This document shows, piece by piece, positions 1 to 64,000 of a stretch of DNA of 64,000 bases; the stretch's first letter is position 1; every line of letters begins with the position of its first letter. Origin of the DNA: Turneriella parva DSM 21527. Its GTDB lineage: Bacteria; Spirochaetota; Leptospiria; Turneriellales; Turneriellaceae. Both the position numbers and the translations under genes were made by a program. A model generated the notes under the pieces. The model did not search any database. It saw only the letters and a list, made by a program, of their open reading frames with translations, and was not told the DNA's origin. Location of the stretch: contig NC_018020.1 in assembly GCF_000266885.1 (NCBI RefSeq), forward strand, positions 1,674,001 through 1,738,000. Reading direction: 5' to 3'.

Positions 1-515
1 ACATGACGAAGTGGGTGCTGCAAGAAAAGCCCGCATTCGTCGTCACCTCGGGCGGCCTCACGGGAGTTTACGGGCAATTGCCGCCGGTTGAGCGCCAGGT
101 GAAGGGCTTTCGCGAAGTCTTCAATAAGTTCATCGCGAACGGCACAAAGATCATCGCGATAAAAGACAATCCGCTGATGAAATACCACAAAGGCAAATGG
201 ATGGATGTGCCACCCTGCCTGTATTATTACCGTAAAGATATCAAGAAGTGCTTTCGCCCGCGCGAGCTGACACTCGACAGCATGACCGATACCATGATGC
301 TCGCGGCCGATGGCATGCAAGGTGTCGCGACCATCAACCTCACCCAGTACTTTTGCACCAAAGACGAATGCCCGCCGGTGATCGGCAACGTCGTGGTGTA
401 CCGCGACCAGCATCACTTGACCGAAACTTTCGTGAACACTCTCACTCCTTATCTCGAAAAAGAACTCTTCAGACGTATGGCTGCGTTGAAGACCGAGGCG
501 GGTGCACGGCCATGA
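1..515 (+). CDS. C-terminal part of SGNH-domain acyltransferase (OafA/YrhL type), truncated by window edge
   Basis: The reading frame is open at the left window edge, so only the last ~170 residues are seen. They resemble the extracytoplasmic SGNH hydrolase-like domain attached to membrane acyltransferase-3 proteins, which O-acetylate surface polysaccharides. What supports this is a hydrophobic strand (IIAIKDNP), two spaced cysteine pairs typical of that domain (PPC...KKC and FCTKDEC), and a terminal D-x-HHLT motif that would supply the catalytic Asp/His. The membrane part lies outside the window. The stop codon overlaps the next gene's start (ATGA), suggesting co-translation. The family call is moderately sure. 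Confidence 0.6.
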   Translation, partial: MTKWVLQEKPAFVVTSGGLTGVYGQLPPVERQVKGFREVFNKFIANGTKIIAIKDNPLMKYHKGKWMDVPPCLYYYRKDIKKCFRPRELTLDSMTDTMMLAADGMQGVATINLTQYFCTKDECPPVIGNVVVYRDQHHLTETFVNTLTPYLEKELFRRMAALKTEAGARP

Positions 516-1780
516 AACAGCTCAGGCACTTCGTGGTGCTGGCGCTCGTCTCGGCATTCGCGGTCATTGGCTCATGCAATTTCGCGACTCTCAGCTGCGC
601 GAATCGATTGGAGCGGCGCCTGGCGCGCATCGACCGCATGCTCGATAAATATGTCAGCACAGGCCAGCTCGCAGGCGTCGTGGCACTCGTGCTGCGCGAC
701 GGTAAACCTTTCTACGAGCGAGCGACAGGCTGGCGCGACCGCGAAGAGCAGAAGCCGATGCTGAACCACACGCTCTTTCGTATCGCATCTTTCACGAAGG
801 CGGTGACTTCGGCGGCGGTTTTGCTGCTCGTTGAAGAAAAGAAGATTGGGCTGCACGACCCGGTGAGCAAGTATATACCCCAGTTTGCCGGGGCGCGCGT
901 CATGGTGCGTTCGGCAGAAACGAATGCCTGGGCGGCCGAGCCTGCGATTCGGCCCGTGACGATACACCAGTTGCTCACGCACACATCGGGTATTTCATAT
1001 GGCACGCAGGGCGAAATTGCGGAGATCTATCGAGCCGATGGACTCGGCCCCGCGCTCGGTTCGCCGTGGAACCTCACGGGTCTCGACGCGCCGATCTGCG
1101 ACATAGCCGAAAGACTCGCCGACCTGCCTTTCGTGAAGCAGCCGGGTGAAGGCTTCACCTATGGTTACAGCACCGATATTCTCGGGTGTGTCATTGAACG
1201 GGCATCGAAGCAGAGCCTCGATGCATTCATTCGCAAGCGCATCTCCGGGCCGCTTGCAATGAACGACACCCACTTCTTTATACCCGCGATGGATCGCGAT
1301 CGGCTGGCGACAGTCTATGGCACGAAAGAGGGAAAGGCCGAACGCCTCGGCATGCTCGGCAGCTACAGCGACGGGCCGAAGAAATGCTATTCTGGCGGCG
1401 CCGGGCTCTTGTCGACCGCAGCAGACTATGCAAAATTTCTTGAGATGATTCGCCTCGGCGGCACCGTAAATGGGCTAAAGATTCTAAAAGAAGAAAGTGT
1501 TAAGCTTATGACGACTTCGCAGATCGGCGTTTCAGCCGCCGGCCGGGGGTTCGGTTTTGGCTACGGCTTTGAAACAACCGAGCGCGCAGGCATAAACGGA
1601 AAAGAATCAGTCGGGTCATTCGGCTGGACAGGCGCGTACGGTACGTTTTACCGCGTCGACCCCGAGCAAAGGCTCACGATCATACTTTTAACGCAGATGC
1701 TGCCGAACGGCACAGACGTGAAAGAGAAATTCTGGAACTCGCTCTACCATGCTGTTGCCGGGGCTGACGGTTTCCCGTAG
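512..1780 (+). CDS. Beta-lactamase-fold serine hydrolase, probable lipoprotein
   Basis: A 422-residue protein of the class C beta-lactamase/esterase/DD-peptidase superfamily (Pfam Beta-lactamase). The start at 512 is chosen because it overlaps the upstream stop as ATGA and gives a clean signal peptide with a lipobox-like AVIGSC (Cys22); the frame is open further upstream but that stretch is antisense-like filler over the previous gene. The nucleophile motif SxxK is seen as S93-F-T-K96, and a YxT/N-like motif at Y219-S-T. It probably acts on peptidoglycan peptides or esters at the cell envelope; true beta-lactamase activity cannot be claimed. A hairpin overlapping its stop probably ends transcription. 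Confidence 0.82.
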   Translation: MKQLRHFVVLALVSAFAVIGSCNFATLSCANRLERRLARIDRMLDKYVSTGQLAGVVALVLRDGKPFYERATGWRDREEQKPMLNHTLFRIASFTKAVTSAAVLLLVEEKKIGLHDPVSKYIPQFAGARVMVRSAETNAWAAEPAIRPVTIHQLLTHTSGISYGTQGEIAEIYRADGLGPALGSPWNLTGLDAPICDIAERLADLPFVKQPGEGFTYGYSTDILGCVIERASKQSLDAFIRKRISGPLAMNDTHFFIPAMDRDRLATVYGTKEGKAERLGMLGSYSDGPKKCYSGGAGLLSTAADYAKFLEMIRLGGTVNGLKILKEESVKLMTTSQIGVSAAGRGFGFGYGFETTERAGINGKESVGSFGWTGAYGTFYRVDPEQRLTIILLTQMLPNGTDVKEKFWNSLYHAVAGADGFP

Positions 1781-1787
1781 GGAAACC
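1769..1787. terminator. Hairpin between convergent genes
   Basis: Eight-bp perfect stem GGTTTCCC/GGGAAACC with a GTA loop, followed by TTT on the plus strand. It overlaps the stop of the serine hydrolase and sits one base before the end of the convergent zinc-ribbon gene, the position expected for a two-way terminator. The stem resembles the last hairpin of the structured repeat at 51955-52113. Confidence 0.55.
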
Positions 1788-1788
1788 T

Positions 1789-2313
1789 TTACCCCCAGCT
1801 CACAAACTTTTCTTCAACCTGCTCGCCGCACGCATCGCAGCGCGGTTCTTGCCTTGATACTCTGCCTTCGAGGCAGTGCGGGCACGCATTATCGTCGATG
1901 AGAATCTTGACCTGATTACCCAGTTCATAACCACAATCGGGGCAGACAGACTCTTTCACCTTGTCGGGCCAGTCGCCCCAGCAATGCGGGCAGCTGTTGC
2001 GCTGAAAAACTTTAATCTCTCCGTCGCAGAGGTAGCGCAGAGTCGACTCGTTATTGTTGAAGTCATAGGTGTCGCCGTCGCTGAGAAAGGCCCGGCTCGT
2101 TTCGGCGACGATCACCTCGCGTTCGCGTTCTGAATCTGACAGCCGAAACTGCAATGAGAGAGTCACCGCCTGGTCTTCGCTGCCGGTCTTCGCAAGCTCG
2201 AGCAACTTTGGTTCAAGGTCGGCAAAGGCACCCTGTTCAATCAATTGCATGAAGCGCTCTTCAACGAGGGTCGCAAGCTCGTCGGCGCGTGCATAGTTCA
2301 CATCAGAAGACAT
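1789..2313 (-). CDS. Protein with C-terminal zinc ribbons, function unknown
   Basis: A 174-residue cytoplasmic protein without a recognised family. The N-terminal ~100 residues are acidic and helical. The C-terminal ~70 residues contain four CxxC knuckles (CPHC, CPDC, CPHC, CDAC), enough for two zinc ribbons. Such modules usually bind nucleic acid or protein partners, but nothing here shows which. It is convergent with the serine hydrolase gene and divergent from the glutathione peroxidase gene. Confidence 0.6.
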   Translation of the reverse strand: MSSDVNYARADELATLVEERFMQLIEQGAFADLEPKLLELAKTGSEDQAVTLSLQFRLSDSEREREVIVAETSRAFLSDGDTYDFNNNESTLRYLCDGEIKVFQRNSCPHCWGDWPDKVKESVCPDCGYELGNQVKILIDDNACPHCLEGRVSRQEPRCDACGEQVEEKFVSWG

Positions 2314-2465
2314 CGGTTACAAAGCGGTGCAGATTGACGGTGTAAAGTGACTCAGAGACCATTTTTACTATGCCTTATCGGCAATTATTTAGTATCTTAC
2401 CATACCAACGAACAGCGGGGCATGGCAGTGGCGATTACCCGCTCTTTTAAAGAGGATACACTTAA

Positions 2466-2948
2466 ATGGCAAATACAATCTATGATTTTCAAGCGGCAAA
2501 CATCGCCGGCAAAGAAACGAGCCTCGCCGACTATCAGGGCAAAGTTGTGCTGATAGTCAACACAGCGAGCAAGTGTGGTTTTACACCGCAGTTTGCGGGG
2601 CTTGAGACTCTCTATGAAACCTATAAAGACCGTGGCCTCGTGATTCTTGGGTTTCCCTGCAACCAGTTCGGTGCGCAAGAACCAGGAACCGAAGACCAGA
2701 TTCAAGAATTCTGCCAGCTGAACTATGGCGTGAAGTTTCCAATGTTTGGCAAGATTGATGTGAACGGAAAGAACGCGCACCCACTCTTCAAGTACCTGAC
2801 ATCAGAGAAACCGGGTATTCTCGGCATCGAAGCCATTAAATGGAACTTCACCAAGTTTCTGGTCGACAAGAGCGGCAACCCGGTGAAACGTTACGCCCCC
2901 AATACCGAACCGAAAGACATCGCAGCAGACATCGAAAAGCTGCTTTAG
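2466..2948 (+). CDS. gpx: Glutathione/thioredoxin peroxidase
   Basis: A 160-residue GPx-family thiol peroxidase, full length for the bacterial type (BtuE-like). The peroxidatic Cys37 lies in [11 protein letters not shown], Gln67 in FPCNQFG, and Trp126-Asn127 in KWNFTKF, so the catalytic tetrad is complete. Cys83 in EFCQLNYG sits where the resolving cysteine of thioredoxin-dependent GPx proteins is found, which suggests reduction by thioredoxin rather than glutathione (inference). It reduces hydrogen peroxide or lipid hydroperoxides in the cytosol. A good ribosome binding site (AGAGGA) precedes the ATG. The next gene starts 3 nt after its stop, so the two are probably one transcript. Confidence 0.93.
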
Positions 2949-2951
2949 TCG

Positions 2952-3737
2952 ATGCCCTTCGCGCACTGGCAATTTCGCATCGCAGACCGGGTTGCCACCG
3001 TTACGCTGAACAGGCCCGGTACAGGCAACAACATCAACCTTGATTGTCTCGCCGAGCTGAAGTTCATTAGCGAGGCGATACAGGCCGATGCCAGTATTCA
3101 CGCCGTCGTGTTGAGAAGCGAGGGCAAACATTTCTCTGTCGGTATGGATGTCGCCGTGATTCAGCAGATGGCAGGCCAACCGTTCGAGGCATATGCAGAA
3201 CACCTCCGCGCCGGCCAGCGTTGCATCGATGCATTCGAAGCAATTCAGCAGCCGATCGTCGCCGAGATCAGGGGTTTCTGTATCGGGGCCGGAGTAATTC
3301 TCGCAGCCTGCGCCGATTTTCGCCTCAGCAGCGCTCGTGCAGTCTATTCTTTACCCGAGGTGCAGCGTAGCATTGGTGTCATCATGGGCCTGGGCCGGGT
3401 GACGCGTATCATGGGTACAGCAAATACCAAACGTATGGCGATGCTCGGCGAAAAATTCTCTGCAGCCGAAATGCAGCAGATGGGTTTTCTGACGCAGGTC
3501 GCGCCAGACGAAAAACTTTCAGCAGAGGTGGATATCCTGCTCAAGAAGATTATGGCGCTGCCGCCCAAGGCTGTCTCGCTGAACAAACGTATTGCAGACT
3601 TCGCTTCAGCTGAGAATCTCAGGCAGTCGCAGCTCTTCGAACTCGAGCAGCAATTTCATCTCAACCAGACTCAAGATTTTAAAGAAGCGATGCAGTCGTT
3701 TTTCGAAAAGCGACCACCGAGGTACAGGGGAGTTTAA
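2952..3737 (+). CDS. Enoyl-CoA hydratase/isomerase family protein
   Basis: A 261-residue crotonase-fold protein. The first oxyanion-hole region is SEGKHFSVGMDV (crotonases usually have FSAG-D) and the second is GFCIGAGVILAACADFR. A glutamate in PEVQRSIGV is in the position of a catalytic Glu of the family. The reaction is likely hydration or isomerisation of enoyl-CoA in fatty-acid breakdown, but crotonases are diverse and the substrate is not given by sequence. It follows gpx by 3 nt and is followed directly by the next gene's TTG start, so 2466-5157 looks like one operon. Confidence 0.85.
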   Translation: MPFAHWQFRIADRVATVTLNRPGTGNNINLDCLAELKFISEAIQADASIHAVVLRSEGKHFSVGMDVAVIQQMAGQPFEAYAEHLRAGQRCIDAFEAIQQPIVAEIRGFCIGAGVILAACADFRLSSARAVYSLPEVQRSIGVIMGLGRVTRIMGTANTKRMAMLGEKFSAAEMQQMGFLTQVAPDEKLSAEVDILLKKIMALPPKAVSLNKRIADFASAENLRQSQLFELEQQFHLNQTQDFKEAMQSFFEKRPPRYRGV

Positions 3738-4703
3738 TTGCGCCTGTTTCTTCTTGCCCTGACCTCTGCCTTTGCGCTGCAATGCATGCGCAGGCCCGCG
3801 CACACGCAGCGCATGCTCTACGTTGTGCCTGAGACCGTGCCTGCGGGTTACGACTGGCGCCCGCAAAATCATGCTGTCAGCGATATCGTCTGGACAGGCG
3901 CCCGGCTCGACGCACAGGGTCGTTTGCTAAACACTGGTCCCGCGCTCGCCGCCATGGAGCATTACAGCACACCGCCGCGAAAGTTTCAAACGGGTCGCAA
4001 GAAAACGACACCGCCGCAGAAACACCTCACCGTAAAGCACCATTTACTGGTTGCCCTCACAGATGCCAGCGCAGGTGCCAAGATACTTTCAGACACCAAG
4101 ACGCGCAGCCAGAGTATAGCCGGTCTCGTCGCATTTGTACTGCGCCACGGACAGGTCGCAGGTTTGCAGCTCGATTTTGAATATGTCTCACCTGCGTATG
4201 CAGATGCATATGTCGAATATATCCACCTATTGCACAGCAAGCTCGGACCGGGTTTCAAACTTTCGGTAGCAGTGTTCGCGCCCGTGGGTATGCCCGACGC
4301 CTGGGCGGCTTTTCACAAGCTGCCTGAACTCGCCGCTGAGAGCGATAGTCTTGTCGTGATGCTTTACGATCACCACCGGCCGGGCACACCGCCGGGCTGC
4401 GTGAGCGACATTGGTTGGGTGGCGGCGAATATTGACGCACTCGGCGCGTTACCGGTTGAAAAAGTCTGGTTGGGCGCGCCGCTCTATGGCTATCGCTTCG
4501 GCCAGAAGACCGTTGCGCTCAGCAAGTCGCAATTTGACAGCATCGCGGCGCAGGCGGTTGAAACAGATGGCTGCCTCAAGAAAGACACTCCGCAGGGGCC
4601 TGCATACTACCCGACCGAATCACTCTACAAAGAGTTCGATGCGCTCGCCGCCACAAATAGATACCGCGGTATCGCTTACTGGCGGGCCGGGTTCGAGAAA
4701 TAG
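3738..4703 (+). CDS. GH18-like glycosidase lipoprotein (YaaH/chitinase fold)
   Basis: A 321-residue protein starting at a TTG that abuts the upstream stop. The N-terminus is a lipoprotein-type signal (FALQC, Cys16). The barrel shows the GH18 hallmark strand LQLDFEYV, matching DxxDxDxE only in its last part (D-x-E kept), followed by VVMLYDHH and a late WLGAPLYGYRF strand, as in spore-germination YaaH-type and chitinase-like GH18 proteins. It may hydrolyse N-acetylglucosamine-containing glycans such as peptidoglycan at the envelope, or only bind them. Activity is uncertain because the motif is degenerate. Confidence 0.72.
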   Translation: MRLFLLALTSAFALQCMRRPAHTQRMLYVVPETVPAGYDWRPQNHAVSDIVWTGARLDAQGRLLNTGPALAAMEHYSTPPRKFQTGRKKTTPPQKHLTVKHHLLVALTDASAGAKILSDTKTRSQSIAGLVAFVLRHGQVAGLQLDFEYVSPAYADAYVEYIHLLHSKLGPGFKLSVAVFAPVGMPDAWAAFHKLPELAAESDSLVVMLYDHHRPGTPPGCVSDIGWVAANIDALGALPVEKVWLGAPLYGYRFGQKTVALSKSQFDSIAAQAVETDGCLKKDTPQGPAYYPTESLYKEFDALAATNRYRGIAYWRAGFEK

Positions 4704-4707
4704 CGCG

Positions 4708-5157
4708 ATGCCGCTGATTCGTCTGGTGACCGAGATTTCAGCACCACCCGAAATTGTTTTTGACCTATCGCGCAGCGTCGAACTGCATCTCGACTCGACG
4801 CACAAGACCGGCGAGCAGGTCGTTGCGGGTCGCTCGACGGGCCTCTTCGAATTGGGCGACGTGGTTACGTGGCGCGCAAAACACTTTGGCATCTGGCAGA
4901 CGCTCACCGTGAAGATTACCGAATTTGACCGGCCACACCGTTTCGTCGACGAAATGCAAAGGGGGATATTTCACCACATGAAGCATGAGCACCTATTCGA
5001 ACGAACCCCGACAGGCACGCGTATGACGGACAATTTCGATTACTCGGCGCCGCTCGGTGTGCTGGGCAGAATTGCCGAGACCGTTGTAGTGACACGCTAC
5101 CTCACTGATTTTCTCAGAGAACGCAACGCAATGATAAAACGTTGCGCTGAACGGTAA
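4708..5157 (+). CDS. SRPBCC (START/Bet v1-like) ligand-binding protein
   Basis: A 149-residue protein with the SRPBCC helix-grip pattern: an opening beta strand (IRLVTEISAPPEIVFDL), a central WRAKHFG-W-LTVKITEFDRPHRFVDE sheet, and a long C-terminal helix with arginines (FLRERNAMIKR). Members bind hydrophobic ligands or act as cyclases; similar standalone proteins accompany lipid or quinone metabolism. The start at 4708, 4 nt after the GH18 stop, is preferred over the longer open frame, which runs inside the GH18 gene. It is the last gene of the operon and is followed by a hairpin. Confidence 0.75.
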   Translation: MPLIRLVTEISAPPEIVFDLSRSVELHLDSTHKTGEQVVAGRSTGLFELGDVVTWRAKHFGIWQTLTVKITEFDRPHRFVDEMQRGIFHHMKHEHLFERTPTGTRMTDNFDYSAPLGVLGRIAETVVVTRYLTDFLRERNAMIKRCAER

Positions 5158-5188
5158 GTTGGCGTTCGCGGGTGCCACACACGCCAAC
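5158..5188 (+). terminator. Hairpin after SRPBCC gene
   Basis: Inverted repeat GTTGGCGT/ACGCCAAC (5158-5165 and 5181-5188) beginning one base after the stop codon. There is no T-run behind it, so it may be a Rho-type or processing hairpin rather than a classical intrinsic terminator. Confidence 0.4.
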
Positions 5189-5247
5189 GCTGAACAGGGT
5201 TTTCGCAGGGTTACGACTCACAATTTTGACAGGAGCCTGATCAACAA

Positions 5248-6183
5248 ATGCCAAATTTTGCAATCATCGGCGACATGCACATGCAGTTCGACGAAACTGA
5301 CGTTGCCTTCTTTAATACATCAGATTACGACGCGCTCTTGTTCGTCGGCGATCTCGCCTCGAAAAACCCCGACAGCATGTTTCGCCTGCTGCCGATTATC
5401 GAGCAGCTGACGAAACCCGCTTTTCTCATACCGGGCAATCATGACACGACCGGCATTCGCCAGCTTCTCGGCGAGCTGATGCACAGCGAGCTGCTGATCG
5501 AAAACGGGGCAGCCTCTCAGTTTGAGCGTATGCAAAAGCTTCAGGCGGGGTTGAAGCGGGTGCAGCTTTGCGGGTATTCGAATCACCAGCTGCCCGGTGG
5601 GCTTGGTCTCGTTGCGGCGCGGCCGTTCTCGATGGGTGACGCGAATGCCGCAAGCGCAGCAGACCCATTAAATCTGCCTGTAAATTTTCGCCCGTTCGTC
5701 GCAAAAAAGCATGGCGTTTCGACTCTCGGTGAAAGCCTCGCGCGGCTGAAGAGTCTTATCGACGAAATAGATCGGCCTTATGTGATTCTCGCGCACCACG
5801 GCCCACATGGTTTAGGCCAACTTTCGACCGATATGTGGGGTGCGGATTTTCTGCCGCAAGAAACCGACTTCGGTGATCACGACCTCGCCGCTGCAGTCAC
5901 GTATGCGCAGTCGATCGGCAAGCCGCCGCTCGCCGTCATCGCGGGGCATATGCACTACCCGACGAAGCACGGTAAAAAACCGAAACAGTGGCATACAGCT
6001 AAAGGCGGCGTCACCTATATCAACGCCGCACGCTGGCCGCGCATTTTTAAACACGAAGGCCGCGAGCTGCGCCACCACGTGCGGCTCACGATTGAGGCTG
6101 ATGGCAGCTGCCGTGTGGTGGCGTGCTACGTTTCGGGTGCAGAGACCTTTGTCACGAGCGACGATCGCGCAGTCGTGCCCTAA
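5248..6183 (+). CDS. Calcineurin-like metallophosphoesterase
   Basis: A 311-residue protein with all metallophosphoesterase blocks in order: D-x-H (GDMHM, residues ~8-12), GDLAS, GNHD (PGNHDTTG), a histidine block (LAHHGPHG) and GHMH near residue 235. These bind a dinuclear metal centre that hydrolyses phosphoesters. It resembles the cytosolic family found in cyanobacteria, plants and scattered bacteria (TIGR04168-like), whose substrate is not established. AGGAG at 5231 supports the ATG at 5248. It is monocistronic as far as can be seen. Confidence 0.82.
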   Translation: MPNFAIIGDMHMQFDETDVAFFNTSDYDALLFVGDLASKNPDSMFRLLPIIEQLTKPAFLIPGNHDTTGIRQLLGELMHSELLIENGAASQFERMQKLQAGLKRVQLCGYSNHQLPGGLGLVAARPFSMGDANAASAADPLNLPVNFRPFVAKKHGVSTLGESLARLKSLIDEIDRPYVILAHHGPHGLGQLSTDMWGADFLPQETDFGDHDLAAAVTYAQSIGKPPLAVIAGHMHYPTKHGKKPKQWHTAKGGVTYINAARWPRIFKHEGRELRHHVRLTIEADGSCRVVACYVSGAETFVTSDDRAVVP

Positions 6184-6257
6184 GAGCCCGCAAAAGCTGA
6201 AGGCGCGAGCTATCAGTATGAGCCCTTGAAAGCCAAATATTTTCGCCGCAGCCTCAT

Positions 6258-6303
6258 AATGCTGTATATTACATGAAGTATGATTCATGTAATATACAGC
6301 ATT
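6258..6303. repeat. Perfect 20-bp inverted repeat upstream of sbtA
   Basis: Arms 6258-6277 and 6284-6303 are exact reverse complements separated by GTATGA. A T6 run lies at 6312-6317, just before the proposed GTG start at 6318. It could be a terminator for upstream transcription, an operator, or a leader hairpin controlling the transporter. It makes the alternative ATG at 6273, inside the left arm, unlikely. Confidence 0.8.
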
Positions 6304-6317
6304 TTACGGGGTTTTTT

Positions 6318-7286
6318 GTGGATGTTCTAGCGGCGCTGCTGCAGAACCTGCAGACCCCGATGATTCTTGCCTTCTTTCTGGGCATCGTCGCCACCGCGAT
6401 TCGCAGTGACCTGAAGTTTTCTGACGGCATGTACGCAGGGCTCACGATCTATCTGCTTTTTGCGATTGGGCTGAAGGGCGGGTATAAGCTCAGCCAAACG
6501 ACATTCGCTGACCTTTGGGCGCCGGCTCTGGCCGCGGTGGGCCTTTGCATTGCGATACCCATAATTGCTTTCTGGCTGCTCAGAAAATTCGGTAAGTTCT
6601 CTGCGATAAACGCCGCAGCAATCGCCGCGCACTATGGTTCTGTCTCGGCGGTCACTTTCGGTGAGGCGCAGGCATTTCTTGATCTGCAGAAGATTGCATA
6701 CGAAGGTTATATGCCCGGTCTATTGGCAATCATGGAGATTCCCGCGATTCTGATCGCGTTGTTCTTGGTAAAAACACAGGCAGGTTCTCGCGTGACTTTT
6801 CGCACAGTGCTGCACGACCTGTTTGCCGGTAAAGGGACAGTCTTGCTTCTGGGTGGTCTGATCATCGGTGCAGTTTCAGGTAAGAAGGGTTTTGAGCAGT
6901 ATGCACCGCTCTTTGATGTTCCGTTTCGCGGCGTGTTGATACTCTTTCTGCTCGCAGTGGGCATCACCACCGGCAAGCGCCTCAATGACCTGCGCCATGC
7001 CGGGCTGTTTTTGGTTATCTTCGCTATTCTGTTTCCCGTCTGCTGCGCAGCCTTTGCGCTGCCGCTCGCGAAGTGGGCAGGGCTGTCGCTCGGCGGTGCT
7101 ATGGTGTTTGCCTCTCTTGCCGCGAGTGCCTCGTATATCGCCGCACCGACGGCGATACGCATTGCATTGCCCGAAGCGAGCCCGGCCTATTATCTGACGG
7201 CGGCGCTGGTGATTACATTTCCCTTCAACATTACAATTGGTCTGCCGCTCTATCTTGCGGGTGCACAGGCCCTATTCGGAGCTTAA
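6318..7286 (+). CDS. SbtA-type sodium-dependent bicarbonate transporter family protein
   Basis: A ~322-residue integral membrane protein with about ten hydrophobic segments, typical of the DUF897/SbtA family that in cyanobacteria imports bicarbonate with sodium. Family-typical stretches include FFLGIVATAIRSDLKFSD near the N-terminus, IGLKGG, AAHYGSVSAVTFG at the middle of the first half, and an inverted second half (PFRGVLILFLL, SYIAAPTAIR). A GTG start at 6318 is preferred because the upstream ATG lies in a perfect hairpin. No SbtB (PII-like) partner is next to it. The substrate in a non-photosynthetic bacterium is an inference. Confidence 0.8.
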   Translation: MDVLAALLQNLQTPMILAFFLGIVATAIRSDLKFSDGMYAGLTIYLLFAIGLKGGYKLSQTTFADLWAPALAAVGLCIAIPIIAFWLLRKFGKFSAINAAAIAAHYGSVSAVTFGEAQAFLDLQKIAYEGYMPGLLAIMEIPAILIALFLVKTQAGSRVTFRTVLHDLFAGKGTVLLLGGLIIGAVSGKKGFEQYAPLFDVPFRGVLILFLLAVGITTGKRLNDLRHAGLFLVIFAILFPVCCAAFALPLAKWAGLSLGGAMVFASLAASASYIAAPTAIRIALPEASPAYYLTAALVITFPFNITIGLPLYLAGAQALFGA

Positions 7287-7289
7287 AGC

Positions 7290-7452
7290 GCTAACAGGTT
7301 CCTGAAAAAGGAACCTGTTAGCAGGCGTCCGGAACCGCGAAGGCGAAAAGCAGCAAAGTCGCTGGCTTGCAAGCGACGACGCGCTTTAGCAGTCATTTGC
7401 GGACGCAAATGACGAGGCTTTTCGCTTATGCGGAAGTTTTTCCGGAGCCTGC
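7290..7452 (-). repeat. Structured repeat R1, copy A (multi-hairpin element)
   Basis: A ~160-bp element related to 51955-52113. Read on the minus strand it has terminal inverted repeats (GCAGGCTCCGGAA and its partner at 7321-7334), an outer stem GCTTTTCGC/GCGAAAAGC, an inner hairpin at 7392-7413 (GTCATTTGCG/CGCAAATGAC), the conserved block 7377-7394, a second hairpin 7358-7377, and a final hairpin 7290-7322 (14-bp perfect stem). The same order and spacing occur in copy B, with base changes on both sides of the stems. It fills the space between sbtA and the FG-GAP gene. Confidence 0.8.
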
Positions 7453-7540
7453 GAGAGATCGGCGATGAACAAGCATAGCTGCGCACCTTGTTAAACTCAA
7501 TTTACAAAACAGAGCATCGAATAGCTTGTGCTGAACGCGC

Positions 7541-9211
7541 ATGCTCTGCTCATTTCGTATTTTGTTGGCCCTCATCGCCATCACTGCCATAGCCTGCAAT
7601 GGCAGTGATGCTCTGGTATTCGAAATAGCTGTCGTTGCCGAGCCCGCGCCACACGTACCTATCTGGATGCAACAGGCATATGCTAAGGCAACGAATTCAC
7701 AGGGGGGAGACTATTTCGGCGGCGCTGTCGCAATCGACGGCGACACCCTGGTGATCGGCAGCCCGGTCGAGAGTAGCAATGTGAGTTCTGTCTTGCATGC
7801 GCCGTCAATGCCCACGCCCGGCAGTGAAAATAATCTCGCTGCAGCCTCGGGTGCCGTTTACGTCTATGTGCGTTTGGGCGAAATATGGGAGCCGCAGGCA
7901 TATCTCAAAGCGCCCAATGCCGAAAGTGCACACGCATTCGGTAGCTCGGTCGCCATTTCGGGAAATACGATCGTCGTCGGCGCACATAATGAGAACAGCA
8001 ATCAATCCTCAATATTGCACGCAGGCTCATTGCCCACCGCCGCAACTGACGATGACTCTGCTGCCCTTGCAGGTGCAGCGTATGTGTTCGTGAGGTCGGG
8101 AACGACATGGTCTGTCGAAGCATATCTGAAGGCGTCGAACGCAGAGGCGTCTGACAACTTCGGCGCTTCGGTGGCCATCGACGGCGATATGGTTATCGTG
8201 GGAGCACCGGGCGAAGACAGCAACCAGGGCACCGTCTCGCATGCGGGTAGCCTACCGACTGCTGCGGGCGACAATGATGCGGCGAGCGCGGCCGGCGCCG
8301 CGTACGTGTTCACGCGCTCGGCGGCGGTGTGGTCACAACAGGCATACCTCAAGGCGTGCAACGCCGAAGGCGCAGACAGTTTTGGCGAAGTCGTCGCGAT
8401 CTCGGGCGACACCGTAGTTGTCGGCGCAAAAGGCGAAGACGGGGGATTGCCGGGTGTACTCAATGCTGGCAGCCTGCCGACGGCGGCGAGCGATAGCGAT
8501 GCTGCCAATGGCGCGGGTGCAGCGCATGTGTTCGTGCGTTCGGGCGGGGTCTGGTCGCAACAGGCTTATTTGAAATCGACCAACGTCGGTGCGAGTGATC
8601 TTTTCGGGTATCCCGTGGCGATCTCGGGTGACACAATTGTGGTCGGCGCGCATTTAGAAGACGGCAATAACACTGCAGTGATCAATTCGGCAACGTTGCC
8701 TTCAACAGCAACCGCAAATAATCTGGCGACCGCAGCGGGTGCCGCGTATGTGTTCTTTCGTACCGGCACAACCTGGTCGCAGCAGGCATACCTCAAAGCA
8801 CCGAACGCCGAGGCGAACGATGAATTTGGTTATGCCATCGCGATCTCGGGTGATACCATCGTCGTCGGGGCGCACTTCGAAGACAGCAACCAAGAGACAA
8901 TTTCGCAAGCGACCGCTCTGCCGACGCCCGCAGGTGACAGCGATGCCAATGCATCGGCGGGCGCTGCTTACGTATTCACGAGAGAATCTGGCACGTGGAG
9001 CCAGAATGCGTACCTCAAAGCACCCAACCCCGACGCAAACGATCGTTTCGCATCAGCGCTGGCGATAAGCGGTAGCACGATCGTTGCCGGAGCATGGTAC
9101 GAAGACAGCAATGCTACGGGGCTCTTGCATGCGGGAAACCTGCCGAGTGCGGCGGGCGACAATGATAGTGCCGCAGAAGCCGGCGCCGCGTATGTGTTCT
9201 TGAGAAGGTAA
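7541..9211 (+). CDS. FG-GAP repeat lipoprotein
   Basis: A 556-residue surface-type lipoprotein. The signal peptide ends with ITAIAC (Cys19). The rest is about seven repeats of ~70 residues with the pattern QQAYLKA-N-D-FG-VAISGDT-VVGA-EDSN, the FG-GAP signature of integrin-alpha-like beta-propellers. Each repeat ends with a variable loop followed by AGAAYVFxR. Seven blades agree with one closed propeller. Its role is probably binding outside the cell; the ligand is unknown. An inverted repeat (7579-7610) straddles the lipobox codons. The next gene begins 3 nt later. Confidence 0.88.
   Translation: MLCSFRILLALIAITAIACNGSDALVFEIAVVAEPAPHVPIWMQQAYAKATNSQGGDYFGGAVAIDGDTLVIGSPVESSNVSSVLHAPSMPTPGSENNLAAASGAVYVYVRLGEIWEPQAYLKAPNAESAHAFGSSVAISGNTIVVGAHNENSNQSSILHAGSLPTAATDDDSAALAGAAYVFVRSGTTWSVEAYLKASNAEASDNFGASVAIDGDMVIVGAPGEDSNQGTVSHAGSLPTAAGDNDAASAAGAAYVFTRSAAVWSQQAYLKACNAEGADSFGEVVAISGDTVVVGAKGEDGGLPGVLNAGSLPTAASDSDAANGAGAAHVFVRSGGVWSQQAYLKSTNVGASDLFGYPVAISGDTIVVGAHLEDGNNTAVINSATLPSTATANNLATAAGAAYVFFRTGTTWSQQAYLKAPNAEANDEFGYAIAISGDTIVVGAHFEDSNQETISQATALPTPAGDSDANASAGAAYVFTRESGTWSQNAYLKAPNPDANDRFASALAISGSTIVAGAWYEDSNATGLLHAGNLPSAAGDNDSAAEAGAAYVFLRR
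7579..7610 (+). promoter_or_regulatory. 12-bp perfect hairpin inside the signal-peptide coding region
   Basis: CATCACTGCCAT (7579-7590) and ATGGCAGTGATG (7599-7610) are exact complements with an 8-nt loop that contains the codon of the lipidated cysteine. Such an early hairpin could slow or gate translation; this is inference. Confidence 0.4.
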
Positions 9212-9214
9212 ACG

Positions 9215-9892
9215 ATGACAGACGCTGAATACAAGAAATACCTCAGTGAAAAGACTTTCGCAGAGCTATTCGACATCTATGAGAATTTCAATAAATCTCA
9301 GAATCCCAGTCGCCATGTATTGATCGCCGCACACATTGAGAAGAAACGACAAAGCGACGCCGATGGTTTCGCGAAGTATCTCGAACAAAAAAAGTATGAA
9401 ACCATCGCGCCCCGTATCGGCGCCGCGATCATCGATACGGTTCTCATCTGGTTAATGACAAAACTGGGCACCTATGTGCTAGAGAACCTGGAAATCAGCC
9501 TCGAGTCGTTTATCTATTTTGCGCCCATTATCAATCATATGTTTTGGCTGGGTGTTATTCTGATTCCGATGGTTTTGCGATCGCAGACAATAGGTATGCG
9601 TTTTGCACAGGTAAAACTTTTCGATATTTCGGGTGAGCCAGCGACCTATCGTCAGCGCTTGCTGCGAGAGTGCATTTTTGTGGTACCACCTCTTCTGTTC
9701 AGCCTTTTACCCGAGTTCGCGTTTCAATCATGGACCGGTAAATTTGTCGTTTTCAACTTTGGCGCGGTCGTCGTCGCGAATCCCGTGTATGCGTACCTGA
9801 ACGATAAACATTTGGCCCTGAACGATCTTGTCGCGAAAACTGTTATTCTCAGGGAAACAAAACTTACCGGCGGCCCGCGTAACAACGAATAA
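9215..9892 (+). CDS. RDD family membrane protein
   Basis: A 225-residue protein with a charged ~60-residue cytosolic N-terminus and three to four hydrophobic segments. The RDD signature is seen as the Arg in APRIGAAIIDTVLIWL and the later RSQTIGMRFAQVKLFD, followed by RQRLLRE, as in the family. RDD proteins are poorly defined; some are proposed transporters. It is 3 nt behind the FG-GAP gene and 36 nt ahead of thioredoxin, so all three may be co-transcribed. Confidence 0.85.
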   Translation: MTDAEYKKYLSEKTFAELFDIYENFNKSQNPSRHVLIAAHIEKKRQSDADGFAKYLEQKKYETIAPRIGAAIIDTVLIWLMTKLGTYVLENLEISLESFIYFAPIINHMFWLGVILIPMVLRSQTIGMRFAQVKLFDISGEPATYRQRLLRECIFVVPPLLFSLLPEFAFQSWTGKFVVFNFGAVVVANPVYAYLNDKHLALNDLVAKTVILRETKLTGGPRNNE

Positions 9893-9928
9893 GTGGCCAC
9901 TCCCGGGGTTATATACTATACTGGGTAT

Positions 9929-10243
9929 ATGACGGCTTCGCAAGTTACCAAATTCGACGAATTGATTCAGCAGAGCGAAGTGCCCGTGCTCGTCGACTTC
10001 TATGCCGACTGGTGCGGGCCCTGCCATATGCTCGCGCCGATTCTGAAAGACTTGAAAGCGGCATGGGGTGATCGCATTCGCCTCATCAAGGTAGACACAG
10101 AAGCGCAGCCGGGCATCGCCGGTCGCTACCAGATTTCGGGCATACCGACGCTCATCATGTTCAAGAACGGGCAGGTGGTGCATCGCACGTCGGGCGTCAT
10201 GCCGCTCGCGCGGCTGCAGGCTGAGTTCGGCAAGTTCTTGTAG
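9929..10243 (+). CDS. trx: Thioredoxin
   Basis: A 104-residue canonical thioredoxin. The active site is W28-C-G-P-C32 in FYADWCGPC, and the cis-proline lies in GIPTLIMFKNG. The ATG at 9929 gives the standard length; a GTG at 9893 would add twelve residues with no family support. It reduces protein disulfides in the cytosol and may recycle the peroxidase at 2466. A TATACT-like sequence lies at 9912-9920 just upstream and could be an internal promoter (weak). Confidence 0.93.
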   Translation: MTASQVTKFDELIQQSEVPVLVDFYADWCGPCHMLAPILKDLKAAWGDRIRLIKVDTEAQPGIAGRYQISGIPTLIMFKNGQVVHRTSGVMPLARLQAEFGKFL

Positions 10244-10330
10244 TCAATCGCTTGCAGCACCGACAAAGCAGAATCAGATTCAGCGTCTAAAAAACGTTGC
10301 CGCCTTGGCCAAGTATTCGGCTTTCACTCT

Positions 10331-10984
10331 ATGCGCGCATGCGCCGGCTTCGGCGGATTTCTTTTGCTCTTCTCTCTTGCGCTGAGCGCTCAACCGAACA
10401 CCGAAACGCTACTGCCATGGCAGATGGCGGTTACTACCGGGTTCGCATCAGTCGCAGCGGGCAAAGACTCACTGCTGGCAGACAACCGCGGCGCCGAGCT
10501 GGGCCTTGTCGCGACCCTGCCGTGGCGCTTCATGAACGAACGCGAAAGTCTCGTTACGCTGCGCGCACAGACGATTGCTTTTCCGACCGCGATCGAAACG
10601 CCGTCGCCCGCAGTCGCCGGCGAGAGAGTGAAACTCACGAACGCTTCGCACTCGCAGCTACGCCTCGATGCACGCCAGATTTATGAACTTTGGGGCATTC
10701 ACTGGGCGCTGGGTCTGGGTGTCATGGTGCCGGTGACGAGCAGCATCATAACGCCGCGCGGTGAATATACATTTGCCGAAGCGGGCGCAATCTATACAGC
10801 CGCGCAGGGCGATTTGCGAAAAATCGATAAGTCGTACGCGGTTTATCTCAGATTCGGCATCGACCAGAAATTTCTCGATGATGCCCTGCTCTTGGGCTTA
10901 GGTATTGATATTCAGGCACTCGAGTTTCCGCGTACCGAACAGCGGGTCGCTCTCAATTTTTACGCCGGGGTTCGTGTATGGTGA
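10331..10984 (+). CDS. Exported protein of unknown function (possible outer-membrane barrel)
   Basis: A 217-residue protein with a signal peptide (FGGFLLLFSLALSA) followed by alternating, strand-rich sequence. The terminal residues VALNFYAGVRVW end in an aromatic residue, as in outer-membrane beta-barrels. No family is recognised. It overlaps the next gene by 7 nt, so the two are translationally coupled and probably act together. Confidence 0.6.
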   Translation: MRACAGFGGFLLLFSLALSAQPNTETLLPWQMAVTTGFASVAAGKDSLLADNRGAELGLVATLPWRFMNERESLVTLRAQTIAFPTAIETPSPAVAGERVKLTNASHSQLRLDARQIYELWGIHWALGLGVMVPVTSSIITPRGEYTFAEAGAIYTAAQGDLRKIDKSYAVYLRFGIDQKFLDDALLLGLGIDIQALEFPRTEQRVALNFYAGVRVW

Positions 10985-11997
10985 AAATCCTCATGGCGCT
11001 CTGCGCCATTGGTCTTGTGCTGCCGCTCGGCGCAGAGATTACGATTACTTCGAGCACCGTGAATCTTTCGGGTGCCAATGCGCAGCTCGTCTCGAAGCTC
11101 GATAGCACACTCGACGAACTCTTCTATGGCATCGCCTCGCTGGCAGGGCCGGGTATCGTGAACGCCGCTGCGTTTTCGTCGACAATTGGCGTGCAGCGAC
11201 AGCAGGCCGAGGTGCCGCGCTTTCAGCTCGAACCTTCGGTGGGGCTGATTGTGCCCAGCAAGGGAAAGGGCGACGAACGGCTGAGCTCTTTTCCGCTCTA
11301 TGCGGTGAATGTCGTGGGGGGATTTAGAATCGACGAAAAAACGGCGATGCAGCTGCGTGCATTTTACCTACCTGAAATGAGTTTTAACGTCAGGGCGACG
11401 CGGCTCTCGATTCAACCGTACAACCTCGGTGCGACGCTGACGCGGCAGGTCAAGGCGCCAGGTACCGAGTGGTACAACCCCGGTATCATCACCCCGCTTG
11501 ATCTCGCTTACATGCATGGTTCGCTCGCGGCAGCGTTCAGCGGCACAGCCAAAGATATCAGTTTCGACCCCACGGGCGACGGTTCTCAGGGTACCGCGAA
11601 GGCCGATTTCACGTATACCGATGATTTTCGTCTGAACTGGAATGTCTATTCATTCACCAGCGGCCTGATTTTTGTGAAACCGTTTCTTTCGGTATTCACC
11701 GCAAGGCTTGGCGTGCTTGCGTCGTTGCACCTTGGCAACTCGTCGCTTACCAACAAGGCCAACGGCACGATGCTCGTGACCGCCTCGGCAGCATCGGGTG
11801 CCAATGAGTTCAAGGTGAATGACACGGCGAACATCGAAGTACGCAATGCCGCGAATTTTCGTCCGGTGCTGATTTCGAACCAGCTGAGCCTTGGTCTGGG
11901 CATCAACCTCGGCGGCGCCACGCTCAACCTCGACCTGACACAAAACCTGCAGGTGAACGCCACGGCGATAATTGTACAATTTGGCTGTTGGCTTTAG
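10978..11997 (+). CDS. Exported protein of unknown function, partner of the preceding gene
   Basis: A 339-residue protein with a signal peptide (ILMALCAIGLVLPLGAE). The mature part is rich in Ser, Thr, Asn and amphipathic strands (LGLGINLGGATLNLDLTQNLQVNATAIIVQFG), which fits a barrel or surface-exposed beta protein. No family is recognised. The start overlaps the previous CDS. The last codons and the stop form the left arm of a 26-bp perfect hairpin. Confidence 0.6.
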   Translation: MVKILMALCAIGLVLPLGAEITITSSTVNLSGANAQLVSKLDSTLDELFYGIASLAGPGIVNAAAFSSTIGVQRQQAEVPRFQLEPSVGLIVPSKGKGDERLSSFPLYAVNVVGGFRIDEKTAMQLRAFYLPEMSFNVRATRLSIQPYNLGATLTRQVKAPGTEWYNPGIITPLDLAYMHGSLAAAFSGTAKDISFDPTGDGSQGTAKADFTYTDDFRLNWNVYSFTSGLIFVKPFLSVFTARLGVLASLHLGNSSLTNKANGTMLVTASAASGANEFKVNDTANIEVRNAANFRPVLISNQLSLGLGINLGGATLNLDLTQNLQVNATAIIVQFGCWL

Positions 11998-12047
11998 TTA
12001 TTTACAGAGAAACTCGCTGGCGCGAGTTTCTCTGTAAATAACTAAAG
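11992..12047. terminator. Perfect 26-bp inverted repeat across a gene boundary
   Basis: Arms 11992-12017 and 12022-12047 are exact complements with a TGGC loop. The left arm includes the stop codon of the exported protein; the right arm ends one base before the ATG of the next gene at 12049. It may terminate transcription; being so long and perfect and having no T-run, it could equally be a recent inverted duplication. Confidence 0.7.
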
Positions 12048-12048
12048 T

Positions 12049-12567
12049 ATGGAACGTTCAATAACCCCCGACGAAAAGAAAAGGCTAATCGCATGTCTGC
12101 AGCCCGAAATTTCGTTTTCGCGATTACCGTTCTACATTATTGCACCCCTCTGGGTTATCGTCTTCTTGTGGAGCGCATTGGAAATATACCAGACGCGTAG
12201 TTTCATAGCGTGGGTGACAGCCGAAAGTTCAAATTGGTTTGTTCCGCGTTTTGAGTTGTTGACTGGCCTGACTGTACTCATGATTTTTATTTACTGGCAA
12301 AACTTCGGTGAGCGCTTCGAAATTGGTCGCGTGCGCGAAGCCACCGGTATCTTGTCCCGCGCTACGGGTGAGAAAAGTAAGGGCTACACGCTTGATGGTA
12401 AGCCGCTGCGCATTCCATACACAATGGATATCGACTGCGCGCCTTATATGGGCAAGAATGTGATTATCGAATCTGCCGAGGTGCTGCGTACAATACGAGG
12501 CAAAGGCCAGGCAACCGAGCGCTACGTGGTTTCGGTGAGGCTTAACGACTTTACATCGGCACGGTGA
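12049..12567 (+). CDS. Small membrane protein of unknown function
   Basis: A 172-residue protein with two hydrophobic segments (FYIIAPLWVIVFLWSAL and LLTGLTVLMIFIYW) followed by a ~90-residue soluble tail that is strand-rich (VIIESAEVLRTIRGKG, RYVVSVRLNDF). No family is recognised. It lies 18 nt upstream of the cyclase gene, and a joint transcript with it is likely. It might be an accessory or regulatory subunit, which is only a suggestion from position. Confidence 0.6.
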   Translation: MERSITPDEKKRLIACLQPEISFSRLPFYIIAPLWVIVFLWSALEIYQTRSFIAWVTAESSNWFVPRFELLTGLTVLMIFIYWQNFGERFEIGRVREATGILSRATGEKSKGYTLDGKPLRIPYTMDIDCAPYMGKNVIIESAEVLRTIRGKGQATERYVVSVRLNDFTSAR

Positions 12568-12585
12568 CCCGCCACCTACCCTAGC

Positions 12586-13809
12586 ATGCAACGCTGGTTT
12601 GAAAAAATGTCGAATGCGGGTGTGACGCCCGAAACACCTTGGCGCGAAGCTAAAGGTATTCGCTTGCGCAACAGGCTGGCGTTTGTTGTCGGTGGGCTGC
12701 TCATTGGCAATATGCCTCTGCAAATCTTGTTTTGGCATGAGGCCGAACTGATTTTTTACCTGTTGATCGGCCAGATGTTCATTCAGTTTTCTACAATTCC
12801 GTTGAATAGCAAGAGGCAATATGTGTTTTCTTACCTCGTGTTCTTGCTGACGCCGATAACCGGAGTCGCTGTATACACTGTGCTTGGCGGGTCGGCAAGC
12901 AATATTCCCCTCTTTATGCTGACAGTCATTATGGCTGCATATTTCTCCGGTGGCAACGAAATGCCGCGTCTACGCAACATCGTCGTATTGCTCGCATTCG
13001 TAACATTCTTGTTTCTTGAGTTCATGAGCTTTTATATGGAGCCGATCATTTCGTTCTCGCCGATGTACATCAAATGGCTACGGCATACGATTGATTTCGG
13101 TATGGTCACTTTCGCGTTCGGCCTGACATTCTACATCGCGCGCGAGATTCGAAAATCTGACGACGAAATTGAAGCCGAACGGACCAAATCTGAAAAATTG
13201 CTGCTAAACGTTTTGCCTGCTGCAATAGCCGCCCAGCTGAAACATAGTGAACGCGTGATCGCCGAACGCTACGAAGAGTCGAGCGTGCTCTTCGCAGACA
13301 TTGCGGGCTTTACCGTGCTTTCGTCGAAACTGCCCCCCGATGAGGTTGTACAAATGCTCGACGAAGTTTTTCGGGAGTTCGATGCATTGGCGGGCAAGTT
13401 TGGGTTAGAAAAAATCAAGACGATTGGCGATGCTTATATGGTTGCTGCAGGTCTGCCCGAAAGACGCCATGATCATTGCGAAGCGATATTTGACCTTGCA
13501 ATCGCGATGCAAAAACTTATGCAGCAGAAATTCAGCAAGAAATTCGATGGCCTTGAACTGCGTATCGGCATTCACTCTGGGCCTGTGGTAGCCGGAGTTA
13601 TCGGAACCGTAAAGTTTGCCTATGATCTCTGGGGCGATACCGTCAATACCGCCAGCCGCATGGAATCGCACGGCGTCACCGGTCAGATTCATGTGACAGA
13701 AACGGTTTACCAGCGCCTAAAGAACCGACATCGTTTTAAAGAACGCGGAGAACTCGATATAAAGGGCAAAGGGCTCATGAAGACCTACCTATTTGAAGCG
13801 GTCGCCTAA
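12586..13809 (+). CDS. Membrane-bound class III adenylate/guanylate cyclase
   Basis: A 407-residue protein with about six membrane segments in residues 35-190, a short coiled-coil linker, and a class III catalytic domain from ~residue 225. The metal-binding aspartates are seen in LFADIAGFT and KTIGDAYMVAAG, and the C-terminal signature YDLWGDTVNTASRMES is intact. It converts ATP (or GTP) to the cyclic nucleotide. Substrate choice is not fixed by what can be seen. A possible receiver of its product is the cNMP-binding EAL protein at 31578. A damaged relative lies at 55511-56897. Confidence 0.9.
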   Translation: MQRWFEKMSNAGVTPETPWREAKGIRLRNRLAFVVGGLLIGNMPLQILFWHEAELIFYLLIGQMFIQFSTIPLNSKRQYVFSYLVFLLTPITGVAVYTVLGGSASNIPLFMLTVIMAAYFSGGNEMPRLRNIVVLLAFVTFLFLEFMSFYMEPIISFSPMYIKWLRHTIDFGMVTFAFGLTFYIAREIRKSDDEIEAERTKSEKLLLNVLPAAIAAQLKHSERVIAERYEESSVLFADIAGFTVLSSKLPPDEVVQMLDEVFREFDALAGKFGLEKIKTIGDAYMVAAGLPERRHDHCEAIFDLAIAMQKLMQQKFSKKFDGLELRIGIHSGPVVAGVIGTVKFAYDLWGDTVNTASRMESHGVTGQIHVTETVYQRLKNRHRFKERGELDIKGKGLMKTYLFEAVA

Positions 13810-13896
13810 ACAGGAGTACACTAGAGAACTTACTTGCCACACCGTCGCGGTTGGGGCCGGTTGTCCCGAAATTGGGCTTGCCCAGAGAGAGATTTT

Positions 13897-14307
13897 ATGA
13901 CCGATCTTACAACACCTACCCAAATGCGTATATTGTTCATCGACGATTCGCCTGACGATGCGTTGCTCTTGCAGTTTGCCTGCAGCGAGAGCGGTCTCGA
14001 TGCCGAGTACAAACTGGTCGATTCTGCAGATGCGTTAAACGAAGCGCTGCACGAAACCTGGCATGCAATTGTCAGTGATTTCCGTATGCCCGGTTTTGGC
14101 GCCGAGCCTGCGCTGCAGATTATTCGGCAGCGCGACGAGCGAATACCATTTATCGTAGTCTCTCACGCAATCAACACTGAAGAAACTGAAAAACTTCTGG
14201 CGCTTGGTGCCGACGAGGTGCTCGAAAAATCGGCGCGGCCCTCGCTGCCGCTGGTTATTAAGAAACGCATCGCCTCAGCTTATGCCGCGACGCCCCTGCA
14301 CAACTAA
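13897..14307 (+). CDS. Single-domain response regulator
   Basis: A 136-residue lone receiver domain. The acidic pocket (IDDSPDD), phospho-acceptor Asp (VSDFRMPG), Ser/Thr position (VVSH) and a late Lys (LEKSARP) follow the CheY pattern. No output domain is attached. The ATG at 13897 follows AGAGAGA by about six bases and is preferred to the upstream alternative at 13834. The partner kinase is unknown; the hybrid kinase at 18388 is the nearest. Confidence 0.85.
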   Translation: MTDLTTPTQMRILFIDDSPDDALLLQFACSESGLDAEYKLVDSADALNEALHETWHAIVSDFRMPGFGAEPALQIIRQRDERIPFIVVSHAINTEETEKLLALGADEVLEKSARPSLPLVIKKRIASAYAATPLHN

Positions 14308-14352
14308 ACCTTAACCGCGCGACAAACTGAGCTGAGGCAACAGACTGGCCAC

Positions 14353-15369
14353 ATGCAGCTCAACGATAAGTTAAAAACTTATCTCGCAGAAAAAAATGGC
14401 GGCACTGTTGAAATCGCCGAATTTCGCCAGCTCTCAGGCGGCGCCTGCCAGGATAACTACCTCGCGCGGCTAAAATCTTCTGAGCAAGAAGAGACGCTCG
14501 TCTTGCGTACCGATAAAGGCGGCGCGCTCTTGGGCAGCCTCTCGCGCGCGCAAGAATACCAGGTGATTGAGCGCGCTGTCGCCGCGGGCGTGCTGACGCC
14601 GCCCGTGAAGTGGCTCAGTGAAGACAACACTATCGTTGGCCATCCATTCTATTTGATGCAGAAGATCGATGGCACCGCCAATCCGCGCGACATTCTCAAG
14701 AGCAAGAAGATCGATTTCAAGCGCCTCGCAGCGGATATAGCAACCAACCTTGCGAAAATTCACAGTGTCGATTACTCTCCGGATGTTCTGCCGTTTCTTG
14801 ACCGCAAGCTGCGGCCGGGCACCAGCGATGTCGCCCTCACCGCCGTTGGCGACTGCCGTCGCCTGCTCGACGAATTGCCCGGCGGTTACCCTGGCATCGA
14901 GCTCTGCCTCAACTGGGCCGAAGCGAATGCGCCGGTCACTGACACCCTCGTACTCGCGCACAGCGACTTTCGCAGCGGCAATTTTATGGTCGATGTCGCA
15001 GGTGGTGGCAACCTGACGGGTATACTCGACTGGGAGTTCGCGCATTGGAGCGACCGCCATGAAGACATCGGCTACATTCGCATGCGCGATTGGCGCTTCG
15101 GCAAAGTCAAGAATGAAGTAGGGGGATTTTCTTCTGCCGAAGATTTCTACCCGCACTACGAGGCGGCTTCGCAGACGAAAATTGACCCGGTAAAGGTGCG
15201 CTATTGGGAAGTCATGGGCAACATACGCTGGGCAATCGGTGCGGCACAACAGGGCGAACGCCACCTCTCAGGCAAAGACAAAGGTATTGAATTCGCCTCG
15301 ATCGGTCGCCGCGTGGCTGAAATGGAGCTCGAGGCAATGCGTCTGATTGAAGGCGGCGTGCACGATTAG
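14353..15369 (+). CDS. Phosphotransferase family protein (APH fold, ACAD10-like)
   Basis: A 338-residue aminoglycoside-phosphotransferase-fold kinase. The catalytic loop is LAHSDFRSGNFMVD (H-x-D-x4-N) and the metal site GILDWEFAHWSD. Relatives commonly sit beside acyl-CoA dehydrogenases and DUF6285 genes and are thought to phosphorylate hydroxyacyl-CoA-type substrates in lipid or sterol breakdown. The next gene, 15 nt away, is DUF6285, which reproduces that pairing. Antibiotic resistance is not implied. Confidence 0.85.
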   Translation: MQLNDKLKTYLAEKNGGTVEIAEFRQLSGGACQDNYLARLKSSEQEETLVLRTDKGGALLGSLSRAQEYQVIERAVAAGVLTPPVKWLSEDNTIVGHPFYLMQKIDGTANPRDILKSKKIDFKRLAADIATNLAKIHSVDYSPDVLPFLDRKLRPGTSDVALTAVGDCRRLLDELPGGYPGIELCLNWAEANAPVTDTLVLAHSDFRSGNFMVDVAGGGNLTGILDWEFAHWSDRHEDIGYIRMRDWRFGKVKNEVGGFSSAEDFYPHYEAASQTKIDPVKVRYWEVMGNIRWAIGAAQQGERHLSGKDKGIEFASIGRRVAEMELEAMRLIEGGVHD

Positions 15370-15384
15370 GCACAAGGAAACCTC

Positions 15385-15777
15385 ATGCAGTACAGACCCG
15401 AACATACAGACCTTCTCGATGCAATACAGGATTTTCTAATCAAAGAAGTTCTGCCCACAGTTAAAGACAACGACGCCGTCGCCTATAAGACCCTTGTCTC
15501 ATGGAACATGCTCGGTGTTGTCTCGCGCGAGTTAAAAAACGGCAGAACTTTGCTTGAGCAAGATGCGGCAGCACTCGCGCAATTGCTCGGCGAAAAAATT
15601 AATCCTCATGAGTTAGCCGACAGAGCGCTGTGGCAGAAGTCGCAGCAGTTGGCGCTTGCGGCGGCAAAGGCGATTCGCAAGAGCAGGGTAAGCGTTGGCA
15701 GCGCCGAGTGGATGACCGTGAAAGAGGTGTTGAAGCACAATTTGCAGATTGCGAATCCCAGATATGGAACTGAATAG
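15385..15777 (+). CDS. DUF6285 domain protein
   Basis: A 130-residue helical protein matching the DUF6285 pattern (HTDLLDAIQDFL, LPTVKDNDAVAYKTLVSWNMLGVVSREL). The family has no known reaction but is usually next to an APH-fold kinase, as here, and often near an acyl-CoA dehydrogenase, which is absent from this window. It probably acts with the kinase at 14353. Confidence 0.75.
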   Translation: MQYRPEHTDLLDAIQDFLIKEVLPTVKDNDAVAYKTLVSWNMLGVVSRELKNGRTLLEQDAAALAQLLGEKINPHELADRALWQKSQQLALAAAKAIRKSRVSVGSAEWMTVKEVLKHNLQIANPRYGTE

Positions 15778-15800
15778 AAATGGAATTGCAAATCTCAGGG

Positions 15801-15893
15801 TCATTCCCGCGAACCCTTCGACGTCGCTCAGGCCAAGAGCGGGAATCTATACTTCTGTACATGAGAATAGACACCCGCTTTCGCGGGTGTGAC
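15801..15893. repeat. Paired GC-rich palindromic repeat unit
   Basis: Two hairpins in tandem: ATTCCCGC (15803-15810) with GCGGGAAT (15839-15846), and ACACCCGC (15871-15878) with GCGGGTGT (15883-15890, loop TTTC). The first loop holds a diverged form of the CCTTCGACAGGCTCAGG repeat found in the dehydrogenase gene at 17543. The arrangement is like widespread dispersed palindromic repeats of bacterial intergenic DNA. Confidence 0.6.
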
Positions 15894-15925
15894 CGATAAA
15901 CTGAGTTAAACAAGAGGTTATTAAC

Positions 15926-16459
15926 ATGAATGAAATTCTAATCTTTCTCTGCGCAATCTCCGCTATCATTCTCGGCGCAATCACAATCAACAAAATCAAG
16001 GGCGTCAAGGCGCAGTACCTTGACGCATTTACTGCTGAGCCGGGCGAAGAGGTTTTGCACCGCGAGGCAGGCGCCGATTTTCACATGGTGACAAGACTCG
16101 GCCGTGCACAGGTGATGTCGTTTGCGCGCCTGCGGCGCGCCGAACTTATCGTCACGAACCGGCGCATTGTCATCGGGCAGAAGGTAATGTTCGGTAAGCG
16201 CTACATGATCACGCATACCATCTGGCTCGAGGCGGCCGCGAATGTGCAGACCGAGCTCGACAAAATGACCGGCGGCCAGTACTCATTGGGTTACGTGAAC
16301 TATCTGGTGAAGCGATCGGCGGCGACCGCTGAGATCGACGGCAAAAAGCCTTATGTCAAATTCGTTCCCGAACCGACTGCCAGTGCGACGAACATCGAAC
16401 ACCTGCGCGTCTATGTCGATGCGCCTGAAAAACTGCTGGGGGCAATTGCGGGTAAGTGA
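15926..16459 (+). CDS. Membrane-anchored protein with possible PH-like domain
   Basis: A 177-residue protein with one N-terminal membrane segment (ILIFLCAISAIILGAITI) and a cytosolic part rich in strands, including AELIVTNRRIVIG, a pattern common in bacterial PH-like (bPH) domains. No firm family. A strong AAGAGG ribosome site precedes the ATG. It lies between the palindromic repeat and a histidine-phosphatase gene. Confidence 0.55.
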   Translation: MNEILIFLCAISAIILGAITINKIKGVKAQYLDAFTAEPGEEVLHREAGADFHMVTRLGRAQVMSFARLRRAELIVTNRRIVIGQKVMFGKRYMITHTIWLEAAANVQTELDKMTGGQYSLGYVNYLVKRSAATAEIDGKKPYVKFVPEPTASATNIEHLRVYVDAPEKLLGAIAGK

Positions 16460-16513
16460 GGCCCATGCGCTGCCTGAGCCACGGATGGCGCGCCATGGCG
16501 GAGTGCGTAATTC

Positions 16514-17269
16514 ATGGTTGAGTTAACGCTGATCCGCCATGGCCAGGCAGACAGCGCCGGCGATAACTATGACCAGCTGACGCCGACGGGCCATGAACAG
16601 GCGCGGCGTGTGGGGGAGTGGCTTGCCGCAGACGGATATAGGTTCGACAGGCTCTTTCACGGTGGCTTAAACCGCCAGCGCCAGACGCTTGAGGCGATTT
16701 GTGCTGAACTTGCGAAAAGTGGCGCAGTTATGCCTGCTATGGAAATCCATAGCAGTTATGCGGAGTTTGATCTCAAGGTTTGGGGTATCATTGCCGCAAA
16801 AATGCGGCATGGACACCCTGAATTCGCCGAACTGTTTAAGCAGTGGAATCATGCCAGGCAAATGGATGCCGCGAATAAGGGCGATATTTTCAAGCAGCTG
16901 ACCGGCCATATTCTCAAGGCCTGGGTCGCGGCCGGTGAAAACTTCAACGAAGCCGAGAGTTTTCCTGCGTTTCAGAAGCGGGTGCTTGCAGCTCTGGAAA
17001 TACATAGCGACTACATTGCGCCGAAAAATGACGATTTGGAAGCAGCTCGGGAATTCCATAGCTGCAAGTTTCTCGCCGTCACATCGGGTGGGCCGATTTC
17101 ATTGCTGGTCGGGCAGGTACTCGGGCTTGATCTCGCGCGTACCCTCGGCCTCATGCGACGTATTGCAAATACTTCGATTCACCACCTCATTTATGAGAAG
17201 GGCGATTGGCAGGTCGCTGGGTTCAATATCGTGCCGCACCTGTCGCTCAGCGAGCGCACGCTGGTGTAG
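16514..17269 (+). CDS. Histidine phosphatase superfamily protein
   Basis: A 251-residue phosphoglycerate-mutase-like protein. The phospho-histidine motif is LIRHGQAD at residues ~6-13 and a Glu-containing SYAEFDLKVWG region follows. The second catalytic His, normally in a T-H-GG motif, appears as TSGGPIS, a substitution also seen in some family branches. It likely dephosphorylates small molecules or proteins; substrate unknown. Confidence 0.82.
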   Translation: MVELTLIRHGQADSAGDNYDQLTPTGHEQARRVGEWLAADGYRFDRLFHGGLNRQRQTLEAICAELAKSGAVMPAMEIHSSYAEFDLKVWGIIAAKMRHGHPEFAELFKQWNHARQMDAANKGDIFKQLTGHILKAWVAAGENFNEAESFPAFQKRVLAALEIHSDYIAPKNDDLEAAREFHSCKFLAVTSGGPISLLVGQVLGLDLARTLGLMRRIANTSIHHLIYEKGDWQVAGFNIVPHLSLSERTLV

Positions 17270-17348
17270 ATTGCTCGCCGTCGCCCGTCGCCCGGTGTTT
17301 CAGGAAAACCCGATTGACGCATCAGGCGTTGCGTACCCACGGTCTCGC

Positions 17349-17534
17349 ATGAGAGTCTTCGTTGCATTTTTGGCTTTGGTGCTCGTCGCCTCAACGCACG
17401 CTTCACAGCCCTGCGTCACGACAAAATTTGAAACAGAAATGTACGCCGATGCGTGCAAGGTGGGTGGTCAAGACATTGTGCCCATTAGTCCCAATATGCA
17501 TGGCAAGCCGAAACCAGATATTCTGAAGAAGTAG
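17349..17534 (+). CDS. Small secreted protein, unknown
   Basis: A 61-residue ORF with a convincing signal peptide (MRVFVAFLALVLVASTHA) and a short mature part with two cysteines (QPC, DAC), which may form a disulfide in the periplasm. It ends 8 nt before the dehydrogenase start, so co-transcription is likely. No family is recognised. Confidence 0.5.
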   Translation: MRVFVAFLALVLVASTHASQPCVTTKFETEMYADACKVGGQDIVPISPNMHGKPKPDILKK

Positions 17535-17542
17535 AGAGAATC

Positions 17543-18325
17543 ATGACGCAAAAAACAGTACTCATCACCGGCGCAACGCGCGGTATCGGTAAGGGTGTGG
17601 CGATTGCATTTGCCGATGCCGGATGGATCGTTTACGGTACAGGCCGCCCTTCGACAGGCTCAGGGCGACCGTTATCCGAAACGGCTTGGGCCGCAGAAAA
17701 GAAGATAATCCTCAAAGAAGCCGATGTTGCCGACCAGCCGCGCATGGCTGAGATTATGCAGGATATCAAAGACAAACACGGCCGGCTCGACTGCCTGATC
17801 AACAACGCCGGCGTCGCATCGAATACACCTGCCTCTGCGCTCGGCGATGAAGAAATTGCGAAGATTATCGATACCAACTTCAAGGCGGTCTTCACCTGCT
17901 GCCAGAGTTATTATAAAATGCAGCGTAAGTCGGGCCCTTCGACAGGCTCAGGGCAAGTGGCCGCAAAAGGCGGTGGCTGTATAATCAATATCTCGAGCGT
18001 GCTCGGCATCGTCGGCACTTCGCTCGCTTCGGTTTACTCGGGCACGAAGGGTGCGGTGATCTCGATGACGAAGGCGCTCGCAATTGAATGGGCGAACTCG
18101 GGCTTTCGTGTCAACGCGATCTGCCCGGGCTTTATCGACACCGACATGACCGACATGCTGAAAAAACGCGAATCGGTGATGGCGAAGATGCTTGAATTTA
18201 TTCCGCTGAAGCGCCTCGGCACACCCGAAGACATTGCAGCGCCTGCGATCATGCTCGCATCAGACGGTGCGGCTTACATTACCGGGCAGATTATTGTTGT
18301 CGACGGGGGCTTGACCGCGATGTAG
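17543..18325 (+). CDS. Short-chain dehydrogenase/reductase (FabG-like) with two repeat-derived insertions
   Basis: A 260-residue SDR. The NAD(P) site is TGATRGIGKG, followed by NNAG, the catalytic Ser in INISS, and YSGTK (YxxxK). The C-terminus IIVVDGGLTAM is typical of 3-oxoacyl-ACP reductase-like members. Two loops are lengthened by PSTGSG-containing segments (about residues 36-41 and 132-137), each encoded by an identical palindromic DNA repeat in the same frame. Both lie outside the catalytic motifs, so the enzyme may still fold. The substrate is unknown. Confidence 0.88.
   Translation: MTQKTVLITGATRGIGKGVAIAFADAGWIVYGTGRPSTGSGRPLSETAWAAEKKIILKEADVADQPRMAEIMQDIKDKHGRLDCLINNAGVASNTPASALGDEEIAKIIDTNFKAVFTCCQSYYKMQRKSGPSTGSGQVAAKGGGCIINISSVLGIVGTSLASVYSGTKGAVISMTKALAIEWANSGFRVNAICPGFIDTDMTDMLKKRESVMAKMLEFIPLKRLGTPEDIAAPAIMLASDGAAYITGQIIVVDGGLTAM
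17646..17666 (+). repeat. Palindromic repeat inserted in SDR gene, copy 1
   Basis: Core CCTTCGACAGGCTCAGG with flanking GCC/GGC that pair. Identical over 21 nt to 17934-17954. It encodes PSTGSG in frame within the Rossmann-domain loop after the first beta-alpha-beta unit. Confidence 0.85.
17934..17954 (+). repeat. Palindromic repeat inserted in SDR gene, copy 2
   Basis: Identical to copy 1 over 21 nt, same strand and same reading frame. It encodes PSTGSG between the fourth helix (YYKMQRK) and the GGGCIINISS strand. Confidence 0.85.
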
Positions 18326-18343
18326 TTTTCGCGTGCGCGAAAA
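18326..18343 (+). terminator. Short hairpin after SDR gene
   Basis: TTTTCGCG and CGCGAAAA with a 2-base centre, starting immediately after the stop codon. The effective loop would be larger; no T-run follows, so terminator function is uncertain. Confidence 0.3.
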
Positions 18344-18387
18344 ACGGTTTGACGGATTGCTGCAAGCCGTGAATACTCGCACTCGCC

Positions 18388-20832
18388 ATGCCTGTTGCTC
18401 CGCTGCCAGCGAACGAAGCGGAGCGATTAGAAAAAGTTAAATCATACCACCTGCTCGACACCCTCGCTGAAGAGGCCTTTGATGAATTGGCGCGCTTTGC
18501 CTCAAGACTTTGCGGCACCCCGGTTTCTCTTATCACTCTGATCGATGGAAAAAGGCAGTGGTTCAAGTCTGCTGTCGGCATGGCAAGGCCTGAGACGCCA
18601 CGCGAGCAGACGATCTGCCAGCATACAATTTTGCAGAACGACCTGCTCGAAATAGAAGATTCGCGCCTTGATTCGCGCACCGAAGATAATCCCAATGTAA
18701 CTGCTGAGCCTGGCGTGCGCCACTATGCGGGAATTCCCCTCACGACGGCCGACGGGTACAACATCGGCACATTTTGTGTGGTGGACTTTAAGCCGGGTCG
18801 GCTGACAGAGCTGCAGCGCGAAGGTTTCAAGACGCTCGCGCGCCAGGCGATGCGCCTGATGGAATTTCGCAAACTTTCTTACGAATACAAGGCGCTGAGT
18901 GACCGCTACAGTGCCCTCTACCAATACTCACCCATCGCCGAGCTGGTCGTGGATAACGAGGGCAGGGTCGTCGACGCGAATGATGCGGCGGCAAAACTGC
19001 TGGGGCGGCAGCATGCTGAAATTCAGGGCCAGCGCGCTTTTTATGAGGCTCTCGATGAGACGAGCAGACATGTCGCCGCCGATGTGCAAACAGCACTTGA
19101 GGCAAAGGGCCATATCGAAGGCACCGAACTAAAGTTGCACAGCGCGGCGGCGGGGCTAAAGAATGTTATGGCCAATACCGTGGTTCTCAGAGACGAATCG
19201 GGTAAGCGCGTGGGTGCACACATAACCCTGCAGGATATCACGGCGCTCAAAGCGATCGAGGCGCAGCTCGTCGAAGCGAGGGCTCTCGCAGAATCGGCGA
19301 ATCGTGCTAAATCGGATTTCTTGGCCGTGATGAGCCATGAAATTCGCACTCCGCTCAACGGCATGATCGGTATGGTGAGCATACTTAAAGAATCGAACCT
19401 CAACGATGAGCAGCAACGGTATCTCGGTATAATCGAGCGCAGCGGCGCCATGCTCATGAACGTGATCGGCAACGTGCTGGACTTTTCGAAATTGCAAGCC
19501 GACGCTATGGAGCGCAGCGACACAACGTTTGACCTTTACCAGACCCTGAGCGAAGTTTACGATCTGTTCTCAGCACGCGCAAAAGAAAAAGATGTCGAAC
19601 TGATTCTTTCGATTGACCCGAAGATTCCGAGGCTTATGATCAGCGACCAGACCAAGCTGCGCCAGATCGTCATGAATTTGGTTTCGAATGCGCTTAAGTT
19701 CACCGATAAGGGTGGTGTCACAATGCGCGTATCGCTTGTTGAACCCCAGGCAGCAGCAGAGATGCTGCGTATCGCAGTTGAAGACAGCGGTATCGGCATG
19801 AGCGCGCAGCAGCTCGAAAGGTTGTTTAAACCTTTTTCGCAGGCAGATGGTTCCATTTCACGCCGCTTCGGTGGTACCGGGCTCGGCCTATCGATTGCAA
19901 AAAAACTGACGGAACTTCTCGGGGGTACTATCGACGTGCAGAGCACGATCGGTAAAGGCAGCGTGTTTTCATTCGCGATACCGGCAAAATTCGACCTCGT
20001 GTCTGAGCAGCGCACGGAGGGCGAATTCGTGGGCACTGGCTTTTTTGCCGGCCGCAAATTTCTGCTCGTCGACAACCTGCCGGTGAACCTTGAAATCGTG
20101 CAGCGTATGCTCGAATCGCTGCAAATTACCGTTGTACCTTGCGAAAACCCTAAGGCGGCACCAGAGCTGGCTCAGAAAAACCAATTCGATGCAGCCATTC
20201 TCGATCTCAACATGCCGGGTATGAATGGGTTAGAGGTGGCCGAAGCGCTCAAGACTATCTCGCCGAAAACAATCCGCATATTGCTGTCTTCTATTGCCGT
20301 GACCCGCAGCGCCGAAACGGAGAATGTATTTCACCATACGCTGACGAAACCGGTGCGCCGGGAACAGCTTGTTTATGTGCTATCGCGCCTCTTGCCGCCG
20401 CAAAATGGTACTGAAACAGAAGAGATCGCGAGCAGAGATGTTCTTGCCCACCAGCATGTGTTAATCGTCGAAGACGACTCCGTGAACCAAACAATTTCGC
20501 GCATTACGCTCGAAAAATTCGGAGCGACCACCGACACCGCTGCAGACGGCCAGGCGGCACTCGACTGTGCCTCGCGCCGCGACTACGCGTTCGTCTTGCT
20601 AGACATGCACCTACCCGATATCGATGGTTTTGCGCTGGCAGAAAAACTTCTGAAAGTTCGGCCTTCGCTCAGACTCGTTTGTTTTACCGCCGACGTGACG
20701 CTTGTGCCTGACGCACGGCTGCGGCAAGTGGGTATTATCGACAAGCTGTCAAAGCCTGCCACGGTGCAAGATTTTGCTGCGTTTCTCGCCCGGGCCGATT
20801 GGTTGATTACGCCAGTTTCTTCAGCACAGTGA
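18388..20832 (+). CDS. Hybrid sensor histidine kinase (GAF-PAS-HisKA-HATPase-REC-REC)
   Basis: An 814-residue cytosolic kinase without membrane segments. A GAF domain (~25-160) and PAS domain (~170-290) sense the signal. The dimerisation helix holds H317 in MSHEIRTPLNG, and the ATPase has NLVSNALKFTD, DSGIG (466-470) and GTGLGLSI (~497). Receiver 1 has D606 in LDLNMPG but its acidic pocket reads VDN instead of a double Asp, so metal binding may be weak. Receiver 2 is complete (VEDD, D739 in LLDMHLP). It overlaps the convergent RsbW-like gene by 26 nt. Confidence 0.93.
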   Translation: MPVAPLPANEAERLEKVKSYHLLDTLAEEAFDELARFASRLCGTPVSLITLIDGKRQWFKSAVGMARPETPREQTICQHTILQNDLLEIEDSRLDSRTEDNPNVTAEPGVRHYAGIPLTTADGYNIGTFCVVDFKPGRLTELQREGFKTLARQAMRLMEFRKLSYEYKALSDRYSALYQYSPIAELVVDNEGRVVDANDAAAKLLGRQHAEIQGQRAFYEALDETSRHVAADVQTALEAKGHIEGTELKLHSAAAGLKNVMANTVVLRDESGKRVGAHITLQDITALKAIEAQLVEARALAESANRAKSDFLAVMSHEIRTPLNGMIGMVSILKESNLNDEQQRYLGIIERSGAMLMNVIGNVLDFSKLQADAMERSDTTFDLYQTLSEVYDLFSARAKEKDVELILSIDPKIPRLMISDQTKLRQIVMNLVSNALKFTDKGGVTMRVSLVEPQAAAEMLRIAVEDSGIGMSAQQLERLFKPFSQADGSISRRFGGTGLGLSIAKKLTELLGGTIDVQSTIGKGSVFSFAIPAKFDLVSEQRTEGEFVGTGFFAGRKFLLVDNLPVNLEIVQRMLESLQITVVPCENPKAAPELAQKNQFDAAILDLNMPGMNGLEVAEALKTISPKTIRILLSSIAVTRSAETENVFHHTLTKPVRREQLVYVLSRLLPPQNGTETEEIASRDVLAHQHVLIVEDDSVNQTISRITLEKFGATTDTAADGQAALDCASRRDYAFVLLDMHLPDIDGFALAEKLLKVRPSLRLVCFTADVTLVPDARLRQVGIIDKLSKPATVQDFAAFLARADWLITPVSSAQ

Positions 20833-21349
20833 CGCTGTTGCCGGCTGTATTGTAGCGCACGCGATCAAAGATGCGCAGGCTCATCTTGATGCCCCGGCCG
20901 TGCGCGAGGTGCGCCAGCGCGTCATCTTCGCGTGCCTTATGCGTGCGGTGTTTGTGGTCAAAACCTTTGCCGCCATCGGTGATGCGAAAGACTATGCGCT
21001 GCGGGCGAATTTCGTATTCGACCTGAACCGTGCGCAGGCGGTATTCGGGCAGCTTTTGCCGTTCGAGCAGAAACTGCAGATAATCGTCGCTTTCGGCAAT
21101 TTTCGACTTTAGCTCGAAACCGACTTCGAGGCAGCCATGTTCGACGGCATTGATCAAGAGTTCCCTGAGGCCGAGCCGCACCGCATTCGCTGCGCGTAAA
21201 TCGAGGGTTTTGGGCAAGAGTGCCACCAGCCGGTTGCTGAGCTTGTCGGCTTCGATGATGTCGCAGCCAATCGTGAATCTGCCTTTGCTGCGTACCGGGG
21301 CTGTCACTGCCATACAATTATCGGCAAAACTGCGATGAATACTGTACAT
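20807..21349 (-). CDS. RsbW-like ATP-binding regulatory protein
   Basis: A 180-residue GHKL ATPase of the anti-sigma-factor/serine-kinase type. The N-box is GLRELLINAVEHG, the G1 box FRITDGGKGFD, and a G2-like HGRGIKMS follows. Such proteins phosphorylate an anti-anti-sigma factor or bind a sigma factor; no such partner is adjacent. Start may be the ATG at 21349 or at 21313. Its 3' end overlaps that of the hybrid kinase gene. Confidence 0.78.
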   Translation of the reverse strand: MYSIHRSFADNCMAVTAPVRSKGRFTIGCDIIEADKLSNRLVALLPKTLDLRAANAVRLGLRELLINAVEHGCLEVGFELKSKIAESDDYLQFLLERQKLPEYRLRTVQVEYEIRPQRIVFRITDGGKGFDHKHRTHKAREDDALAHLAHGRGIKMSLRIFDRVRYNTAGNSVTVLKKLA

Positions 21350-21388
21350 ACCAATCGCCGCGCCTATGTGCGGCCATGGGCAGTAAAA

Positions 21389-22294
21389 TCAGGCTGACTT
21401 TGCTTCGATATAGAGATTTGATTCGGCAAAAAACTCTTTTGCCAGTAAATCGTTGTCAGAGTCGTCGGGGTGAAAATTGGGCAAAACGTATGGCAGAACG
21501 CTTTTAGCTGTCTCGACCACGAGCTTGAAGTAGGTCGGGGCTGATTCGGCAATTGCCTGTGGCAGCGAAACTTTGTTCATTTCTTTGTCGGCGAGCAGGT
21601 AATGACCCCAGCCGAGGCCGATGTAATAGAGCAGGTAGGCCGACCCAAATACGAAGCCGATCATGCGTTCGTCGTAGCTCCCGCCTGCGACGTCTTTGAA
21701 TACATCGAACGCGACCGATTTATGTTCAATTTCTTCGGCGGCGTGCCAGAGAAACATCTGCTGCATGTCTTGCGGCATGCCGGCAGAAATGTCGCGGTGC
21801 TTGAGCACGGTTTCGGCGATCGAAGCGGTGTAGTGTTCGAGCGCCGCGGTGATCGCGAGGCCGATGCGCTGCTGCTTGTCTTTGCCGACGACCTTTTCGA
21901 GCAGGCCAAACCAGACCGATTCGTGGCTGGGTTTTTCATCGTTCGCGTATGCATTCTTGGCATACCAGTCTTCGAAAGCGGTACCGTCGAGACCCATTGC
22001 GTCGAGGGTTTTCAGAAATTTTTCGTGCTGCATGCCGTGCTGAACCTCTTGGCCGATGAAGGCTTTCACGCGCTCTTTCAGCTCAGGGTCTTGAATTTGT
22101 TTATCGAACCATTTGACGCTGCGAATAAAATAGCGCTCGCCCGCCGGAAAAACCGAGTGCAGCGAGTTCATGAAATGCGTCATGAAGGGGTTGTTGCGAA
22201 ACCAGTGGCGCTGCAATGTGTTCTCGTGGCCGAATTGAATGCGGCGCACGGTAATCTTGGGTGCGTTGGTTGTTAATGAACTTGTGTTTACCAT
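21389..22294 (-). CDS. Predicted metal-dependent hydrolase (PF10118 family)
   Basis: A 301-residue protein of the PF10118 family. Clustered ligands for a di-metal centre are visible: FIGQEVQHGMQHEKF, ALEHYTASIAE and LWHAAEEIEHKSVAFDV, an arrangement like ferritin-type four-helix bundles. The reaction is not known. The start at 22294 is chosen because the longer frame (to 22384) would run through a perfect 20-bp hairpin. Confidence 0.8.
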   Translation of the reverse strand: MVNTSSLTTNAPKITVRRIQFGHENTLQRHWFRNNPFMTHFMNSLHSVFPAGERYFIRSVKWFDKQIQDPELKERVKAFIGQEVQHGMQHEKFLKTLDAMGLDGTAFEDWYAKNAYANDEKPSHESVWFGLLEKVVGKDKQQRIGLAITAALEHYTASIAETVLKHRDISAGMPQDMQQMFLWHAAEEIEHKSVAFDVFKDVAGGSYDERMIGFVFGSAYLLYYIGLGWGHYLLADKEMNKVSLPQAIAESAPTYFKLVVETAKSVLPYVLPNFHPDDSDNDLLAKEFFAESNLYIEAKSA

Positions 22295-22337
22295 AATCGA
22301 TTCTGACGCAAAACTGAACGAATCGTCAACAAAAATA

Positions 22338-22380
22338 CTTACGTGTCCGAGTGCACCGAAGGTGCACTCGGACACGTAAG
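22338..22380. repeat. Perfect 20-bp inverted repeat between divergent genes
   Basis: Arms 22338-22357 and 22361-22380 are exact complements with a GAA loop. It lies 44 bp upstream of the PF10118 gene start and ~49 bp upstream of the lipid kinase start, where an operator or attenuating hairpin would sit. A TTGACA hexamer begins at 22391. Confidence 0.75.
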
Positions 22381-22428
22381 ACATAATAAATTGACACTCT
22401 TGTCACTAAACAGATTCAGGCGGCAATC

Positions 22429-23487
22429 GTGACGAGTCTATCACCTGCTGCAACGCCGATCGCCGTTCTGCTGAACGCCAATGCCCGCTTAGTTACGGAA
22501 AAAGTCAGGCGCAACCTCGCTAAAATCGTGCCGAGCGCGAATCTGTTCTTGAGCCAAACCCCCGAAGAGGCGCACGCCTGCGTCAAAGAGATCATCGACA
22601 ACCGCTACCAGGTGGTTTTTTCGGGTGGTGGCGATGGTAGCTTTATTCATCTGCTGAATCTGGCGCGCGACTACGTGCGTATGCGCAACCTCGAGGTTGA
22701 AGCCGCCGGCAAAGGCGATAAATTTGAGCTGCCGCAATTCGGCATTCTGAAGCTCGGCACCGGCAATGGCATTTCAACCTTCGTCGGCTCGCGCGGTGGC
22801 ACAAAACTGCTCGAACGCGCCTCGCATTCTAAGGCGCTCAGCACTCTCGAAATGAACCTGATCGAGAGTAACGACCGCGTGTTCCATTTTGCAGGCAGCG
22901 GTTTCGACGCGCGCGTCATCAGCGACTATCGCCTCTTTATGAACTCGTTGCCGTCGCCTGCGGCGCGTAAAAACTTTTCAGGGCTCATGGGCTATTTCTG
23001 CTCGGGGCTTGGCAAAACTGTGCCCGAATCGCTCTTGAAGCCCGACCGTGGCGAGGTGCGCATTGAGGCAGAGCTCGCCGACCAGGCATTTCTGGTGAAG
23101 CATGCGCGCGGTATCGACGAGGCAGTCGCTGCCGAGAAGACGCTGCTCTACGAAGGCCCGTCGACCATCGTCGGTGTCGCGACCGAACCTTATTATGGCT
23201 ACAATATCCGTGCGTTTCCGTTCGCACGCATGAAAGAGGGATATATGAATCTCAGAATTCTGCGCGCCAAGCCGATGACTCTGGTCACGCAAATGCAGCA
23301 ATTCTGGAACGGCAGCTACCGCGGCACAGGTGTAATCGACTATCTTGTCAAAAAAGTCAAGATCACTTATGAAAAATCAACGCCCTTGCAGATTGGCGGT
23401 GACTTTGAATCGTTCACAAATGCAATCAGCTATTCGATTTTCCCGCAGGCTCTGAGGCTGGTAGATTTTCGACATATGATTGGGTAG
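22429..23487 (+). CDS. Diacylglycerol/sphingosine kinase family lipid kinase
   Basis: A 352-residue DAGK-fold protein starting with GTG. The nucleotide motif SGGGDGSFIHLLN is at residues ~65-77, preceded by LLNANAR, and a GTGNG block (KLGTGNGISTFVG) follows. These proteins phosphorylate diacylglycerol or related lipids at the membrane. A TTGACA at 22391 could be a -35 box, but no good -10 was seen. It is transcribed away from the PF10118 gene. Confidence 0.85.
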   Translation: MTSLSPAATPIAVLLNANARLVTEKVRRNLAKIVPSANLFLSQTPEEAHACVKEIIDNRYQVVFSGGGDGSFIHLLNLARDYVRMRNLEVEAAGKGDKFELPQFGILKLGTGNGISTFVGSRGGTKLLERASHSKALSTLEMNLIESNDRVFHFAGSGFDARVISDYRLFMNSLPSPAARKNFSGLMGYFCSGLGKTVPESLLKPDRGEVRIEAELADQAFLVKHARGIDEAVAAEKTLLYEGPSTIVGVATEPYYGYNIRAFPFARMKEGYMNLRILRAKPMTLVTQMQQFWNGSYRGTGVIDYLVKKVKITYEKSTPLQIGGDFESFTNAISYSIFPQALRLVDFRHMIG

Positions 23488-23691
23488 ACAGAGCATCACT
23501 AATATGCACAGCTTGCGGATTTTTCGCGTAAGGCAAGGGTATTCGATGCGGTGAAGTCCTGAACATCTATACGAGATTCTCCCGTCACGGTTCCAGCTAT
23601 AAGCGGCTGGATTCCGACAGCTAATCAGCGAACATCAATATCTGTTCATAAAATGGCTTGCCGGTTTGTCTTGCCAGTATCTGTATGCGAA

Positions 23692-25209
23692 ATGCACGTA
23701 TTGCGGTTCACAACTCAGAAAAAGCGCGACATTCTTTGTTTTAGTATGGCTCTTGCTGCTTTTGTTTCTCTTAGCGCCTGCAAAACCTCTGAATCTGAAG
23801 GGAATGTTTCTCAAGCAACTTCTGGTTCGCAAACGAATGTCTCAGCCACCGCTAGTTGGGCGCAAACTGTAAGTGCCGGAGCAGCGAATTCTCGTTTCGA
23901 TTCGGTGGCAGTCGATAGCAGTGGCAATATTTACGTAAGTGGGTTTCAGGCCGGTACCGGCACGTATACATATGGCGCACAGAGCACGGCGGTTACAGCT
24001 GGTACAAATAATATTGCATTGGTGAAATACAGCGCTGCAGGCATTGCGCAATGGGCCCGCACTGTCAGTGCGGGATCAAGTGATTCGGTTTTCGAGAGCG
24101 TGACAGTCGATAGCAGTGGAAATATATACGCAGCTGGCAGCCAGCGAAATACGGGTACCTTTACTTACGGTAGTATTAATGCTGCTGCTACGCATACGTC
24201 ATTTAACCCGTTGTTGGTTAAGTATGATACGAATGGTAATGCGCTTTGGGTTAGGACGGTAAGCGCTGGTTCAAATGTTGCGCGATTTCATTCTGTCGCC
24301 ACTGATAGCTCAGCAAATATCTACGCCGCGGGTCGTCAAACAGGCACGGGGGCGTTCACTTACAGTGGCCAGAGTATCTCCGGTGCGAGCGTCGGGGTCA
24401 ATGCGACGCTCGTCAAGTACGATAGCTCTGGTGCTGCGCTTTGGGCTCAGACAGTTGCTTCGGGCGCGAGCTCTTCATATTTTTCCGGGATTGCAATAGA
24501 TGCATCGAGCAATGTCTATGCAGTTGGCCTACAGTCTGGAGCTGGCACGTATACGTACGGTACTCAAAGTGCAACCGGAACGCACACGAGTAGCAACTGC
24601 GTCATCGTAAAGTATAATAGTTCAGGTGTGGCTCAATGGGCAAGAACTGTTAGTGCAGGCTCAAATATATCGCAATTTAATTCAGTTGCCGTAGACAGCT
24701 CAGGCAATACGTATGCCGTAGGCGCAATTTATGGAACCGGTACGTTTACTTTTGGTAGTCAAAGCGTTAATGGTGTTTCTACTAACGCTAACTTGTTAAT
24801 AGTGAAGTATGATTCTTCAGGTAATGCTCTTTGGGCGCGTTCGGTCGGGGCTGGTTCAAGCGATTCAGCATTTTACGGCGTCACCATCGACAGCGCCGGA
24901 AATATTCACGCAGCTGGCATGCAGAGGGGCACTGGCACGTTTACGTATGGCAATCAGAATATCTCGTCGCCTCATACGGGGACTAACGCGCTCTTGCTCA
25001 AGTATAGTCCCACTGGGACTGTACTTTCTGCAACCACGGTTAATGCTGGCGCAAATGAATCGTCTTTTCAGGCACTTGCCGCAGATACTTCAGGGCATGT
25101 CTATGCGGCCGGGGCTCAGAACGGAAACACGATGTTTACTTTTGGCTCTGTGAACTCCACGGCAACTAATGCAGGCGGTTCGAATTCATTGTTAATAAAG
25201 TATCAATAA
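23692..25209 (+). CDS. SBBP-repeat beta-propeller lipoprotein
   Basis: About 505 residues. With the ATG at 23692 the signal peptide ends in FVSLSAC (Cys30), a lipoprotein site; an ATG at 23653 would add 13 residues. The remainder is ~8 repeats of ~56 residues with WAQTVSAGSxxSxFxSVAVDSSGNIYVAG, then TGTFTYGxQ and LLVKYDSSGxALW, the SBBP (seven-bladed propeller) pattern. Probably a surface binding or adhesive protein. The codon use looks AT-richer than in neighbouring genes. Confidence 0.85.
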   Translation: MHVLRFTTQKKRDILCFSMALAAFVSLSACKTSESEGNVSQATSGSQTNVSATASWAQTVSAGAANSRFDSVAVDSSGNIYVSGFQAGTGTYTYGAQSTAVTAGTNNIALVKYSAAGIAQWARTVSAGSSDSVFESVTVDSSGNIYAAGSQRNTGTFTYGSINAAATHTSFNPLLVKYDTNGNALWVRTVSAGSNVARFHSVATDSSANIYAAGRQTGTGAFTYSGQSISGASVGVNATLVKYDSSGAALWAQTVASGASSSYFSGIAIDASSNVYAVGLQSGAGTYTYGTQSATGTHTSSNCVIVKYNSSGVAQWARTVSAGSNISQFNSVAVDSSGNTYAVGAIYGTGTFTFGSQSVNGVSTNANLLIVKYDSSGNALWARSVGAGSSDSAFYGVTIDSAGNIHAAGMQRGTGTFTYGNQNISSPHTGTNALLLKYSPTGTVLSATTVNAGANESSFQALAADTSGHVYAAGAQNGNTMFTFGSVNSTATNAGGSNSLLIKYQ

Positions 25210-25311
25210 AGAAGCCCAGTGGGCATGGCTTGATAGCATGCTTTACTATTGTAAGAGCACTCCAAATCCAATGACGCAAGGGCAGCGGCACTCCCTGATC
25301 AAATAAAATTC

Positions 25312-25542
25312 TCACACGAGCTGCGGGGCTTTCAGTATCTCAGCGGCAAATCGCAGAACCGCTTCTGCATCTTGCCTGCTAACACCGGGAAACCAAGTCA
25401 AGAATTCATCTATGGTTGAGCCATCAGCCAGATTTGCAAACAGAGCCTCGATAGGTACGCGCGTGCCTTTAAAGTGGTATGCTCCGCTCAGAACGCCGGG
25501 TTCAGAGACAACCACAGAGCACTGAAGCCAGTCGACGTTCAT
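25312..25542 (-). CDS. DUF433 protein (antitoxin-like), apparently without a partner
   Basis: A 76-residue protein with the DUF433 pattern: GVLSGAYHFKGTRVPIEALFANLADGSTIDEFLTWFPGVSRQDAEAVL, read here in pieces as the N-terminal beta part and the C-terminal helix-turn-helix. DUF433 proteins often pair with a PIN-like toxin gene next to them; none is found here. The ATG at 25542 is preferred over an upstream TTG. Confidence 0.75.
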   Translation of the reverse strand: MNVDWLQCSVVVSEPGVLSGAYHFKGTRVPIEALFANLADGSTIDEFLTWFPGVSRQDAEAVLRFAAEILKAPQLV

Positions 25543-25640
25543 GCTGCTAAACTGTGCATCGAATTCCGTTTTGGCAAGCAAAATCGCAGTGCTGTGCTTT
25601 CCTCAGTTTACGCCGCAGAGATTTTACAGAATCCGGTTTT

Positions 25641-26357
25641 ATGTCTCCTCGGGCCAAAAAAGCCAAGCCCAGAAACGCATTCGAATCAGACCTCTATCCC
25701 ATTGCTGCGCGCTATTTTGAAGAGCGCGGGTTTACTGTGAAGGGTGAAGTCTGCGGCTGTGACCTCGTCGCCGTCAAAGGCGATGAGATCGTCGTCGCCG
25801 AACTCAAGATCACGTTCAACATCAAGCTGCTCTACCAGGCAGTGCGGCGGCTCGCGATAACCGATCAGGTCTATGCCATCATCTTTAAGCCGAAGACAAA
25901 GCAGAAGATGTCTTATTGGCAGATGATGAAGAGCCTTTGCCGACGCCTGCACATTGGTCTCTTAGTCATCGACGGTGACAACGTCATAGTCGTGGCCGAG
26001 CCCGCGCCGTTTGCCGGCAAGATTGCCACGAAGCAGCGCAGCAAGGTGATGCGCGAGTTTAACGGTCGCCGCATTGCGCAAAATACCGGCGGCATCACCG
26101 GCACAAAACTGCAGACTGCATACCTTGAGGCTGCGGTGCAGATCGGCGTCTGCCTCAAAAAACACAAAAAACTCAAGACCACCGAACTCGTGGCGCTCGG
26201 CTGCTCAGAGCGTGCGGCGCGCATTTTATACGATAACCACTATGGCTGGTTTCAGAAGACAGGCCGCGGCGAATACCGCCTCAAGGCGGGCAAAGCGAAC
26301 CTTATCGCCAAAGAAAATGAGGATATATGGCGATACTATGAGCAGAGGCACAATTGA
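25641..26357 (+). CDS. DUF2161 protein, putative PD-(D/E)xK nuclease fold
   Basis: A 238-residue protein resembling DUF2161. The core GCDLVAVKGDEIVVAELKITF provides the Asp and the ExK of the PD-(D/E)xK fold at about residues 38-58. The C-terminal part (from TTELVALG) looks like a small winged-helix. Activity on DNA is possible but not shown. The ATG at 25641 avoids overlap with the DUF433 gene on the other strand. Confidence 0.7.
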   Translation: MSPRAKKAKPRNAFESDLYPIAARYFEERGFTVKGEVCGCDLVAVKGDEIVVAELKITFNIKLLYQAVRRLAITDQVYAIIFKPKTKQKMSYWQMMKSLCRRLHIGLLVIDGDNVIVVAEPAPFAGKIATKQRSKVMREFNGRRIAQNTGGITGTKLQTAYLEAAVQIGVCLKKHKKLKTTELVALGCSERAARILYDNHYGWFQKTGRGEYRLKAGKANLIAKENEDIWRYYEQRHN

Positions 26358-26407
26358 GGCTTTTCGGCATACGCCCATAAGACCACTGTGGCTCTCGGTT
26401 TACTGCA

Positions 26408-27298
26408 ATGAAATTCAGCGTCGCCACATGGAACTGCTTCGGAATGGGCCAGAGCGTGCTCGACGTCATCACGCACCTGCGCGCGCCATTTCGTCGGCGC
26501 TTCTTAAGCCCTGAGGTGATTCAAGAGTGCGCAGACAGCGACGTGCTCTGTGTTCAAGAACTCTTATCACGCGATTCACAGCGTTTTTTTGATGGCCTGG
26601 TCACCAAATATTTTCCGTTTGCGGTGCGCGACCATAACCGTTTCGGTTTTCTTTCATTGCGCGGGAGCGGGCTCGGGGTCGGTACGCGAGCGGTTAAAGA
26701 CGCAACTGTGGTTGCAGTAAAGAAAGCAACACCTGCGCGCTTCTTGCCTTTCAAGAGCCGCGGCGTCAGTTGGGATCGCTACGCACGCAAGGGCGGCCTC
26801 TACACGCAACTCGAATTCGATGGCCAGACCATCGATCTCATGACGGTGCACCTGCAGGCAGGTTATTCCATCGCTTCGCGCCGCGCACGCACCGCGCAAC
26901 TTGCAGAGCTTAAAGCCTGGGTCACTGAGCTGGGGTCTAAAGATCGGCCATTTATCGTCTGCGGCGACTTCAATATTCAGGGCCTTGCCGCTGAGCGTGA
27001 TGGTGGTGAATACCTGCAACTCATCTCAGCGCTCGACGGCTTCACCGATTTGGGCGCTGAATCTGACCTGCCCACGTACCATCCGCATCCCGAGGGAAAT
27101 CCGTTAGCACATCTATTCGAAAAGCAGGGCAATGCGCAGCGCCTCGACTACATTTTTTTCAGACCGGCTTCTCGTAACTTGCAGTTAGTGCCATCGGGGC
27201 TGCGCCGCTTTTTTGACCGGCCACTCACGAGCCTTGGCGAAGGTATTTCGAGCTGGGCTTCAGACCACTACGGCCTCAAAGCCACGTTTGAGATTTGA
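26408..27298 (+). CDS. Endonuclease/exonuclease/phosphatase (EEP) family protein
   Basis: A 296-residue DNase I-like fold protein. Motifs in order: WNCFGMG, VQELLS (catalytic Glu), MTVHLQAGY, VCGDFNIQG (GDFN) and ASDHYGLKATF (SDH). There is no signal peptide, so it acts in the cytosol. EEP proteins cleave nucleic acids, phosphoinositides or sphingomyelin; the sequence does not decide. The gene starts 50 nt after the DUF2161 gene. Confidence 0.85.
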   Translation: MKFSVATWNCFGMGQSVLDVITHLRAPFRRRFLSPEVIQECADSDVLCVQELLSRDSQRFFDGLVTKYFPFAVRDHNRFGFLSLRGSGLGVGTRAVKDATVVAVKKATPARFLPFKSRGVSWDRYARKGGLYTQLEFDGQTIDLMTVHLQAGYSIASRRARTAQLAELKAWVTELGSKDRPFIVCGDFNIQGLAAERDGGEYLQLISALDGFTDLGAESDLPTYHPHPEGNPLAHLFEKQGNAQRLDYIFFRPASRNLQLVPSGLRRFFDRPLTSLGEGISSWASDHYGLKATFEI

Positions 27299-27320
27299 CA
27301 CCTGCCGCGCAGCCGCTCAA

Positions 27321-29570
27321 TCAGATTATTTTCAAATCGGTAAATTTCAGAATAAACTTGCGCGTCTTGCCGTCGTCGAACAGAATGTGAATGCGCTGCG
27401 AGTCGCCGTCGCCCTCGAGGCGCAGCACACGGCCTTTGCCGAAATTACTGTGCAGAATCTTGTCGCCACTTGAGAACTTGCCACCCTTGTTTTGAGGATT
27501 TATCCCCGAGCCAAAACCTGGTGAGCTGCTTGCGGTCGGCTTCGCTGCTGCAGGCGCGCGCGGAATAAAAGACTGCTTAAACGGTTTCGGCGCACTGCCA
27601 CCAACAGAATAACCCTTCTCAACGCGGAGCAATCCGTGCGGAATTTCATTTAAGAAAGGCGAAGTCTTGCTCTGTTCATAAAAGCCCTGCCGCATGCGGC
27701 GTTCGGCCTGTGTGAGGTAGAGGCGAGATTTGGCACGGGTAACCGCTACATAGAACAGACGACGCTCCTCACTGATATCACCATCGCGTTCGGCCAGAAA
27801 ATGCGGAAACAAATCTTTTTCAAAACCCGCGATGATGACCGTTTCGAATTCGAGGCCCTTCGCATTATGCACAGTCATGAGGCTCACAGAAGCCTTCTCG
27901 GCTTCATGGTCTTCGGTGGTGGTAATCAGTGATATCTGCTGCAGGTAATCGCCGAGCGTCGCCTGGCTCGTCTGCCTTTGGTAGTTCAAGAGTGAGTTGC
28001 GAAGTTCGCCGACGTATTCCATGCGCCCGCTGCCGAGCAGGCGGTCTTCTTCTTCATAGACTTTAGCGAGCCCTGTCATTTCGAGAAGTTCATCGAGAAA
28101 GAACCCAAGGTCGGCACGCGCTTCGGCCTTTTTGCGCAGAGCCTTCAGTTGTTCTGCCAGTTTCGCTGCCGCGTCACGCGCCTTGCCCGACAGGCCGTTC
28201 TGGTCTCCCTGCGCGAGCAGGTCAGTAAAGTCGCCGATGCGCGAGTCAATGCGTGCGGTCAGTATTTTCTCGACCGATTTGTCGCCGATGCCGCGCGGCG
28301 GAGTGTTGATAACGCGCGCAAATGCCGCCTCATCTTTGCCGTTCACAATTAATTTGAAGTATGCGAGAATGTCTTTGATCTCTTTACGGGCAAAGAACGA
28401 AAGACCGCCATATACCCGGTAGTTGATTTTAGCGTTCAGCATCGCCTCTTCTAAAAGGCGCGACTGTGAGTTGGTGCGGTAGAGTACGGCGATTTCTGAG
28501 GCGGGCGTGTCGGTGAGAGATTGGCGCACCAACGAGACGACCTTGGCTGCCTCTTGCACATCGTCGGCGGCTGTAAACAGCACCGGTGTCTCACCGCCTT
28601 CGCGGCTCGTGAACAGGTGTTTGGCCATGCGCTCGTAGTTATTTTCAATCACGCCGTTGGCAATGTCGAGAATTACCTTTGTCGAACGGTAGTTCTCTTC
28701 GAGCTTAATGACGGTGGCATCTTTGAAGTCGGTGCCGAAATCGAGTATGTTTTTGACATCCGCGCCACGCCAGCCATAGATTGCCTGGTCGTCGTCACCG
28801 ACGACACACAGATTTTTGTCGCGTGAGGCGACGTGTTGCACGAATTTGTACTGCGCAAAGTTCGTGTCTTGGTATTCGTCGATCAGCCAGAACGGGTAGC
28901 GGTTCTGCCAGCGCGTCAACAGTTCTGGAAACTTTTCAAAGAGATGGCAGGGCAGCGAGATAAGGTCGGCAAAGTCGACGGCGAACGAGGCTGTCTTGCG
29001 CGCTTCATAAAGTTGGTAGACTTCTTGCAAGATGTCATTAAATTCATATTCGTCCAGGTCTATGTGGTCGGGCAGATTCTGTGGGGTGACGAGCTTGTCT
29101 TTGAAGGCAGAAATACTGTTGGCGAAGTAGCGGTACTGCGTCTTGTTGAACTTGCCCGGAAACTTCTCAAGAATCGCCGAGATCGCCTGTTGCTGGTCGC
29201 TGTCGTCCCAAATGGAAAAGTTTTCGGGGTATTCGAGGTATTGCGCATTGCGACGCAAGAGGTAGAGCCCCAGCGAATGGAATGTGCGCACGGTGCATTC
29301 AGAACCGATCGGGCCTGCGGTGTTCAAGAGCCGGCTGCGCATTTCAGCTGCCGCTTTGTTGGTAAACGTGACAGCCGCAAGATAATGCGCCGGCACTTTT
29401 TCGACATGAATAATGTATGCCATGCGGTGAATGATCGTGCGCGTCTTGCCCGAGCCTGCACCGGCGAGAATGAGTAGCGGCCCGCGCACGGTCTGCACCG
29501 CCTGCTGCTGCGGCTCGTTGAGCTTACTGAGAATCTGGTCTTTCCAGTCTGTCATCGTTGCAAAATTCAT
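27321..29570 (-). CDS. pcrA: UvrD/PcrA/Rep-type ATP-dependent DNA helicase
   Basis: A 749-residue superfamily 1A helicase. Walker A is LAGAGSGKT near residue 40, Walker B/DExx is LIDEYQDTN, and QxGDxxQ-type motif III reads VVGDDDQAIYGWRG. The late VSLMTVHNAKGLEFE and VAVTRAKSRLYLT motifs are present, and a C-terminal Tudor-like segment (HSNFGKGRVLRLEGDG) marks the PcrA/UvrD group. It unwinds DNA 3'-5' in repair and replication restart. Start is ATG 29570 or 29555; the former lies in a perfect palindrome shared with the end of ctaB. Confidence 0.93.
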   Translation of the reverse strand: MNFATMTDWKDQILSKLNEPQQQAVQTVRGPLLILAGAGSGKTRTIIHRMAYIIHVEKVPAHYLAAVTFTNKAAAEMRSRLLNTAGPIGSECTVRTFHSLGLYLLRRNAQYLEYPENFSIWDDSDQQQAISAILEKFPGKFNKTQYRYFANSISAFKDKLVTPQNLPDHIDLDEYEFNDILQEVYQLYEARKTASFAVDFADLISLPCHLFEKFPELLTRWQNRYPFWLIDEYQDTNFAQYKFVQHVASRDKNLCVVGDDDQAIYGWRGADVKNILDFGTDFKDATVIKLEENYRSTKVILDIANGVIENNYERMAKHLFTSREGGETPVLFTAADDVQEAAKVVSLVRQSLTDTPASEIAVLYRTNSQSRLLEEAMLNAKINYRVYGGLSFFARKEIKDILAYFKLIVNGKDEAAFARVINTPPRGIGDKSVEKILTARIDSRIGDFTDLLAQGDQNGLSGKARDAAAKLAEQLKALRKKAEARADLGFFLDELLEMTGLAKVYEEEDRLLGSGRMEYVGELRNSLLNYQRQTSQATLGDYLQQISLITTTEDHEAEKASVSLMTVHNAKGLEFETVIIAGFEKDLFPHFLAERDGDISEERRLFYVAVTRAKSRLYLTQAERRMRQGFYEQSKTSPFLNEIPHGLLRVEKGYSVGGSAPKPFKQSFIPRAPAAAKPTASSSPGFGSGINPQNKGGKFSSGDKILHSNFGKGRVLRLEGDGDSQRIHILFDDGKTRKFILKFTDLKII

Positions 29571-30439
29571 TTGCCCATGAATGCATTCATGGGCAAATGC
29601 AGAAAAATATCAATATTCAAAAGAACCATAATCACCAGCATATAGATAATCGACGCAAAGAAGGCGCGGCCATATTGCTCTTGCCGGTAGATGCCGCGCA
29701 CAGTGCGGATCACGTAATAGATTGAGGCAATGCCGCTGCCTATGAGATAGACCCAGCCATAACCCGCCACGAGCCCTATTGCGAGCGCGAGTGGTGGCAA
29801 CGACAGCCCATAAATGAGAATGTAGAGCTGAGTGTATTCATTGCCGTAAACCAGCGGCAAAACGGGAACTCCACCCTTTTCGTATTCGCCCTGAATCTTG
29901 AGCGTCAACGCCCAGAAGTGCGCGGGTTGCCACAGCATCATAAAGGCAAACAGCAACCAAATATCGGGCGCAAAGCGATCTGAAATTGCGTATGCACCAA
30001 TCAAAACTGGCAGCGCGCCCGGCAGGCCGCCGACGATTGCCCCAAACGGGCCACGGCGCTTGAGGTAAAGTGTGTACCAGATAGCGTACGAAGCGATCGC
30101 GAGCGCGGTGAAAACTGCGGCATAAAGTCGGCCATAATGAATCAGGGGCACAAACGACAGCGCTGACATCAGAAGCGCCAGCACCCAGAGATTGCGTTTG
30201 CCGAATCGGTCGATCACCTTTGAGCGCCACTCTGTGCGGCGCATGTGTTTATCCATTTCATAGTCGAGCAGGTTGTTCATAATGGCCGATGAACCTGATG
30301 AAAGCGTCAGCGATATCAGCACCCACAGAGTCTCCCACAGGGTGGGTACAGAGCGGCGGGCCATGAGCATTCCCGTAAAGCCGGTGACGACAACAGTAAA
30401 GATAATGGAGCCCTTAGCGAGGCGAATAATGTCGCGCAT
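29567..30439 (-). CDS. ctaB: Protoheme IX farnesyltransferase
   Basis: A 290-residue UbiA-superfamily prenyltransferase with nine hydrophobic segments. The prenyl-diphosphate motif is NNLLDYEMDKHMRRTEWR and a second polar loop follows LYLKRRGPFGAIVGGLPGALP, as in CtaB/CyoE. It makes heme O for terminal oxidases in the inner membrane. The stop overlaps the helicase start as ATGA. Its last residues (MNAFMGK) are encoded by a perfect 32-nt palindrome. Confidence 0.92.
   Translation of the reverse strand: MRDIIRLAKGSIIFTVVVTGFTGMLMARRSVPTLWETLWVLISLTLSSGSSAIMNNLLDYEMDKHMRRTEWRSKVIDRFGKRNLWVLALLMSALSFVPLIHYGRLYAAVFTALAIASYAIWYTLYLKRRGPFGAIVGGLPGALPVLIGAYAISDRFAPDIWLLFAFMMLWQPAHFWALTLKIQGEYEKGGVPVLPLVYGNEYTQLYILIYGLSLPPLALAIGLVAGYGWVYLIGSGIASIYYVIRTVRGIYRQEQYGRAFFASIIYMLVIMVLLNIDIFLHLPMNAFMGK
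29568..29599. repeat. Perfect 32-nt palindrome at the ctaB/pcrA junction
   Basis: 16-bp arms (29568-29583, 29584-29599) with no spacer. It covers the last codons of ctaB and the first codon of pcrA. A stable hairpin here could act between the two cistrons on translation or mRNA stability. Confidence 0.75.
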
Positions 30440-30525
30440 GTGGGGGAATTTCAGAGTGCTGAGACAGGGTGCAAAGGTAAACTCTTGCTCATGTCACGAG
30501 ATCTTCATGATACCGCGCTCGGGTA

Positions 30526-31458
30526 TCACGCAGGCTCAGGTTTTGCTTCAGTCACAAAGCGATTTCTGCCGGTTTCTTTCGCGTGGTATAGGCGTCTGTC
30601 GGCCTGCTCGATCAGGCGCTCAATCGGTTCTTTGGGGGCAATTTCTTCGAGTGACGCCAAACCTGCACTAAATGTGTAGTTTATGGTACGCCCCCCTGTA
30701 ATGCACGGGGTTTCGATCAATTTGTTTTTCACCCGGTTCAGCATGTCGACGCACTTCGCTATCGTGCAGTCAAAAAACTGAATTACAAATTCTTCGCCGC
30801 CGAAGCGCGCAAGAATATCGTATTTGCGAATCTGGTCGCGTATGGTGTTGGTGAAATGCACGAGCACTGCGTCACCCGCTTCGTGCCCGTACTCATCGTT
30901 AATCTTCTTGAAGAAGTCAATATCGAGTACGGCGATGCAAAGGTTGCGGCGCATGCGCTGCGCGTAACTCAGATTGCTGTTCACCGCCTCGAAGAAGTAA
31001 CGGCGGTTATATGCTCCCGTCAGATAGTCAGTCACAGAGCGCATGCGCAGGTCATGCTCCAGATTCTTGAGCCTGAGCGCCGAACGCACGCGGGCGCGCA
31101 GCTCTTGCGTCAGAAAAGGTTTCTTGACATAGTCGTGGCCGCCAACCTCAAAGCCGCGCTCAATGTCGCCCGCCTGATCGAGTGAAGTTACAAATATTAT
31201 GGGTATTGCCTTGTATTCGTGGTTGCGCTTCAGCTGCTGCGCGAGCTCAAAACCCGTGATCTCTTTCATCATGACATCGAGCAGAATAAGATCGGGGGCC
31301 TCTTCGGCCATATGCGCCCAGAAGGCTATAAGGTTGTTGGCAACGATTACGGTGAACTCGGGCTGCAGCAGGGCCTGTATGTAGAGACCCTCGACTTCAG
31401 AGTCGTCGACGACCAGCACGCGCCGGGGCTGAACAGGGTCTGTTGCCAGCTCAGACAT
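30526..31458 (-). CDS. Response regulator diguanylate cyclase (REC-GGDEF)
   Basis: About 310 residues from ATG 31458 (the open frame continues 19 residues upstream without support). The receiver (~10-130) has VVDDSE and the phospho-acceptor in LILLDVMMKE. The GGDEF domain carries the active-site loop RFGGEEFVIQF (~residue 218). It makes c-di-GMP from two GTP on phosphorylation. No inhibitory-site RxxD was identified with confidence. It is divergent from the cNMP-EAL gene, with which it shares the intergenic region. Confidence 0.92.
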   Translation of the reverse strand: MSELATDPVQPRRVLVVDDSEVEGLYIQALLQPEFTVIVANNLIAFWAHMAEEAPDLILLDVMMKEITGFELAQQLKRNHEYKAIPIIFVTSLDQAGDIERGFEVGGHDYVKKPFLTQELRARVRSALRLKNLEHDLRMRSVTDYLTGAYNRRYFFEAVNSNLSYAQRMRRNLCIAVLDIDFFKKINDEYGHEAGDAVLVHFTNTIRDQIRKYDILARFGGEEFVIQFFDCTIAKCVDMLNRVKNKLIETPCITGGRTINYTFSAGLASLEEIAPKEPIERLIEQADRRLYHAKETGRNRFVTEAKPEPA

Positions 31459-31577
31459 AATCGGTGAACATAGCCGCTGCGCCCTGCCGTGTAAATCGGT
31501 ATTTACCGGCGCCACGTTTCGGGTTTACATTTCCACGGCCTGCCTGTAAGCGTACGGCTCAGCGCAGGTTACCAGAA

Positions 31578-32762
31578 ATGCCACACCGCAGCAAACGCGT
31601 ATTCAAAGCCGGCGACCGCATCTTCAACGAAGGCGAAAAGCAAGATATTGCGTTCATCGTCGAAGAAGGCCAGGTCGAAATTTTCACTGACTTCAAGGGC
31701 GAAAGGCGCACGCTGAATATTTTAGGCGCCGGCGCGCTGTTCGGCGAACTTGCGCTCGTCGATCGCCAACCGCGCTCGGCATCTGCCGAGGCGAAGACCG
31801 ACGCTTTGCTCACAGTTGTGACGCAGCAACAGGTCGAAGAGCGTCTTGCCGACGCCGACCCGATTCTGCGCATGGTGCTCTTTGTTGTCATGCGCCATTT
31901 TCGCTCTGAGGTCGACAGGTCTCGCGACGGCTATGGCCCTTATGCACGTGCGACCGAAACCCGCGACGATTTTAACGAACGCAAGGTTGCCGAAGCGATT
32001 GAAATGATCAAGCTCGAGGCGGAGCTCAGAAGTGCTATGCGCAACGACGAATTTCGTCTGCACTATCAGCCGATACACGACCTGCGCTCACAAAAAATCG
32101 CCGGCCTCGAGGCGCTGATACGCTGGAAAAGCCCGACGCGCGGCGACATTATGCCCGCAGCGTTCATGCCGCTCGCCGAAGCGACTTCGCTCGTTGTGCC
32201 GATAGGCAATTGGGTAATCGATGCGGGCCTGAAAGACTATCTGCATTTTCGCGAAGCCGCCGGTGATCACCTTACGTTAAGTTTCAATCTCGCGCGCCGC
32301 CAAATGGAAAGCGCAGAGTTTTTGCCCTTCTTGAGCGAAACAGTCTCGTCTCGCGGTATAGATCCCACGAGCATTAAACTCGAGATGCTCGAGCGCAATT
32401 TATTTCAATCTGAAATGGTCTCAGGCTGGATTCAAGACTGCGCCGCGCGCGGCTTCGGTATCTTGCTCGACGACTTCGGCACGGGTTATTCGAGTCTGCA
32501 GTATCTGCAAGAGTACCAACCCGCTGCGCTCAAGATCGACCGCTCATTCGTCAAGGGCCTTGGCGTGAAACAAGAAAGCGAACGCATATGCAAAGCTGTG
32601 ATTGAGCTCGCGCAGGCGCTCGGCATCGGGGTCATCGCCGAAGGCGTCGAAACGCTACAGCAGGCGCGCATGCTGCAAAACCTCGGCTGCCACCACGCGC
32701 AGGGTTATTTCTTCTCGCCGCCGCTTTCAGCGGACGCGATACGCCAGAGATTGAGTGCGTAA
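31578..32762 (+). CDS. Cyclic nucleotide-binding domain-EAL phosphodiesterase
   Basis: A 394-residue fusion. The N-terminal cNMP-binding beta-roll (~5-125) includes ILGAGALFGELALVDRQPRSASA, the phosphate-binding cassette. The EAL domain (~155-394) has GLEALIRW, LDDFGTGYSSL, LKIDRSFV and IAEGVET, and ends with AQGYFFSPPL, so the catalytic set looks complete. It would hydrolyse c-di-GMP under control of cAMP or cGMP, linking the cyclase at 12586 to c-di-GMP (inference). The ATG at 31578 is preferred over the upstream 31464. Confidence 0.92.
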   Translation: MPHRSKRVFKAGDRIFNEGEKQDIAFIVEEGQVEIFTDFKGERRTLNILGAGALFGELALVDRQPRSASAEAKTDALLTVVTQQQVEERLADADPILRMVLFVVMRHFRSEVDRSRDGYGPYARATETRDDFNERKVAEAIEMIKLEAELRSAMRNDEFRLHYQPIHDLRSQKIAGLEALIRWKSPTRGDIMPAAFMPLAEATSLVVPIGNWVIDAGLKDYLHFREAAGDHLTLSFNLARRQMESAEFLPFLSETVSSRGIDPTSIKLEMLERNLFQSEMVSGWIQDCAARGFGILLDDFGTGYSSLQYLQEYQPAALKIDRSFVKGLGVKQESERICKAVIELAQALGIGVIAEGVETLQQARMLQNLGCHHAQGYFFSPPLSADAIRQRLSA

Positions 32763-32766
32763 TGGG

Positions 32767-33918
32767 CTAGACCCGCCTCGCACCGTCAGAGATCTTCACC
32801 CCGTACACCAGCGGAGCGCGCCCGAATGCCGCATTAAAACTTCTTTCTGCCTCTTGCAAAAAGGCAGCGAGGGCTGACTCTGCCACCACATTAATCGTGC
32901 AACCGCCGAACCCGCCGCCCATCATGCGCGCACCGGTGACGCCGCATTTTCTGGCAATATCGACCAGCAGGTCGAGCTCGGCGCAGCTCACGCGGTACTT
33001 CTTTGACAGACCTTCATGGCTCGCGAACATCTCTTGCCCAAATGCCGCAATGTCGCCCGTCTTGAGTTGGGTAATCGCATTCAACACGCGCGCATTTTCT
33101 TCAATGACGTACTGGCAGCGTGTAAAGGTCGCCGGCTGAAGCTGTGATCTGACGGCTTCGAGCATGGGTAAATCCGCATCGCGCAGGCTTTGTACTTCAG
33201 GGTAAATTGCCTTTAGAGACTTCACCCCTGCCTCGCACTCGGCGCGCCGCGTGTTATATTCTGACGAGGCGAGCGAGTGTTTTACCCGCGTGTCGAGCAA
33301 CACGACCTGGTAGCCCGTTAGCCGAAAGGGCACGAGTTCGTAATCGAGCGAGCGGCAATCGAGTCTGATCAGCTTGTCGCGTTCGCCATGCAGCGAGGCA
33401 AACTGGTCCATGATGCCGCAGCGAACGCCCGCGTACTTGTGCTCTGCCGCCTGGCCGATTTCGGCGAGCTCGCGGCGCGAGATGCCGAACTGGCAAAGGT
33501 CATTGATCGCGAAAGCAAACGCGCTCTCGAGCGCCGCAGAAGACGACATGCCGCCGCCGACGGGCACATCACCTGCGAAGACTGCATCGAAGCCCGGTAC
33601 CGCAAAACATCGGATATGGAATTCCATAACAACGCCCAGAATGTAGTTGGCCCACGCGACAGGCAGCTTTTGCCCGTCCGCGGCGAATGTGACTTCTTCT
33701 TTGAAATCGAGCGACTGTACGCGGTAGGTGTTCTTGCCATTGAGGCGAATGGCAACGCTGATACCTTTGTTGATTGCGCCCGGGAGCACAAAGCCCAGAT
33801 TGTAATCTGTGTGCTCGCCGATCAGGTTCACCCGGCCCGGCGCCGTATAGAGCTGCCCATGGCCGCCAAAGCTTTCAGAAAATGCCGTGTGCAGAATTTC
33901 GTTCGCGACCACGTTCAC
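32767..33918 (-). CDS. galK: Galactokinase
   Basis: A ~383-residue GHMP kinase, close to the usual galactokinase length. The signature PGRVNLIGEHTDYN binds galactose, PVGGGMSSSAALE binds ATP, and MMGGGFGGCTINVV is the third motif. It phosphorylates galactose to Gal-1-P in the cytosol. The GTG at 33918 overlaps the symporter stop (GTGA), indicating coupled translation; GTG at 33912 or 33921 are alternatives. GalT and GalE are not in the window. Confidence 0.93.
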   Translation of the reverse strand: MNVVANEILHTAFSESFGGHGQLYTAPGRVNLIGEHTDYNLGFVLPGAINKGISVAIRLNGKNTYRVQSLDFKEEVTFAADGQKLPVAWANYILGVVMEFHIRCFAVPGFDAVFAGDVPVGGGMSSSAALESAFAFAINDLCQFGISRRELAEIGQAAEHKYAGVRCGIMDQFASLHGERDKLIRLDCRSLDYELVPFRLTGYQVVLLDTRVKHSLASSEYNTRRAECEAGVKSLKAIYPEVQSLRDADLPMLEAVRSQLQPATFTRCQYVIEENARVLNAITQLKTGDIAAFGQEMFASHEGLSKKYRVSCAELDLLVDIARKCGVTGARMMGGGFGGCTINVVAESALAAFLQEAERSFNAAFGRAPLVYGVKISDGARRV

Positions 33919-35540
33919 CACCAGACACTGTAAATAACCACGAGCGCCAAAACGATAAAGGCGGATTTCAGTTTGAACCCAAGGCTCGTCGCAAACATTC
34001 CCGGCTCGGTAATGGGGGTCTGTGAATCTGGACGCCGCTTTTCTATAATTGCACTCACCGCAATGACAGCCGCACACAGTAAAAAAACTATCAGCATACG
34101 GTCGAGAAAGGGTATTTGCGGCAAAGTGGCCTTGAGCGCGGCAGAAAATATGAACGTGCCAATGGCTGCGAGCAGCGCGCCTTTCGCCGTGGCGCGTTTC
34201 CAGAAGAAGCCGAGTAAAAATATCGCAAGGGCGCCCGGGCTGACAAACCCGGTGAACTCTTGAATGAACTGAAATGCCTGGTCGAGGTTTTGCAATGCAA
34301 TCGCGACCGGTATCGAAATCACCAGTGCAACCACAGACGTGAAGCGACCGACTTTCACGAGATGGCTTTGCGTCGCCGCTGTCTTCAGATGCCCGTGGTA
34401 GATATCCATTGTGAAAATGGTTGAGATGCTATTCATCATCGACGCGAGCGAACTCACGATTGCCGCGATGAGCGCCGCAAAGGCGAGGCCCTTGATTCCA
34501 TTCGGCAAGAAGTTGTGCAAGAGCCACGGGTACGCGGCGTCGGGTTTTGCAATTTCTCCGTAATGTTTGCTCTGCGGGTCTGTGGTGATTACAAACGCGA
34601 CGATGCCGGGTATCACGACAATCAGCGGCAACAGAAGTTTCAGCACACCTGCGAACGCAAGCCCCGTCTGTGCCTCGCGAATGCTCTTACCCGCGAGTGC
34701 GCGCTGAATAATGTACTGGTTACAACCCCAGTAGTAGAGATTGGCAATCCACATGCCACCGACAATGACACTGATGCCCGGCAGATTCGCATATTGAGGA
34801 TTGCTCTTGTCAAGAATCATGTCGAACTTTTCAGGGGCTTTGCGCAGAAGTTTCCAAAAGCCATCGGCTGCACTGCCAGAATCGCTCGTGTACTGCAGCG
34901 CAATGTACGTGGTGATGAGCCCGCCACCGATGAGGAAAACAACCTGAATGACATCGGTCACGGCGACTGACTTGAGGCCACCGTAGACCGAATACGCGGC
35001 AGAGAAAGCGCCGAGCAAAAGAATGCCGAGAATCAGCGGGTCGACGGCGCGCCCGAAGAGTGCTATATCCTCACCACTAAACATCACGTTCTTGATGGTA
35101 AGGGCACCGAGGTAGAGAATCGACGAGAGATTCACAAACACAAACACGAGCAACCAGAAAACGGCCATCGTCGTTTTGACTCGGTTGTCGTAGCGTTTCG
35201 CCAGAAATTCTGGCATGGTGTAGATGCGCATCTTGAGAAAGATAGGCATGAAAAACACGGCGACTACAATGAGGGTAATCGCTCCCATGAATTCATAGCT
35301 TGCGATGCCCATGCCAATTGCAAAGCCCGAACCCGACATGCCGATGAACTGTTCGGCTGAAATATTTGATGCAATCAGCGATGCGCCAATCACCCACCAG
35401 CTGAGGCCGTTGCCTGCGAGAAAATAGTCCGTCGCGGTTTTGTCTTCGCCCGGCTTTGGGCGAGATACCCAGAGGCCGACACCCAGTATCAGCGCAAAGT
35501 AGGCGCCGACGATTGTGTAGTCGAGAATGCTAAATTTCAT
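33915..35540 (-). CDS. Sodium:galactose symporter (SSS family, SglT-like)
   Basis: A 541-residue sodium/solute symporter with 13-14 membrane segments, matching the length of Vibrio SglT. Family-typical stretches are WVIGASLIASNISAEQFIGMSGSGFAIG in segment 2 and the ILYLGALTI and GLAFAALIAAIVSSLASMMNS segments. The direct link to galK suggests galactose as substrate. No regulator is next to it; the upstream 220 bp hold the likely promoter. Confidence 0.92.
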   Translation of the reverse strand: MKFSILDYTIVGAYFALILGVGLWVSRPKPGEDKTATDYFLAGNGLSWWVIGASLIASNISAEQFIGMSGSGFAIGMGIASYEFMGAITLIVVAVFFMPIFLKMRIYTMPEFLAKRYDNRVKTTMAVFWLLVFVFVNLSSILYLGALTIKNVMFSGEDIALFGRAVDPLILGILLLGAFSAAYSVYGGLKSVAVTDVIQVVFLIGGGLITTYIALQYTSDSGSAADGFWKLLRKAPEKFDMILDKSNPQYANLPGISVIVGGMWIANLYYWGCNQYIIQRALAGKSIREAQTGLAFAGVLKLLLPLIVVIPGIVAFVITTDPQSKHYGEIAKPDAAYPWLLHNFLPNGIKGLAFAALIAAIVSSLASMMNSISTIFTMDIYHGHLKTAATQSHLVKVGRFTSVVALVISIPVAIALQNLDQAFQFIQEFTGFVSPGALAIFLLGFFWKRATAKGALLAAIGTFIFSAALKATLPQIPFLDRMLIVFLLCAAVIAVSAIIEKRRPDSQTPITEPGMFATSLGFKLKSAFIVLALVVIYSVWW

Positions 35541-35760
35541 CTGCCACCTGTGTTGCCATGGCCATTTTCATCTGCTCGCAAAGCACAACGCCCGTAATCG
35601 TGAGGTCAAAGAACGGCGCGCCATGCGGATAATCGGGGCAGTATAAAGTTACCACCCCGCATAAGAGAAAGACCCGGAGCGTGAGTCAATTCAAAACCCT
35701 CAGGGCGTGGCCCCGGCAGATTGAAATTGACCGGTTAAAGGCCTAATATCCCCGGCTCAT

Positions 35761-36384
35761 ATGTTGCGGAAAGTCACAGCCCTCGCCATGGTAGCCCAGT
35801 TTTCGGCATGCACCAACATCGGCCTGCTTGAGCAGCTCGAAACACCCGGCGGTGAAGCCGGCAAAACCTGCGGCACCAATTGTCGGTTTTTCGTGACGCA
35901 AAACCAACATTCAGGCGCTCTGGGTGGGGCCGCAGGGGCCGATCAGCTCTGCTTAAACGACCCGTCAAATCCCAGTGGCCCCGGCCGTGGCCGGTGGAAG
36001 GCGATGCTCAGCGCAGGCGCTGAACGGCAGGCCTGCACGACCAATGGCTGTGGCACGGGCGGCATCGGCGAGAACATCAACTGGGTCTTAAGGCCGCTCG
36101 CATCGTATCGGCGTCCCGATGGTACGTTTATCGGGTCAACGAGTGAGCGCGCAATTTTTCAGACAATGCTCAGCGCCACGGTTTCGACCGTCGCGGCAGA
36201 CGTATGGACAGGCTTCAATCAAGATTGGGTGTTTCAGGGAAATAACTGTAGCAACTGGACGAGCGCGAGCGGCGGGGTGAGTGGCGCGCGAGGGCAGGCG
36301 AACTCTATGCCGCCGGCGACGATTGATACCGGCGCAGTGCTGTCTTGCAACAGCGGTGCTTCGCTCTATTGTATTGAGCAGTAG
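35761..36384 (+). CDS. DUF1554 lipoprotein (leptospiral lectin-like domain)
   Basis: A 207-residue protein with a lipoprotein signal (MVAQFSAC, Cys17) and a DUF1554 domain: CRFFVTQNQHSGALGG, AADQLC, GRWKAML, and a terminal SLYCIEQ. DUF1554 is mostly described from Leptospira outer-surface proteins and has a C-type-lectin-like cysteine pattern; some members bind host proteins. In a free-living relative, sugar or matrix binding is as likely. It is the best taxonomic marker in the window. Confidence 0.85.
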   Translation: MLRKVTALAMVAQFSACTNIGLLEQLETPGGEAGKTCGTNCRFFVTQNQHSGALGGAAGADQLCLNDPSNPSGPGRGRWKAMLSAGAERQACTTNGCGTGGIGENINWVLRPLASYRRPDGTFIGSTSERAIFQTMLSATVSTVAADVWTGFNQDWVFQGNNCSNWTSASGGVSGARGQANSMPPATIDTGAVLSCNSGASLYCIEQ

Positions 36385-36423
36385 CATGGCTAATTGAGTC
36401 GGGCATTATTCAGAGCAGAGCGC

Positions 36424-37065
36424 TCACCTGACCCGCATTTTCCCGGTTTGACTGTCGGCCTCGAATAAAAACCTGAACCCAGATACGTTGCGCGCATTTG
36501 TATAATACACGTGCTCACCCGTGAGTTCTGCCCGGTAGACACCGCCTTCTTCTGTCGCGGAAACGAGGCACACCTTCGATTCGAGATGCGCATACGTAAG
36601 AATAATCTGTTGCTCGAGTAGCAGCCCCAGCAGTTCTGCGCCCTGCCAGCGCTTAAGAGCAGCCGGTGTCGCTGCGCCGATGAATCCCCCGTTGCGCAGC
36701 GGTTTGCCAGTGGCATCTTGGCGCGTGAGATCGCTGAAATACTGCGCGTTGACGACGACCGCTCTCGTCTTTTCAGAACGAAAAAGCAGAAAGTCATTCG
36801 CAGCGATGCCCGATGGTTGAGCAATGAGGTTTGGGTCGGCAGGGCGCTGCCTGACTGCGCGCACAGTAAAGGTCGCCTCTTCGGCGGCTGCATCGCCCGT
36901 GAGGCCGCTCCACGGGCTTGTGTGGCGTTCAATGTGCCAGGTCTTGAGGCAGCTGTTTGTGGTCATGCGCGGTTTCTTTGCGCGAGCGGCGAACGCAGGC
37001 AGCGCCAATGTGATCGCAAGAACGAAGATGCAGAGTGGCGTGTTAGAGGGTTTCTGGTGCAGCAT
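36424..37065 (-). CDS. Exported protein of unknown function
   Basis: A 213-residue protein with a signal peptide (CIFVLAITLALPAFAA). Mature sequence contains VSATEEGGVYRAELTGEHVYYTNARNV and ends with FEADSQTGKMRVR, a soluble beta-rich pattern without a recognised family. It follows the putative metalloprotease gene by ~40 nt on the same strand, so the two are likely in one transcript. Confidence 0.55.
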   Translation of the reverse strand: MLHQKPSNTPLCIFVLAITLALPAFAARAKKPRMTTNSCLKTWHIERHTSPWSGLTGDAAAEEATFTVRAVRQRPADPNLIAQPSGIAANDFLLFRSEKTRAVVVNAQYFSDLTRQDATGKPLRNGGFIGAATPAALKRWQGAELLGLLLEQQIILTYAHLESKVCLVSATEEGGVYRAELTGEHVYYTNARNVSGFRFLFEADSQTGKMRVR

Positions 37066-37108
37066 AACCGGTTATATTTTCGCATCGCTGAATTCGGGCG
37101 GGCCGCTG

Positions 37109-38755
37109 TCAGCGTTTATCGAGCTTTTTCTTGTAGAGCCAGGTCTTGCTGCTTTTCCACTCCATTCGGGCGAGGTTGTCGACGGGCAGCACGTGCTTGA
37201 GGTAGCTCTGCTCGTAAAAATCGAATTCTGTAGTGCCGGTGTAATCGCGCGGCCAGGTGCTGCGGTTTTGGCCCTGGTGGTCTTCTTTCGGAAAAGGCCG
37301 GTCGTAATAACCCCATTCGACCAAATGAAAAAACTCGTGGTGGTAGAAGAGGGCCGAGCCGCCGTCACGCAGCATGTTGTCGCCTTCGCTGACCCACAGC
37401 GCCCGGTGAGTTGACTCGTCGCCGCTAACCCATGGATGCTCGGTAACACCGCCGTTGGTAATCATCACCTGTTCGGGTTTCGCCGTGCCCGGCCACATGA
37501 GAATCGTGGCGTCGGCGGCGAGGGCCTGCTTCACAACCGAAGGTTTGAGCGCCGGCTCGATAAACTGCGGCTTAGCCTGCGCTATCCAGCGGTTGTAGCG
37601 CGGGTCAGTATGGAATTCCACAGCGGTGACGCGAGACCCGACGAGGGGTATGGTTTTCAGTTTCCATTCGACTTCGCCCCCGGTTAGCGCCAGAATGCTG
37701 TCAGAAAAATACTGGAAGTTTTTCTGGTTCTCAGGTATTGCGATCGAAAGAATCTTCTTGTTCGCGACGAACGACGCGGCTGCTGCGTCGCCAGCCTTGA
37801 AGCGATCGGCTTCTGCAGCGTTTGCCGGCAGATTTAAGCGAGTTTCGGGCACCAACAGCATTAACGCGGTGCGCAGCGTGCGGCCTTTCGCCTGCGGGTT
37901 CTCTTTGCGCCACGTTGCGGCAATCTGTCTGATGCGCAGCTCGTCGTGCAGAAAACCGTCGCGCGCCGCCAATGTGGCGCGGTTCATGTCGAGAGCGCCG
38001 CTGAAATATTGCAGCGCCCTGGTAAAATCTCGGCGCCGGTAAGCCTCATCGCCCAGCTCGAGCGCGAGCATCGCCAGCGGGCTCAGAAAGTAACCGTTCG
38101 TTTCGGCGACGCGGCTCACAGTCATCAAGAAGCCAAACCACTTCTCTGGCTCTGGCAGGTTTTTCGCTGACTTGCCGACGAGGGCGCTCACTGCATTGGC
38201 CGTGTTGGCAATCACTGGCTTCTCTGCAAAGGGGCTGGCGAGCCGCAAATAGAACCGGGCACCCGTGCTGAGTTGACCTTGCTCGACGTATGCAATCGTC
38301 AGGTAATTGATCTGTAAAAGGTAGTTGTGCTCGGCGATCTGCGCCACTGCCCCTGCGTTGAGGCGCGTTGCCTGCGCAACGAGGCCCGCATAATCTTTTT
38401 GGTTCCAGAGGCACCAGACAGCATGTGCGCGGTGCACAGCAGCCCGCGCAGGTTCGAGGCTCGCAGCCTTCAGCGCTGCCGCCGTCGATTTCTGCCAGTA
38501 GTCTGGGTTTGTCGCAGCCAAATTGCCCGAGCCAACGTATATCAGGTAAAATCCCAAATGGTGGCGCGGGTATTTCTGGCTGAGGCTCTCGCCATATTCG
38601 ATGGCGGCAGACCAGTTTTGTGCATTGATGAGGTCTAAGCCCTGTTTCCACTCGGCGCTGCTCACCGCTGCGATTTTAGTCGGTGTCGACAGCGCCGCGG
38701 CGAGCGCAATCGCGCCCGCCAGCTGCCTCAGGGAAGCCAACTTGATTTGTACCAT
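37109..38755 (-). CDS. Exported TPR-like protein with HExxH metalloprotease motif
   Basis: A 548-residue protein, start at ATG 38755, with a signal peptide (LAGAIALAAALS). Residues ~30-250 are helical with tandem pairs resembling TPR repeats (WSAAIEYGESLSQKYP, AALKAASLEPARAAVHRAHAVW). The C-terminal third includes FYHHEFFHLVEWGYYDRPF, a HExxH zinc site at residues 473-477 followed by Glu in LVEWGY. This suggests a secreted metallopeptidase with its own protein-binding scaffold. I recognise no family. No homologue can be checked here. Confidence 0.65.
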   Translation of the reverse strand: MVQIKLASLRQLAGAIALAAALSTPTKIAAVSSAEWKQGLDLINAQNWSAAIEYGESLSQKYPRHHLGFYLIYVGSGNLAATNPDYWQKSTAAALKAASLEPARAAVHRAHAVWCLWNQKDYAGLVAQATRLNAGAVAQIAEHNYLLQINYLTIAYVEQGQLSTGARFYLRLASPFAEKPVIANTANAVSALVGKSAKNLPEPEKWFGFLMTVSRVAETNGYFLSPLAMLALELGDEAYRRRDFTRALQYFSGALDMNRATLAARDGFLHDELRIRQIAATWRKENPQAKGRTLRTALMLLVPETRLNLPANAAEADRFKAGDAAAASFVANKKILSIAIPENQKNFQYFSDSILALTGGEVEWKLKTIPLVGSRVTAVEFHTDPRYNRWIAQAKPQFIEPALKPSVVKQALAADATILMWPGTAKPEQVMITNGGVTEHPWVSGDESTHRALWVSEGDNMLRDGGSALFYHHEFFHLVEWGYYDRPFPKEDHQGQNRSTWPRDYTGTTEFDFYEQSYLKHVLPVDNLARMEWKSSKTWLYKKKLDKR

Positions 38756-38952
38756 CAGCACCTCTATAGCAGCCCATTGCGGATTGTAAACGGAAATCAG
38801 GCCTGCTTTTACGGAATTTCGTCGTTTCACCGTGGCGCTGAAATGTCTAATTGGGTAACCTGCCGTCAGCCCAGTCGGCGATCAAGGCTCATGAACAAAG
38901 AGCTTGTCGCCGCCTTCTGCGTCTTTTCCTTATCCGCAGGAGTAACGTGTAT

Positions 38953-39423
38953 ATGCACAATCAAGACCTGGTATTCGACATCATTCCCAAAGACCTGTTC
39001 GACATACGGCGCGACGGTACCCTCGTCGAGTCGATACAACACCTCATCGAGCAGTGCCACCCCGGCACCACCCAGATGAAACTCGAAACGCTTTCGGGCG
39101 AAGAGTCGGTCGCCTCGATACCGTTTGCCATGTCGAACCGCGCGCTGCATGGCCTGCTGCACGGCGGCGCTTACTTCACCGTCGGTGATACCATTACCGC
39201 GATGATGTGCCTCTTCTTCATTGAAGAACCCAACGAACGCATGCTCACGATCAACGCCTCGATTCGTTACCTGCGCCCGGTCAACCGCGAGACGGTGAAG
39301 GCGCGCGCGTTGCTCAAGCGCCGCGAGGGCAAGAACCTGTACTTCGTCTGTGACTTCTTTTTGCCAGACGGCAAACGCGCCGCGCAGGCGAAGTACCACT
39401 ACGTGCTGGCGAAAATACAGTAA
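38953..39423 (+). CDS. PaaI-type hotdog thioesterase
   Basis: A 156-residue hotdog-fold protein. The motif ALHGLLHGGAYFTVGDTITA matches the PaaI active-site helix (HGG-x-D), with ASIRYLRPV in the central strand. It hydrolyses acyl-CoA esters in the cytosol. AGGAG at 38938 supports a start at ATG 38953 (or GTG 38947). Confidence 0.85.
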   Translation: MHNQDLVFDIIPKDLFDIRRDGTLVESIQHLIEQCHPGTTQMKLETLSGEESVASIPFAMSNRALHGLLHGGAYFTVGDTITAMMCLFFIEEPNERMLTINASIRYLRPVNRETVKARALLKRREGKNLYFVCDFFLPDGKRAAQAKYHYVLAKIQ

Positions 39424-39469
39424 GCCAGGAAAAACCCACCGAACAGGGGACCTGGGTCGTTAGTAGGTA

Positions 39470-40519
39470 CTAAAAGACGGAAAACCTGAACTCCGCTATC
39501 TGCCGGTAGGTTTCACCGGGGCGCACCAACGTCGAAGGAAAATGCGCGATATTCGGCGAGTTGGGAAAAAACTGCGGCTCGAGGCAGAACGAACCGTGCC
39601 TTCGATAGACCGCGCCCCCTTTGCCCGGCATCGGCGGCAGGTCGTGGTTCGCGGTGTAGAACTGCAGCGCCGGGTAGCTGCTATGGATTTCCATAGCTAT
39701 ACCGGTCTGGGGCGCCACCACGCGCGCGGCGAAATAGAGGCCCGCAGTCGGCGGCCGCGACGTATCGACGACGAAGCATTGATCAAAACCGCCGCAGGTT
39801 CGTAACGGCAGAAAATCCGCCTTAAGCCTATCGCCAATACGTGCGGGATTTCGTAAGTCGAGCGGAGTCTTCTCGACGGGCAAAAGTTTTCCCGTCGGTA
39901 TCGAATCAGCGTCGACTTCGAGGTAATGTGCCGCGTTGATCTGCACGAGATGGTCGTCGATGCTGCCGGCGTCGTGGCCTGCAAGATTGAAGTACGAGTG
40001 GTGCGCGATGTTGAGGTGCGTCGCCTTCTGCGGCACGGCCGTGTATTCGATGCGCAGCGTCGGGCCGGGCAAAAGTCTGTAGTGAATGCTATAGTCGACC
40101 GGGCCGGGAAAACCAAATTCGCCGTCGGGACTGTGGTAGGTGAAGGCAATTCCGTCGGTCGCGGCTGTGGTTCGACTGCGCTCACCACGAGCCCAATTCC
40201 ATAGCACTGAGTCGAGGCCCTGCTCGCCGCTGTGCAAAAGGTGGCCGTTGCCGTTGGGTGTGAAGTGGTATTCGGTGCCGTCGATGGCAAAGCGCGCATT
40301 GGCGATGCGGTTAGCAAACGGGCCGACGTTCGCGCCGAAGAAGCGCGCACCCTTGCGGTAGTCTTCGTCGCTGTCATAGCCCGTCACAACGTCGACGAGG
40401 TTGCCCGTGCGGTCGGGTACCGAGAGCGAGACGAGGCGCGCGCCGTATTCGGTGAAGCGCGCAAATTTGTTATTTAAGAAATTCGCCAAACACCCAACCA
40501 CGTTCAGAAAGCGGCACAT
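39470..40519 (-). CDS. galM: Aldose 1-epimerase (galactose mutarotase)
   Basis: A 349-residue GalM-family protein. Catalytic His residues are seen in GNGHLLHSGEQGLD and NIAHHSYFNLAGH, with a late FCLEPQFFPNSPN carrying the Glu. It interconverts alpha and beta anomers of galactose or glucose, feeding GalK at 32767. The ATG at 40519 overlaps the upstream gene by 50 nt; a TTG near 40489 is possible. Confidence 0.92.
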   Translation of the reverse strand: MCRFLNVVGCLANFLNNKFARFTEYGARLVSLSVPDRTGNLVDVVTGYDSDEDYRKGARFFGANVGPFANRIANARFAIDGTEYHFTPNGNGHLLHSGEQGLDSVLWNWARGERSRTTAATDGIAFTYHSPDGEFGFPGPVDYSIHYRLLPGPTLRIEYTAVPQKATHLNIAHHSYFNLAGHDAGSIDDHLVQINAAHYLEVDADSIPTGKLLPVEKTPLDLRNPARIGDRLKADFLPLRTCGGFDQCFVVDTSRPPTAGLYFAARVVAPQTGIAMEIHSSYPALQFYTANHDLPPMPGKGGAVYRRHGSFCLEPQFFPNSPNIAHFPSTLVRPGETYRQIAEFRFSVF

Positions 40520-41237
40520 TGCCCATGGCGTCTACTGCGTCGATCTCAACGTAATACCAATAGTTGTTCCATTTGTCGACCTGCAGCTTTTCGCGCGTTC
40601 TGGCGAGCACGGTGACCTTTTCGCCTTTGCGAAGATTCTTACGCTCTTCAACCGTCCCGTCTTTTTTTTGGGAGTTCCAACTCAAAGCTTCTGAACTCTT
40701 TGACGGTGCCTTGCGTACGATCAGCGTTGTCGTCGGCTTCTTAAATGCGGGTGAGTAGATCACCGCTACGCCATCGACCATTCTTTCGGCGCCGGTTTTG
40801 ACGTGCGCACCGGTATCATAAAAATCGATTTTGTTGCCACCCACGACCGGCTGACATGAAAGCAGTTCGGTATATTGCAGAGATTCTTCGGTTCGCAGCA
40901 AAGTACAGCGCAGGTCGCCCGGCACCTCTCCGTCTATGCCGGCGCTGGTTCTCTTGAAGCCGGTGATCACGACGGCCCCAGTGTCGATCGTATACCGCCC
41001 CTCGGCTTGCACATCCAGCTCGGCGATCGCCTGTATATATTTGGCGACCCCTTTCTTAAAGCTCAGCTTATATTCATAGCCCGGGTGGTTGGGTTCGGCA
41101 TTCCACTTACCCTGCGCGAGCCTCTTCTCGCTCAATGGCAGAGCCTGCGCAAAAACGGCAAAGCCGAGAAAAAAAGTACAAACGGTTATGGCCCGGCAGA
41201 GTCTCGCTATCAGGCCAATGCGGATTTCGAAAGTCAT
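40470..41237 (-). CDS. Exported SH3b-like domain protein
   Basis: A 255-residue protein (ATG 41237) with a signal peptide (AITVCTFFLGFAVFAQA). The C-terminus has a bacterial SH3-like segment: TTLIVRKAPSKSSE, LRKGEKVTVLART, WYYVEIDA and ERGWVFGEFLK. SH3b modules often bind cell-wall peptides. The N-terminal part is unassigned. It lies 5 nt after the VOC gene and overlaps galM. Confidence 0.7.
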   Translation of the reverse strand: MTFEIRIGLIARLCRAITVCTFFLGFAVFAQALPLSEKRLAQGKWNAEPNHPGYEYKLSFKKGVAKYIQAIAELDVQAEGRYTIDTGAVVITGFKRTSAGIDGEVPGDLRCTLLRTEESLQYTELLSCQPVVGGNKIDFYDTGAHVKTGAERMVDGVAVIYSPAFKKPTTTLIVRKAPSKSSEALSWNSQKKDGTVEERKNLRKGEKVTVLARTREKLQVDKWNNYWYYVEIDAVDAMGNVPLSERGWVFGEFLK

Positions 41238-41242
41238 GGTTA

Positions 41243-41638
41243 TTATTTCATAGAATGCAGGCCGATGATATTGCCTTCTGTGTCTTTCACCAATGCCATG
41301 AAGCCATGTTCGCCGATCGGTGTTTTCTCTTGTTCGACACTGCCGCCATGCTGCTTTGCGCGGGCTGCCTGCACCGAACAATCTTCGCAGCCGAAGTAGA
41401 CAAGCGTGCCGCCCACACCGGGACTAAAGCCCTGCATTTTGACCAGCATACCGCCTGAGCCATAACTCGACATGCCAGCTTCTTTATCCATCGGAAAAAA
41501 CCACATGTCCATTTCGGTTTCGGGGGTCGGGTTTGGCATCTGTTCAAGTTTGGTCTGAAAGACGGCCTCGTAAAACGTCTTTGCGCGCGTCATGTCGTCG
41601 ACGTAGATCTCAAAGTGCACAACGGGATTGTTGATCAT
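41243..41638 (-). CDS. VOC (glyoxalase/dioxygenase) family protein
   Basis: A 131-residue single-domain VOC protein. Strand FEIYVDDMTRAKTFYEAVF opens the fold, DMWFFPMD and GTLVYFGCED follow, and the last strand ALVKDTEGNIIGLHSM contains the metal-ligand Glu/His positions. Substrate unknown. Upstream of the SH3b gene on the same strand. Confidence 0.85.
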   Translation of the reverse strand: MINNPVVHFEIYVDDMTRAKTFYEAVFQTKLEQMPNPTPETEMDMWFFPMDKEAGMSSYGSGGMLVKMQGFSPGVGGTLVYFGCEDCSVQAARAKQHGGSVEQEKTPIGEHGFMALVKDTEGNIIGLHSMK

Positions 41639-41762
41639 ATTTTCGCTCCTGTAGGTTTTGTTATCTCTATTGGAGTGCTATACCACCGAGCGCACTTCAG
41701 CCTGCCAACATAAAATATCTACCGATGACGGGGCACAATGCGCATGATGCAAGGAGTTTATT

Positions 41763-42392
41763 TCAAAAGATGTAAGAAAGCACGATATAAGTTGATGTCG
41801 AGACACCTATGGAATGCTCCCCCAGATATTCATACATATTGACTGCCCCGCGCATCAGAACAGACGCCGCCCAGTGGGGAGTAATCAGGTATTTGACCTC
41901 AGGGAAAAAAGTGAAAGCACCCGAAGAGTATTCATTCATGCCGCCATAAGAGCTTGAGTACCAGTTGAAAGTGCGTGTATAACCCATTGAAAAGTTCAGG
42001 CGCCATGCATCTGTAAAACGAAAGCTATATCCCAATGCAATACCCGGGGCCATAGAGTATTGTTGCGATCTCCAACCAGAATACTGAGACGAAAAACCCA
42101 CAGGCAGCTCGTATCGGGCAAACCAATTAGACAACAGAAAGTGGTTCGCGTAAGGTGCAAGGTAGACTCCGAAAGATTTATAGTATTTGCTGTTCTCTGA
42201 GTTGGCCACGCTAAACCCCAGCGAAAGATCGAACGTGCCTTTGCTACCGTACTCGGCACTGGCGTTTTCTTCGGCCGACACCGCGCCGGTCATGAGCAGG
42301 CTGATTATCAATAGTAATACTCTGCTGCATCGGTAGGTATTTTGGCGCAAGAAATTCTTAATCGTCTTTCGCTGAGTCTCGATCAACTGCAT
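41763..42392 (-). CDS. Outer-membrane beta-barrel-like protein
   Basis: A 209-residue protein with a signal peptide (VLLLIISLLMTGAVSAEE) and about eight amphipathic strands rich in Tyr, Ser and Gly (GTFDLSLGFSV, GIALGYSFRF, FSMGYTRTFNWY). It ends with YIVLSYIF, a terminal Phe as in barrel proteins. No family recognised; related in style to the exported proteins at 10331 and 10978. Confidence 0.65.
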   Translation of the reverse strand: MQLIETQRKTIKNFLRQNTYRCSRVLLLIISLLMTGAVSAEENASAEYGSKGTFDLSLGFSVANSENSKYYKSFGVYLAPYANHFLLSNWFARYELPVGFSSQYSGWRSQQYSMAPGIALGYSFRFTDAWRLNFSMGYTRTFNWYSSSYGGMNEYSSGAFTFFPEVKYLITPHWAASVLMRGAVNMYEYLGEHSIGVSTSTYIVLSYIF

Positions 42393-42446
42393 GTGGCACC
42401 ATTCTGACCCATGTCAAGAAAGCAACTCTTTGAGCAGACCTTTGGT

Positions 42447-43424
42447 CTAGGCTCTACGATATCGATACTCGGTTTGGTTCTTTTGCCCGCGCGAGCTCAT
42501 CGTCTTGTCCTTTACCGCCTGGGCAAGGTCACGGCTCGCAGTCGGTAACGATATATCGGCGAACAAGGCTATGTAATCTTTTCGGCTAAACCATTTCTTC
42601 TTGAATACAGTTTCAGCAAACGAAATTCTTTCTTTGGTCGTCGACCGGCGACGTGGGGTCACGGTAACGACTTCTTTCAGGGCGATCGCCGTTGTCTCGA
42701 GTGCGAACTCCACAAATCTCGTGGCATCACCCGCTTTGTCGCAAAGTTCAAGCACGCGGTAGTATTGCTTTTGTTTCGCCTTGATCACCGACTCGAAGGG
42801 CACCGTTTCGAAAAACCTGTGGTACTCTCGCAGCACCAGGTGCTGCCATAGCCGGCCCATGCGGCCATTGCCGTCTTCAAACGGGTGTATATATTCAATC
42901 TCGTAATGCAGCACCGCAGCCATCACAAGCGGATGCAGATCGCGGTTGCGCTCTGCGTAAGAAAAAAGCCTACCCATCAGCTGCGGCAGCTGTTTGGCGC
43001 CCGGCGCGATATGCGAGATACGTTCACCTTTCATGATACCCACGGCGCCGGCACGGTATTTACCCGCAGAAGCCAAAAGGCCCGCCATCATGATGCCGTG
43101 CGCTTTCTTAAAATCTCTTTCACTGGTCGATCGCCATTTGCCCGCGGCGGCGTAGGCCTCAATAGCATTCTGTATTTCGCGGATTTCATTTTTAGGGCCA
43201 ACAACACGCTTCTTGTCAAAGATCGCCGTGGCCTGATCAAGCGACAAGCTGTTGCCCTCAATCGCGAGTGAGTCTTTCACCGAACGCACCCGGTTCTGCC
43301 GGCGCAGCATAGGCTCTTGCCTTACAAGAGTCGAAAGGTCGACCTGGCCCAGAAGGCGCTCAATTTCAGAGACGAGCCGCAGCGCCTTCGGCGTGACGGA
43401 AAACGGAGGGTATTTCTCGTCCAT
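42447..43424 (-). CDS. Fic family protein (AMPylation/UMPylation type) with winged-helix tail
   Basis: A ~325-residue class II Fic protein. The active-site motif HPFEDGNGRMGR is at residues 180-191, complete with the catalytic His. The autoinhibitory motif S/TxxxE(G/N) is found at 52-57 (SLAIEG), so the enzyme is likely held inactive until it binds a partner. The C-terminus resembles a winged helix (RKDYIALFADISLPTASRDLAQAVK). Fic proteins transfer AMP to proteins; target unknown. The ATG at 43424 sits 1 nt from an operator-like palindrome, suggesting self-regulation through the winged helix. Confidence 0.9.
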   Translation of the reverse strand: MDEKYPPFSVTPKALRLVSEIERLLGQVDLSTLVRQEPMLRRQNRVRSVKDSLAIEGNSLSLDQATAIFDKKRVVGPKNEIREIQNAIEAYAAAGKWRSTSERDFKKAHGIMMAGLLASAGKYRAGAVGIMKGERISHIAPGAKQLPQLMGRLFSYAERNRDLHPLVMAAVLHYEIEYIHPFEDGNGRMGRLWQHLVLREYHRFFETVPFESVIKAKQKQYYRVLELCDKAGDATRFVEFALETTAIALKEVVTVTPRRRSTTKERISFAETVFKKKWFSRKDYIALFADISLPTASRDLAQAVKDKTMSSRGQKNQTEYRYRRA

Positions 43425-43425
43425 A

Positions 43426-43453
43426 AATGATAGTATCAAATGATACTATCATT
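43426..43453. promoter_or_regulatory. Operator-like palindrome before the fic start
   Basis: 13-bp arms AATGATAGTATCA (43426-43438) and TGATACTATCATT (43441-43453), exact complements with two A between. It lies directly upstream of the Fic start codon, so a bound protein would block transcription or initiation. The Fic protein's own winged helix is the likely binder (inference). Confidence 0.65.
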
Positions 43454-43530
43454 GTAAAGCCAAATTTGAAGGTTCGGGCTTCAGTAGAGTATGTTGCTGG
43501 CCGTACGCTTTGGTGTAAAGCCTCAGCGGC

Positions 43531-44442
43531 TCATGCCCACAACATCTGCGGGTACTCGCCCTTTGCAATCAGTGCGTTCAGTTTTTCAACTACCTTGGGC
43601 CGGTCGCCCTGGTACGTGACGCCAAACCATTCAGAATCGGTAGTGAGCACCTTGAGTTTCGCAGTCTTGCTCGCGACAAGGTTATTGACCACGAGCGGTA
43701 TAAAAAACTCTGACTTGGGGTCGTTGCCCTTCTCGCGTAGAAAATCCGCAAACATTTTGTCAGAGTGCGCAAAATAATCTGGAGTGAAACCCCACATGTT
43801 CATCGATACGATCGCCTTGTCGTCGACCGGCACCATGTTGCCCGTTTCGTCTTTGTACCTGATGGTACCTTCTATGCGCTCGATATGCGTGCGCTCGACA
43901 ACCGTGGTGAGATAACCGTTCGCGTCGGCAGAGCAGACACCGCGCGAGACGGCACCGAGTTCAGACAGCGTTCTGCCGAGCTGGTAGCCGACCATGCAAT
44001 AGTCGTTCTGCTTGCCGCTGACGCCTCTGAGAAAATCACCGAGCACCTGAAACGCGTGGCGGCCATAATAGTCGTCGGCGTTGATGACAGCGAATGGCTC
44101 ATGGATTGTGCCGGCCGCCATCATGACGGCGTGGTTGGTGCCCCAGGGTTTAGTGCGCTCTGGGTTGAGTTTGAAATCCTTGGGTATATTCTCAAGCTCT
44201 TGCATCACGTACGCCACCTCAATCTGGTTTTTGTAGCGCGCTTGCGAGAAGACCGCCCTGAAATCGTCGGCGAAACTGCCGCGAATGACGAATACGACCT
44301 TACCGAAGCCGGCGCGAATTGCGTCGAAAACTGAATAATCCATGATGGTTTCACCGCCTGGGCCGAGGCCATCCATTTGTTTGAGGCTGCCGTAGCGGCT
44401 GCCCATGCCGGCCGCGAGAATGAGAAGGGTGGGTCTTTGCAT
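43531..44442 (-). CDS. Sugar-1-phosphate nucleotidyltransferase-like protein
   Basis: A 303-residue NTP-transferase-fold protein. The nucleotide motif is LAAGMGSRYGSLKQM at residues ~8-22, followed by FVIRGSFADDFRAVF and VINADDYYG (metal Asp). It likely activates a sugar phosphate or related alcohol with NTP. Genes with this N-terminal motif and ~300 residues often are annotated as UTP-glucose-1-phosphate-like; the exact substrate is not settled. Not linked to an operon here. Confidence 0.8.
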   Translation of the reverse strand: MQRPTLLILAAGMGSRYGSLKQMDGLGPGGETIMDYSVFDAIRAGFGKVVFVIRGSFADDFRAVFSQARYKNQIEVAYVMQELENIPKDFKLNPERTKPWGTNHAVMMAAGTIHEPFAVINADDYYGRHAFQVLGDFLRGVSGKQNDYCMVGYQLGRTLSELGAVSRGVCSADANGYLTTVVERTHIERIEGTIRYKDETGNMVPVDDKAIVSMNMWGFTPDYFAHSDKMFADFLREKGNDPKSEFFIPLVVNNLVASKTAKLKVLTTDSEWFGVTYQGDRPKVVEKLNALIAKGEYPQMLWA

Positions 44443-44506
44443 GGGGTAAAAATTACCGTCAGCGACACGGCGTCAGTATTTAAGTTTTCAGGCTCTGAAC
44501 CGTTTC

Positions 44507-45505
44507 TTACATTCCAAAACGAAGTGCGATAGGGCTGCGAAAGTAGACCTCGGCCGGGGTTCGGTAATTCAGCCGCTTGCGTGGTCGGTTATTTAGTAAT
44601 TTAAGCGCTGCGTCAACCTGTTCCTGGTCGATGCGCCGAAAATCTGTGCCTTTGGGAAAAGACTCGCGCAGCAGGCCGTTCGTGTTTTCGTTCGTACCTC
44701 TCTGCCATGGCGAGCCGGGGTCACAAAAGTAGATGCCGCAGTTCAGCACTTGCTGCAGGTCGCGGTAGCCACTCATCTCGGTGCCCCGATCGTAAATGAT
44801 ACCCCGCAGCCGTTCGTTATCGATGTCGGCGAATAGGTCGCGCGCTGCAGCGTTAAACTGTGTCACCAATTTGCGCTCCAGTTTCGCCGCGAGCAAGTAA
44901 CGCGAATGCCTTTCGACGAAAGTTGCAATCTGCCCGGTGCCCATTTTACCCTCGACCAAATCGCCCTCCCAGTAGCCGGGTTTGCGTCGCGTCAAAGCTT
45001 CGGCTGGCAGGTCGTGAATGCGAAAAAACCCTTTGTTTTCAGCCTCAATCCTCACTTTGCGCTTGTATGGTTTGCCTTTGCGGCGCAGGCACAGGCGATA
45101 AAAATTCGATGTGCCGGATTTCTTGCGCACATGATTGTAAATCGTCTGCATGCAGACACCGTCGAAACGTTCTAGGCGCATGCGGCCTGCGATCTGTTCT
45201 GGTGACAGCGTCGACTTGAGCGATGCTCCGATCTCTGACCAAAGCTCTGGTGTAACCTTCGCGGCGTTGGTATTAGTCTGGCGCTTTCGCGCCTCGTCTC
45301 TGGCGCACCGCGCGCTGTAATGTCGTGGCATTGAATTACGCCGAATCTCTCGAAAAATAGTGCTCGGGTGTCGCTTAAGATTTCTGGCGATTTGGCTGGC
45401 CTTGAGGCCCTCAGCAAGGCTTTCTTCTATACGCAGTCTTTCATCATTTGATAGTTGAACGTAGGGTCGCATCCGGGGGCTCCGTGGTCGTTTTTCGCAA
45501 ATCAA
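44507..45505 (-). CDS. IS30 family transposase
   Basis: A 332-residue IS30-type DDE transposase. N-terminal helix-turn-helix (GLKASQIARNLKRHPSTIFREI), then the DDE acidic residues in YWEGDLVEGK, IYDRGTEMSG and QRGTNENTNGLLR. It ends LRFGM-stop, and the stop codon (44507-44509) lies outside the inverted repeat, in flanking target DNA. Full length and apparently intact. The start may be the M at position 12 (45472). Confidence 0.92.
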   Translation of the reverse strand: MICEKRPRSPRMRPYVQLSNDERLRIEESLAEGLKASQIARNLKRHPSTIFREIRRNSMPRHYSARCARDEARKRQTNTNAAKVTPELWSEIGASLKSTLSPEQIAGRMRLERFDGVCMQTIYNHVRKKSGTSNFYRLCLRRKGKPYKRKVRIEAENKGFFRIHDLPAEALTRRKPGYWEGDLVEGKMGTGQIATFVERHSRYLLAAKLERKLVTQFNAAARDLFADIDNERLRGIIYDRGTEMSGYRDLQQVLNCGIYFCDPGSPWQRGTNENTNGLLRESFPKGTDFRRIDQEQVDAALKLLNNRPRKRLNYRTPAEVYFRSPIALRFGM

Positions 45506-45562
45506 CCTCGAAACCCGGGAGCGGCCTTACATTACTTTATCCCTTTCGCACTTCGTTTTGGA
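44513..45562. mobile_element. Complete IS30 family insertion sequence
   Basis: Terminal inverted repeats are seen at 44511-44534 and 45541-45564 (24 bp, one mismatch; begins ATTCCAAAACGAAGTGCG). If the outermost AT is target duplication, the element is 44513-45562 with a 2-bp AT duplication, consistent with the short duplications of IS30. It interrupts the 3' end of the PAS gene at 45532. Confidence 0.85.
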
Positions 45563-46125
45563 ATCTGCCTTTTTGACATTGAAGCGAAGCAGGTTTCACA
45601 GATTCCGTGGGTCAATTGCGGGGGCATGGGGAGTTCGAAAAGCCGCAGGCGTTCAATCGCATCTTCGACTTCTGCCCATTGACCGGTACCCGATTCTGTT
45701 TCAATACGGTTGCACCACGCGCAGACCCGAAGCAAACCGTTGGAGCGCGGTGTGTTTCGAGATAACAATGTCACCGGTGCCCTCTGTTCGAGTTGCACGA
45801 TGCGGGTTTCGAATTCGACTGTATTGCCTTCACCCGCTCTGACGGTCATTTCGAGCAACCGCCGGCAATCGGGCCCGTCGCAGCGAAGGGAAAATCGTGC
45901 CGACCGCCCCTCGCGAACCCGCGAGACAATCTGCTGGTAGAGCTTCAGGGTTGTCTCATCATTGATGTATTTCCAAAGAGATTTACCGATGATGGCGGGC
46001 TGCGCCAGCTCAGGGCCATCGTTTGCCGAGGCAAACTGCACCCAGCCCTCGTCGAAAGAGCAGATATTGTCATCGGCATCGATCGCATAGCGAACGCCGT
46101 TCGAAGGCTGCTGCGTGGTTTTCAT
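45532..46125 (-). CDS. PAS-like sensor protein with C-terminal Cys motif, 3' end altered by IS30
   Basis: A 197-residue protein. The N-terminal ~120 residues look like a PAS domain (NICSFDEGWVQFASAND, GKSLWKYINDETT, VREGRSARFSLRCDG). The C-terminal part has CAWCNRIE and HGICETCF, a short Cys module found at the ends of some two-component sensors (CAxCK...HGICxxC). The last ~10 residues are encoded by the IS30 inverted repeat; joining the flanks across the element gives CAG-ATG-TAA, so the original protein probably ended SKRQM. Confidence 0.72.
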   Translation of the reverse strand: MKTTQQPSNGVRYAIDADDNICSFDEGWVQFASANDGPELAQPAIIGKSLWKYINDETTLKLYQQIVSRVREGRSARFSLRCDGPDCRRLLEMTVRAGEGNTVEFETRIVQLEQRAPVTLLSRNTPRSNGLLRVCAWCNRIETESGTGQWAEVEDAIERLRLFELPMPPQLTHGICETCFASMSKRQIPKRSAKGIK

Positions 46126-46333
46126 CGTGGTGTATTCCCCATCGCTAAACGACGCTGGTAATCCATAGCGGCCGCTTCCATTGCACGATAATTGAGAAGC
46201 TATCGCTACAGAAAGTATACAATTTCGTGCAACTTTGTGCTACATTTCCCGAAGCCATCGTGATCAATGATATTCATTTCGGCGGGCGGGGTAGCCTAGG
46301 TCAAAGTAACCGCAGTTGCAGCGGCGCAGACAT

Positions 46334-47035
46334 TCATGCCTGGGCCGGCAAGTCGTCTTTAGCCTTATTCGCGAATTGTATATGCTGACTGACGACAAAG
46401 TGAGACAGCTGGCCAAACCCCGTCAGATACGTAACCCCCGCACGTGCAAAGATGACCTCTTCCCGCGTGCTGTGGGCCATGCCCACGAACTGCAACCCAA
46501 AGCCCGTGGCAGCCTTATAATCTGCCAAGGTGTCACCTATATACAAAAGATCTGAACGGTTGATGCCGATTGTTTCGAACTTCTCGCAAATTGGTTCGAA
46601 CACCAGCGGGTTAGGTTTATGGACATTCGTGTGTTCGCAGGTTTGTACATCTAAGAAGAGATTCTTCTTTAAACAGAGTTCGGCGAGTTCTGCCCCAACG
46701 CGCTTCTCGCTCGATGACGTAAGAATACCGTACTTCAGGGCTTCGCGAAATTCGTCGAGAAAATCAACGACTCCTTCATTCAGCTGATTCGGGTCAGCCG
46801 CACAATATTCATTGTAGATAGCCCAGAGTTTCTCAAGGTCGTTATCGACATGTTTGCCAAACAGGGTGATCAAGAAGCTGTCGCCCGGTAACCCCCATGC
46901 GCTATCAATCTCAGCAATATCCATTTCTGTATTGAAATGCTCACGGGAGATTTTCTTGATCGTTTCATATCGTATTTCCCGGGTACGGACAAGTGTATCA
47001 TCATAATCAAATATTATGGCTTTTATTGGTTTCAT
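46334..47035 (-). CDS. HAD family hydrolase (phosphoglycolate phosphatase-like)
   Basis: A 233-residue HAD protein with a helical cap. Motif I is FDYDDTLV, motif II LTSSSEKR, motif III KPNPLVF and motif IV YIGDTLADYKAA. All catalytic residues are present. It dephosphorylates a small phosphorylated substrate in the cytosol. Located in the accessory part; no operon partner. Confidence 0.88.
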   Translation of the reverse strand: MKPIKAIIFDYDDTLVRTREIRYETIKKISREHFNTEMDIAEIDSAWGLPGDSFLITLFGKHVDNDLEKLWAIYNEYCAADPNQLNEGVVDFLDEFREALKYGILTSSSEKRVGAELAELCLKKNLFLDVQTCEHTNVHKPNPLVFEPICEKFETIGINRSDLLYIGDTLADYKAATGFGLQFVGMAHSTREEVIFARAGVTYLTGFGQLSHFVVSQHIQFANKAKDDLPAQA

Positions 47036-47089
47036 AATTCAGTATAATCTTTTGGGTTGATAGGCTTTCACGCAACGCATGTGGTAGGC

Positions 47090-47130
47090 GACGATTTGCC
47101 TTGCAGCATCTTCGCTGCAAGGCAAAATGT
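47090..47130. repeat. Hairpin repeat R2, copy A
   Basis: Stem TTTGCCTTGCAGC (47095-47107) with its complement 47114-47126, loop ATCTTC, framed by GACG and ATGT. The same frame and a changed but still paired stem occur at 49228-49268. Confidence 0.7.
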
Positions 47131-47274
47131 AACCGCGCGCCGGGTCAACGGGAAGCATGGCCTTCACCGGCAAACTCTCAAATCAGCGGCCGAAATTAAA
47201 AGGAATGTTTACAGCTGGTTCTTAAGTCGTGGTATTGAAACGGTTCAATCTATGCAAGGCTGGAGTTGTTACTT

Positions 47275-47655
47275 ATGATTTTGGAAAACCAACCCCCCTA
47301 TGTCGCCATCGCCCATGTTGTTCTGGAAACGACTCAAATGGCCGAATCGGGCAAATTTGTTCGTGCTATAGGCATGCGCCCAATTTCTGAAGGGTCGATG
47401 GTCAGTGTTTACGAAGTGCGAGGCGGTACCCATCTTATTTTGATGCAAAAAGAGAGCGTGACCCCCGGTGATGCGCCCTTTGATCTCATGGTCGATGACC
47501 TGCAGCATGCACACAAACAATTCACCGCATTGGGGCTTGCCCCGTCGGCCATCGAGGCGCGGCCAGCAATTGACCACGAAGTCTTCTATATTCTAGACTC
47601 GGTAGGGCATAAATTTACGGTCTTTTCCAGTCATGTTTCGGGTAGGCCGGTTTAA
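47275..47655 (+). CDS. VOC family protein
   Basis: A 126-residue VOC domain. Features: PPYVAIAHVVLETTQMAESGKFVRAIG, TIEARPAIDHEVFY-type last segment (here SAIEARPAIDHEVF) and GHKFTVFSS. GGAG at 47262 supports the ATG at 47275. Flanked on both sides by hairpins of the R2 family (with IS3 between), which suggests it arrived as an accessory gene. Substrate unknown. Confidence 0.75.
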   Translation: MILENQPPYVAIAHVVLETTQMAESGKFVRAIGMRPISEGSMVSVYEVRGGTHLILMQKESVTPGDAPFDLMVDDLQHAHKQFTALGLAPSAIEARPAIDHEVFYILDSVGHKFTVFSSHVSGRPV

Positions 47656-47799
47656 GAAAATTAAAGAGGTTTTGAGCGGCTTGCAAGCTAAGGCCCGCAT
47701 TGCCCCGACCCGTCTTCGGTGGCACTACGGCACCGCAGTGTAGCGACCCCCTAAATCACCGGACACCTTATCCTGCTCCTAAGACATAGGAGTAGTGAT

Positions 47800-48195
47800 A
47801 TGAATAATGATAGTACTAAGGCTAAGGTAGAGTTAGTCACAACCGTCCAGCGGCGGCGCAGATGGTCGGTCGCGGAGAAACTGGAGATTCTGGTAGAGGC
47901 CGAACAGCCCGGTATGAGCATGTCGTATGTGGCCCGAAAACATGGAATCGCAGCGACGCAGATTTTCAAATGGAAAAAGCTGAAAGAGGCTGGCGCTCTG
48001 ACGGCTGTTGGCAGCGAAGAGGAAGTATTGCCCGTATCGCAGGTCAGGCAGCTCCAAGAGCGCATCCGTCGGCTGGAGAGCATTTTGGGTCGTAAGACGG
48101 AAGAAGTTGAAATCCTCAAGGAAGCCGTGCGTATTGGACGCGAAAAAAAACTGATCTCGCACAAGCCATTGCGCGGCATCGAGGGTTTCGAGTGA
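47800..48195 (+). CDS. IS3 (IS2 group) transposase OrfA
   Basis: A 131-residue DNA-binding subunit with helix-turn-helix (SYVARKHGIAATQIFKWKKLKEAGALTAV) and a leucine-zipper tail (LQERIRRLESILGRKTEEVEILKEAV). The pattern SxxARxHGxAxxQxFxWxK is typical of IS2 OrfA. Its end overlaps the slippery A8 run and the OrfB start. Confidence 0.9.
   Translation: MNNDSTKAKVELVTTVQRRRRWSVAEKLEILVEAEQPGMSMSYVARKHGIAATQIFKWKKLKEAGALTAVGSEEEVLPVSQVRQLQERIRRLESILGRKTEEVEILKEAVRIGREKKLISHKPLRGIEGFE
48143..48150 (+). promoter_or_regulatory. Probable programmed -1 frameshift site
   Basis: A run of eight A followed by CTG near the end of OrfA. OrfB is in the -1 frame relative to OrfA. The -1 frame is open from this point through to OrfB and reads TDLAQAIARHRGFRVSHVADVL, so a fused OrfAB transposase can be made by slippage, as known for IS3 elements. 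Confidence 0.7.
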
Positions 48196-49013
48196 GCCAT
48201 GTAGCGGATGTATTGCGTGTCTCACGGTCCAACCTCTATGAAAGTTTGAAATCCTCACAACGGGGGCGCAAGACCGACCTGACGGTAGATGAGCGAGTAC
48301 TGCCGGAAATCCGACGGATCTGCGACGAAAGACCGACATACGGTTATAGACGCGTGACAGCAATGCTCAACAAAACCCTTGAAAAACAAGGCTTTTCACG
48401 CGTGAATAAGAAGCGCGTCTACCGATTGATGAAGGTGCACCAGTTGCTGCTGCAAAAAGTTGCAAGCCGTCGCACCCTTGTGCATGATGGCAGAATCATC
48501 ACGGCGAAAAGTGACGTGCGCTGGTGCATGGATATATTTGGCGTGCTTACCTGGGATGGCACTCACGTCTGGGTGGCGTTTGTTCTGGATTGCCACGATC
48601 GGCAAGTCATCAATCACTTTAGCAGCACCGTCGGCATCGACGGTCTGAACATTCGCGACATGCTGCTCGGTGCAGTCGAAGAGCGCTTTGGCAAGGCTGA
48701 ATGCCCACACACCATTCAACTGCTCAGTGATAATGGCCCACAATTCACGAGCCGTGAAACGGTTCATTTTGCATCTTCCATCGGCTTTCAAGTCTGCACG
48801 ACGCCTGCCTATAGCCCTGAAAGCAACGGTATGGCCGAAGCATTTGTGAAAACATTCAAGCGCGATTACGTTTACATAAATCGCCTTGAATCCGCGTGGA
48901 AAGTAATGCCGCAGATTTCAGACTGGATGCATGACTACAACCATCATGCGCCCCATAAAGGCTTGAAGATGCGTTCGCCGGTTGAATACAGGAACCTAAT
49001 GGCAGCAGGTTAA
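48192..49013 (+). CDS. IS3 transposase OrfB (integrase core)
   Basis: A 273-residue protein with the rve DDE core: WCMDIFGVLTW (first Asp), LLSDNGPQFTS (second Asp) and PESNGMAEAFVKTFKRDY (Glu). The upstream HTH-like YGYRRVTAMLNK is the usual IS2 OrfB start. An independent GTG at 48192 overlaps the OrfA stop, but the main product is probably the frameshift fusion. Intact. Confidence 0.92.
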   Translation: MSHVADVLRVSRSNLYESLKSSQRGRKTDLTVDERVLPEIRRICDERPTYGYRRVTAMLNKTLEKQGFSRVNKKRVYRLMKVHQLLLQKVASRRTLVHDGRIITAKSDVRWCMDIFGVLTWDGTHVWVAFVLDCHDRQVINHFSSTVGIDGLNIRDMLLGAVEERFGKAECPHTIQLLSDNGPQFTSRETVHFASSIGFQVCTTPAYSPESNGMAEAFVKTFKRDYVYINRLESAWKVMPQISDWMHDYNHHAPHKGLKMRSPVEYRNLMAAG

Positions 49014-49227
49014 GCTGTCCGGTTTTCGGGGGTCACTGCAGTACCTATTAGCCAGTGTCTTAAGCAGATTCTTTATCGATATTCTAACTTCTTGCTTAGT
49101 CAATAGATAGAGGCTCAATAATCCTAAATAGAATGCTATGGCGATTTCACGGTTATTTACTGCCTGAATTAGAGCGGAGAGCATGTAATTAGTTTAGGGC
49201 AATTTCGGCCAACGTTGATTTTACGCT

Positions 49228-49268
49228 GACGTTTTGACTTGCTGGGTCTTCGCAGCAAGTCAAAATGT
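49228..49268. repeat. Hairpin repeat R2, copy B
   Basis: Stem TTTTGACTTGCTG (49232-49244) with complement 49253-49265, framed by GACG and ATGT like copy A at 47090. The stem differs in at least two base pairs on both arms. Lies behind the membrane protein gene in the interval 49041-49405. Confidence 0.7.
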
Positions 49269-49348
49269 GGTTGAAACGACTCGCGGCTAGGCGCGAAAAC
49301 ACACCTCCCAGTATGCGCGTCGTCCGCTATCTTTGGCGCGAAAACCCA

Positions 49349-49408
49349 AGCACGCGAGCAGCGACGGCAACGCAGCGCGTAAAATTTGCTGTGCGATGGC
49401 CAAGGCTA
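49349..49408 (-). repeat. Related 3' flank R3, copy C
   Basis: On the minus strand, from the stop of the membrane protein: CACAGCAAATTTTAC, then GCTGCG and, further on, TCGCGTGCT. The same words in the same order follow the brnA stop at 50369-50437. The interval 49014-49348 holds the IS3 end, the R2 hairpin and otherwise nothing recognised. Confidence 0.45.
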
Positions 49409-50152
49409 GGGTAGCCACGGCCACTTCATAGCAGAAAGAATGGAGATCTTAATCTTAGATAAGTCTAGTGTTTGTTTTTTTGCCTTATGCTCGTCTGCCA
49501 GAGTGTTTGTGATGATTATTTCACAGAATTCCTGAAGAGTCTTCTTTGCATCCAGACATGAATCGAGTTGTGCCGCAAAGGCAAGTCCTAAGAGAAAAGT
49601 GACAACAATAACGCGGCTTAGTGATGTAGACGACCAATTACAGGCTACCGTTTCTATAACGATAATGATGGCAATGAATGTTCCAATGGTGTTCGCTGCC
49701 GAGCTATTCAAAATATTCGAGAGACTTTGAGTTCTCGCCGTTGCGCCCTTAATCCTGGGTGAAGATTCTGATCTCTCGAACCAGATAGAACTTACAATTA
49801 TCCATGCAGTTTTCCGCCTCTTAATGCACTTCTCTTTTTTCATGCGCAAGATTAGAGAGCATTTTTCGATATAATGCAATTTACTTAACTTTAAGACAAA
49901 ACGCGAATAATCAATCAGAAACAACGCAGGGAAACGGAAGAAAACTGTGAAAAGATACCCAAGTGCGATAGCCGTAAAGGTTCCGAGAATTAATGCTACC
50001 GCGGCGTTAAGAAAATGTGGATTTTTCGCTACGGATGAATCCAAGGTTTTATGAACAGAGTCAGGGAATAAAATTGCGAGTGAAAGACCCAATTCGAAAA
50101 TAAATACGGCACCAGGCAAAATATATCTAAAAAAACTGTAAATATCATTCAC
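49406..50152 (-). CDS. Membrane protein of unknown function
   Basis: A 248-residue protein starting with GTG, with four hydrophobic segments (YILPGAVFIFELGLSLAI, AAVALILGTFTAIALGYLF, NTIGTFIAIIIVIETVA, IVVTFLLGLAFAAQ) and a basic cytosolic loop (KKEKCIKRRK). Codon use is AT-rich and unlike most neighbours, a sign of recent gain. No family is recognised. Single gene between two R3 flanks. Confidence 0.65.
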   Translation of the reverse strand: MNDIYSFFRYILPGAVFIFELGLSLAILFPDSVHKTLDSSVAKNPHFLNAAVALILGTFTAIALGYLFTVFFRFPALFLIDYSRFVLKLSKLHYIEKCSLILRMKKEKCIKRRKTAWIIVSSIWFERSESSPRIKGATARTQSLSNILNSSAANTIGTFIAIIIVIETVACNWSSTSLSRVIVVTFLLGLAFAAQLDSCLDAKKTLQEFCEIIITNTLADEHKAKKQTLDLSKIKISILSAMKWPWLP

Positions 50153-50239
50153 AAGTTGTTTACCTTTGCCTTGGCTTTCGCACGACGCGGAATTTACCTC
50201 TCGCTTGGTGACGTTTCTGTCATTATTTTAACCTGTAAA

Positions 50240-50434
50240 GCCTATTTGCCTCACCAAACGTGCCCGGAGCGCCTACCCGCACCCGGCAAAAACAAGCTCC
50301 CGCTTGGCCGGGCGCACGGCATCCGGGGCGCGTAGGGCCGCGACCCGTCTCCGGGTCTCTGTCTTCAGAGCACGCGACCCAACGCAGTGGTCGCGCGCGC
50401 AGCAAGTAAAACTTGTTGTGTGAAGGTTCGCCTG
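50240..50434. other. Non-coding, multi-hairpin region between membrane protein and BrnTA genes
   Basis: About 195 bp with five stems on the minus strand: CAACAAG/CTTGCTG, GCGACC/GGTCGC, CTCTG/CAGAG, GACCCG/CGGGTC and CCCGGC/GCCGGG (the latter with an inner CAAGC/GCTTG). GC-rich, unlike the AT-rich genes beside it. It may be an RNA gene or a recombination site; neither is proven. Confidence 0.5.
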
Positions 50435-50437
50435 TTA
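50369..50437 (-). repeat. Related 3' flank R3, copy D
   Basis: On the minus strand, from GTCTAAC (containing the brnA stop): CACAACAAGTTTTAC, GCTGCG, TCGCGTGCT. Shared with copy C. Resembles the position of a cassette 3' site; see findings. Confidence 0.45.
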
Positions 50438-50644
50438 GACCCACTGCATTTTGAGTTTTTTCTTGTGCGCAGCACAGTCTTTCAAGTACAGATTAATCAG
50501 GCTCTGATACGGGATATTGTTACTCGCCCCAATAGTCTTGAAATAATCTATAGTTTCAGGGTCTAAGCGAATAGTAATCTGTTTCTTTAATCGTTTTGCA
50601 TACGGATTCTTAATGCCCTTAGAAAAATCGTAGTTATCCCTCAT
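50435..50644 (-). CDS. brnA: BrnA antitoxin
   Basis: A 69-residue BrnA-like antitoxin. The ITIRLDPETIDYFKTIGASNNIPYQSLINLYL segment is the ribbon-helix-helix DNA-binding part that also neutralises BrnT. It overlaps brnT by 11 nt and follows it, the usual order. It represses its own promoter in known systems. Confidence 0.88.
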   Translation of the reverse strand: MRDNYDFSKGIKNPYAKRLKKQITIRLDPETIDYFKTIGASNNIPYQSLINLYLKDCAAHKKKLKMQWV

Positions 50645-50924
50645 ATTGACTCCTATATTGATCTTTTTCTTTCTTGTTCGCCTTCCGGGCCGAAATCAAG
50701 CGGATTACATTACCCTTGTCTTTGTAGCAATGACTGACTATGCATATTCCCGTAGTAGCGGACGTGCCGATCAGAATAAACCGTTCTTCACCTATCGAGT
50801 GGTCCGGGTCAGGTATCAATAGACCGAAATCATCATAAAATACCGTCTGAGCCTCTTCGAATGAGACCTTATGCTTTCTCAAGTTTTCCGCACTTTTGTG
50901 CGGGTCCCATTCAAAATGCAACAA
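50634..50924 (-). CDS. brnT: BrnT toxin (ribonuclease)
   Basis: A 96-residue BrnT toxin. The family start FEWDPHKSAENLRKHKVSFEEA and late GNVIRLISARKANKKE are present; the RelE-like fold cleaves RNA in the cell. No ATG is available near the N-terminus; a TTG (50924) appears to be the start. Divergent on the left from the VOC region. Confidence 0.88.
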   Translation of the reverse strand: MLHFEWDPHKSAENLRKHKVSFEEAQTVFYDDFGLLIPDPDHSIGEERFILIGTSATTGICIVSHCYKDKGNVIRLISARKANKKEKDQYRSQYEG

Positions 50925-50933
50925 AGCAATCCC

Positions 50934-50962
50934 AGTATAATTATAATGTAACTACACGGCAA
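50934..50962 (-). promoter_or_regulatory. Probable brnTA promoter
   Basis: On the minus strand: -35 TTGCCG (50957-50962), 17-bp spacer, -10 TATACT (50934-50939), ending 9 bases before the proposed TTG start of brnT. A second TATAAT lies in the spacer (50940-50945), so exact choice is uncertain; with this spacing the leader would be very short. Confidence 0.4.
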
Positions 50963-51080
50963 TTAAATTTCTTCAGAGTTCCGTATTCTTCATCGTGGCT
51001 AAACGATTTTTCTAAGTGAGAATTTGGGGGTACGTTGGCGAACATTCACACTACTCCAATTACCTACCACCCCCCGCAGC

Positions 51081-51434
51081 CTAAGCCTCTTGCCACAACT
51101 CAATCTTATTGCCTTCAGGGTCATACACCCACGCAAACTTGCCATAAGACTCATCCATGCGCTTCTCGTCGATGCGCACGTTTTTCGCTGTCAGCTCTGC
51201 TAAGAACGCGTCGAGGTCTTTGACGCGAAAGTTGATCATGGTCTGCTGCGTTGCCGGGTAATAGTCAGAGTTTTTCTTGAATGCAGAGAAGACGAGCATG
51301 CCACCGCCGGCTTGCCACGGCGTGTGATCGGCGGCCGGGGTGATGCCAAAGGTGTTTTGGTACCAGGCGTTCAGCGCGTCGGGGTCTTCGGCGCGAAAGA
51401 AGATGCCGCCGATGCCGAGAATCTGCGCACTCAT
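51081..51434 (-). CDS. VOC family protein
   Basis: A 117-residue VOC protein (start ATG 51434). Pattern: GIGGIFFRAEDPDALNAWYQNTFGI, INFRVKDLDAFLAEL, and the last strand KFAWVYDPEGNKIELWQ with a metal-binding Glu. The start overlaps the stop of the upstream lipoprotein as ATGA, so the two are translationally coupled. Substrate unknown. Confidence 0.88.
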   Translation of the reverse strand: MSAQILGIGGIFFRAEDPDALNAWYQNTFGITPAADHTPWQAGGGMLVFSAFKKNSDYYPATQQTMINFRVKDLDAFLAELTAKNVRIDEKRMDESYGKFAWVYDPEGNKIELWQEA

Positions 51435-51907
51435 ATGCCACCGCAGGCTTTGCGTTGCGCGAATTCCACGCACTTTTGCCTGAGGCCGGGCAGGCGAATT
51501 TCATAATCTGCTTCGCACATGATCGCCGCGCCTTCACCTTCGCAGCTTTCGGCGACGAGTTTTTTGGCGGCGTTCAGAGTTTTCTGCATGCGCTGCGTTT
51601 CTTCTGACACGACAATCTTCGGTGCGTCGGGTTTGCATTCCATTAAATAGACGCGCGGGTCGGCGTTGCGGCAGATTTCGAGTGCGCGACCGAGCGCGCC
51701 GTCTTTCGCGTTCTTTGCGGCGCGGGCGCGCAGCTCTTTCGCGGGGCTCGTTGCGGGTATTCCCGCGGCGCTGCCGAGTGAAAAGATCAGCATGGTATTG
51801 TCGTCGGCAAAATGGCTCTCACGAATTTTCGAAGTTGCAAACTTTGTATCGGTCGAGCTGCATGAGAAGAGCAGGGTAGAAGTCAAAAAGAGTAACAAGT
51901 ATCGCAT
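51431..51907 (-). CDS. Small lipoprotein of unknown function
   Basis: A 158-residue lipoprotein (STLLFSC, Cys16). The mature part is helical and charged and carries six cysteines in its second half (ICRNADPR, MECKP, ESCEGEG, IMCEAD, QKCVEF, KACGG), likely three disulfides in the periplasm. No family is recognised. Upstream of the VOC gene in a two-gene operon; divergent from pirin with the R1 repeat between. Confidence 0.65.
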   Translation of the reverse strand: MRYLLLFLTSTLLFSCSSTDTKFATSKIRESHFADDNTMLIFSLGSAAGIPATSPAKELRARAAKNAKDGALGRALEICRNADPRVYLMECKPDAPKIVVSEETQRMQKTLNAAKKLVAESCEGEGAAIMCEADYEIRLPGLRQKCVEFAQRKACGGI

Positions 51908-51954
51908 GATTTAAAAATCCTCATTGGCCTGCGCTGTCAATTTCGAATCTTGTA

Positions 51955-52113
51955 GCAAGCGTCGGATTAATTTCCGAAAAATCGAAAAGCCTCGTCGTTT
52001 ACTTGCGCAAACGACTGCTAAAGCGCGTCGCCGCCTGGCGAGCAGGCGGCTTAGCTGCTTTCCGATTTTTCGGATCCGACGCCTGCCGTCAGTTTCCCCC
52101 TGGGAAACTGTTG
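51955..52113 (+). repeat. Structured repeat R1, copy B (multi-hairpin element)
   Basis: Shares with copy A (7290-7452) the blocks CGAAAAGCCTCGTC (51983-51996) and the 18-bp block at 52013-52030, in the same order. Stems here: ends GCAAGCGTCGGA/TCCGACGCCTGC (132 bp apart, same as copy A), TCCGAAAAATC/GATTTTTCGGA, GTCGTTT/AAACGAC, GCCGCCTG/CAGGCGGC, and a following CAGTTTCCC/GGGAAACTG 3 nt behind the terminal repeat. Located between divergent genes, just upstream of pirin. Confidence 0.8.
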
Positions 52114-52146
52114 GTCGTTTTGAAGAAAGTTTATTAAACTGAAGAT

Positions 52147-52983
52147 GTGAAAAGCGCGCGAAAAATACATCACATCCTGAAGGGCCAAGAGACTTCTGAC
52201 GGTGCCGGCGTGAAGCTGCGCCGCTACATTGGCACACGCGACCTCATGGCGCACGACCCGTTTCTGATGCTCGACGCGTTTTACAGCGACGACCCCGATT
52301 CATACCTTGCGGGTTTTCCGAATCACCCGCACCGCGGCTTCGAGACGGTGACGTACCTCATTCAGGGCAAAATGGAGCATAACGATTCGCGTGGCAACCG
52401 TGGGCTACTCGAACCCGGCGGCGCGCAGTTCATGCGTGCGGGCTCAGGCATCATTCATTCTGAAATGCCGCGGCAAGAAAACGGCATGATGTGGGGCTAC
52501 CAGCTGTGGGTGAATCTGCCCGGCAGTCTCAAGATGTCTGAGCCGCACTACCAAGATCTTCAAAAGGGGGATATACCCCTTGTGCAAACCGGCGCGTATG
52601 AGGCGAAAATTCTCTCTGGTACCCTTGAAGGCGTCACGGGTGGCGCAAAAGGTTTTTACGAAATTGACTACTTCGACATTGAAGTCAAAGACGGACAGAG
52701 CGCAGAGATACCAGTCGCTGCCGACAAGTCCGCATTCGTGATCGTCGTCGCAGGCACAGGCGATGTTGCGGGCGAGAAAGTGGTGCGCGGCGATTTGCCG
52801 ATTCTGACGAGCGGCGACAGCATTGAGCTCAAAGGCGGCGAAAACTTTCGCGTGATCGTCGTCGCCGGTGCACCGATCAAAGAACCCGTCGCACGCTATG
52901 GGCCATTCGTCATGAACACCGCCGAAGAGATTCAGCAGGCGTTCGAAGACTACCAGGCGGGTAAGTTTTCGAAGGCGAGCTAG
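52147..52983 (+). CDS. Pirin family protein
   Basis: A 278-residue bicupin. The N-terminal domain has FPNHPHRGFETVTYL (metal His pair), SGIIHSEMP (His and Glu) and the C-terminal cupin has FVIVVAGTG. Pirins bind iron and some oxidise flavonoids; the role here is unknown. Starts with GTG at 52147. The 3' end overlaps the end of the NHL gene by 4 nt (convergent stops sharing CTAG). Confidence 0.88.
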   Translation: MKSARKIHHILKGQETSDGAGVKLRRYIGTRDLMAHDPFLMLDAFYSDDPDSYLAGFPNHPHRGFETVTYLIQGKMEHNDSRGNRGLLEPGGAQFMRAGSGIIHSEMPRQENGMMWGYQLWVNLPGSLKMSEPHYQDLQKGDIPLVQTGAYEAKILSGTLEGVTGGAKGFYEIDYFDIEVKDGQSAEIPVAADKSAFVIVVAGTGDVAGEKVVRGDLPILTSGDSIELKGGENFRVIVVAGAPIKEPVARYGPFVMNTAEEIQQAFEDYQAGKFSKAS

Positions 52984-55187
52984 AACCAATAAAAGAGAAT
53001 TCGATGATTGCCCGTATCGGCCACGTATATACCACCATTGCCGATCGCGACCCCTTGCGGGACATGTAGCGTTTGGGCTGTCGTCGTCGTGTTGCTCGTC
53101 GTTGTCGTGGTAAAGCCAGACTGCCCGTAAACGCGGCTCGCCGTTGTCGATGCGCCAGCGTAATAGACAACCCGACTAAAACCAGTATCGGCGATATAGA
53201 CTCCAGTTGCATCTAGCGCAATGCCCCGGGCCTGAAACAGCGTTGTCGCGCTGGGTATAGGTGTGATGGCACTCGAGGTGAAGCTGCCATTCTGGCCATA
53301 GACACGTGATGCCGTAGTCGATGTGCCGGCAAAATAGAGAACCCGAAAGTTAAAGAGATCGACCACGTAGACTCCGCCCGCATCGGCAGCTACACTCAGT
53401 GGACCATACAGGCTGTTGGCCGACACGCCTCCGTTATTGAGCGTAGCGGATGTAAAGCTTCCTGCCTGGCCATACACACGGCTGGCTGTCGTCGACACAC
53501 CCGTGTAGTAAAGGACACGATGGTTTCCGTAATCCGAAATATAGACACCAGCCGGGTCTACCGCGACGCCAGAACAGCCGAATAGGCCATCGCCGTTGAT
53601 GCCGGTCTTATTGGAATTGCGTGTCGAAAAGCTTCCCGTTTGTCCATAGACACGTGTCGCGGTCGTAGAGCTGCCGCTATAGTAGAGAACTCGGTGGTTT
53701 CCGTTATCTACAATATAAACACCCGAAGCATCGACTGCAACAGCAATCGGCGCGCTGAGGCTATCTGCTGAGACGCCGCCGTTGTTCGCCACGTTAGAAT
53801 AGAAATTGCCTGCCTGACCATAGACTCGCGTTGGCGTTGTCGAATTACCCGCAAAGTAAAGCACGCGGTTGTTGAAACTATCGGCGACATAAATTCCGCT
53901 GCTGTCGGCAGCGAGGCTGTAAGGCGTATTTAGGCTTCCAAGGCCGGCTGGGTTTGCGCTGGTACCAGTAAAATTATCGGTCTGCCCAAACACGCGAGTT
54001 GCGGTGGTCGATGTGCCGGAGTAAAATAGGGCGCGGTTGCTGCTTGCATCTGCAATAAAAACACCGCCAGCAACCAGAGCGATTCCCTTAGGCTCATATA
54101 AACCGTCGGCGCTCGCCAGCGTCGCATTGCCGAACCCGCTGAAGCTACCATTCTGGCCATACACCCGCGTCGCCGTCGTCGAAGTACCTGAATAGTAGAG
54201 CACGCGCCAGTTTACCGAATCTGATATGTAGACGCCACCCGCATCGACCGCCACCCGAGATGGGCCCCAAAGGCTGTTAGCAGATGAGCCGCCATTGTTG
54301 ATCGTGCTCGTCGTGAAGCTGCCCGCCTGACCATAAACCCGCGTTGCGGTTGTGGATGTACCAGAGTAATAGAGCACCCGGTTATTGCCTGAGTCGGCTA
54401 TATAGACTCCCGTCGCATCGACCGCCACCCCAGTGGGATAATTCAGGCTGTCTGCAGAGATGCCACCGTTATTCAGCGTATTCGTTGTGAAACTACCCGC
54501 CTGACCATAGACCCTGGTCGCCGTCGTCGATGTGCCTGCAAAATATAACACCCGATGGTTTGCCGAATCGGCAAAATAGATGCCGCCAGCATCAATGGCG
54601 ATCGCGCCGACGCCGCTGAGGCTCGTCGCGGAGACACCACCGTTATTTACTGTATTCGATGTAAAGCTGCCGTGCTGACCATACACACGACTTGCAATCG
54701 TCGATGTGCCGGAGTAATAGAGAACTCGGCCTGCAGCACCAACGTAGACTCCCCCGGCATCGATAGCGATGCTCAAAGGGAAGGCGAGACTCTCTGCGGT
54801 GACACCGCCTTTACTTGCGGTGTTCGTGTTGAAGCTGCCGCCCTGGCCATAGACACGCGTTGCCGTTGTTGAGGTGCCCGCATAATACAAAACACGGTGG
54901 TTACCGTTATCGACGATATATGTGCCAACGCCGTCGTTGGCGATGTCGGTTGGCCCTTTCAGGCTATTCGCCGTTACGCCATCAGAATTGGCTAGGGTTG
55001 TTGTAAAGTTACCGCTTTGCCCGTAGACGCGGCTGGCTGCGGGGGCGGTGCTGCCAGTAGTTGAATTATTTGCCGAGCCGGCTCCGCTACCAGAATCACT
55101 CCCGCCGCCTGATCCGCAATCAGAGAGTAAAGGTAATGCCATTATGGCTATTGTGATGCGCACGATCGGTAATATACGTATGAGCAT
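52980..55187 (-). CDS. NHL-repeat lipoprotein (large beta-propeller)
   Basis: A ~735-residue protein; the ATG at 55187 yields a lipoprotein signal (LPLLSDC). A Ser/Gly-rich linker follows (GSGGGSDSGSGAG). About 12-13 repeats of ~50-55 residues contain AxGVYIADSGNHRVLYYxGTSTTATRVYGQxGSFTT and NNGGVSADSL, the NHL propeller motif. Two propellers of six or so blades are plausible. Surface location and binding role are inference. One of three different propeller lipoprotein types in the window. Confidence 0.87.
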   Translation of the reverse strand: MLIRILPIVRITIAIMALPLLSDCGSGGGSDSGSGAGSANNSTTGSTAPAASRVYGQSGNFTTTLANSDGVTANSLKGPTDIANDGVGTYIVDNGNHRVLYYAGTSTTATRVYGQGGSFNTNTASKGGVTAESLAFPLSIAIDAGGVYVGAAGRVLYYSGTSTIASRVYGQHGSFTSNTVNNGGVSATSLSGVGAIAIDAGGIYFADSANHRVLYFAGTSTTATRVYGQAGSFTTNTLNNGGISADSLNYPTGVAVDATGVYIADSGNNRVLYYSGTSTTATRVYGQAGSFTTSTINNGGSSANSLWGPSRVAVDAGGVYISDSVNWRVLYYSGTSTTATRVYGQNGSFSGFGNATLASADGLYEPKGIALVAGGVFIADASSNRALFYSGTSTTATRVFGQTDNFTGTSANPAGLGSLNTPYSLAADSSGIYVADSFNNRVLYFAGNSTTPTRVYGQAGNFYSNVANNGGVSADSLSAPIAVAVDASGVYIVDNGNHRVLYYSGSSTTATRVYGQTGSFSTRNSNKTGINGDGLFGCSGVAVDPAGVYISDYGNHRVLYYTGVSTTASRVYGQAGSFTSATLNNGGVSANSLYGPLSVAADAGGVYVVDLFNFRVLYFAGTSTTASRVYGQNGSFTSSAITPIPSATTLFQARGIALDATGVYIADTGFSRVVYYAGASTTASRVYGQSGFTTTTTSNTTTTAQTLHVPQGVAIGNGGIYVADTGNHRILFYWF

Positions 55188-55510
55188 GAGACTTTGCGAT
55201 TCGGGTATTACACTGCGTAAAGACGAAAAAAATCTTAGTGGGTAATCGCTCACTGTGTAGCGGGTATTGAATAAGAGTTGAGCACTGCAGTTACCAACGA
55301 CCCGGGTTAGTCTGTTTTCCCATCTTCTTTCGGTAGGCCTTAAAGTATGGCGGCCCGACGGCTGGGGCAAAAAAGTTTAAGCAAATGGCTGCCTACAAAG
55401 ACGACCAGCTACAGATGCCAGATAACGTTGATGCTGCCGAAACAGACTGGAAATGTTGATTCAGCAATACGACGTCTGCCTGGTTAAAAAACTGGCCCGA
55501 ATCAGCGTCG
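55188..55510. other. Intergenic region upstream of the cyclase pseudogene
   Basis: 323 bp between divergent genes. No RNA gene or strong promoter recognised. Two short ORFs, 24 codons from 55385 (MAAYKDDQLQ) and 28 codons from 55453 (overlapping the cyclase start), exist but have no further support. Confidence 0.3.
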
Positions 55511-56897
55511 ATGCGATTTCACGAAACACGGCTCTATGATTGGCTCGCTTTGCGCAGCCTCACCGCGGGCCTCAAATCAGGCGAAGTGCGCGCGATACGC
55601 ACGACGAACGGTATTCAACTGACGTTCTTCACCATCTTATTGCTTTTGGTGCCGCAGATTCTGCTCTTCGAACCTCCAGAGACGCATTTTTTCTCGATGG
55701 TAATGTTCATCGAAATTGTCGGCTTCTTCATCGTGGCGCGTGTATTTCTGTACAAACGCTTTTTTGCGACCGGTGGCGCGCTGACCCTGATTGGCTTTAA
55801 CATCCACATCATTGGTCTATGCATTGCCTATGCCGACGACCCGGCGCATTCGATTTTCTTGCTGTTAGCTCTGCTGCCCTTTCTGGCGATTCCGCCTGAC
55901 TATGCGAAAACGCGCTGGTCACTCGTGGCGCTGCCGCTCATCGCCAATTTCGCCGACCAGTATTATTACCGGGTGATCGGTGGCGCTGCCATTTTTGGGC
56001 CGCCCAAGTGGGTCGTGCCCGGTGATTACCTGATGCCGCCGCTTGTGATCGTCACGATGTTCTTTATCATCACGATAAACTCATTCTTCAAGGCCGTCTC
56101 TTTGGCTGAGAAGCTTCTCGCCGCCGAACACGCTGCCTCTGAAAAACTGTTGTTGAACATTTTGCCCACAGAGATTGCTGCCGAGCTTAAAGGCAAGGGC
56201 AGTAGCGAGCCACGTTACTATGCGTCGACGACTGTCTGCTTTACGGATTTCGAAGGTTTCACACAAATCGCCGAATCGATGTCACCAGCCGAGCTTGTCG
56301 GTGAACTCGATCGCTGCTTTTCATACTTCGACAGCCTCATGGAAAGATACAAACTCGAAAAACTAAAGACGATCGGCGATAGCTACATGTTTGCAGGCGG
56401 CATACCGGTTGAAAACCGCACGCACGCAGTCGATTGCGTCATGGTAGCGCTCGAGATTCAGGCATTCATGAACCAAATGAAAGATATCAAAAGTGCGCAA
56501 GGCCTGCCTTACTGGCAACTGCGGCTCGGCATTCATTCGGGTAATCTCGTCGCCGGCGTTATCGGTAGTGCGGCCACCACATCCATGTGGCCGCATACTC
56601 TGCGGACATCTATGTCCGCGGAGCGAGAAAAAATTTGCCTACGATGTCTGGGGCGACACGGTGAATACCGCAAGCCGCTGCGAATCATCGGGCGTTCCCG
56701 GCGAAATTAACATCTCGAAAGACACCTATGAACTCGTGAGGGACTTCTTCGAGTGTGAATACCGCGGTGCAACCCCTGCCAAGAACAAGGGCACAATCGA
56801 CATGTATTTCGTGCGGGGTCTCAAGACTGAACTGCAGCGCGAAAACCAGCCGCGTGTGCCGAACGAAGAATTTCAGCGGCGCTATGCGCGGCTATAA
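55511..56897 (+). pseudogene. Class III adenylate/guanylate cyclase, disrupted by a small insertion
   Basis: The first frame runs from 55511 with six membrane segments (~35-190) and a cyclase domain: VCFTDFEGFTQIA, KLKTIGDSYMFAGG, LRLGIHSGNLVAGVIG. After GVIG (56561-56566) the family continues with a basic KFAYDVWGD block, but here 58 nt intervene and the frame changes; the correct frame resumes at 56625 (EKKFAYDVWGDTVNTASR) to 56897. The foreign segment holds two hairpins between AG repeats. Both metal aspartates are upstream of the break, but the purine-binding and transition-state residues are lost, so the product is probably inactive. Related to the intact cyclase at 12586. Confidence 0.82.
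56569..56623. mobile_element. ~55-bp double-hairpin insertion in the cyclase gene
   Basis: Hairpin 1: TGCGGCCAC (56569-56577)/GTGGCCGCA (56587-56595). Hairpin 2: GCGGACAT (56602-56609)/ATGTCCGC (56612-56619). AG precedes and ends the segment, as a 2-bp duplication would. Removing 56569-56623 restores the cyclase frame as GVIG-S-EKKFAYD. Origin unknown. Confidence 0.6.
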
Positions 56898-56995
56898 AAA
56901 CTTCGCCGCAAATTCTTCGGCCGTTACCGGTGGGCTCGTGAGATAACCCTGGTACGTATCGCACCCCTCAGCAAGCAGAAATTGGCGCTGCGCTT
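56892..56995 (-). pseudogene. Out-of-frame remnant of the EAL C-terminus
   Basis: Minus-strand frame encoding QFLLAEGCDTYQGYLTSPPVTAEEFAAKFL-stop (in two parts: QFLLAEGCDTYQGYL and TSPPVTAEEFAAKFL), the standard ending of an EAL domain. It is separated from the preceding frame of the 56968 gene by a deletion near 56988-56997. Stop at 56892-56894, overlapping the end of the cyclase remnant. Confidence 0.75.
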
Positions 56996-59900
56996 TCTGG
57001 CAGATCGCGCACAAAACTCTGGTCGATCTTCATCTTGTTCACAGAGAAGCGCTGCAGGTAAGACAGAGAGGAATAGCCTGTGCCAAAATCGTCGATCGCG
57101 ATGCGAACTCCCGAACTATGCAGTTCGCGTATGACCTCGATGCCTTCTTCGCTCTTTTGCATAATGTCTGACTCGGTAATTTCGACTTCGACGCGATCAG
57201 CCGCGACACCCGATTCGCGCAAGATGTGGCTAAAACGCTCGTACCAGTCGTGGCTTTGAAACTGGCGCACCGAAAAATTCACAGCCATCGTTTTAAAAGT
57301 CGCCTGGTTTGCTGCCCATGTTCTGGCCACAGCGAGCGCGGTGCGCGCCACGAAGTCGCCGACCTGCACAATAAGGCCGGTAGACTCAGCCACAGGTATA
57401 AAGTCAGCGGGCGAAATCTCTTCGCCCTCGGCAGTGCGCCAGCGGCAAAGCGCCTCTGCGCCGACAATTGCGCCCGAGGCAATGTCGACGATTGGTTGGT
57501 ATTTGACATAGAGTTCGCCCCGCTCGAGGGCGCGGCGCAGCGCCGCTTCGAGGGCCAGTCGTTTGCGGGCGGCATCAGTCAGCGACTGCGTGTAGAACCT
57601 GAACGTGTTGCGTCCTTCTGATTTGGCAAGATACATGGCGGCGTCGGCATTGCGAATAAGCTCATGCGGATTTTCACCGTCTTGCGGGTAGATGCTGATG
57701 CCGATGCTGCCCCCGCTATAGATTTCATGCTCACTCGCCAGCTCAAAGGGTGCAGACAGGTTGCTTAAAAGGTCACGCGCAACCAGCGCGGCATGCTCGG
57801 CAGATTCGATGTCTTCAAGTAGCACGATGAATTCGTCGCCTCCGAGACGCGCAATCGTGTCTTCGGCCCGAAGGCGTGCTTTCAGGCGCATCGCAACCGC
57901 TGCCAGAAGTTCGTCGCCGGCGACGTGGCCCAGGCTGTCGTTGACATTTTTAAAATGGTCGAGATCCATGAAAAGAACGGCGACCATGCGGCGGTGGCGA
58001 CCTGCCGAGGCGACTGCGTGCGCGAGACGGTTAGTCACCATCAATCGGTTGGGCAGACCTGTCAAAACGTCGTAGTGCGCGAGGCGCTCAAAACTCTCTT
58101 CGCTGTCTTTCAGCTTGCTGATGTCAGAGAAGACGCCGACGTAATATTCGGGTTTGCCATCGGCGTTATAGATAGTGTCGATCGTGCTGATCTGCGGATA
58201 TATCTCACCGTTCTTGCGGCGGTTGTAGAGTTCGCCCTGCCACCTGCCTTTTGACTTGATCTCGCGCCACATCGCCGCGTAGAAGTCGCGGTCTTGCCTG
58301 CCCGATTGCAGAATCGAAGGGTTCTTGCCGACGACTTCGTCGGCGCTGTAGCCCGTGATGTCGCAATAAGCCTGGTTGACAGAAACAATTTTTGGTTCGA
58401 GCGTCGTGATAACAACCCCGTCACGGGTGTGGCTGATAACCGCCGCATCGAGGCGCATGCGCTTTTCACTTTCGATGCGGTCTGTGATATCTTCGACCAT
58501 GCAAATATGCACGCGCCGGTCTTCATGGTAATGGCTAAGCTTCGCGATCGTCATATTTACCCAGACAACACCTCCAGAACCTGTGAGGTAGCGCTTCACC
58601 ATATTGAAGCCTTTGCGTTTGCCTGACACGATTTCGTCCATGAACGCCTGGTCGCCGGCGATGTCTTCGGGGTGGGTAAAGTCTTTCCAGGTGAGGCGCA
58701 TCAGTTCGGCCTCGTCGCGGCCCGCTATTTCGCAGAATTTGCCGTTCGCCGACAATACCTGCGCCGTATCTGAGTCGATGACCGCAATGCCCAATGGTGC
58801 CTCGGCGAAGAGCGCACGCAGGCGATCCTCACGTTCGACGCGATCGGTAATATCTTCGACAAGTGCCAAGTGTACGTTTTCTGCCGCCCGGTAGTGGCGC
58901 AGGCTTCTCACGGTCAGGCGCGCCCAGATGATCGTCTTGTCAGGGCGGATAAACCGCTTTTCCATGACATACCCCGATAGGCGGCCACTCATAATTTCAC
59001 GATTCTTGGCCTCGTTTGCTTCAATATCTTCAGGGTAAGTAAAACTCTGCCAGATGGTACTGCGTAGCTCGGCATCGCTGCGCGCGAGCAGCGTGCAGAA
59101 CGCCGGGTTTGTCGAAATTATTTTTCCCGTTTCGGTGCTGACAATCGCGATACCGAGCGGGGATTCTGAGATGATTGCCTGCAGGCTTTCGTTACGTTCT
59201 TGCGTTGCGAGTTTTATTTCGCGCTCGGCGGTAATGTCGCGGTGCAGACCGATCATGCGCAGAGGTTCACCCGTCTTGCTGCGTTCAATGATGCTACCGC
59301 GATCGAGAATCCAGCGGTAGCTGCCGTCTTTACAGAGCATGCGGTGCTCACATTCGTAAACTGCCGATTCGCCACGAAAGTGCGCTGCTATTGCTTCTTT
59401 TGCTGCCGCCAGATCTTCGGGGTGAACGCGCGTCTGCCAGGCGTCGAGGGTTGTGCCCCACTCAGCAAGTGTGTAGCCCAGCATCGACGCGATCGTCTCT
59501 GAAAAATACACTTCGTCGGTCTTGAGATTCCAGTCCCACAGACCTTCACCGCTGGCTTCAACCGCAAATTGCCACCTTTTGGTGCTGATCTCAAGATCTT
59601 TTGCCAGCTTCTCTTTTTCTGCCTTATTCGCCAGGTTTTGCAGTGCGAAACTGATGTCGCCGGCGAGCTGCTGGTAGAGTCGTTGAACCGCCTCGGTGAA
59701 ATACCCCGCGACTGGTGAATACAGAGTCCAGACGGCGGTTACCTGCCCGTCAACCTTCAGCGGAAACGCAGCCGAAGAGCGAAAACCGTTTGAGAGCGCC
59801 CTGGCGCGCCACGGGGCCATGGAGTCGTCTGTCGCAATATCTGTCGACCAGTATGCTTTTCCCATGCGCGCCGCAAGCCCCGAAGGCCCGCGCCCCGTCG

Positions 59901-60738
59901 GTGTATCGTCGAGCGTGACATTCAAGCCATCGAGGTAACCGATTTTATCGCCCGAACTGCAGGCGAGGTCGAGTCGGTTCGCGGCCCGGTCTACACGGCC
60001 TATCCAGACGAGCGAAAAATTGCCGCTGCTCAGCGGAATAGCGCAGGCCTCTTGATAAATTTCTGCAACAGAGCCCTGATTCACGATCAGCTTGTTCACC
60101 TGCCAGAGCACCGCATAAGCATGGTTCAGGTGTTCGAGCTCTTGCCGTGCTATTTCTGCCTGCGTCACGTCACGGCCCATGCCCGACACGCCGACGATAT
60201 TGCCATGCTCGTCGCGCAGGGCAACGTTGCTCACTTCGATATAGATGATCTTGCCCGATTTATGAATCCAGCGAAGTTTGAAGGGTTTGCCCTCATTGCC
60301 CGGTTCTATGAGGCTATCGAGCAAAGGTCTGTCTTCGGGGTGTACGATCTTGTAGCTCAGCTCGGCATCGCGGTAATGGTCTTGCTGAGAATAACCCGTA
60401 ATGCTCAGCACCGATGGGCTCACATAGGTGAATCTGCGTTCTGGTTGCCGTTGAAAAGTATAGACGAGATCAGAAGTGCGTTCAGCCACCTGGTGCAGCT
60501 GGCTTTCGGCCGCGCTGAGTTTGAGTTGGTAGCGATGTTCTAATTTTAGCTCGCGCCAGGCGGCGAGAAAAATAACAATGGTGGATATAGCGACGAACAG
60601 CAGGCCTTTTGCTGTTTGCAGTGACTGCACCCTGTCGACGTCAGGAAAATACCGGTTTACAATCCAATCAGAGGCGATGATCCAGATGGCCCCGAAAACC
60701 AAATAGACGCATGAGACGCGTAACGCTTTTTTTAGCAT
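56968..60738 (-). CDS. Multi-PAS GGDEF-EAL protein with broken EAL domain
   Basis: A 1256-residue protein: two N-terminal membrane segments (~10-60), PAS (~75-190), GAF (~205-370), four more PAS (~385-880), GGDEF (~890-1050; RLGGDEFIVLLED at ~965) and the first two thirds of EAL (~1065-1250; GAEALCRW, VEITESDIM, DDFGTGYSS, MKIDQSFV). It then changes to PESAAPISAC-stop. In another frame the EAL end is still present downstream (QRQFLLAEGCDTYQGYLTSPP, to 56892). About 35 residues including AEGVE are missing, so hydrolysis is unlikely; c-di-GMP synthesis may remain. Confidence 0.88.
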   Translation of the reverse strand: MLKKALRVSCVYLVFGAIWIIASDWIVNRYFPDVDRVQSLQTAKGLLFVAISTIVIFLAAWRELKLEHRYQLKLSAAESQLHQVAERTSDLVYTFQRQPERRFTYVSPSVLSITGYSQQDHYRDAELSYKIVHPEDRPLLDSLIEPGNEGKPFKLRWIHKSGKIIYIEVSNVALRDEHGNIVGVSGMGRDVTQAEIARQELEHLNHAYAVLWQVNKLIVNQGSVAEIYQEACAIPLSSGNFSLVWIGRVDRAANRLDLACSSGDKIGYLDGLNVTLDDTPTGRGPSGLAARMGKAYWSTDIATDDSMAPWRARALSNGFRSSAAFPLKVDGQVTAVWTLYSPVAGYFTEAVQRLYQQLAGDISFALQNLANKAEKEKLAKDLEISTKRWQFAVEASGEGLWDWNLKTDEVYFSETIASMLGYTLAEWGTTLDAWQTRVHPEDLAAAKEAIAAHFRGESAVYECEHRMLCKDGSYRWILDRGSIIERSKTGEPLRMIGLHRDITAEREIKLATQERNESLQAIISESPLGIAIVSTETGKIISTNPAFCTLLARSDAELRSTIWQSFTYPEDIEANEAKNREIMSGRLSGYVMEKRFIRPDKTIIWARLTVRSLRHYRAAENVHLALVEDITDRVEREDRLRALFAEAPLGIAVIDSDTAQVLSANGKFCEIAGRDEAELMRLTWKDFTHPEDIAGDQAFMDEIVSGKRKGFNMVKRYLTGSGGVVWVNMTIAKLSHYHEDRRVHICMVEDITDRIESEKRMRLDAAVISHTRDGVVITTLEPKIVSVNQAYCDITGYSADEVVGKNPSILQSGRQDRDFYAAMWREIKSKGRWQGELYNRRKNGEIYPQISTIDTIYNADGKPEYYVGVFSDISKLKDSEESFERLAHYDVLTGLPNRLMVTNRLAHAVASAGRHRRMVAVLFMDLDHFKNVNDSLGHVAGDELLAAVAMRLKARLRAEDTIARLGGDEFIVLLEDIESAEHAALVARDLLSNLSAPFELASEHEIYSGGSIGISIYPQDGENPHELIRNADAAMYLAKSEGRNTFRFYTQSLTDAARKRLALEAALRRALERGELYVKYQPIVDIASGAIVGAEALCRWRTAEGEEISPADFIPVAESTGLIVQVGDFVARTALAVARTWAANQATFKTMAVNFSVRQFQSHDWYERFSHILRESGVAADRVEVEITESDIMQKSEEGIEVIRELHSSGVRIAIDDFGTGYSSLSYLQRFSVNKMKIDQSFVRDLPESAAPISAC

Positions 60739-60849
60739 GAGTTTGTATTCTCGCTAATCAATGGGTCGCCAACATGAAGAACATGGCGCGGCAGAACCCT
60801 GTACCGTCAATTGCTTGACATAGTGAAATCTAACCCCACGCAGATTTAC

Positions 60850-61224
60850 ATGGTTGATAAGATACCGAACGAGAAGCGCCGGCACCTGCGTGCGCGCGTC
60901 AGTCTTTTCGCCGATTGCAGCGCTCAGCTCGATCAGCCACTGCTCGCCGAAGCTTTGGTTGAAGACATATCGGCCGGTGGCCTGCGCATTCAAATGGCAG
61001 GTGAGGCCCATGGCGATATTTTTACCATGAATTCGCCGGTTCGCGGCGAAATTTTGAGCGACAACCCTGCGCTGCAGATGCAGTTTGCAGGCAAGATTGC
61101 GTGGCGATCGGCTGAAAAGGCGCAGGGCTCTGAGATATTGAAGCTCGGTATCGCCTTTGACGAAGGCGTCGTGTTGTCCGAAATGCTGCAATCGCTCAAA
61201 CCTGCGCGTGGGGCGGGTTCATGA
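60850..61224 (+). CDS. PilZ domain protein
   Basis: A 124-residue PilZ protein. The c-di-GMP binding arginines are in KRRHLRARV, and the second motif is EDISAGGLRIQM (D-x-S-x-x-G). It is probably a c-di-GMP receptor. The ATG at 60850 is chosen over TTG 60811. Its stop overlaps the next start (ATGA), coupling it to the hemerythrin protein. Divergent from the large GGDEF-EAL gene. Confidence 0.87.
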   Translation: MVDKIPNEKRRHLRARVSLFADCSAQLDQPLLAEALVEDISAGGLRIQMAGEAHGDIFTMNSPVRGEILSDNPALQMQFAGKIAWRSAEKAQGSEILKLGIAFDEGVVLSEMLQSLKPARGAGS

Positions 61225-62360
61225 GCGACAATTCAGCGCCTGCGACCCAGGTTTCGACCCCTGAAATATTTGACCCGTTTTTTCTCGAATCGCTGCATAA
61301 ACACTGGACCGATTCTCATTTTGCGTTAGGCGTTGAAATTATCGATGCGCAGCATCTATGGTTGGTAGCCCTCGTTTTCAGAATGGAGTCGGTGCTGCTC
61401 ACGAAGCACTCCGAGCAGCGGGCCGGCAAACTGGTTGCATACGCGCGCGAACTGGTACGGTTTCTGCGCAGCCACCTCGAGCTTGAAGACCGGGTCATGA
61501 AGGCGGCAGAGATTCCCCGGCATGAAGAAATAGCGCTTGACCATGCCGATTTTCTCAGTCGCCTCACGGCCGCGCTGAATCTCGACAAGGCCGGCAATAT
61601 ACAAAACGGCGAAAGTTTTGTGAACCTGATAAAACTCTGGTTAGACAAACACATTAAAAGAGACGATCCGCAATGGAAGGTTTATCTCAGCAAACACCAC
61701 TTTAACCCGGTTGACTTTGTCGGCGCAGTGGTGACCGATATCACCGCAGAACACGAATCGATACACATGCAGCTCTACAGGCAGTTGCTCGTCGCGCAAG
61801 AAGTGATTCCTGGCATTCGCAAGGCGATACTCGACGACCTCTTTCAACTTTGGAAACGCTTCGAGGTGCGCACGAATATACCGCTCATTGACATGCAGCA
61901 TCTCTGGCTGTTCAAAATGGTCGTCGAGATGGAAAGTATGCTGCATATTTCATTTGCCGAGCGCAGAACGCACCTTGAGCGCGTGTTGGCCGACCTGCTT
62001 GACTACGTTGACATACACTTCAATTGCGAAGAATGGTTGATGGCAAAGCTCGGCTACCCCGAAGAAAAAGCCCACCACAGGCTGCACGAAGACTTTCGCC
62101 GCACCGTGCAGAAACTGAAACAAGAATACGACGCCGGCAATCACCATTCGCTGTCGAGCCTTGTGACTTTGCTGAGGCAATGGCTCTTGACCCATATCGT
62201 CATCGAAGACAGCAAATATGCCCGCGTGTTCGCCCATGACACGCAGGCGACGATCAATATTTCGCGCCTGCTCATTCGCGAAAAAGAAATCTCGATTCCC
62301 CGAGACCAGACCCTGATTTATACGTATATCACCGCCCGCATGCGGGCCAGCGGCGCGTAA
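61221..62360 (+). CDS. Two-domain bacteriohemerythrin-like protein
   Basis: A 379-residue protein with two hemerythrin-type four-helix domains. Domain 2 has all seven di-iron ligands: H227, H266/E270 (HFNCE), H285/H289 (HHRLH), H325 and D330. Domain 1 has H45, H85/E89 (HLELE), H108, H144 and D149, but position 104 is Ile where His is expected. Thus domain 2 may bind O2 and domain 1 may not form a full centre. Coupling to PilZ suggests an oxygen- or iron-dependent c-di-GMP output (inference). Confidence 0.87.
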   Translation: MSDNSAPATQVSTPEIFDPFFLESLHKHWTDSHFALGVEIIDAQHLWLVALVFRMESVLLTKHSEQRAGKLVAYARELVRFLRSHLELEDRVMKAAEIPRHEEIALDHADFLSRLTAALNLDKAGNIQNGESFVNLIKLWLDKHIKRDDPQWKVYLSKHHFNPVDFVGAVVTDITAEHESIHMQLYRQLLVAQEVIPGIRKAILDDLFQLWKRFEVRTNIPLIDMQHLWLFKMVVEMESMLHISFAERRTHLERVLADLLDYVDIHFNCEEWLMAKLGYPEEKAHHRLHEDFRRTVQKLKQEYDAGNHHSLSSLVTLLRQWLLTHIVIEDSKYARVFAHDTQATINISRLLIREKEISIPRDQTLIYTYITARMRASGA

Positions 62361-62418
62361 TCACCGGCCTGACTGTCGCTAGTTGTTGCTGCCGGCAAAA
62401 TCTGCTCGCGACTGAATT

Positions 62419-64000
62419 TCAGGTCCCACAAAAAGTCCGGTACGGCTCAGCGGCCGGGGGTGCGGGTGAGCGGTAAGCCAGGTTCGCTTCAGTCTCGACA
62501 AATGGATTTTTGAGCGCTTCGAGTAGCGACTCCATGACCGAAAGATCACCTGCACTCACGGCGGCCGCGAGTGCTTCTTCCACCTTGTGGTTGCGCGGTA
62601 TGACTGCCGGATTGACTGCGCGCATGTTCGTGAGTGCTTCAGCCGGTGATATGCTCTGCCGTTTTACGCGCGCCCACCATCTGCCAGCCCACGCGGTGAA
62701 TTCTGCCGCGGCGAAGAGTGCCTCAGTGCCGGGTAGGGTGTTGGCTTCGGTGCCATGATTTTCGGCTGATACCGCTGCTCTGCCGCTTAAGCGTCGAAAC
62801 GTATTCGTATAGTCCGCGGTGTGTTGCTGCATCAGTGTCAACAGATCTGTCACGAGACCTACATCCGCCTCTTCATGGTTCACGAGGCCCAGTTTCGCCT
62901 GCATACCGTGTGAGTAGTGGTGGTTAAAGCGTTCGTTGAAGCGCGCGAGCGCCTGCTGGCCGATTGCAATCGCCTGCTGTTCATCGTCGGCAAAGAGCGA
63001 GAGCAGCGTTTCGGCGAAGCGCGCCAGGTTCCAGGCAGCGATACGCGGCTGGTTGCCGAACGCGTAACGGCCGTGCTGGTCGATCGAGCTGAAAACCGTC
63101 GCGGGGTCGAACGCGTCCATGAACGCGCACGGGCCATAGTCGATCGTCTCACCCGAGAGCGCCATGTTGTCGGTGTTCATCACGCCGTGAATGAACCCGG
63201 CGCACTGCCAGCGCGCGATCAGTTGCGCCTGCCGTTCGGCGACCGCGTCGAAGAAGGCGACGTAGCGGTCTTCACGCGGGCCGATTTCAGGGTAGTGTCG
63301 CGCGATGGTATAGTCGGCCAGCGCCTGTAAAATTTCAGGTTTTCCCTCTTGGCTTGCGATAGCCGCGGCCGGCGCACCGAGCGCGTCCGTGCGCGCGCCG
63401 GCCCCTGCCCATCCCTGAGCCGCGGCAAATTCAAAAGTTCCCACGCGAATATGGCTCGCCGCGACGCGCGTCAGCACTGCGCCGGGAAGAACGTTTTCGC
63501 GGTACACGGGTTCACCTGTCACCACCACGGCTAGGCTGCGTGTCGTGGGTATGCCGAGTGCAAACATTGCCTCGCTCATAATGTATTCGCGCAGCATCGG
63601 GCCCAGCGCCGCGCGGCCGTCGCCGCGGCGCGAATAGGGTGTCTTGCCCGGGCCCTTAAGTTGAATATCCCAGCGGCGGGCCCAGCGCAGCGATGTGTCT
63701 GGCGCGCCACTGGCGGGGGGTAACCGCTCACCTTTGACCACATGTTCGCCGAGCAGAATCGCGCGGCCGTCGCCCAGCATCGTGAAATGCCCGAACTGGT
63801 GGCCGGCATAAGCCTGCGCGATCGGAGTTGCACCTTCGGGCAAAACATTGCCGCCAAATACCAGCGCAGACTCAGCTTGCCCGAGCAGTTCGGCGTTCAG
63901 ACCCAGTTCAAGCGCGAGTTCGCGGTTGAACACCACGAGCTGCGGCAGCGCCACGGGGGTGGGTGCCACCGGGGTGTAAAAAATTTCCGGCAGGTTCAGG
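62419..64000 (-). CDS. selO: Protein adenylyltransferase SelO (YdiU/UPF0061), N-terminus beyond the window
   Basis: A pseudokinase-fold AMP transferase. The frame is open to the window edge, so the N-terminus is missing by a few residues (reads NLPEIFYTPVAPTP upstream). Motifs: YAGHQFGHFTMLGDGRA, RSLAVV, FIHGVMNTDNMALSG (catalytic loop), IDYGPCAFMD (metal Asp). Ends TFCGT, with the C-terminal Cys conserved in SelO. It AMPylates proteins in the cytosol under redox control. Confidence 0.92.
   Translation of the reverse strand, partial: LNLPEIFYTPVAPTPVALPQLVVFNRELALELGLNAELLGQAESALVFGGNVLPEGATPIAQAYAGHQFGHFTMLGDGRAILLGEHVVKGERLPPASGAPDTSLRWARRWDIQLKGPGKTPYSRRGDGRAALGPMLREYIMSEAMFALGIPTTRSLAVVVTGEPVYRENVLPGAVLTRVAASHIRVGTFEFAAAQGWAGAGARTDALGAPAAAIASQEGKPEILQALADYTIARHYPEIGPREDRYVAFFDAVAERQAQLIARWQCAGFIHGVMNTDNMALSGETIDYGPCAFMDAFDPATVFSSIDQHGRYAFGNQPRIAAWNLARFAETLLSLFADDEQQAIAIGQQALARFNERFNHHYSHGMQAKLGLVNHEEADVGLVTDLLTLMQQHTADYTNTFRRLSGRAAVSAENHGTEANTLPGTEALFAAAEFTAWAGRWWARVKRQSISPAEALTNMRAVNPAVIPRNHKVEEALAAAVSAGDLSVMESLLEALKNPFVETEANLAYRSPAPPAAEPYRTFCGT

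Follow-up and report, generated by a model that had tools for sequence, protein, structure and literature searches.

Short, protein-less mobile palindromes of the Turneriella family: a repeat family not described before

Bacterial MITEs are described as intergenic elements that end in TA, have inverted repeats and give rise to long hairpin transcripts (PMC2229807, PMC10969869). By comparison with them, the R1 repeat of Turneriella parva appears to fit the MITE as a kind. With the Correia/NEMIS, RUP and ERIC/IRU elements it shares its shortness, the lack of genes, terminal inverted repeats, TA-containing ends and an intergenic location, target duplications and long-hairpin transcripts being also listed among the common traits. 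Unlike these MITEs, the Turneriella units hold a three-way-junction core with compensatory change, the same core is found inside different ends, and no enzyme was found. The REP/BIME elements and their RAYT partners are similar in being dispersed intergenic palindromes, many of them at gene 3' ends, in solo and composite forms, but the Turneriella units are much larger (about 130-210 bp), show no GTAG/CGTC tag, lie away from the Y1 genes of the genome and, in relatives, are flanked by target duplications of 8-9 bp. IS5-family MITEs use a 4-bp target, YTAR. R1 likewise abuts YTAR, with identical 4-mers on the left and right of four copies, but no IS5-type transposase with CAGG..CCTG ends was found, and the other subfamilies have duplications of 8-9 bp. 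Finally, the CIR repeats of Caulobacter are built of two hairpin arms that are linked and include a methylation site; like R1, they are intergenic and have a conserved fold that exposes a conserved motif (PMC2229807). In the Turneriella core, by contrast, a variable outer stem closes a three-way junction.

Copies A and B and the distribution of the family

The window analysed here is a stretch of 64,000 nucleotides of T. parva DSM 21527 (contig NC_018020.1). It contains two copies of R1, A and B, whose parts are listed in the table. Their positions and order are those of the original prediction, which had also correctly given a length of 132 bp between the terminal repeats (in both copies this counts from the first of them through GCCTGC) and two conserved blocks, CGAAAAGCCTCGTC (14 nt) and GACTGCTAAAGCGCGTCG (18 nt); every stem pair that it quoted is there. 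Copy A (163 bp) and copy B (159 bp) show about 80% column identity across the aligned block. Their predicted folds reach -83.2 kcal/mol (z -8.9) and -79.9 kcal/mol (z -8.6), respectively, and in each case none of 200 dinucleotide shuffles was as low.

Table. Parts of the two R1 copies, in positions of the window
Feature	Position	Strand	Details
Copy A, whole element	7290..7452	-	unit 1 plus 3' hairpin unit
Copy A, unit 1	7321..7452	-	132 bp; outer stem P1 enclosing the three-way-junction core
Copy A, core	7340..7428	-	match to covariance model R1, 56.5 bits
Copy A, J1/2	7414..7416	-	unpaired junction CTC; near-invariant across 94 cores
Copy A, hairpin P2	7392..7413	-	GTCATTTGC/GCAAATGAC
Copy A, junction	7383..7391	-	TGCTAAAGC; J2/3 and start of P3; near-invariant
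Copy A, hairpin P3	7352..7385	-	long (extended) form
Copy A, 3' hairpin unit P4	7290..7320	-	CAGGTTCC..GGAACCTG; YTAR motif on each side (CTAA at 7318-7321, TTAG at 7291-7294)
Copy B, whole element	51955..52113	+	
Copy B, unit 1	51955..52086	+	132 bp
Copy B, core	51979..52067	+	model match in the window ends at 52044 (39.1 bits); ortholog L155 aligns full-length
Copy B, junction	51991..51993	+	CTC
Copy B, hairpin P2	51994..52015	+	GTCGTTT/AAACGAC
Copy B, junction	52016..52024	+	TGCTAAAGC
Copy B, hairpin P3	52022..52055	+	
Copy B, 3' hairpin P4	52087..52113	+	CAGTTTCCC/GGGAAACTG

Copy A follows an Sbt_1 bicarbonate-transporter gene (6273-7286, +), beginning 3 bp past its stop codon, and is itself followed by an FG-GAP repeat gene. 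In genome G001 (L230), a P-II-like gene directly follows Sbt_1 and is replaced in T. parva by copy A and the FG-GAP gene (window 6273-7540). Because G001 has this P-II gene, and no R1, behind the Sbt gene, it does not provide a clean empty site for copy A. Copy B is located between two divergent genes, an ORF (51431-51907, -) and a pirin gene (52147-52983, +). The same insertion is present in the near relative G003 (L155), where it differs only at non-paired positions.

The original prediction had counted two copies of R1. Both are real in the window, but the genome as a whole contains about 50: the core covariance model gave 50 matches in the 4.41-Mb T. parva genome at E<1e-3, and BLAST with copy A gave 54, including about ten solo 3' hairpins. 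The model was built from ten short-P3 copies, chosen because MAFFT alignments misplaced the P3 arm; since copies were collected by their junction motif, those without it are under-counted. This covariance-model search, which had been proposed with the prediction, was extended to 100 genomes in order of kinship and yielded 81 matches in seven relatives of the same family, six of the same genus (2-26 matches each) and one of another genus (6 matches), with none in the 87 genomes outside the family. An exact-pattern scan of 84,980 species genomes gave 30 matches, 27 of them within Turneriella's family; the other three, in Marinobacterium, Pokkaliibacter and Nodosilinea, were attributed to chance, as these sequences do not fold into the core. 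Viral contigs contained no match to the core pattern.

The statement that R1 is not a recognised family also held: Rfam searches at the gathering cut-off and at E<=1 returned no family, the window having no match and nine loci giving only a mir-23 match (E 0.58) that was dismissed as chance. No such repeat is reported in the T. parva genome paper (PMC3746428) or was retrieved by a text search for Turneriella and repeat. R1 belongs to a family of short mobile palindromes that encode no protein, have not been described before and are found only in the Turneriella family. Other arrangements of its parts were also seen in T. parva. The P4 palindrome CAGGTTCC..GGAACCTG, flanked by YTAR, occurs alone as a 25-33 bp repeat at L026, L032, L033, L035-L039 and L041, and at L069 (G000:C1:3438492-3448292) four cores are crowded into 9.8 kb, and a pair of these, separated by 80 bp, is nested within one large palindrome.

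Structure of the branched core and the level at which it folds

Each unit is close to a complete palindrome with the conserved branched core at its centre. The core has a constant plan: within an outer stem of nearly any sequence follow GC, the junction CTC, hairpin P2, the junction TGCTAA, hairpin P3 and GC. Many copies share no sequence in their outer stems, and GCCTCG..CTGCTAAAGCG..CTGC stands between complementary arms in all of them. P3 exists in a short and an extended form, and P2 may hold an inserted hairpin; the P2 loops of three otherwise unlike copies (L022, L024, L028) contain one identical insert, the hairpin GCGGTTTC..GAAACCGC.

The covariation of the stems, predicted from two copies, was confirmed in larger alignments. 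With ten copies, 96.0% of the cells were paired and 58 double-sided changes were counted versus a single one-sided change, a result that no shuffle equalled. In the alignment of 94 cores, which was fitted to the core model and is hence biased toward it, 94.8% of the pair cells were paired, double-sided cells numbered 504 versus 143±11.5 in shuffles, and covariation amounted to 0.563 versus 0.163 after shuffling and at most 0.104 in slid controls. An absence of further copies, or stems decaying independently in them, had been named as evidence against the prediction; what was found was about 50 copies and massive covariation, with compensatory change in both P1 and P2.

The best conserved part of the core is not paired. 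The information content per column was 1.84 bits for the unpaired CTC and TGCTAA, compared with 0.68 for P1 and 0.91 for P2, a conservation of the junctions that is in part a selection effect of the search, since the copies were found through conservation of the core. The conserved junction letters are a probable recognition surface for a protein that would bind the folded core, as suggested by the fact that the unpaired letters are conserved while the stems drift freely.

The types of base pairs bear on whether the fold is that of an RNA or of DNA. P1 and P2 together contained 1,811 Watson-Crick cells, against 19 with G·T and 48 with A·C, and after clustering of the copies at 80% identity 19 G·T versus 42 A·C events remained. 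A tRNA control in the same loci gave 181 Watson-Crick pairs, 9 G·T and no A·C. G·T was thus rarer than A·C, which is opposite to what is seen in tRNAs and makes selection on a top-strand RNA unlikely. The A·C excess weakly favours the other strand, wobble pairs being rare on either strand. Wobble pairs, nearly lacking, do not outnumber A·C mismatches, and this speaks against a conventional strand-specific RNA element; an RNA element was one of the classes put forward in the original prediction. Apparently, the same fold is kept at the level of DNA, not RNA, while nearly all paired letters change.

The rarity of wobble pairs indicates either a fold whose importance lies in the DNA itself or arm-templated repair, and the data do not separate these two. 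In the first case, the arms would stay Watson-Crick because the relevant fold is a DNA cruciform or single-strand hairpin, possibly formed in replication or transposition; in the second, repair might rewrite one arm from its partner. We considered the possibility that there is no selection on the fold at all, quasi-palindrome (hairpin-templated) repair keeping the arms complementary and the core reflecting shared ancestry only. This would account for stems that are nearly all Watson-Crick, for the joint change of both sides and for the near absence of single-sided intermediates. Yet the best conserved letters are the unpaired ones of the junctions, where such repair does not act, and asymmetric internal loops persist among the copies. 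Furthermore, at the orthologous loci L065 and L171 the core has survived between flanks that are about 71% identical, with P1 wholly replaced (AAACCCGCTGG/CCGCGGGTTT to AAGGATATGG/CCATATCCTT). We therefore consider repair as the sole explanation unlikely.

Folded single-strand hairpins with conserved unpaired bases are also a feature of integron attC sites, and GCTAAC..GTTAGC of P4 loosely resembles the end boxes of attC. Yet the copies are dispersed singly and form no cassette arrays, and their centre is conserved while the ends vary between subfamilies, which is the reverse of attC. Folded-DNA recombination sites of this type are accordingly a very improbable identity for R1.

Sequence data seldom reveal selection that acts on the folded shape of DNA. 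With more than 90 natural variants, which combine strong compensatory change, almost no wobble pairs, conserved junctions and both fresh and inherited copies, the family is well suited to distinguishing structural selection on DNA from selection on RNA and from mutation templated by hairpins.

Ends, mobility and candidate enzymes

Evidence of movement was clearest in two relatives. G004 contains nine copies that are 96-99% identical and lie in unrelated flanks; its units of about 157-159 bp have 8-bp target duplications (CAGCAACC, CTATCCAG and, with one mismatch, TTGAGAAT/TTGAGATT). G005 contains a second family, with ends GGGTGCGGGCGCG, units of 126-207 bp, 9-bp duplications that are exact at three copies (GGGGTCGAG, AATCAAATG, TTATATATT) and have one mismatch at three others, as well as a G004-type unit (L200) with the 8-bp duplication GCAACCGT. 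Two copies of a G005 derivative without the core also have target duplications; such core-less derivatives have moved, so the ends suffice and the core is inessential for transposition.

The ends of R1 are of another kind. They read CAGG..CCTG and abut YTAR, whereas the units of the relatives have GGG..CCC and 8-9 bp duplications; one core is therefore found inside elements with at least two kinds of ends. In R1, YTAR adjoins the left end in 9/21, the boundary of unit 1 with P4 in 16/21 and the right end in 15/20. At L012 the unit sits at the apex of a palindrome, AGAATGAGTGT-TTAG..TTAA-ACACTCATTCT. Comparison of four R1 copies of G003 with the orthologous T. parva sites revealed one cleanly vacant site (L151; GTGGTTAATATTATTC versus GTGGTTAG..CTAGGATTATTC); at the other three, the whole unit was missing, a core-deleted remnant was left, or only a P4-like hairpin was present.

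The family thus displays the features of MITEs, namely short non-coding units, terminal inverted repeats, target-site duplications and presence at many unrelated sites, the duplications of R1 being limited to four exact YTAR pairs. The classes proposed originally were an RNA element, a MITE-like unit and a REP-like unit; the second is favoured, because of the target-site duplications, the vacant orthologous sites and the recent amplification in relatives. The MITE-like nature of the units is demonstrated in G004 and G005 and well supported for R1. Our preferred interpretation, to which we assign a probability of roughly 0.6, is that R1 is a subfamily of a non-autonomous, protein-less MITE-like element, confined to the Turneriella family and organized around a conserved folded-DNA core. 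Transposases supplied in trans would recognise the ends of the units and move them.

How unrelated mobile ends acquired one common core is a question raised by these observations. The core may be an independent folded-DNA signal, read by a lineage-specific protein, adopted by several unrelated mobile ends and selected in Turneriellaceae, a proposal that we make tentatively. If it is true, a DNA fold, and not a gene or the sequence of the ends, would be the conserved part of several mobile elements.

A search with the Y1_Tnp, IS1595, IS630 and DDE_Tnp_1 profiles yielded no partner with matching ends, the relatives being available as draft assemblies. IS1595 was rejected because its profile is absent from G004 and G005. 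This type (PF12762) has eleven matches in the T. parva genome, at sites that include G000:C1:542500-573204, 2738210-2748425 and 3683089-3757332, and none in G002-G006. The IS630 profile had no match, and DDE_Tnp_1 was represented by a single T. parva element with different ends. Partial matches to the ends in G004 and G005 corresponded only to solo ends or core-less units, not to an autonomous partner.

The T. parva genome has three Y1_Tnp (IS200-like, RAYT-like) genes (G000:C1:4295927-4296250, 24872-25195 and 1284493-1284816; L050-L052). Together with the hairpin ends beside a conserved YTAR, their presence would agree with a REP/BIME-like element that a Y1 (HUH) transposase moves in single-stranded form, with YTA(R) as the cleavage tetranucleotide. 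Yet each of these genes lies between near-perfect palindromes of its own, with GTTTAAAC or GAATTAATTC at their centre, and not between R1 ends; as the three genes are flanked by these other palindromes, a REP/RAYT relationship is not supported. In addition, HUH enzymes do not generate target duplications such as the 8-9 bp ones of the G004 and G005 units. We consider this mode of movement quite improbable.

Gene context and inherited copies

Some copies have been held in place across species. Besides L065/L171, the pair L076/L115, between tRNA genes, shows a compensatory change in P2, and L055/L156 shows growth of P3. Cores lie beside tRNA genes at L076, L084, L085 and L104 (His/Leu, Gln, Cys and Arg, respectively), that of L076 being between two of them.

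Gaps between convergent genes hold 26 of the 50 T. parva copies, compared with 11 such gaps among the 62 of the window (p about 4e-8) and with 27% expected by intergenic length (p about 2e-4), and copies are often found just past a stop codon. We considered therefore that R1 might be a host-useful RNA, the transcript of the palindrome at mRNA 3' ends serving as a bidirectional terminator, insulator or stability hairpin. This would be consistent with the location of these copies and with the long retention of some, and transcription of both strands in convergent pairs would account for the lack of G-U pairs. However, copy B and the young copies of G004 and G005 lie in divergent or upstream gaps, R1-type copies are without a U-tract, and ordinary U-tract hairpins adjoin some copies (L023, L029). 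Terminator and promoter scans of the copies gave results near chance level, those for terminators being little above it. The junction letters are asymmetric, yet copies between tandem genes show no bias in orientation (10 versus 9). The young G004 and G005 copies occur mostly in divergent or upstream gaps and R1-type copies mostly downstream of genes; placement tracks the type of end and not the core, which argues against a single host role such as termination. A role as RNA at mRNA 3' ends is thus rather unlikely.

Near the young copies of G004 and G005 (L134-L148, L176-L180), a GTCAA motif (reverse -35 box) is often seen no more than about 60 bp from one end, a position that would fit insertion of these units just upstream of promoters.

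Follow-up and report, generated by a model that had tools for sequence, protein, structure and literature searches.

Two in-frame copies of a dispersed REP-like hairpin in a short-chain dehydrogenase gene of Turneriella parva

According to PMC3733652, palindromic repeats of the GTAG and CGTC families can be intragenic and in frame, a single gene can hold two of them, and two related species can carry one at nearly the same site. The GTAG REPs and REPINs that occur with RAYT are dispersed imperfect palindromes in opposite-facing pairs, and the CGTC REPs (Di Nocera 2013) are small hairpins with facing dimers, intragenic copies and no dedicated transposase. The same paper describes the RPE of Rickettsia as short palindromes in frame in genes, with families, dimers and double insertions, whose host genes likely still encode working proteins. 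The Turneriella parva element described here shares with each group the traits named for it and differs from all three in the hairpin itself. CGTC REPs, to which RPE-4 and RPE-6 belong, have 8-9-bp stems with AT pairs first and loops of 4-5 nt according to PMC3733652. The T. parva element has another core, its loop is large and fixed, and three of its arm pairs covary; its core-adjacent pairs are mostly G-C, the outer ones of its type A are GTCA/TGAC, and its constant centre (TTCGAC-N2/3-GCTCA) measures 13-14 nt. It carries no unpaired CGTC (or TGTC/CCTC) tag, GTCA being paired with TGAC in type A and type B being without a tag. It also lacks the unpaired terminal GTAG (right tails are TGAC, CARG or ACC, and left flanks are GTCA or unconserved) and the flanking Y1 transposase of GTAG REPs. 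Intragenic in-frame REPs are thus already known. The core sequence was not found in the open-licence PMC literature on repeats that was searched, where 12-mer matches occurred only in papers titled on other subjects; a search of that literature for peptide readings gave an unrelated match only.

The window, the whole 64-kb stretch analysed (64,000 nucleotides of T. parva DSM 21527, bases 1674001-1738000 of the larger contig), contains at 17543-18325 on the plus strand an ORF of 260 aa whose product is a FabG-like short-chain dehydrogenase/reductase by sequence and fold. Its best PDB sequence matches are 2hq1 and 3osu, its fold matches FabG structures, and G10, G14, I15, G16, S152, Y165 and K169 are invariant among 29 sequences, with N112 also conserved. 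We take TGxxxGIG to be the cofactor motif and S/YxxxK the catalytic residues of short-chain dehydrogenases, and the invariant positions cover both. The ORF carries the 21-mer GCCCTTCGACAGGCTCAGGGC at 17646-17666 (copy 1) and 17934-17954 (copy 2), on the plus strand, with identical letters and in one common frame that reads PSTGSG at both places, as the preliminary description had reported. Both copies have the loop bases AG and arms CCC/GGG. Their tails differ (CGACC and CAAG), and no similarity extends outside the 21 bp. Copy 1 was put in type A for its CGAC tail, although it lacks the outer GTCA. In the predicted structure (mean pLDDT 87) both inserts are coil with pLDDT <50, at residues 38-41 and 134-140. 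Site 1 comes after strand beta2 (residues 29-34); helix 102-128 precedes site 2 and strand 145-150 follows it. This agrees with the earlier proposal of two loop copies in an enzyme that keeps its catalytic motifs.

Comparison with homologues revealed empty sites for both copies. The closest congener (genome G002) is without the 7 residues of site 1, P36-R42 (codons 17648-17668), and its identity to the T. parva protein is 83% with the inserts counted and 90% without them. The 12-residue insert of site 2 (about 17933-17968) is missing from the other 29 of 30 aligned homologues, and the best PDB relative has a 12-residue gap there too. Homologues that are without the DNA repeat never match these loops in length and residues, so the insertion reading survives the comparison of loops proposed in the preliminary description. 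By these empty orthologous sites, the sequence comparison shows the dehydrogenase repeats to be genuine insertions.

The exact 17-mer within the repeat occurs twice in the window, where all other sites are at least 3 mismatches away; shuffles averaged 0.17 matches when up to 3 mismatches were allowed. The whole genome searched (4,409,302 bases, the larger contig having 4,384,015) held 11 exact copies, 5 of them in called genes, and none of the reversed 17-mer; at up to 3 mismatches the counts were 80 and 3. That the repeat is dispersed, as had been claimed, was confirmed with the core TTCGAC-N2/3-GCTCA, which gave 113 matches against 6 for the reversed core (79 vs 5 with a 2-base loop and 34 vs 1 with a 3-base loop). 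Arms of at least 2 bp adjoin the core in 86 of the 113; the other 27, left out of the gene counts below, are probably in part chance matches. Two tail types were defined post hoc, from copies already inspected: type A has the outer GTCA...TGAC pair, and type B has CARG or ACC on one side only. Watson-Crick pairs at arm positions 1-3 number 43, 45 and 44 of 45 in type A (25.9, 21.6 and 22.6 expected if independent) and 35, 34 and 31 of 36 in type B (17.6, 15.7 and 18.1 expected), and the mean stem score is 3.99, against at most 1.55 in 500 partner shuffles. A chance origin of the repeat is ruled out by the reversed-core controls and this covariation.

All 13 neighbour pairs within 150 bp are in opposite orientation, 32-114 bp apart, and most are of type A. 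With 86 armed copies, 58 of them extragenic, and these 13 opposed pairs, the family has the general character of REPs, and because arm pairs 1-3 vary yet remain complementary, the repeats are a dispersed REP-like hairpin family with a constant loop. The unit is without sharp bounds, and insert lengths are 21, 24 and 36 nt. One further copy in the window, missed by the preliminary description, lies at 40167-40188 (+; core 40171-40184) inside the minus-strand ORF 39473-40531, with arms GTGG/CCAC around TTCGACTGCGCTCA. Rfam gave no matches in 15000-19500 at gathering thresholds. Elsewhere in the genome, three TTCGAC cores, identical in their flanks as well, lie on one strand within about 450 bp (G000:C1:2327626, 2327864 and 2328056, in locus L262, G000:C1:2326126-2329569), which is probably a local duplication.

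Genes were called by codon usage, scored after training on 27 long ORFs from the window, and 28 of the 86 armed copies fell inside them and 58 outside; PMC3746428 gives the coding share of the T. parva genome as 92.14%. By type, 8 of 43 type A, 17 of 33 type B and 3 of 10 other copies are in genes. The 28 copies are spread over 23 ORFs, and a Pfam family above cut-off was found in 18 of the 20 host ORFs scanned. Hosts include methionyl- and prolyl-tRNA synthetase (metG, proS), MnmG, dihydrolipoyl dehydrogenase (lpd), enolase, methionine synthase and an NUBPL-family iron-transfer NTPase, which we take to be an Mrp-type ATPase; some of the hosts are essential enzymes. Against solved structures, the proteins have extra residues at the element (metG 23 aa, lpd 9 aa, mnmG 12 aa, enolase 6 aa), and in proS a facing element pair lies inside the interruption. 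In the genes compared, the copies are RPE-like: they are extra to what homologues have, the reading frame continues through them, and the motifs of the host are preserved.

Five reading frames of the element are open, and the sixth starts with TGA. Among the 28 in-gene copies, those on the gene's strand are in phase 2 (S-T-x) 16 times, phase 1 three times and phase 0 once, and those on the opposite strand are in phase 1 six times and phase 2 twice. The strong bias is that of type B, where phase 2 accounts for 15 of 17 copies (P = 2.9e-9 under five equal frames, uncorrected for the phase having been picked afterwards); in loci of other bacteria it does not recur. Type A copies with TGAC tails cannot use phase 2, since this would create a stop, and tail-A copies in genes are translated LRQAQGD or VSPSN. 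Selection for a soft Ser/Thr/Gly peptide would best explain the type B bias. The earlier idea that the repeat tolerates coding regions by being readable in frame holds in that copies are indeed read through in frame, but the family is mainly extragenic and has no single fixed reading.

A universal reading phase was considered and rejected on the evidence of loci from other bacteria and of partial samples of relatives. Among the matches listed for other genomes (98 matches at 80 loci), 20 are in a called gene, with phases same-strand 0 (5), same-strand 1 (8), same-strand 2 (1), opposite-strand 1 (2) and opposite-strand 2 (4). Tail-B in-gene copies numbered three in G025 (one in phase 2), none in G012 and three in G001 (two in phase 2), in samples of 44, 28 and 10 loci from 97, 97 and 62 core matches, respectively.

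The sites in congeners bear on how the copies arrived. At the same codon of dehydrogenase site 1, G001 and G005 carry GCTTCGACTACGCTCAGC, an element version with a 3-base loop and other arms, and the site is empty in G002, G004 and G006. In metG, T. parva has a facing type-A pair translated LRQAQGD...LSPSKG, G001 has at the same place a single type-B copy translated PSTGSGQ, and G002, G004, G005 and G006 are empty. The lpd gene of G004 has its own type-B copy at a different place, translated TSTPLSDR. Different versions thus occupy one site in three species for dehydrogenase site 1 and in two for metG, and it is these different versions in different congeners that point to repeated insertion; for both sites the comparison suggests repeated arrival as the simpler reading. 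A single old insertion, later altered in subtype or lost, could have produced the same distribution, and the shared site and phase in three congeners at dehydrogenase site 1, together with the weak support on deep branches of the gene tree, speak for it. We nevertheless consider it somewhat improbable, as arms and loop are unlike at both sites, and at the metG site T. parva has a phase-1 type-A pair, G001 one phase-2 type-B copy and four congeners nothing. Copy 2 of the dehydrogenase could also be a local, within-gene copy of copy 1, given that the two 21-mers agree even in the loop AG and the arms CCC/GGG. This is unlikely, because the 17-mer core is also present at nine further places in the genome and the two copies share nothing beyond 21 bp, their tails included.

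Two other readings concern what maintains and what moves the element. Selection of P-S-T-G-S-G for a protein function, such as cofactor binding, with DNA similarity as a consequence, is favoured by the single phase of 15 of 17 in-gene tail-B copies and by more S-T-phase cases in congeners. The host proteins are unrelated, however, the arms covary at the DNA level, the majority of copies are outside genes, one metG site is translated LRQAQGD in T. parva but PSTGSGQ in G001, and both dehydrogenase inserts are low-confidence coil in the predicted structure, which together make such selection very improbable. A classical REP moved by a genome-encoded RAYT (TnpAREP) would account for the REP-like hairpin and for facing pairs 32-114 bp apart, and the T. 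parva genome does have three Y1-transposase genes. Against it, the GTAG tag is absent, the core was found at none of 28 Y1_Tnp loci (3 in T. parva and 25 in relatives, in the DNA around each locus), and the two Y1 proteins profiled, of the three encoded, are IS200-type, the REP-transposase model scoring 27.9 bits with one of them (cut-off 80); we regard this origin as quite unlikely. G003 and G004 gave no Y1 matches despite 45 and 54 copies in genomes that are 82-83% complete, and copy number showed no clear link to Y1 count among 41 genomes compared by eye. The RAYT link was rejected as far as tested, on the core-free Y1 loci, the IS200-type proteins and the lack of a copy-number link.

The explanation that we consider probable is a dispersed REP-like hairpin moved by a putative enzyme acting in trans, whose surviving in-gene copies are in-frame insertions in surface loops. 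The element would fold as a single-stranded hairpin, and a trans-acting enzyme, unlinked to the copies, would recognise the fixed loop and paste copies elsewhere. Most insertions into genes would be lost, and the survivors would be those that add complete codons to a surface loop and encode a soft peptide (PSTGSGQ, GSTALT). The dehydrogenase would have retained two such events, in the beta2-alpha loop and in the loop before the catalytic-serine strand. In TnpAREP systems the hairpin is read by a protein (PMC8266576), and by analogy a fixed loop with free paired arms looks like a protein-read hairpin. More tentatively, and at somewhat less than even likelihood, TTCGAC-N2/3-GCTCA could be the fixed centre of an unnamed superfamily of many phyla with its own recognition enzyme, preferring DNA and protein loops, settling in genes of each lineage on the best-tolerated phase and repeatedly giving rise to new protein loops at identical sites.

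Copies in other genomes were unevenly distributed. Core and reversed-core counts were 97 and 2 in G012, 97 and 2 in G025, and 116 and 3 in G035, and many other relatives were hardly enriched. In G012, many cores are only a few bases from a contig end, so relatives' assemblies may be broken by the element and its copies in them undercounted. At least 118 stretches matching the 17-mer pattern came from a scan of species genomes, and a few dozen chance matches are estimated for this pattern in the whole collection. The search pattern left the third arm pair free; this pair is complementary in 81 of the 98 matches listed (80 loci), where 25% is expected, and it is this proportion, not the hit count, that marks most of the matches as true members. 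Their tails include CGAA (22), TGAC (12), TGAG (10), CAGG (5) and ACCG (4), and the record titles of the 80 loci name many phyla. Loci of many phyla carry this core between complementary arms, which suggests a repeat that is widely shared but unnamed and opens the way to a search for its mobilising enzyme. The congener dehydrogenases, which share 70-90% of residues, provide before/after enzyme pairs with empty and filled loops, and several such pairs are in essential genes; the cost of a natural loop insertion is therefore directly measurable. Peptides encoded by the repeat can also mislead annotation and homology searches.

A diverged form of the repeat had been placed within the palindromic unit at 15801-15893. 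The core is real (15817-15830), in a 24-nt tail-B unit CCC-TTCGAC-GTC-GCTCA-GGC-CAAG at 15814-15837 (+), but the loop that holds it belongs to a different palindrome, a CGTC-type REP (GTCATTCCCGCGAA...AGCGGGAAT) whose attribution follows PMC3733652. This hairpin (15800-15849) is the first of a facing pair at 15800-15893, and its family has 29 genome copies against 1 in the control. In five CGTC-type hairpins, one of them degenerate on the right, a TTCGAC core occupies the same point with the same orientation, and the position of these cores inside the loops marks the TTCGAC and CGTC families as distinct. The nesting would arise if the unit enters hairpin loops, or if one composite was copied whole. 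A flanking inverted match of at least 7 bp surrounds 6 of 33 armed tail-B copies (shuffles: mean 1.31, maximum 6), so a preference for DNA hairpin loops is at most suggestive, and it is weakened further because a composite copied whole also explains the five nested cores.

Two more cores, at G000:C1:1512472 and 3410532, are centred in long perfect palindromes that belong to other families (13 and 11 bp arms). A second coding palindrome was observed in the window, of which 14 GCTATGGAATTCCATAGC-like copies, and no reversed ones, were counted in 366,857 bases of T. parva DNA (overlaps included). Three copies are in frame in ORF 16511-17269 (+), presumably histidine-phosphatase-like, and read AMEIHSSY, ALEIHSDY and AREFHSCK; one more lies in ORF 39473-40531 (-), presumably GalM-like, and again reads AMEIHSSY.
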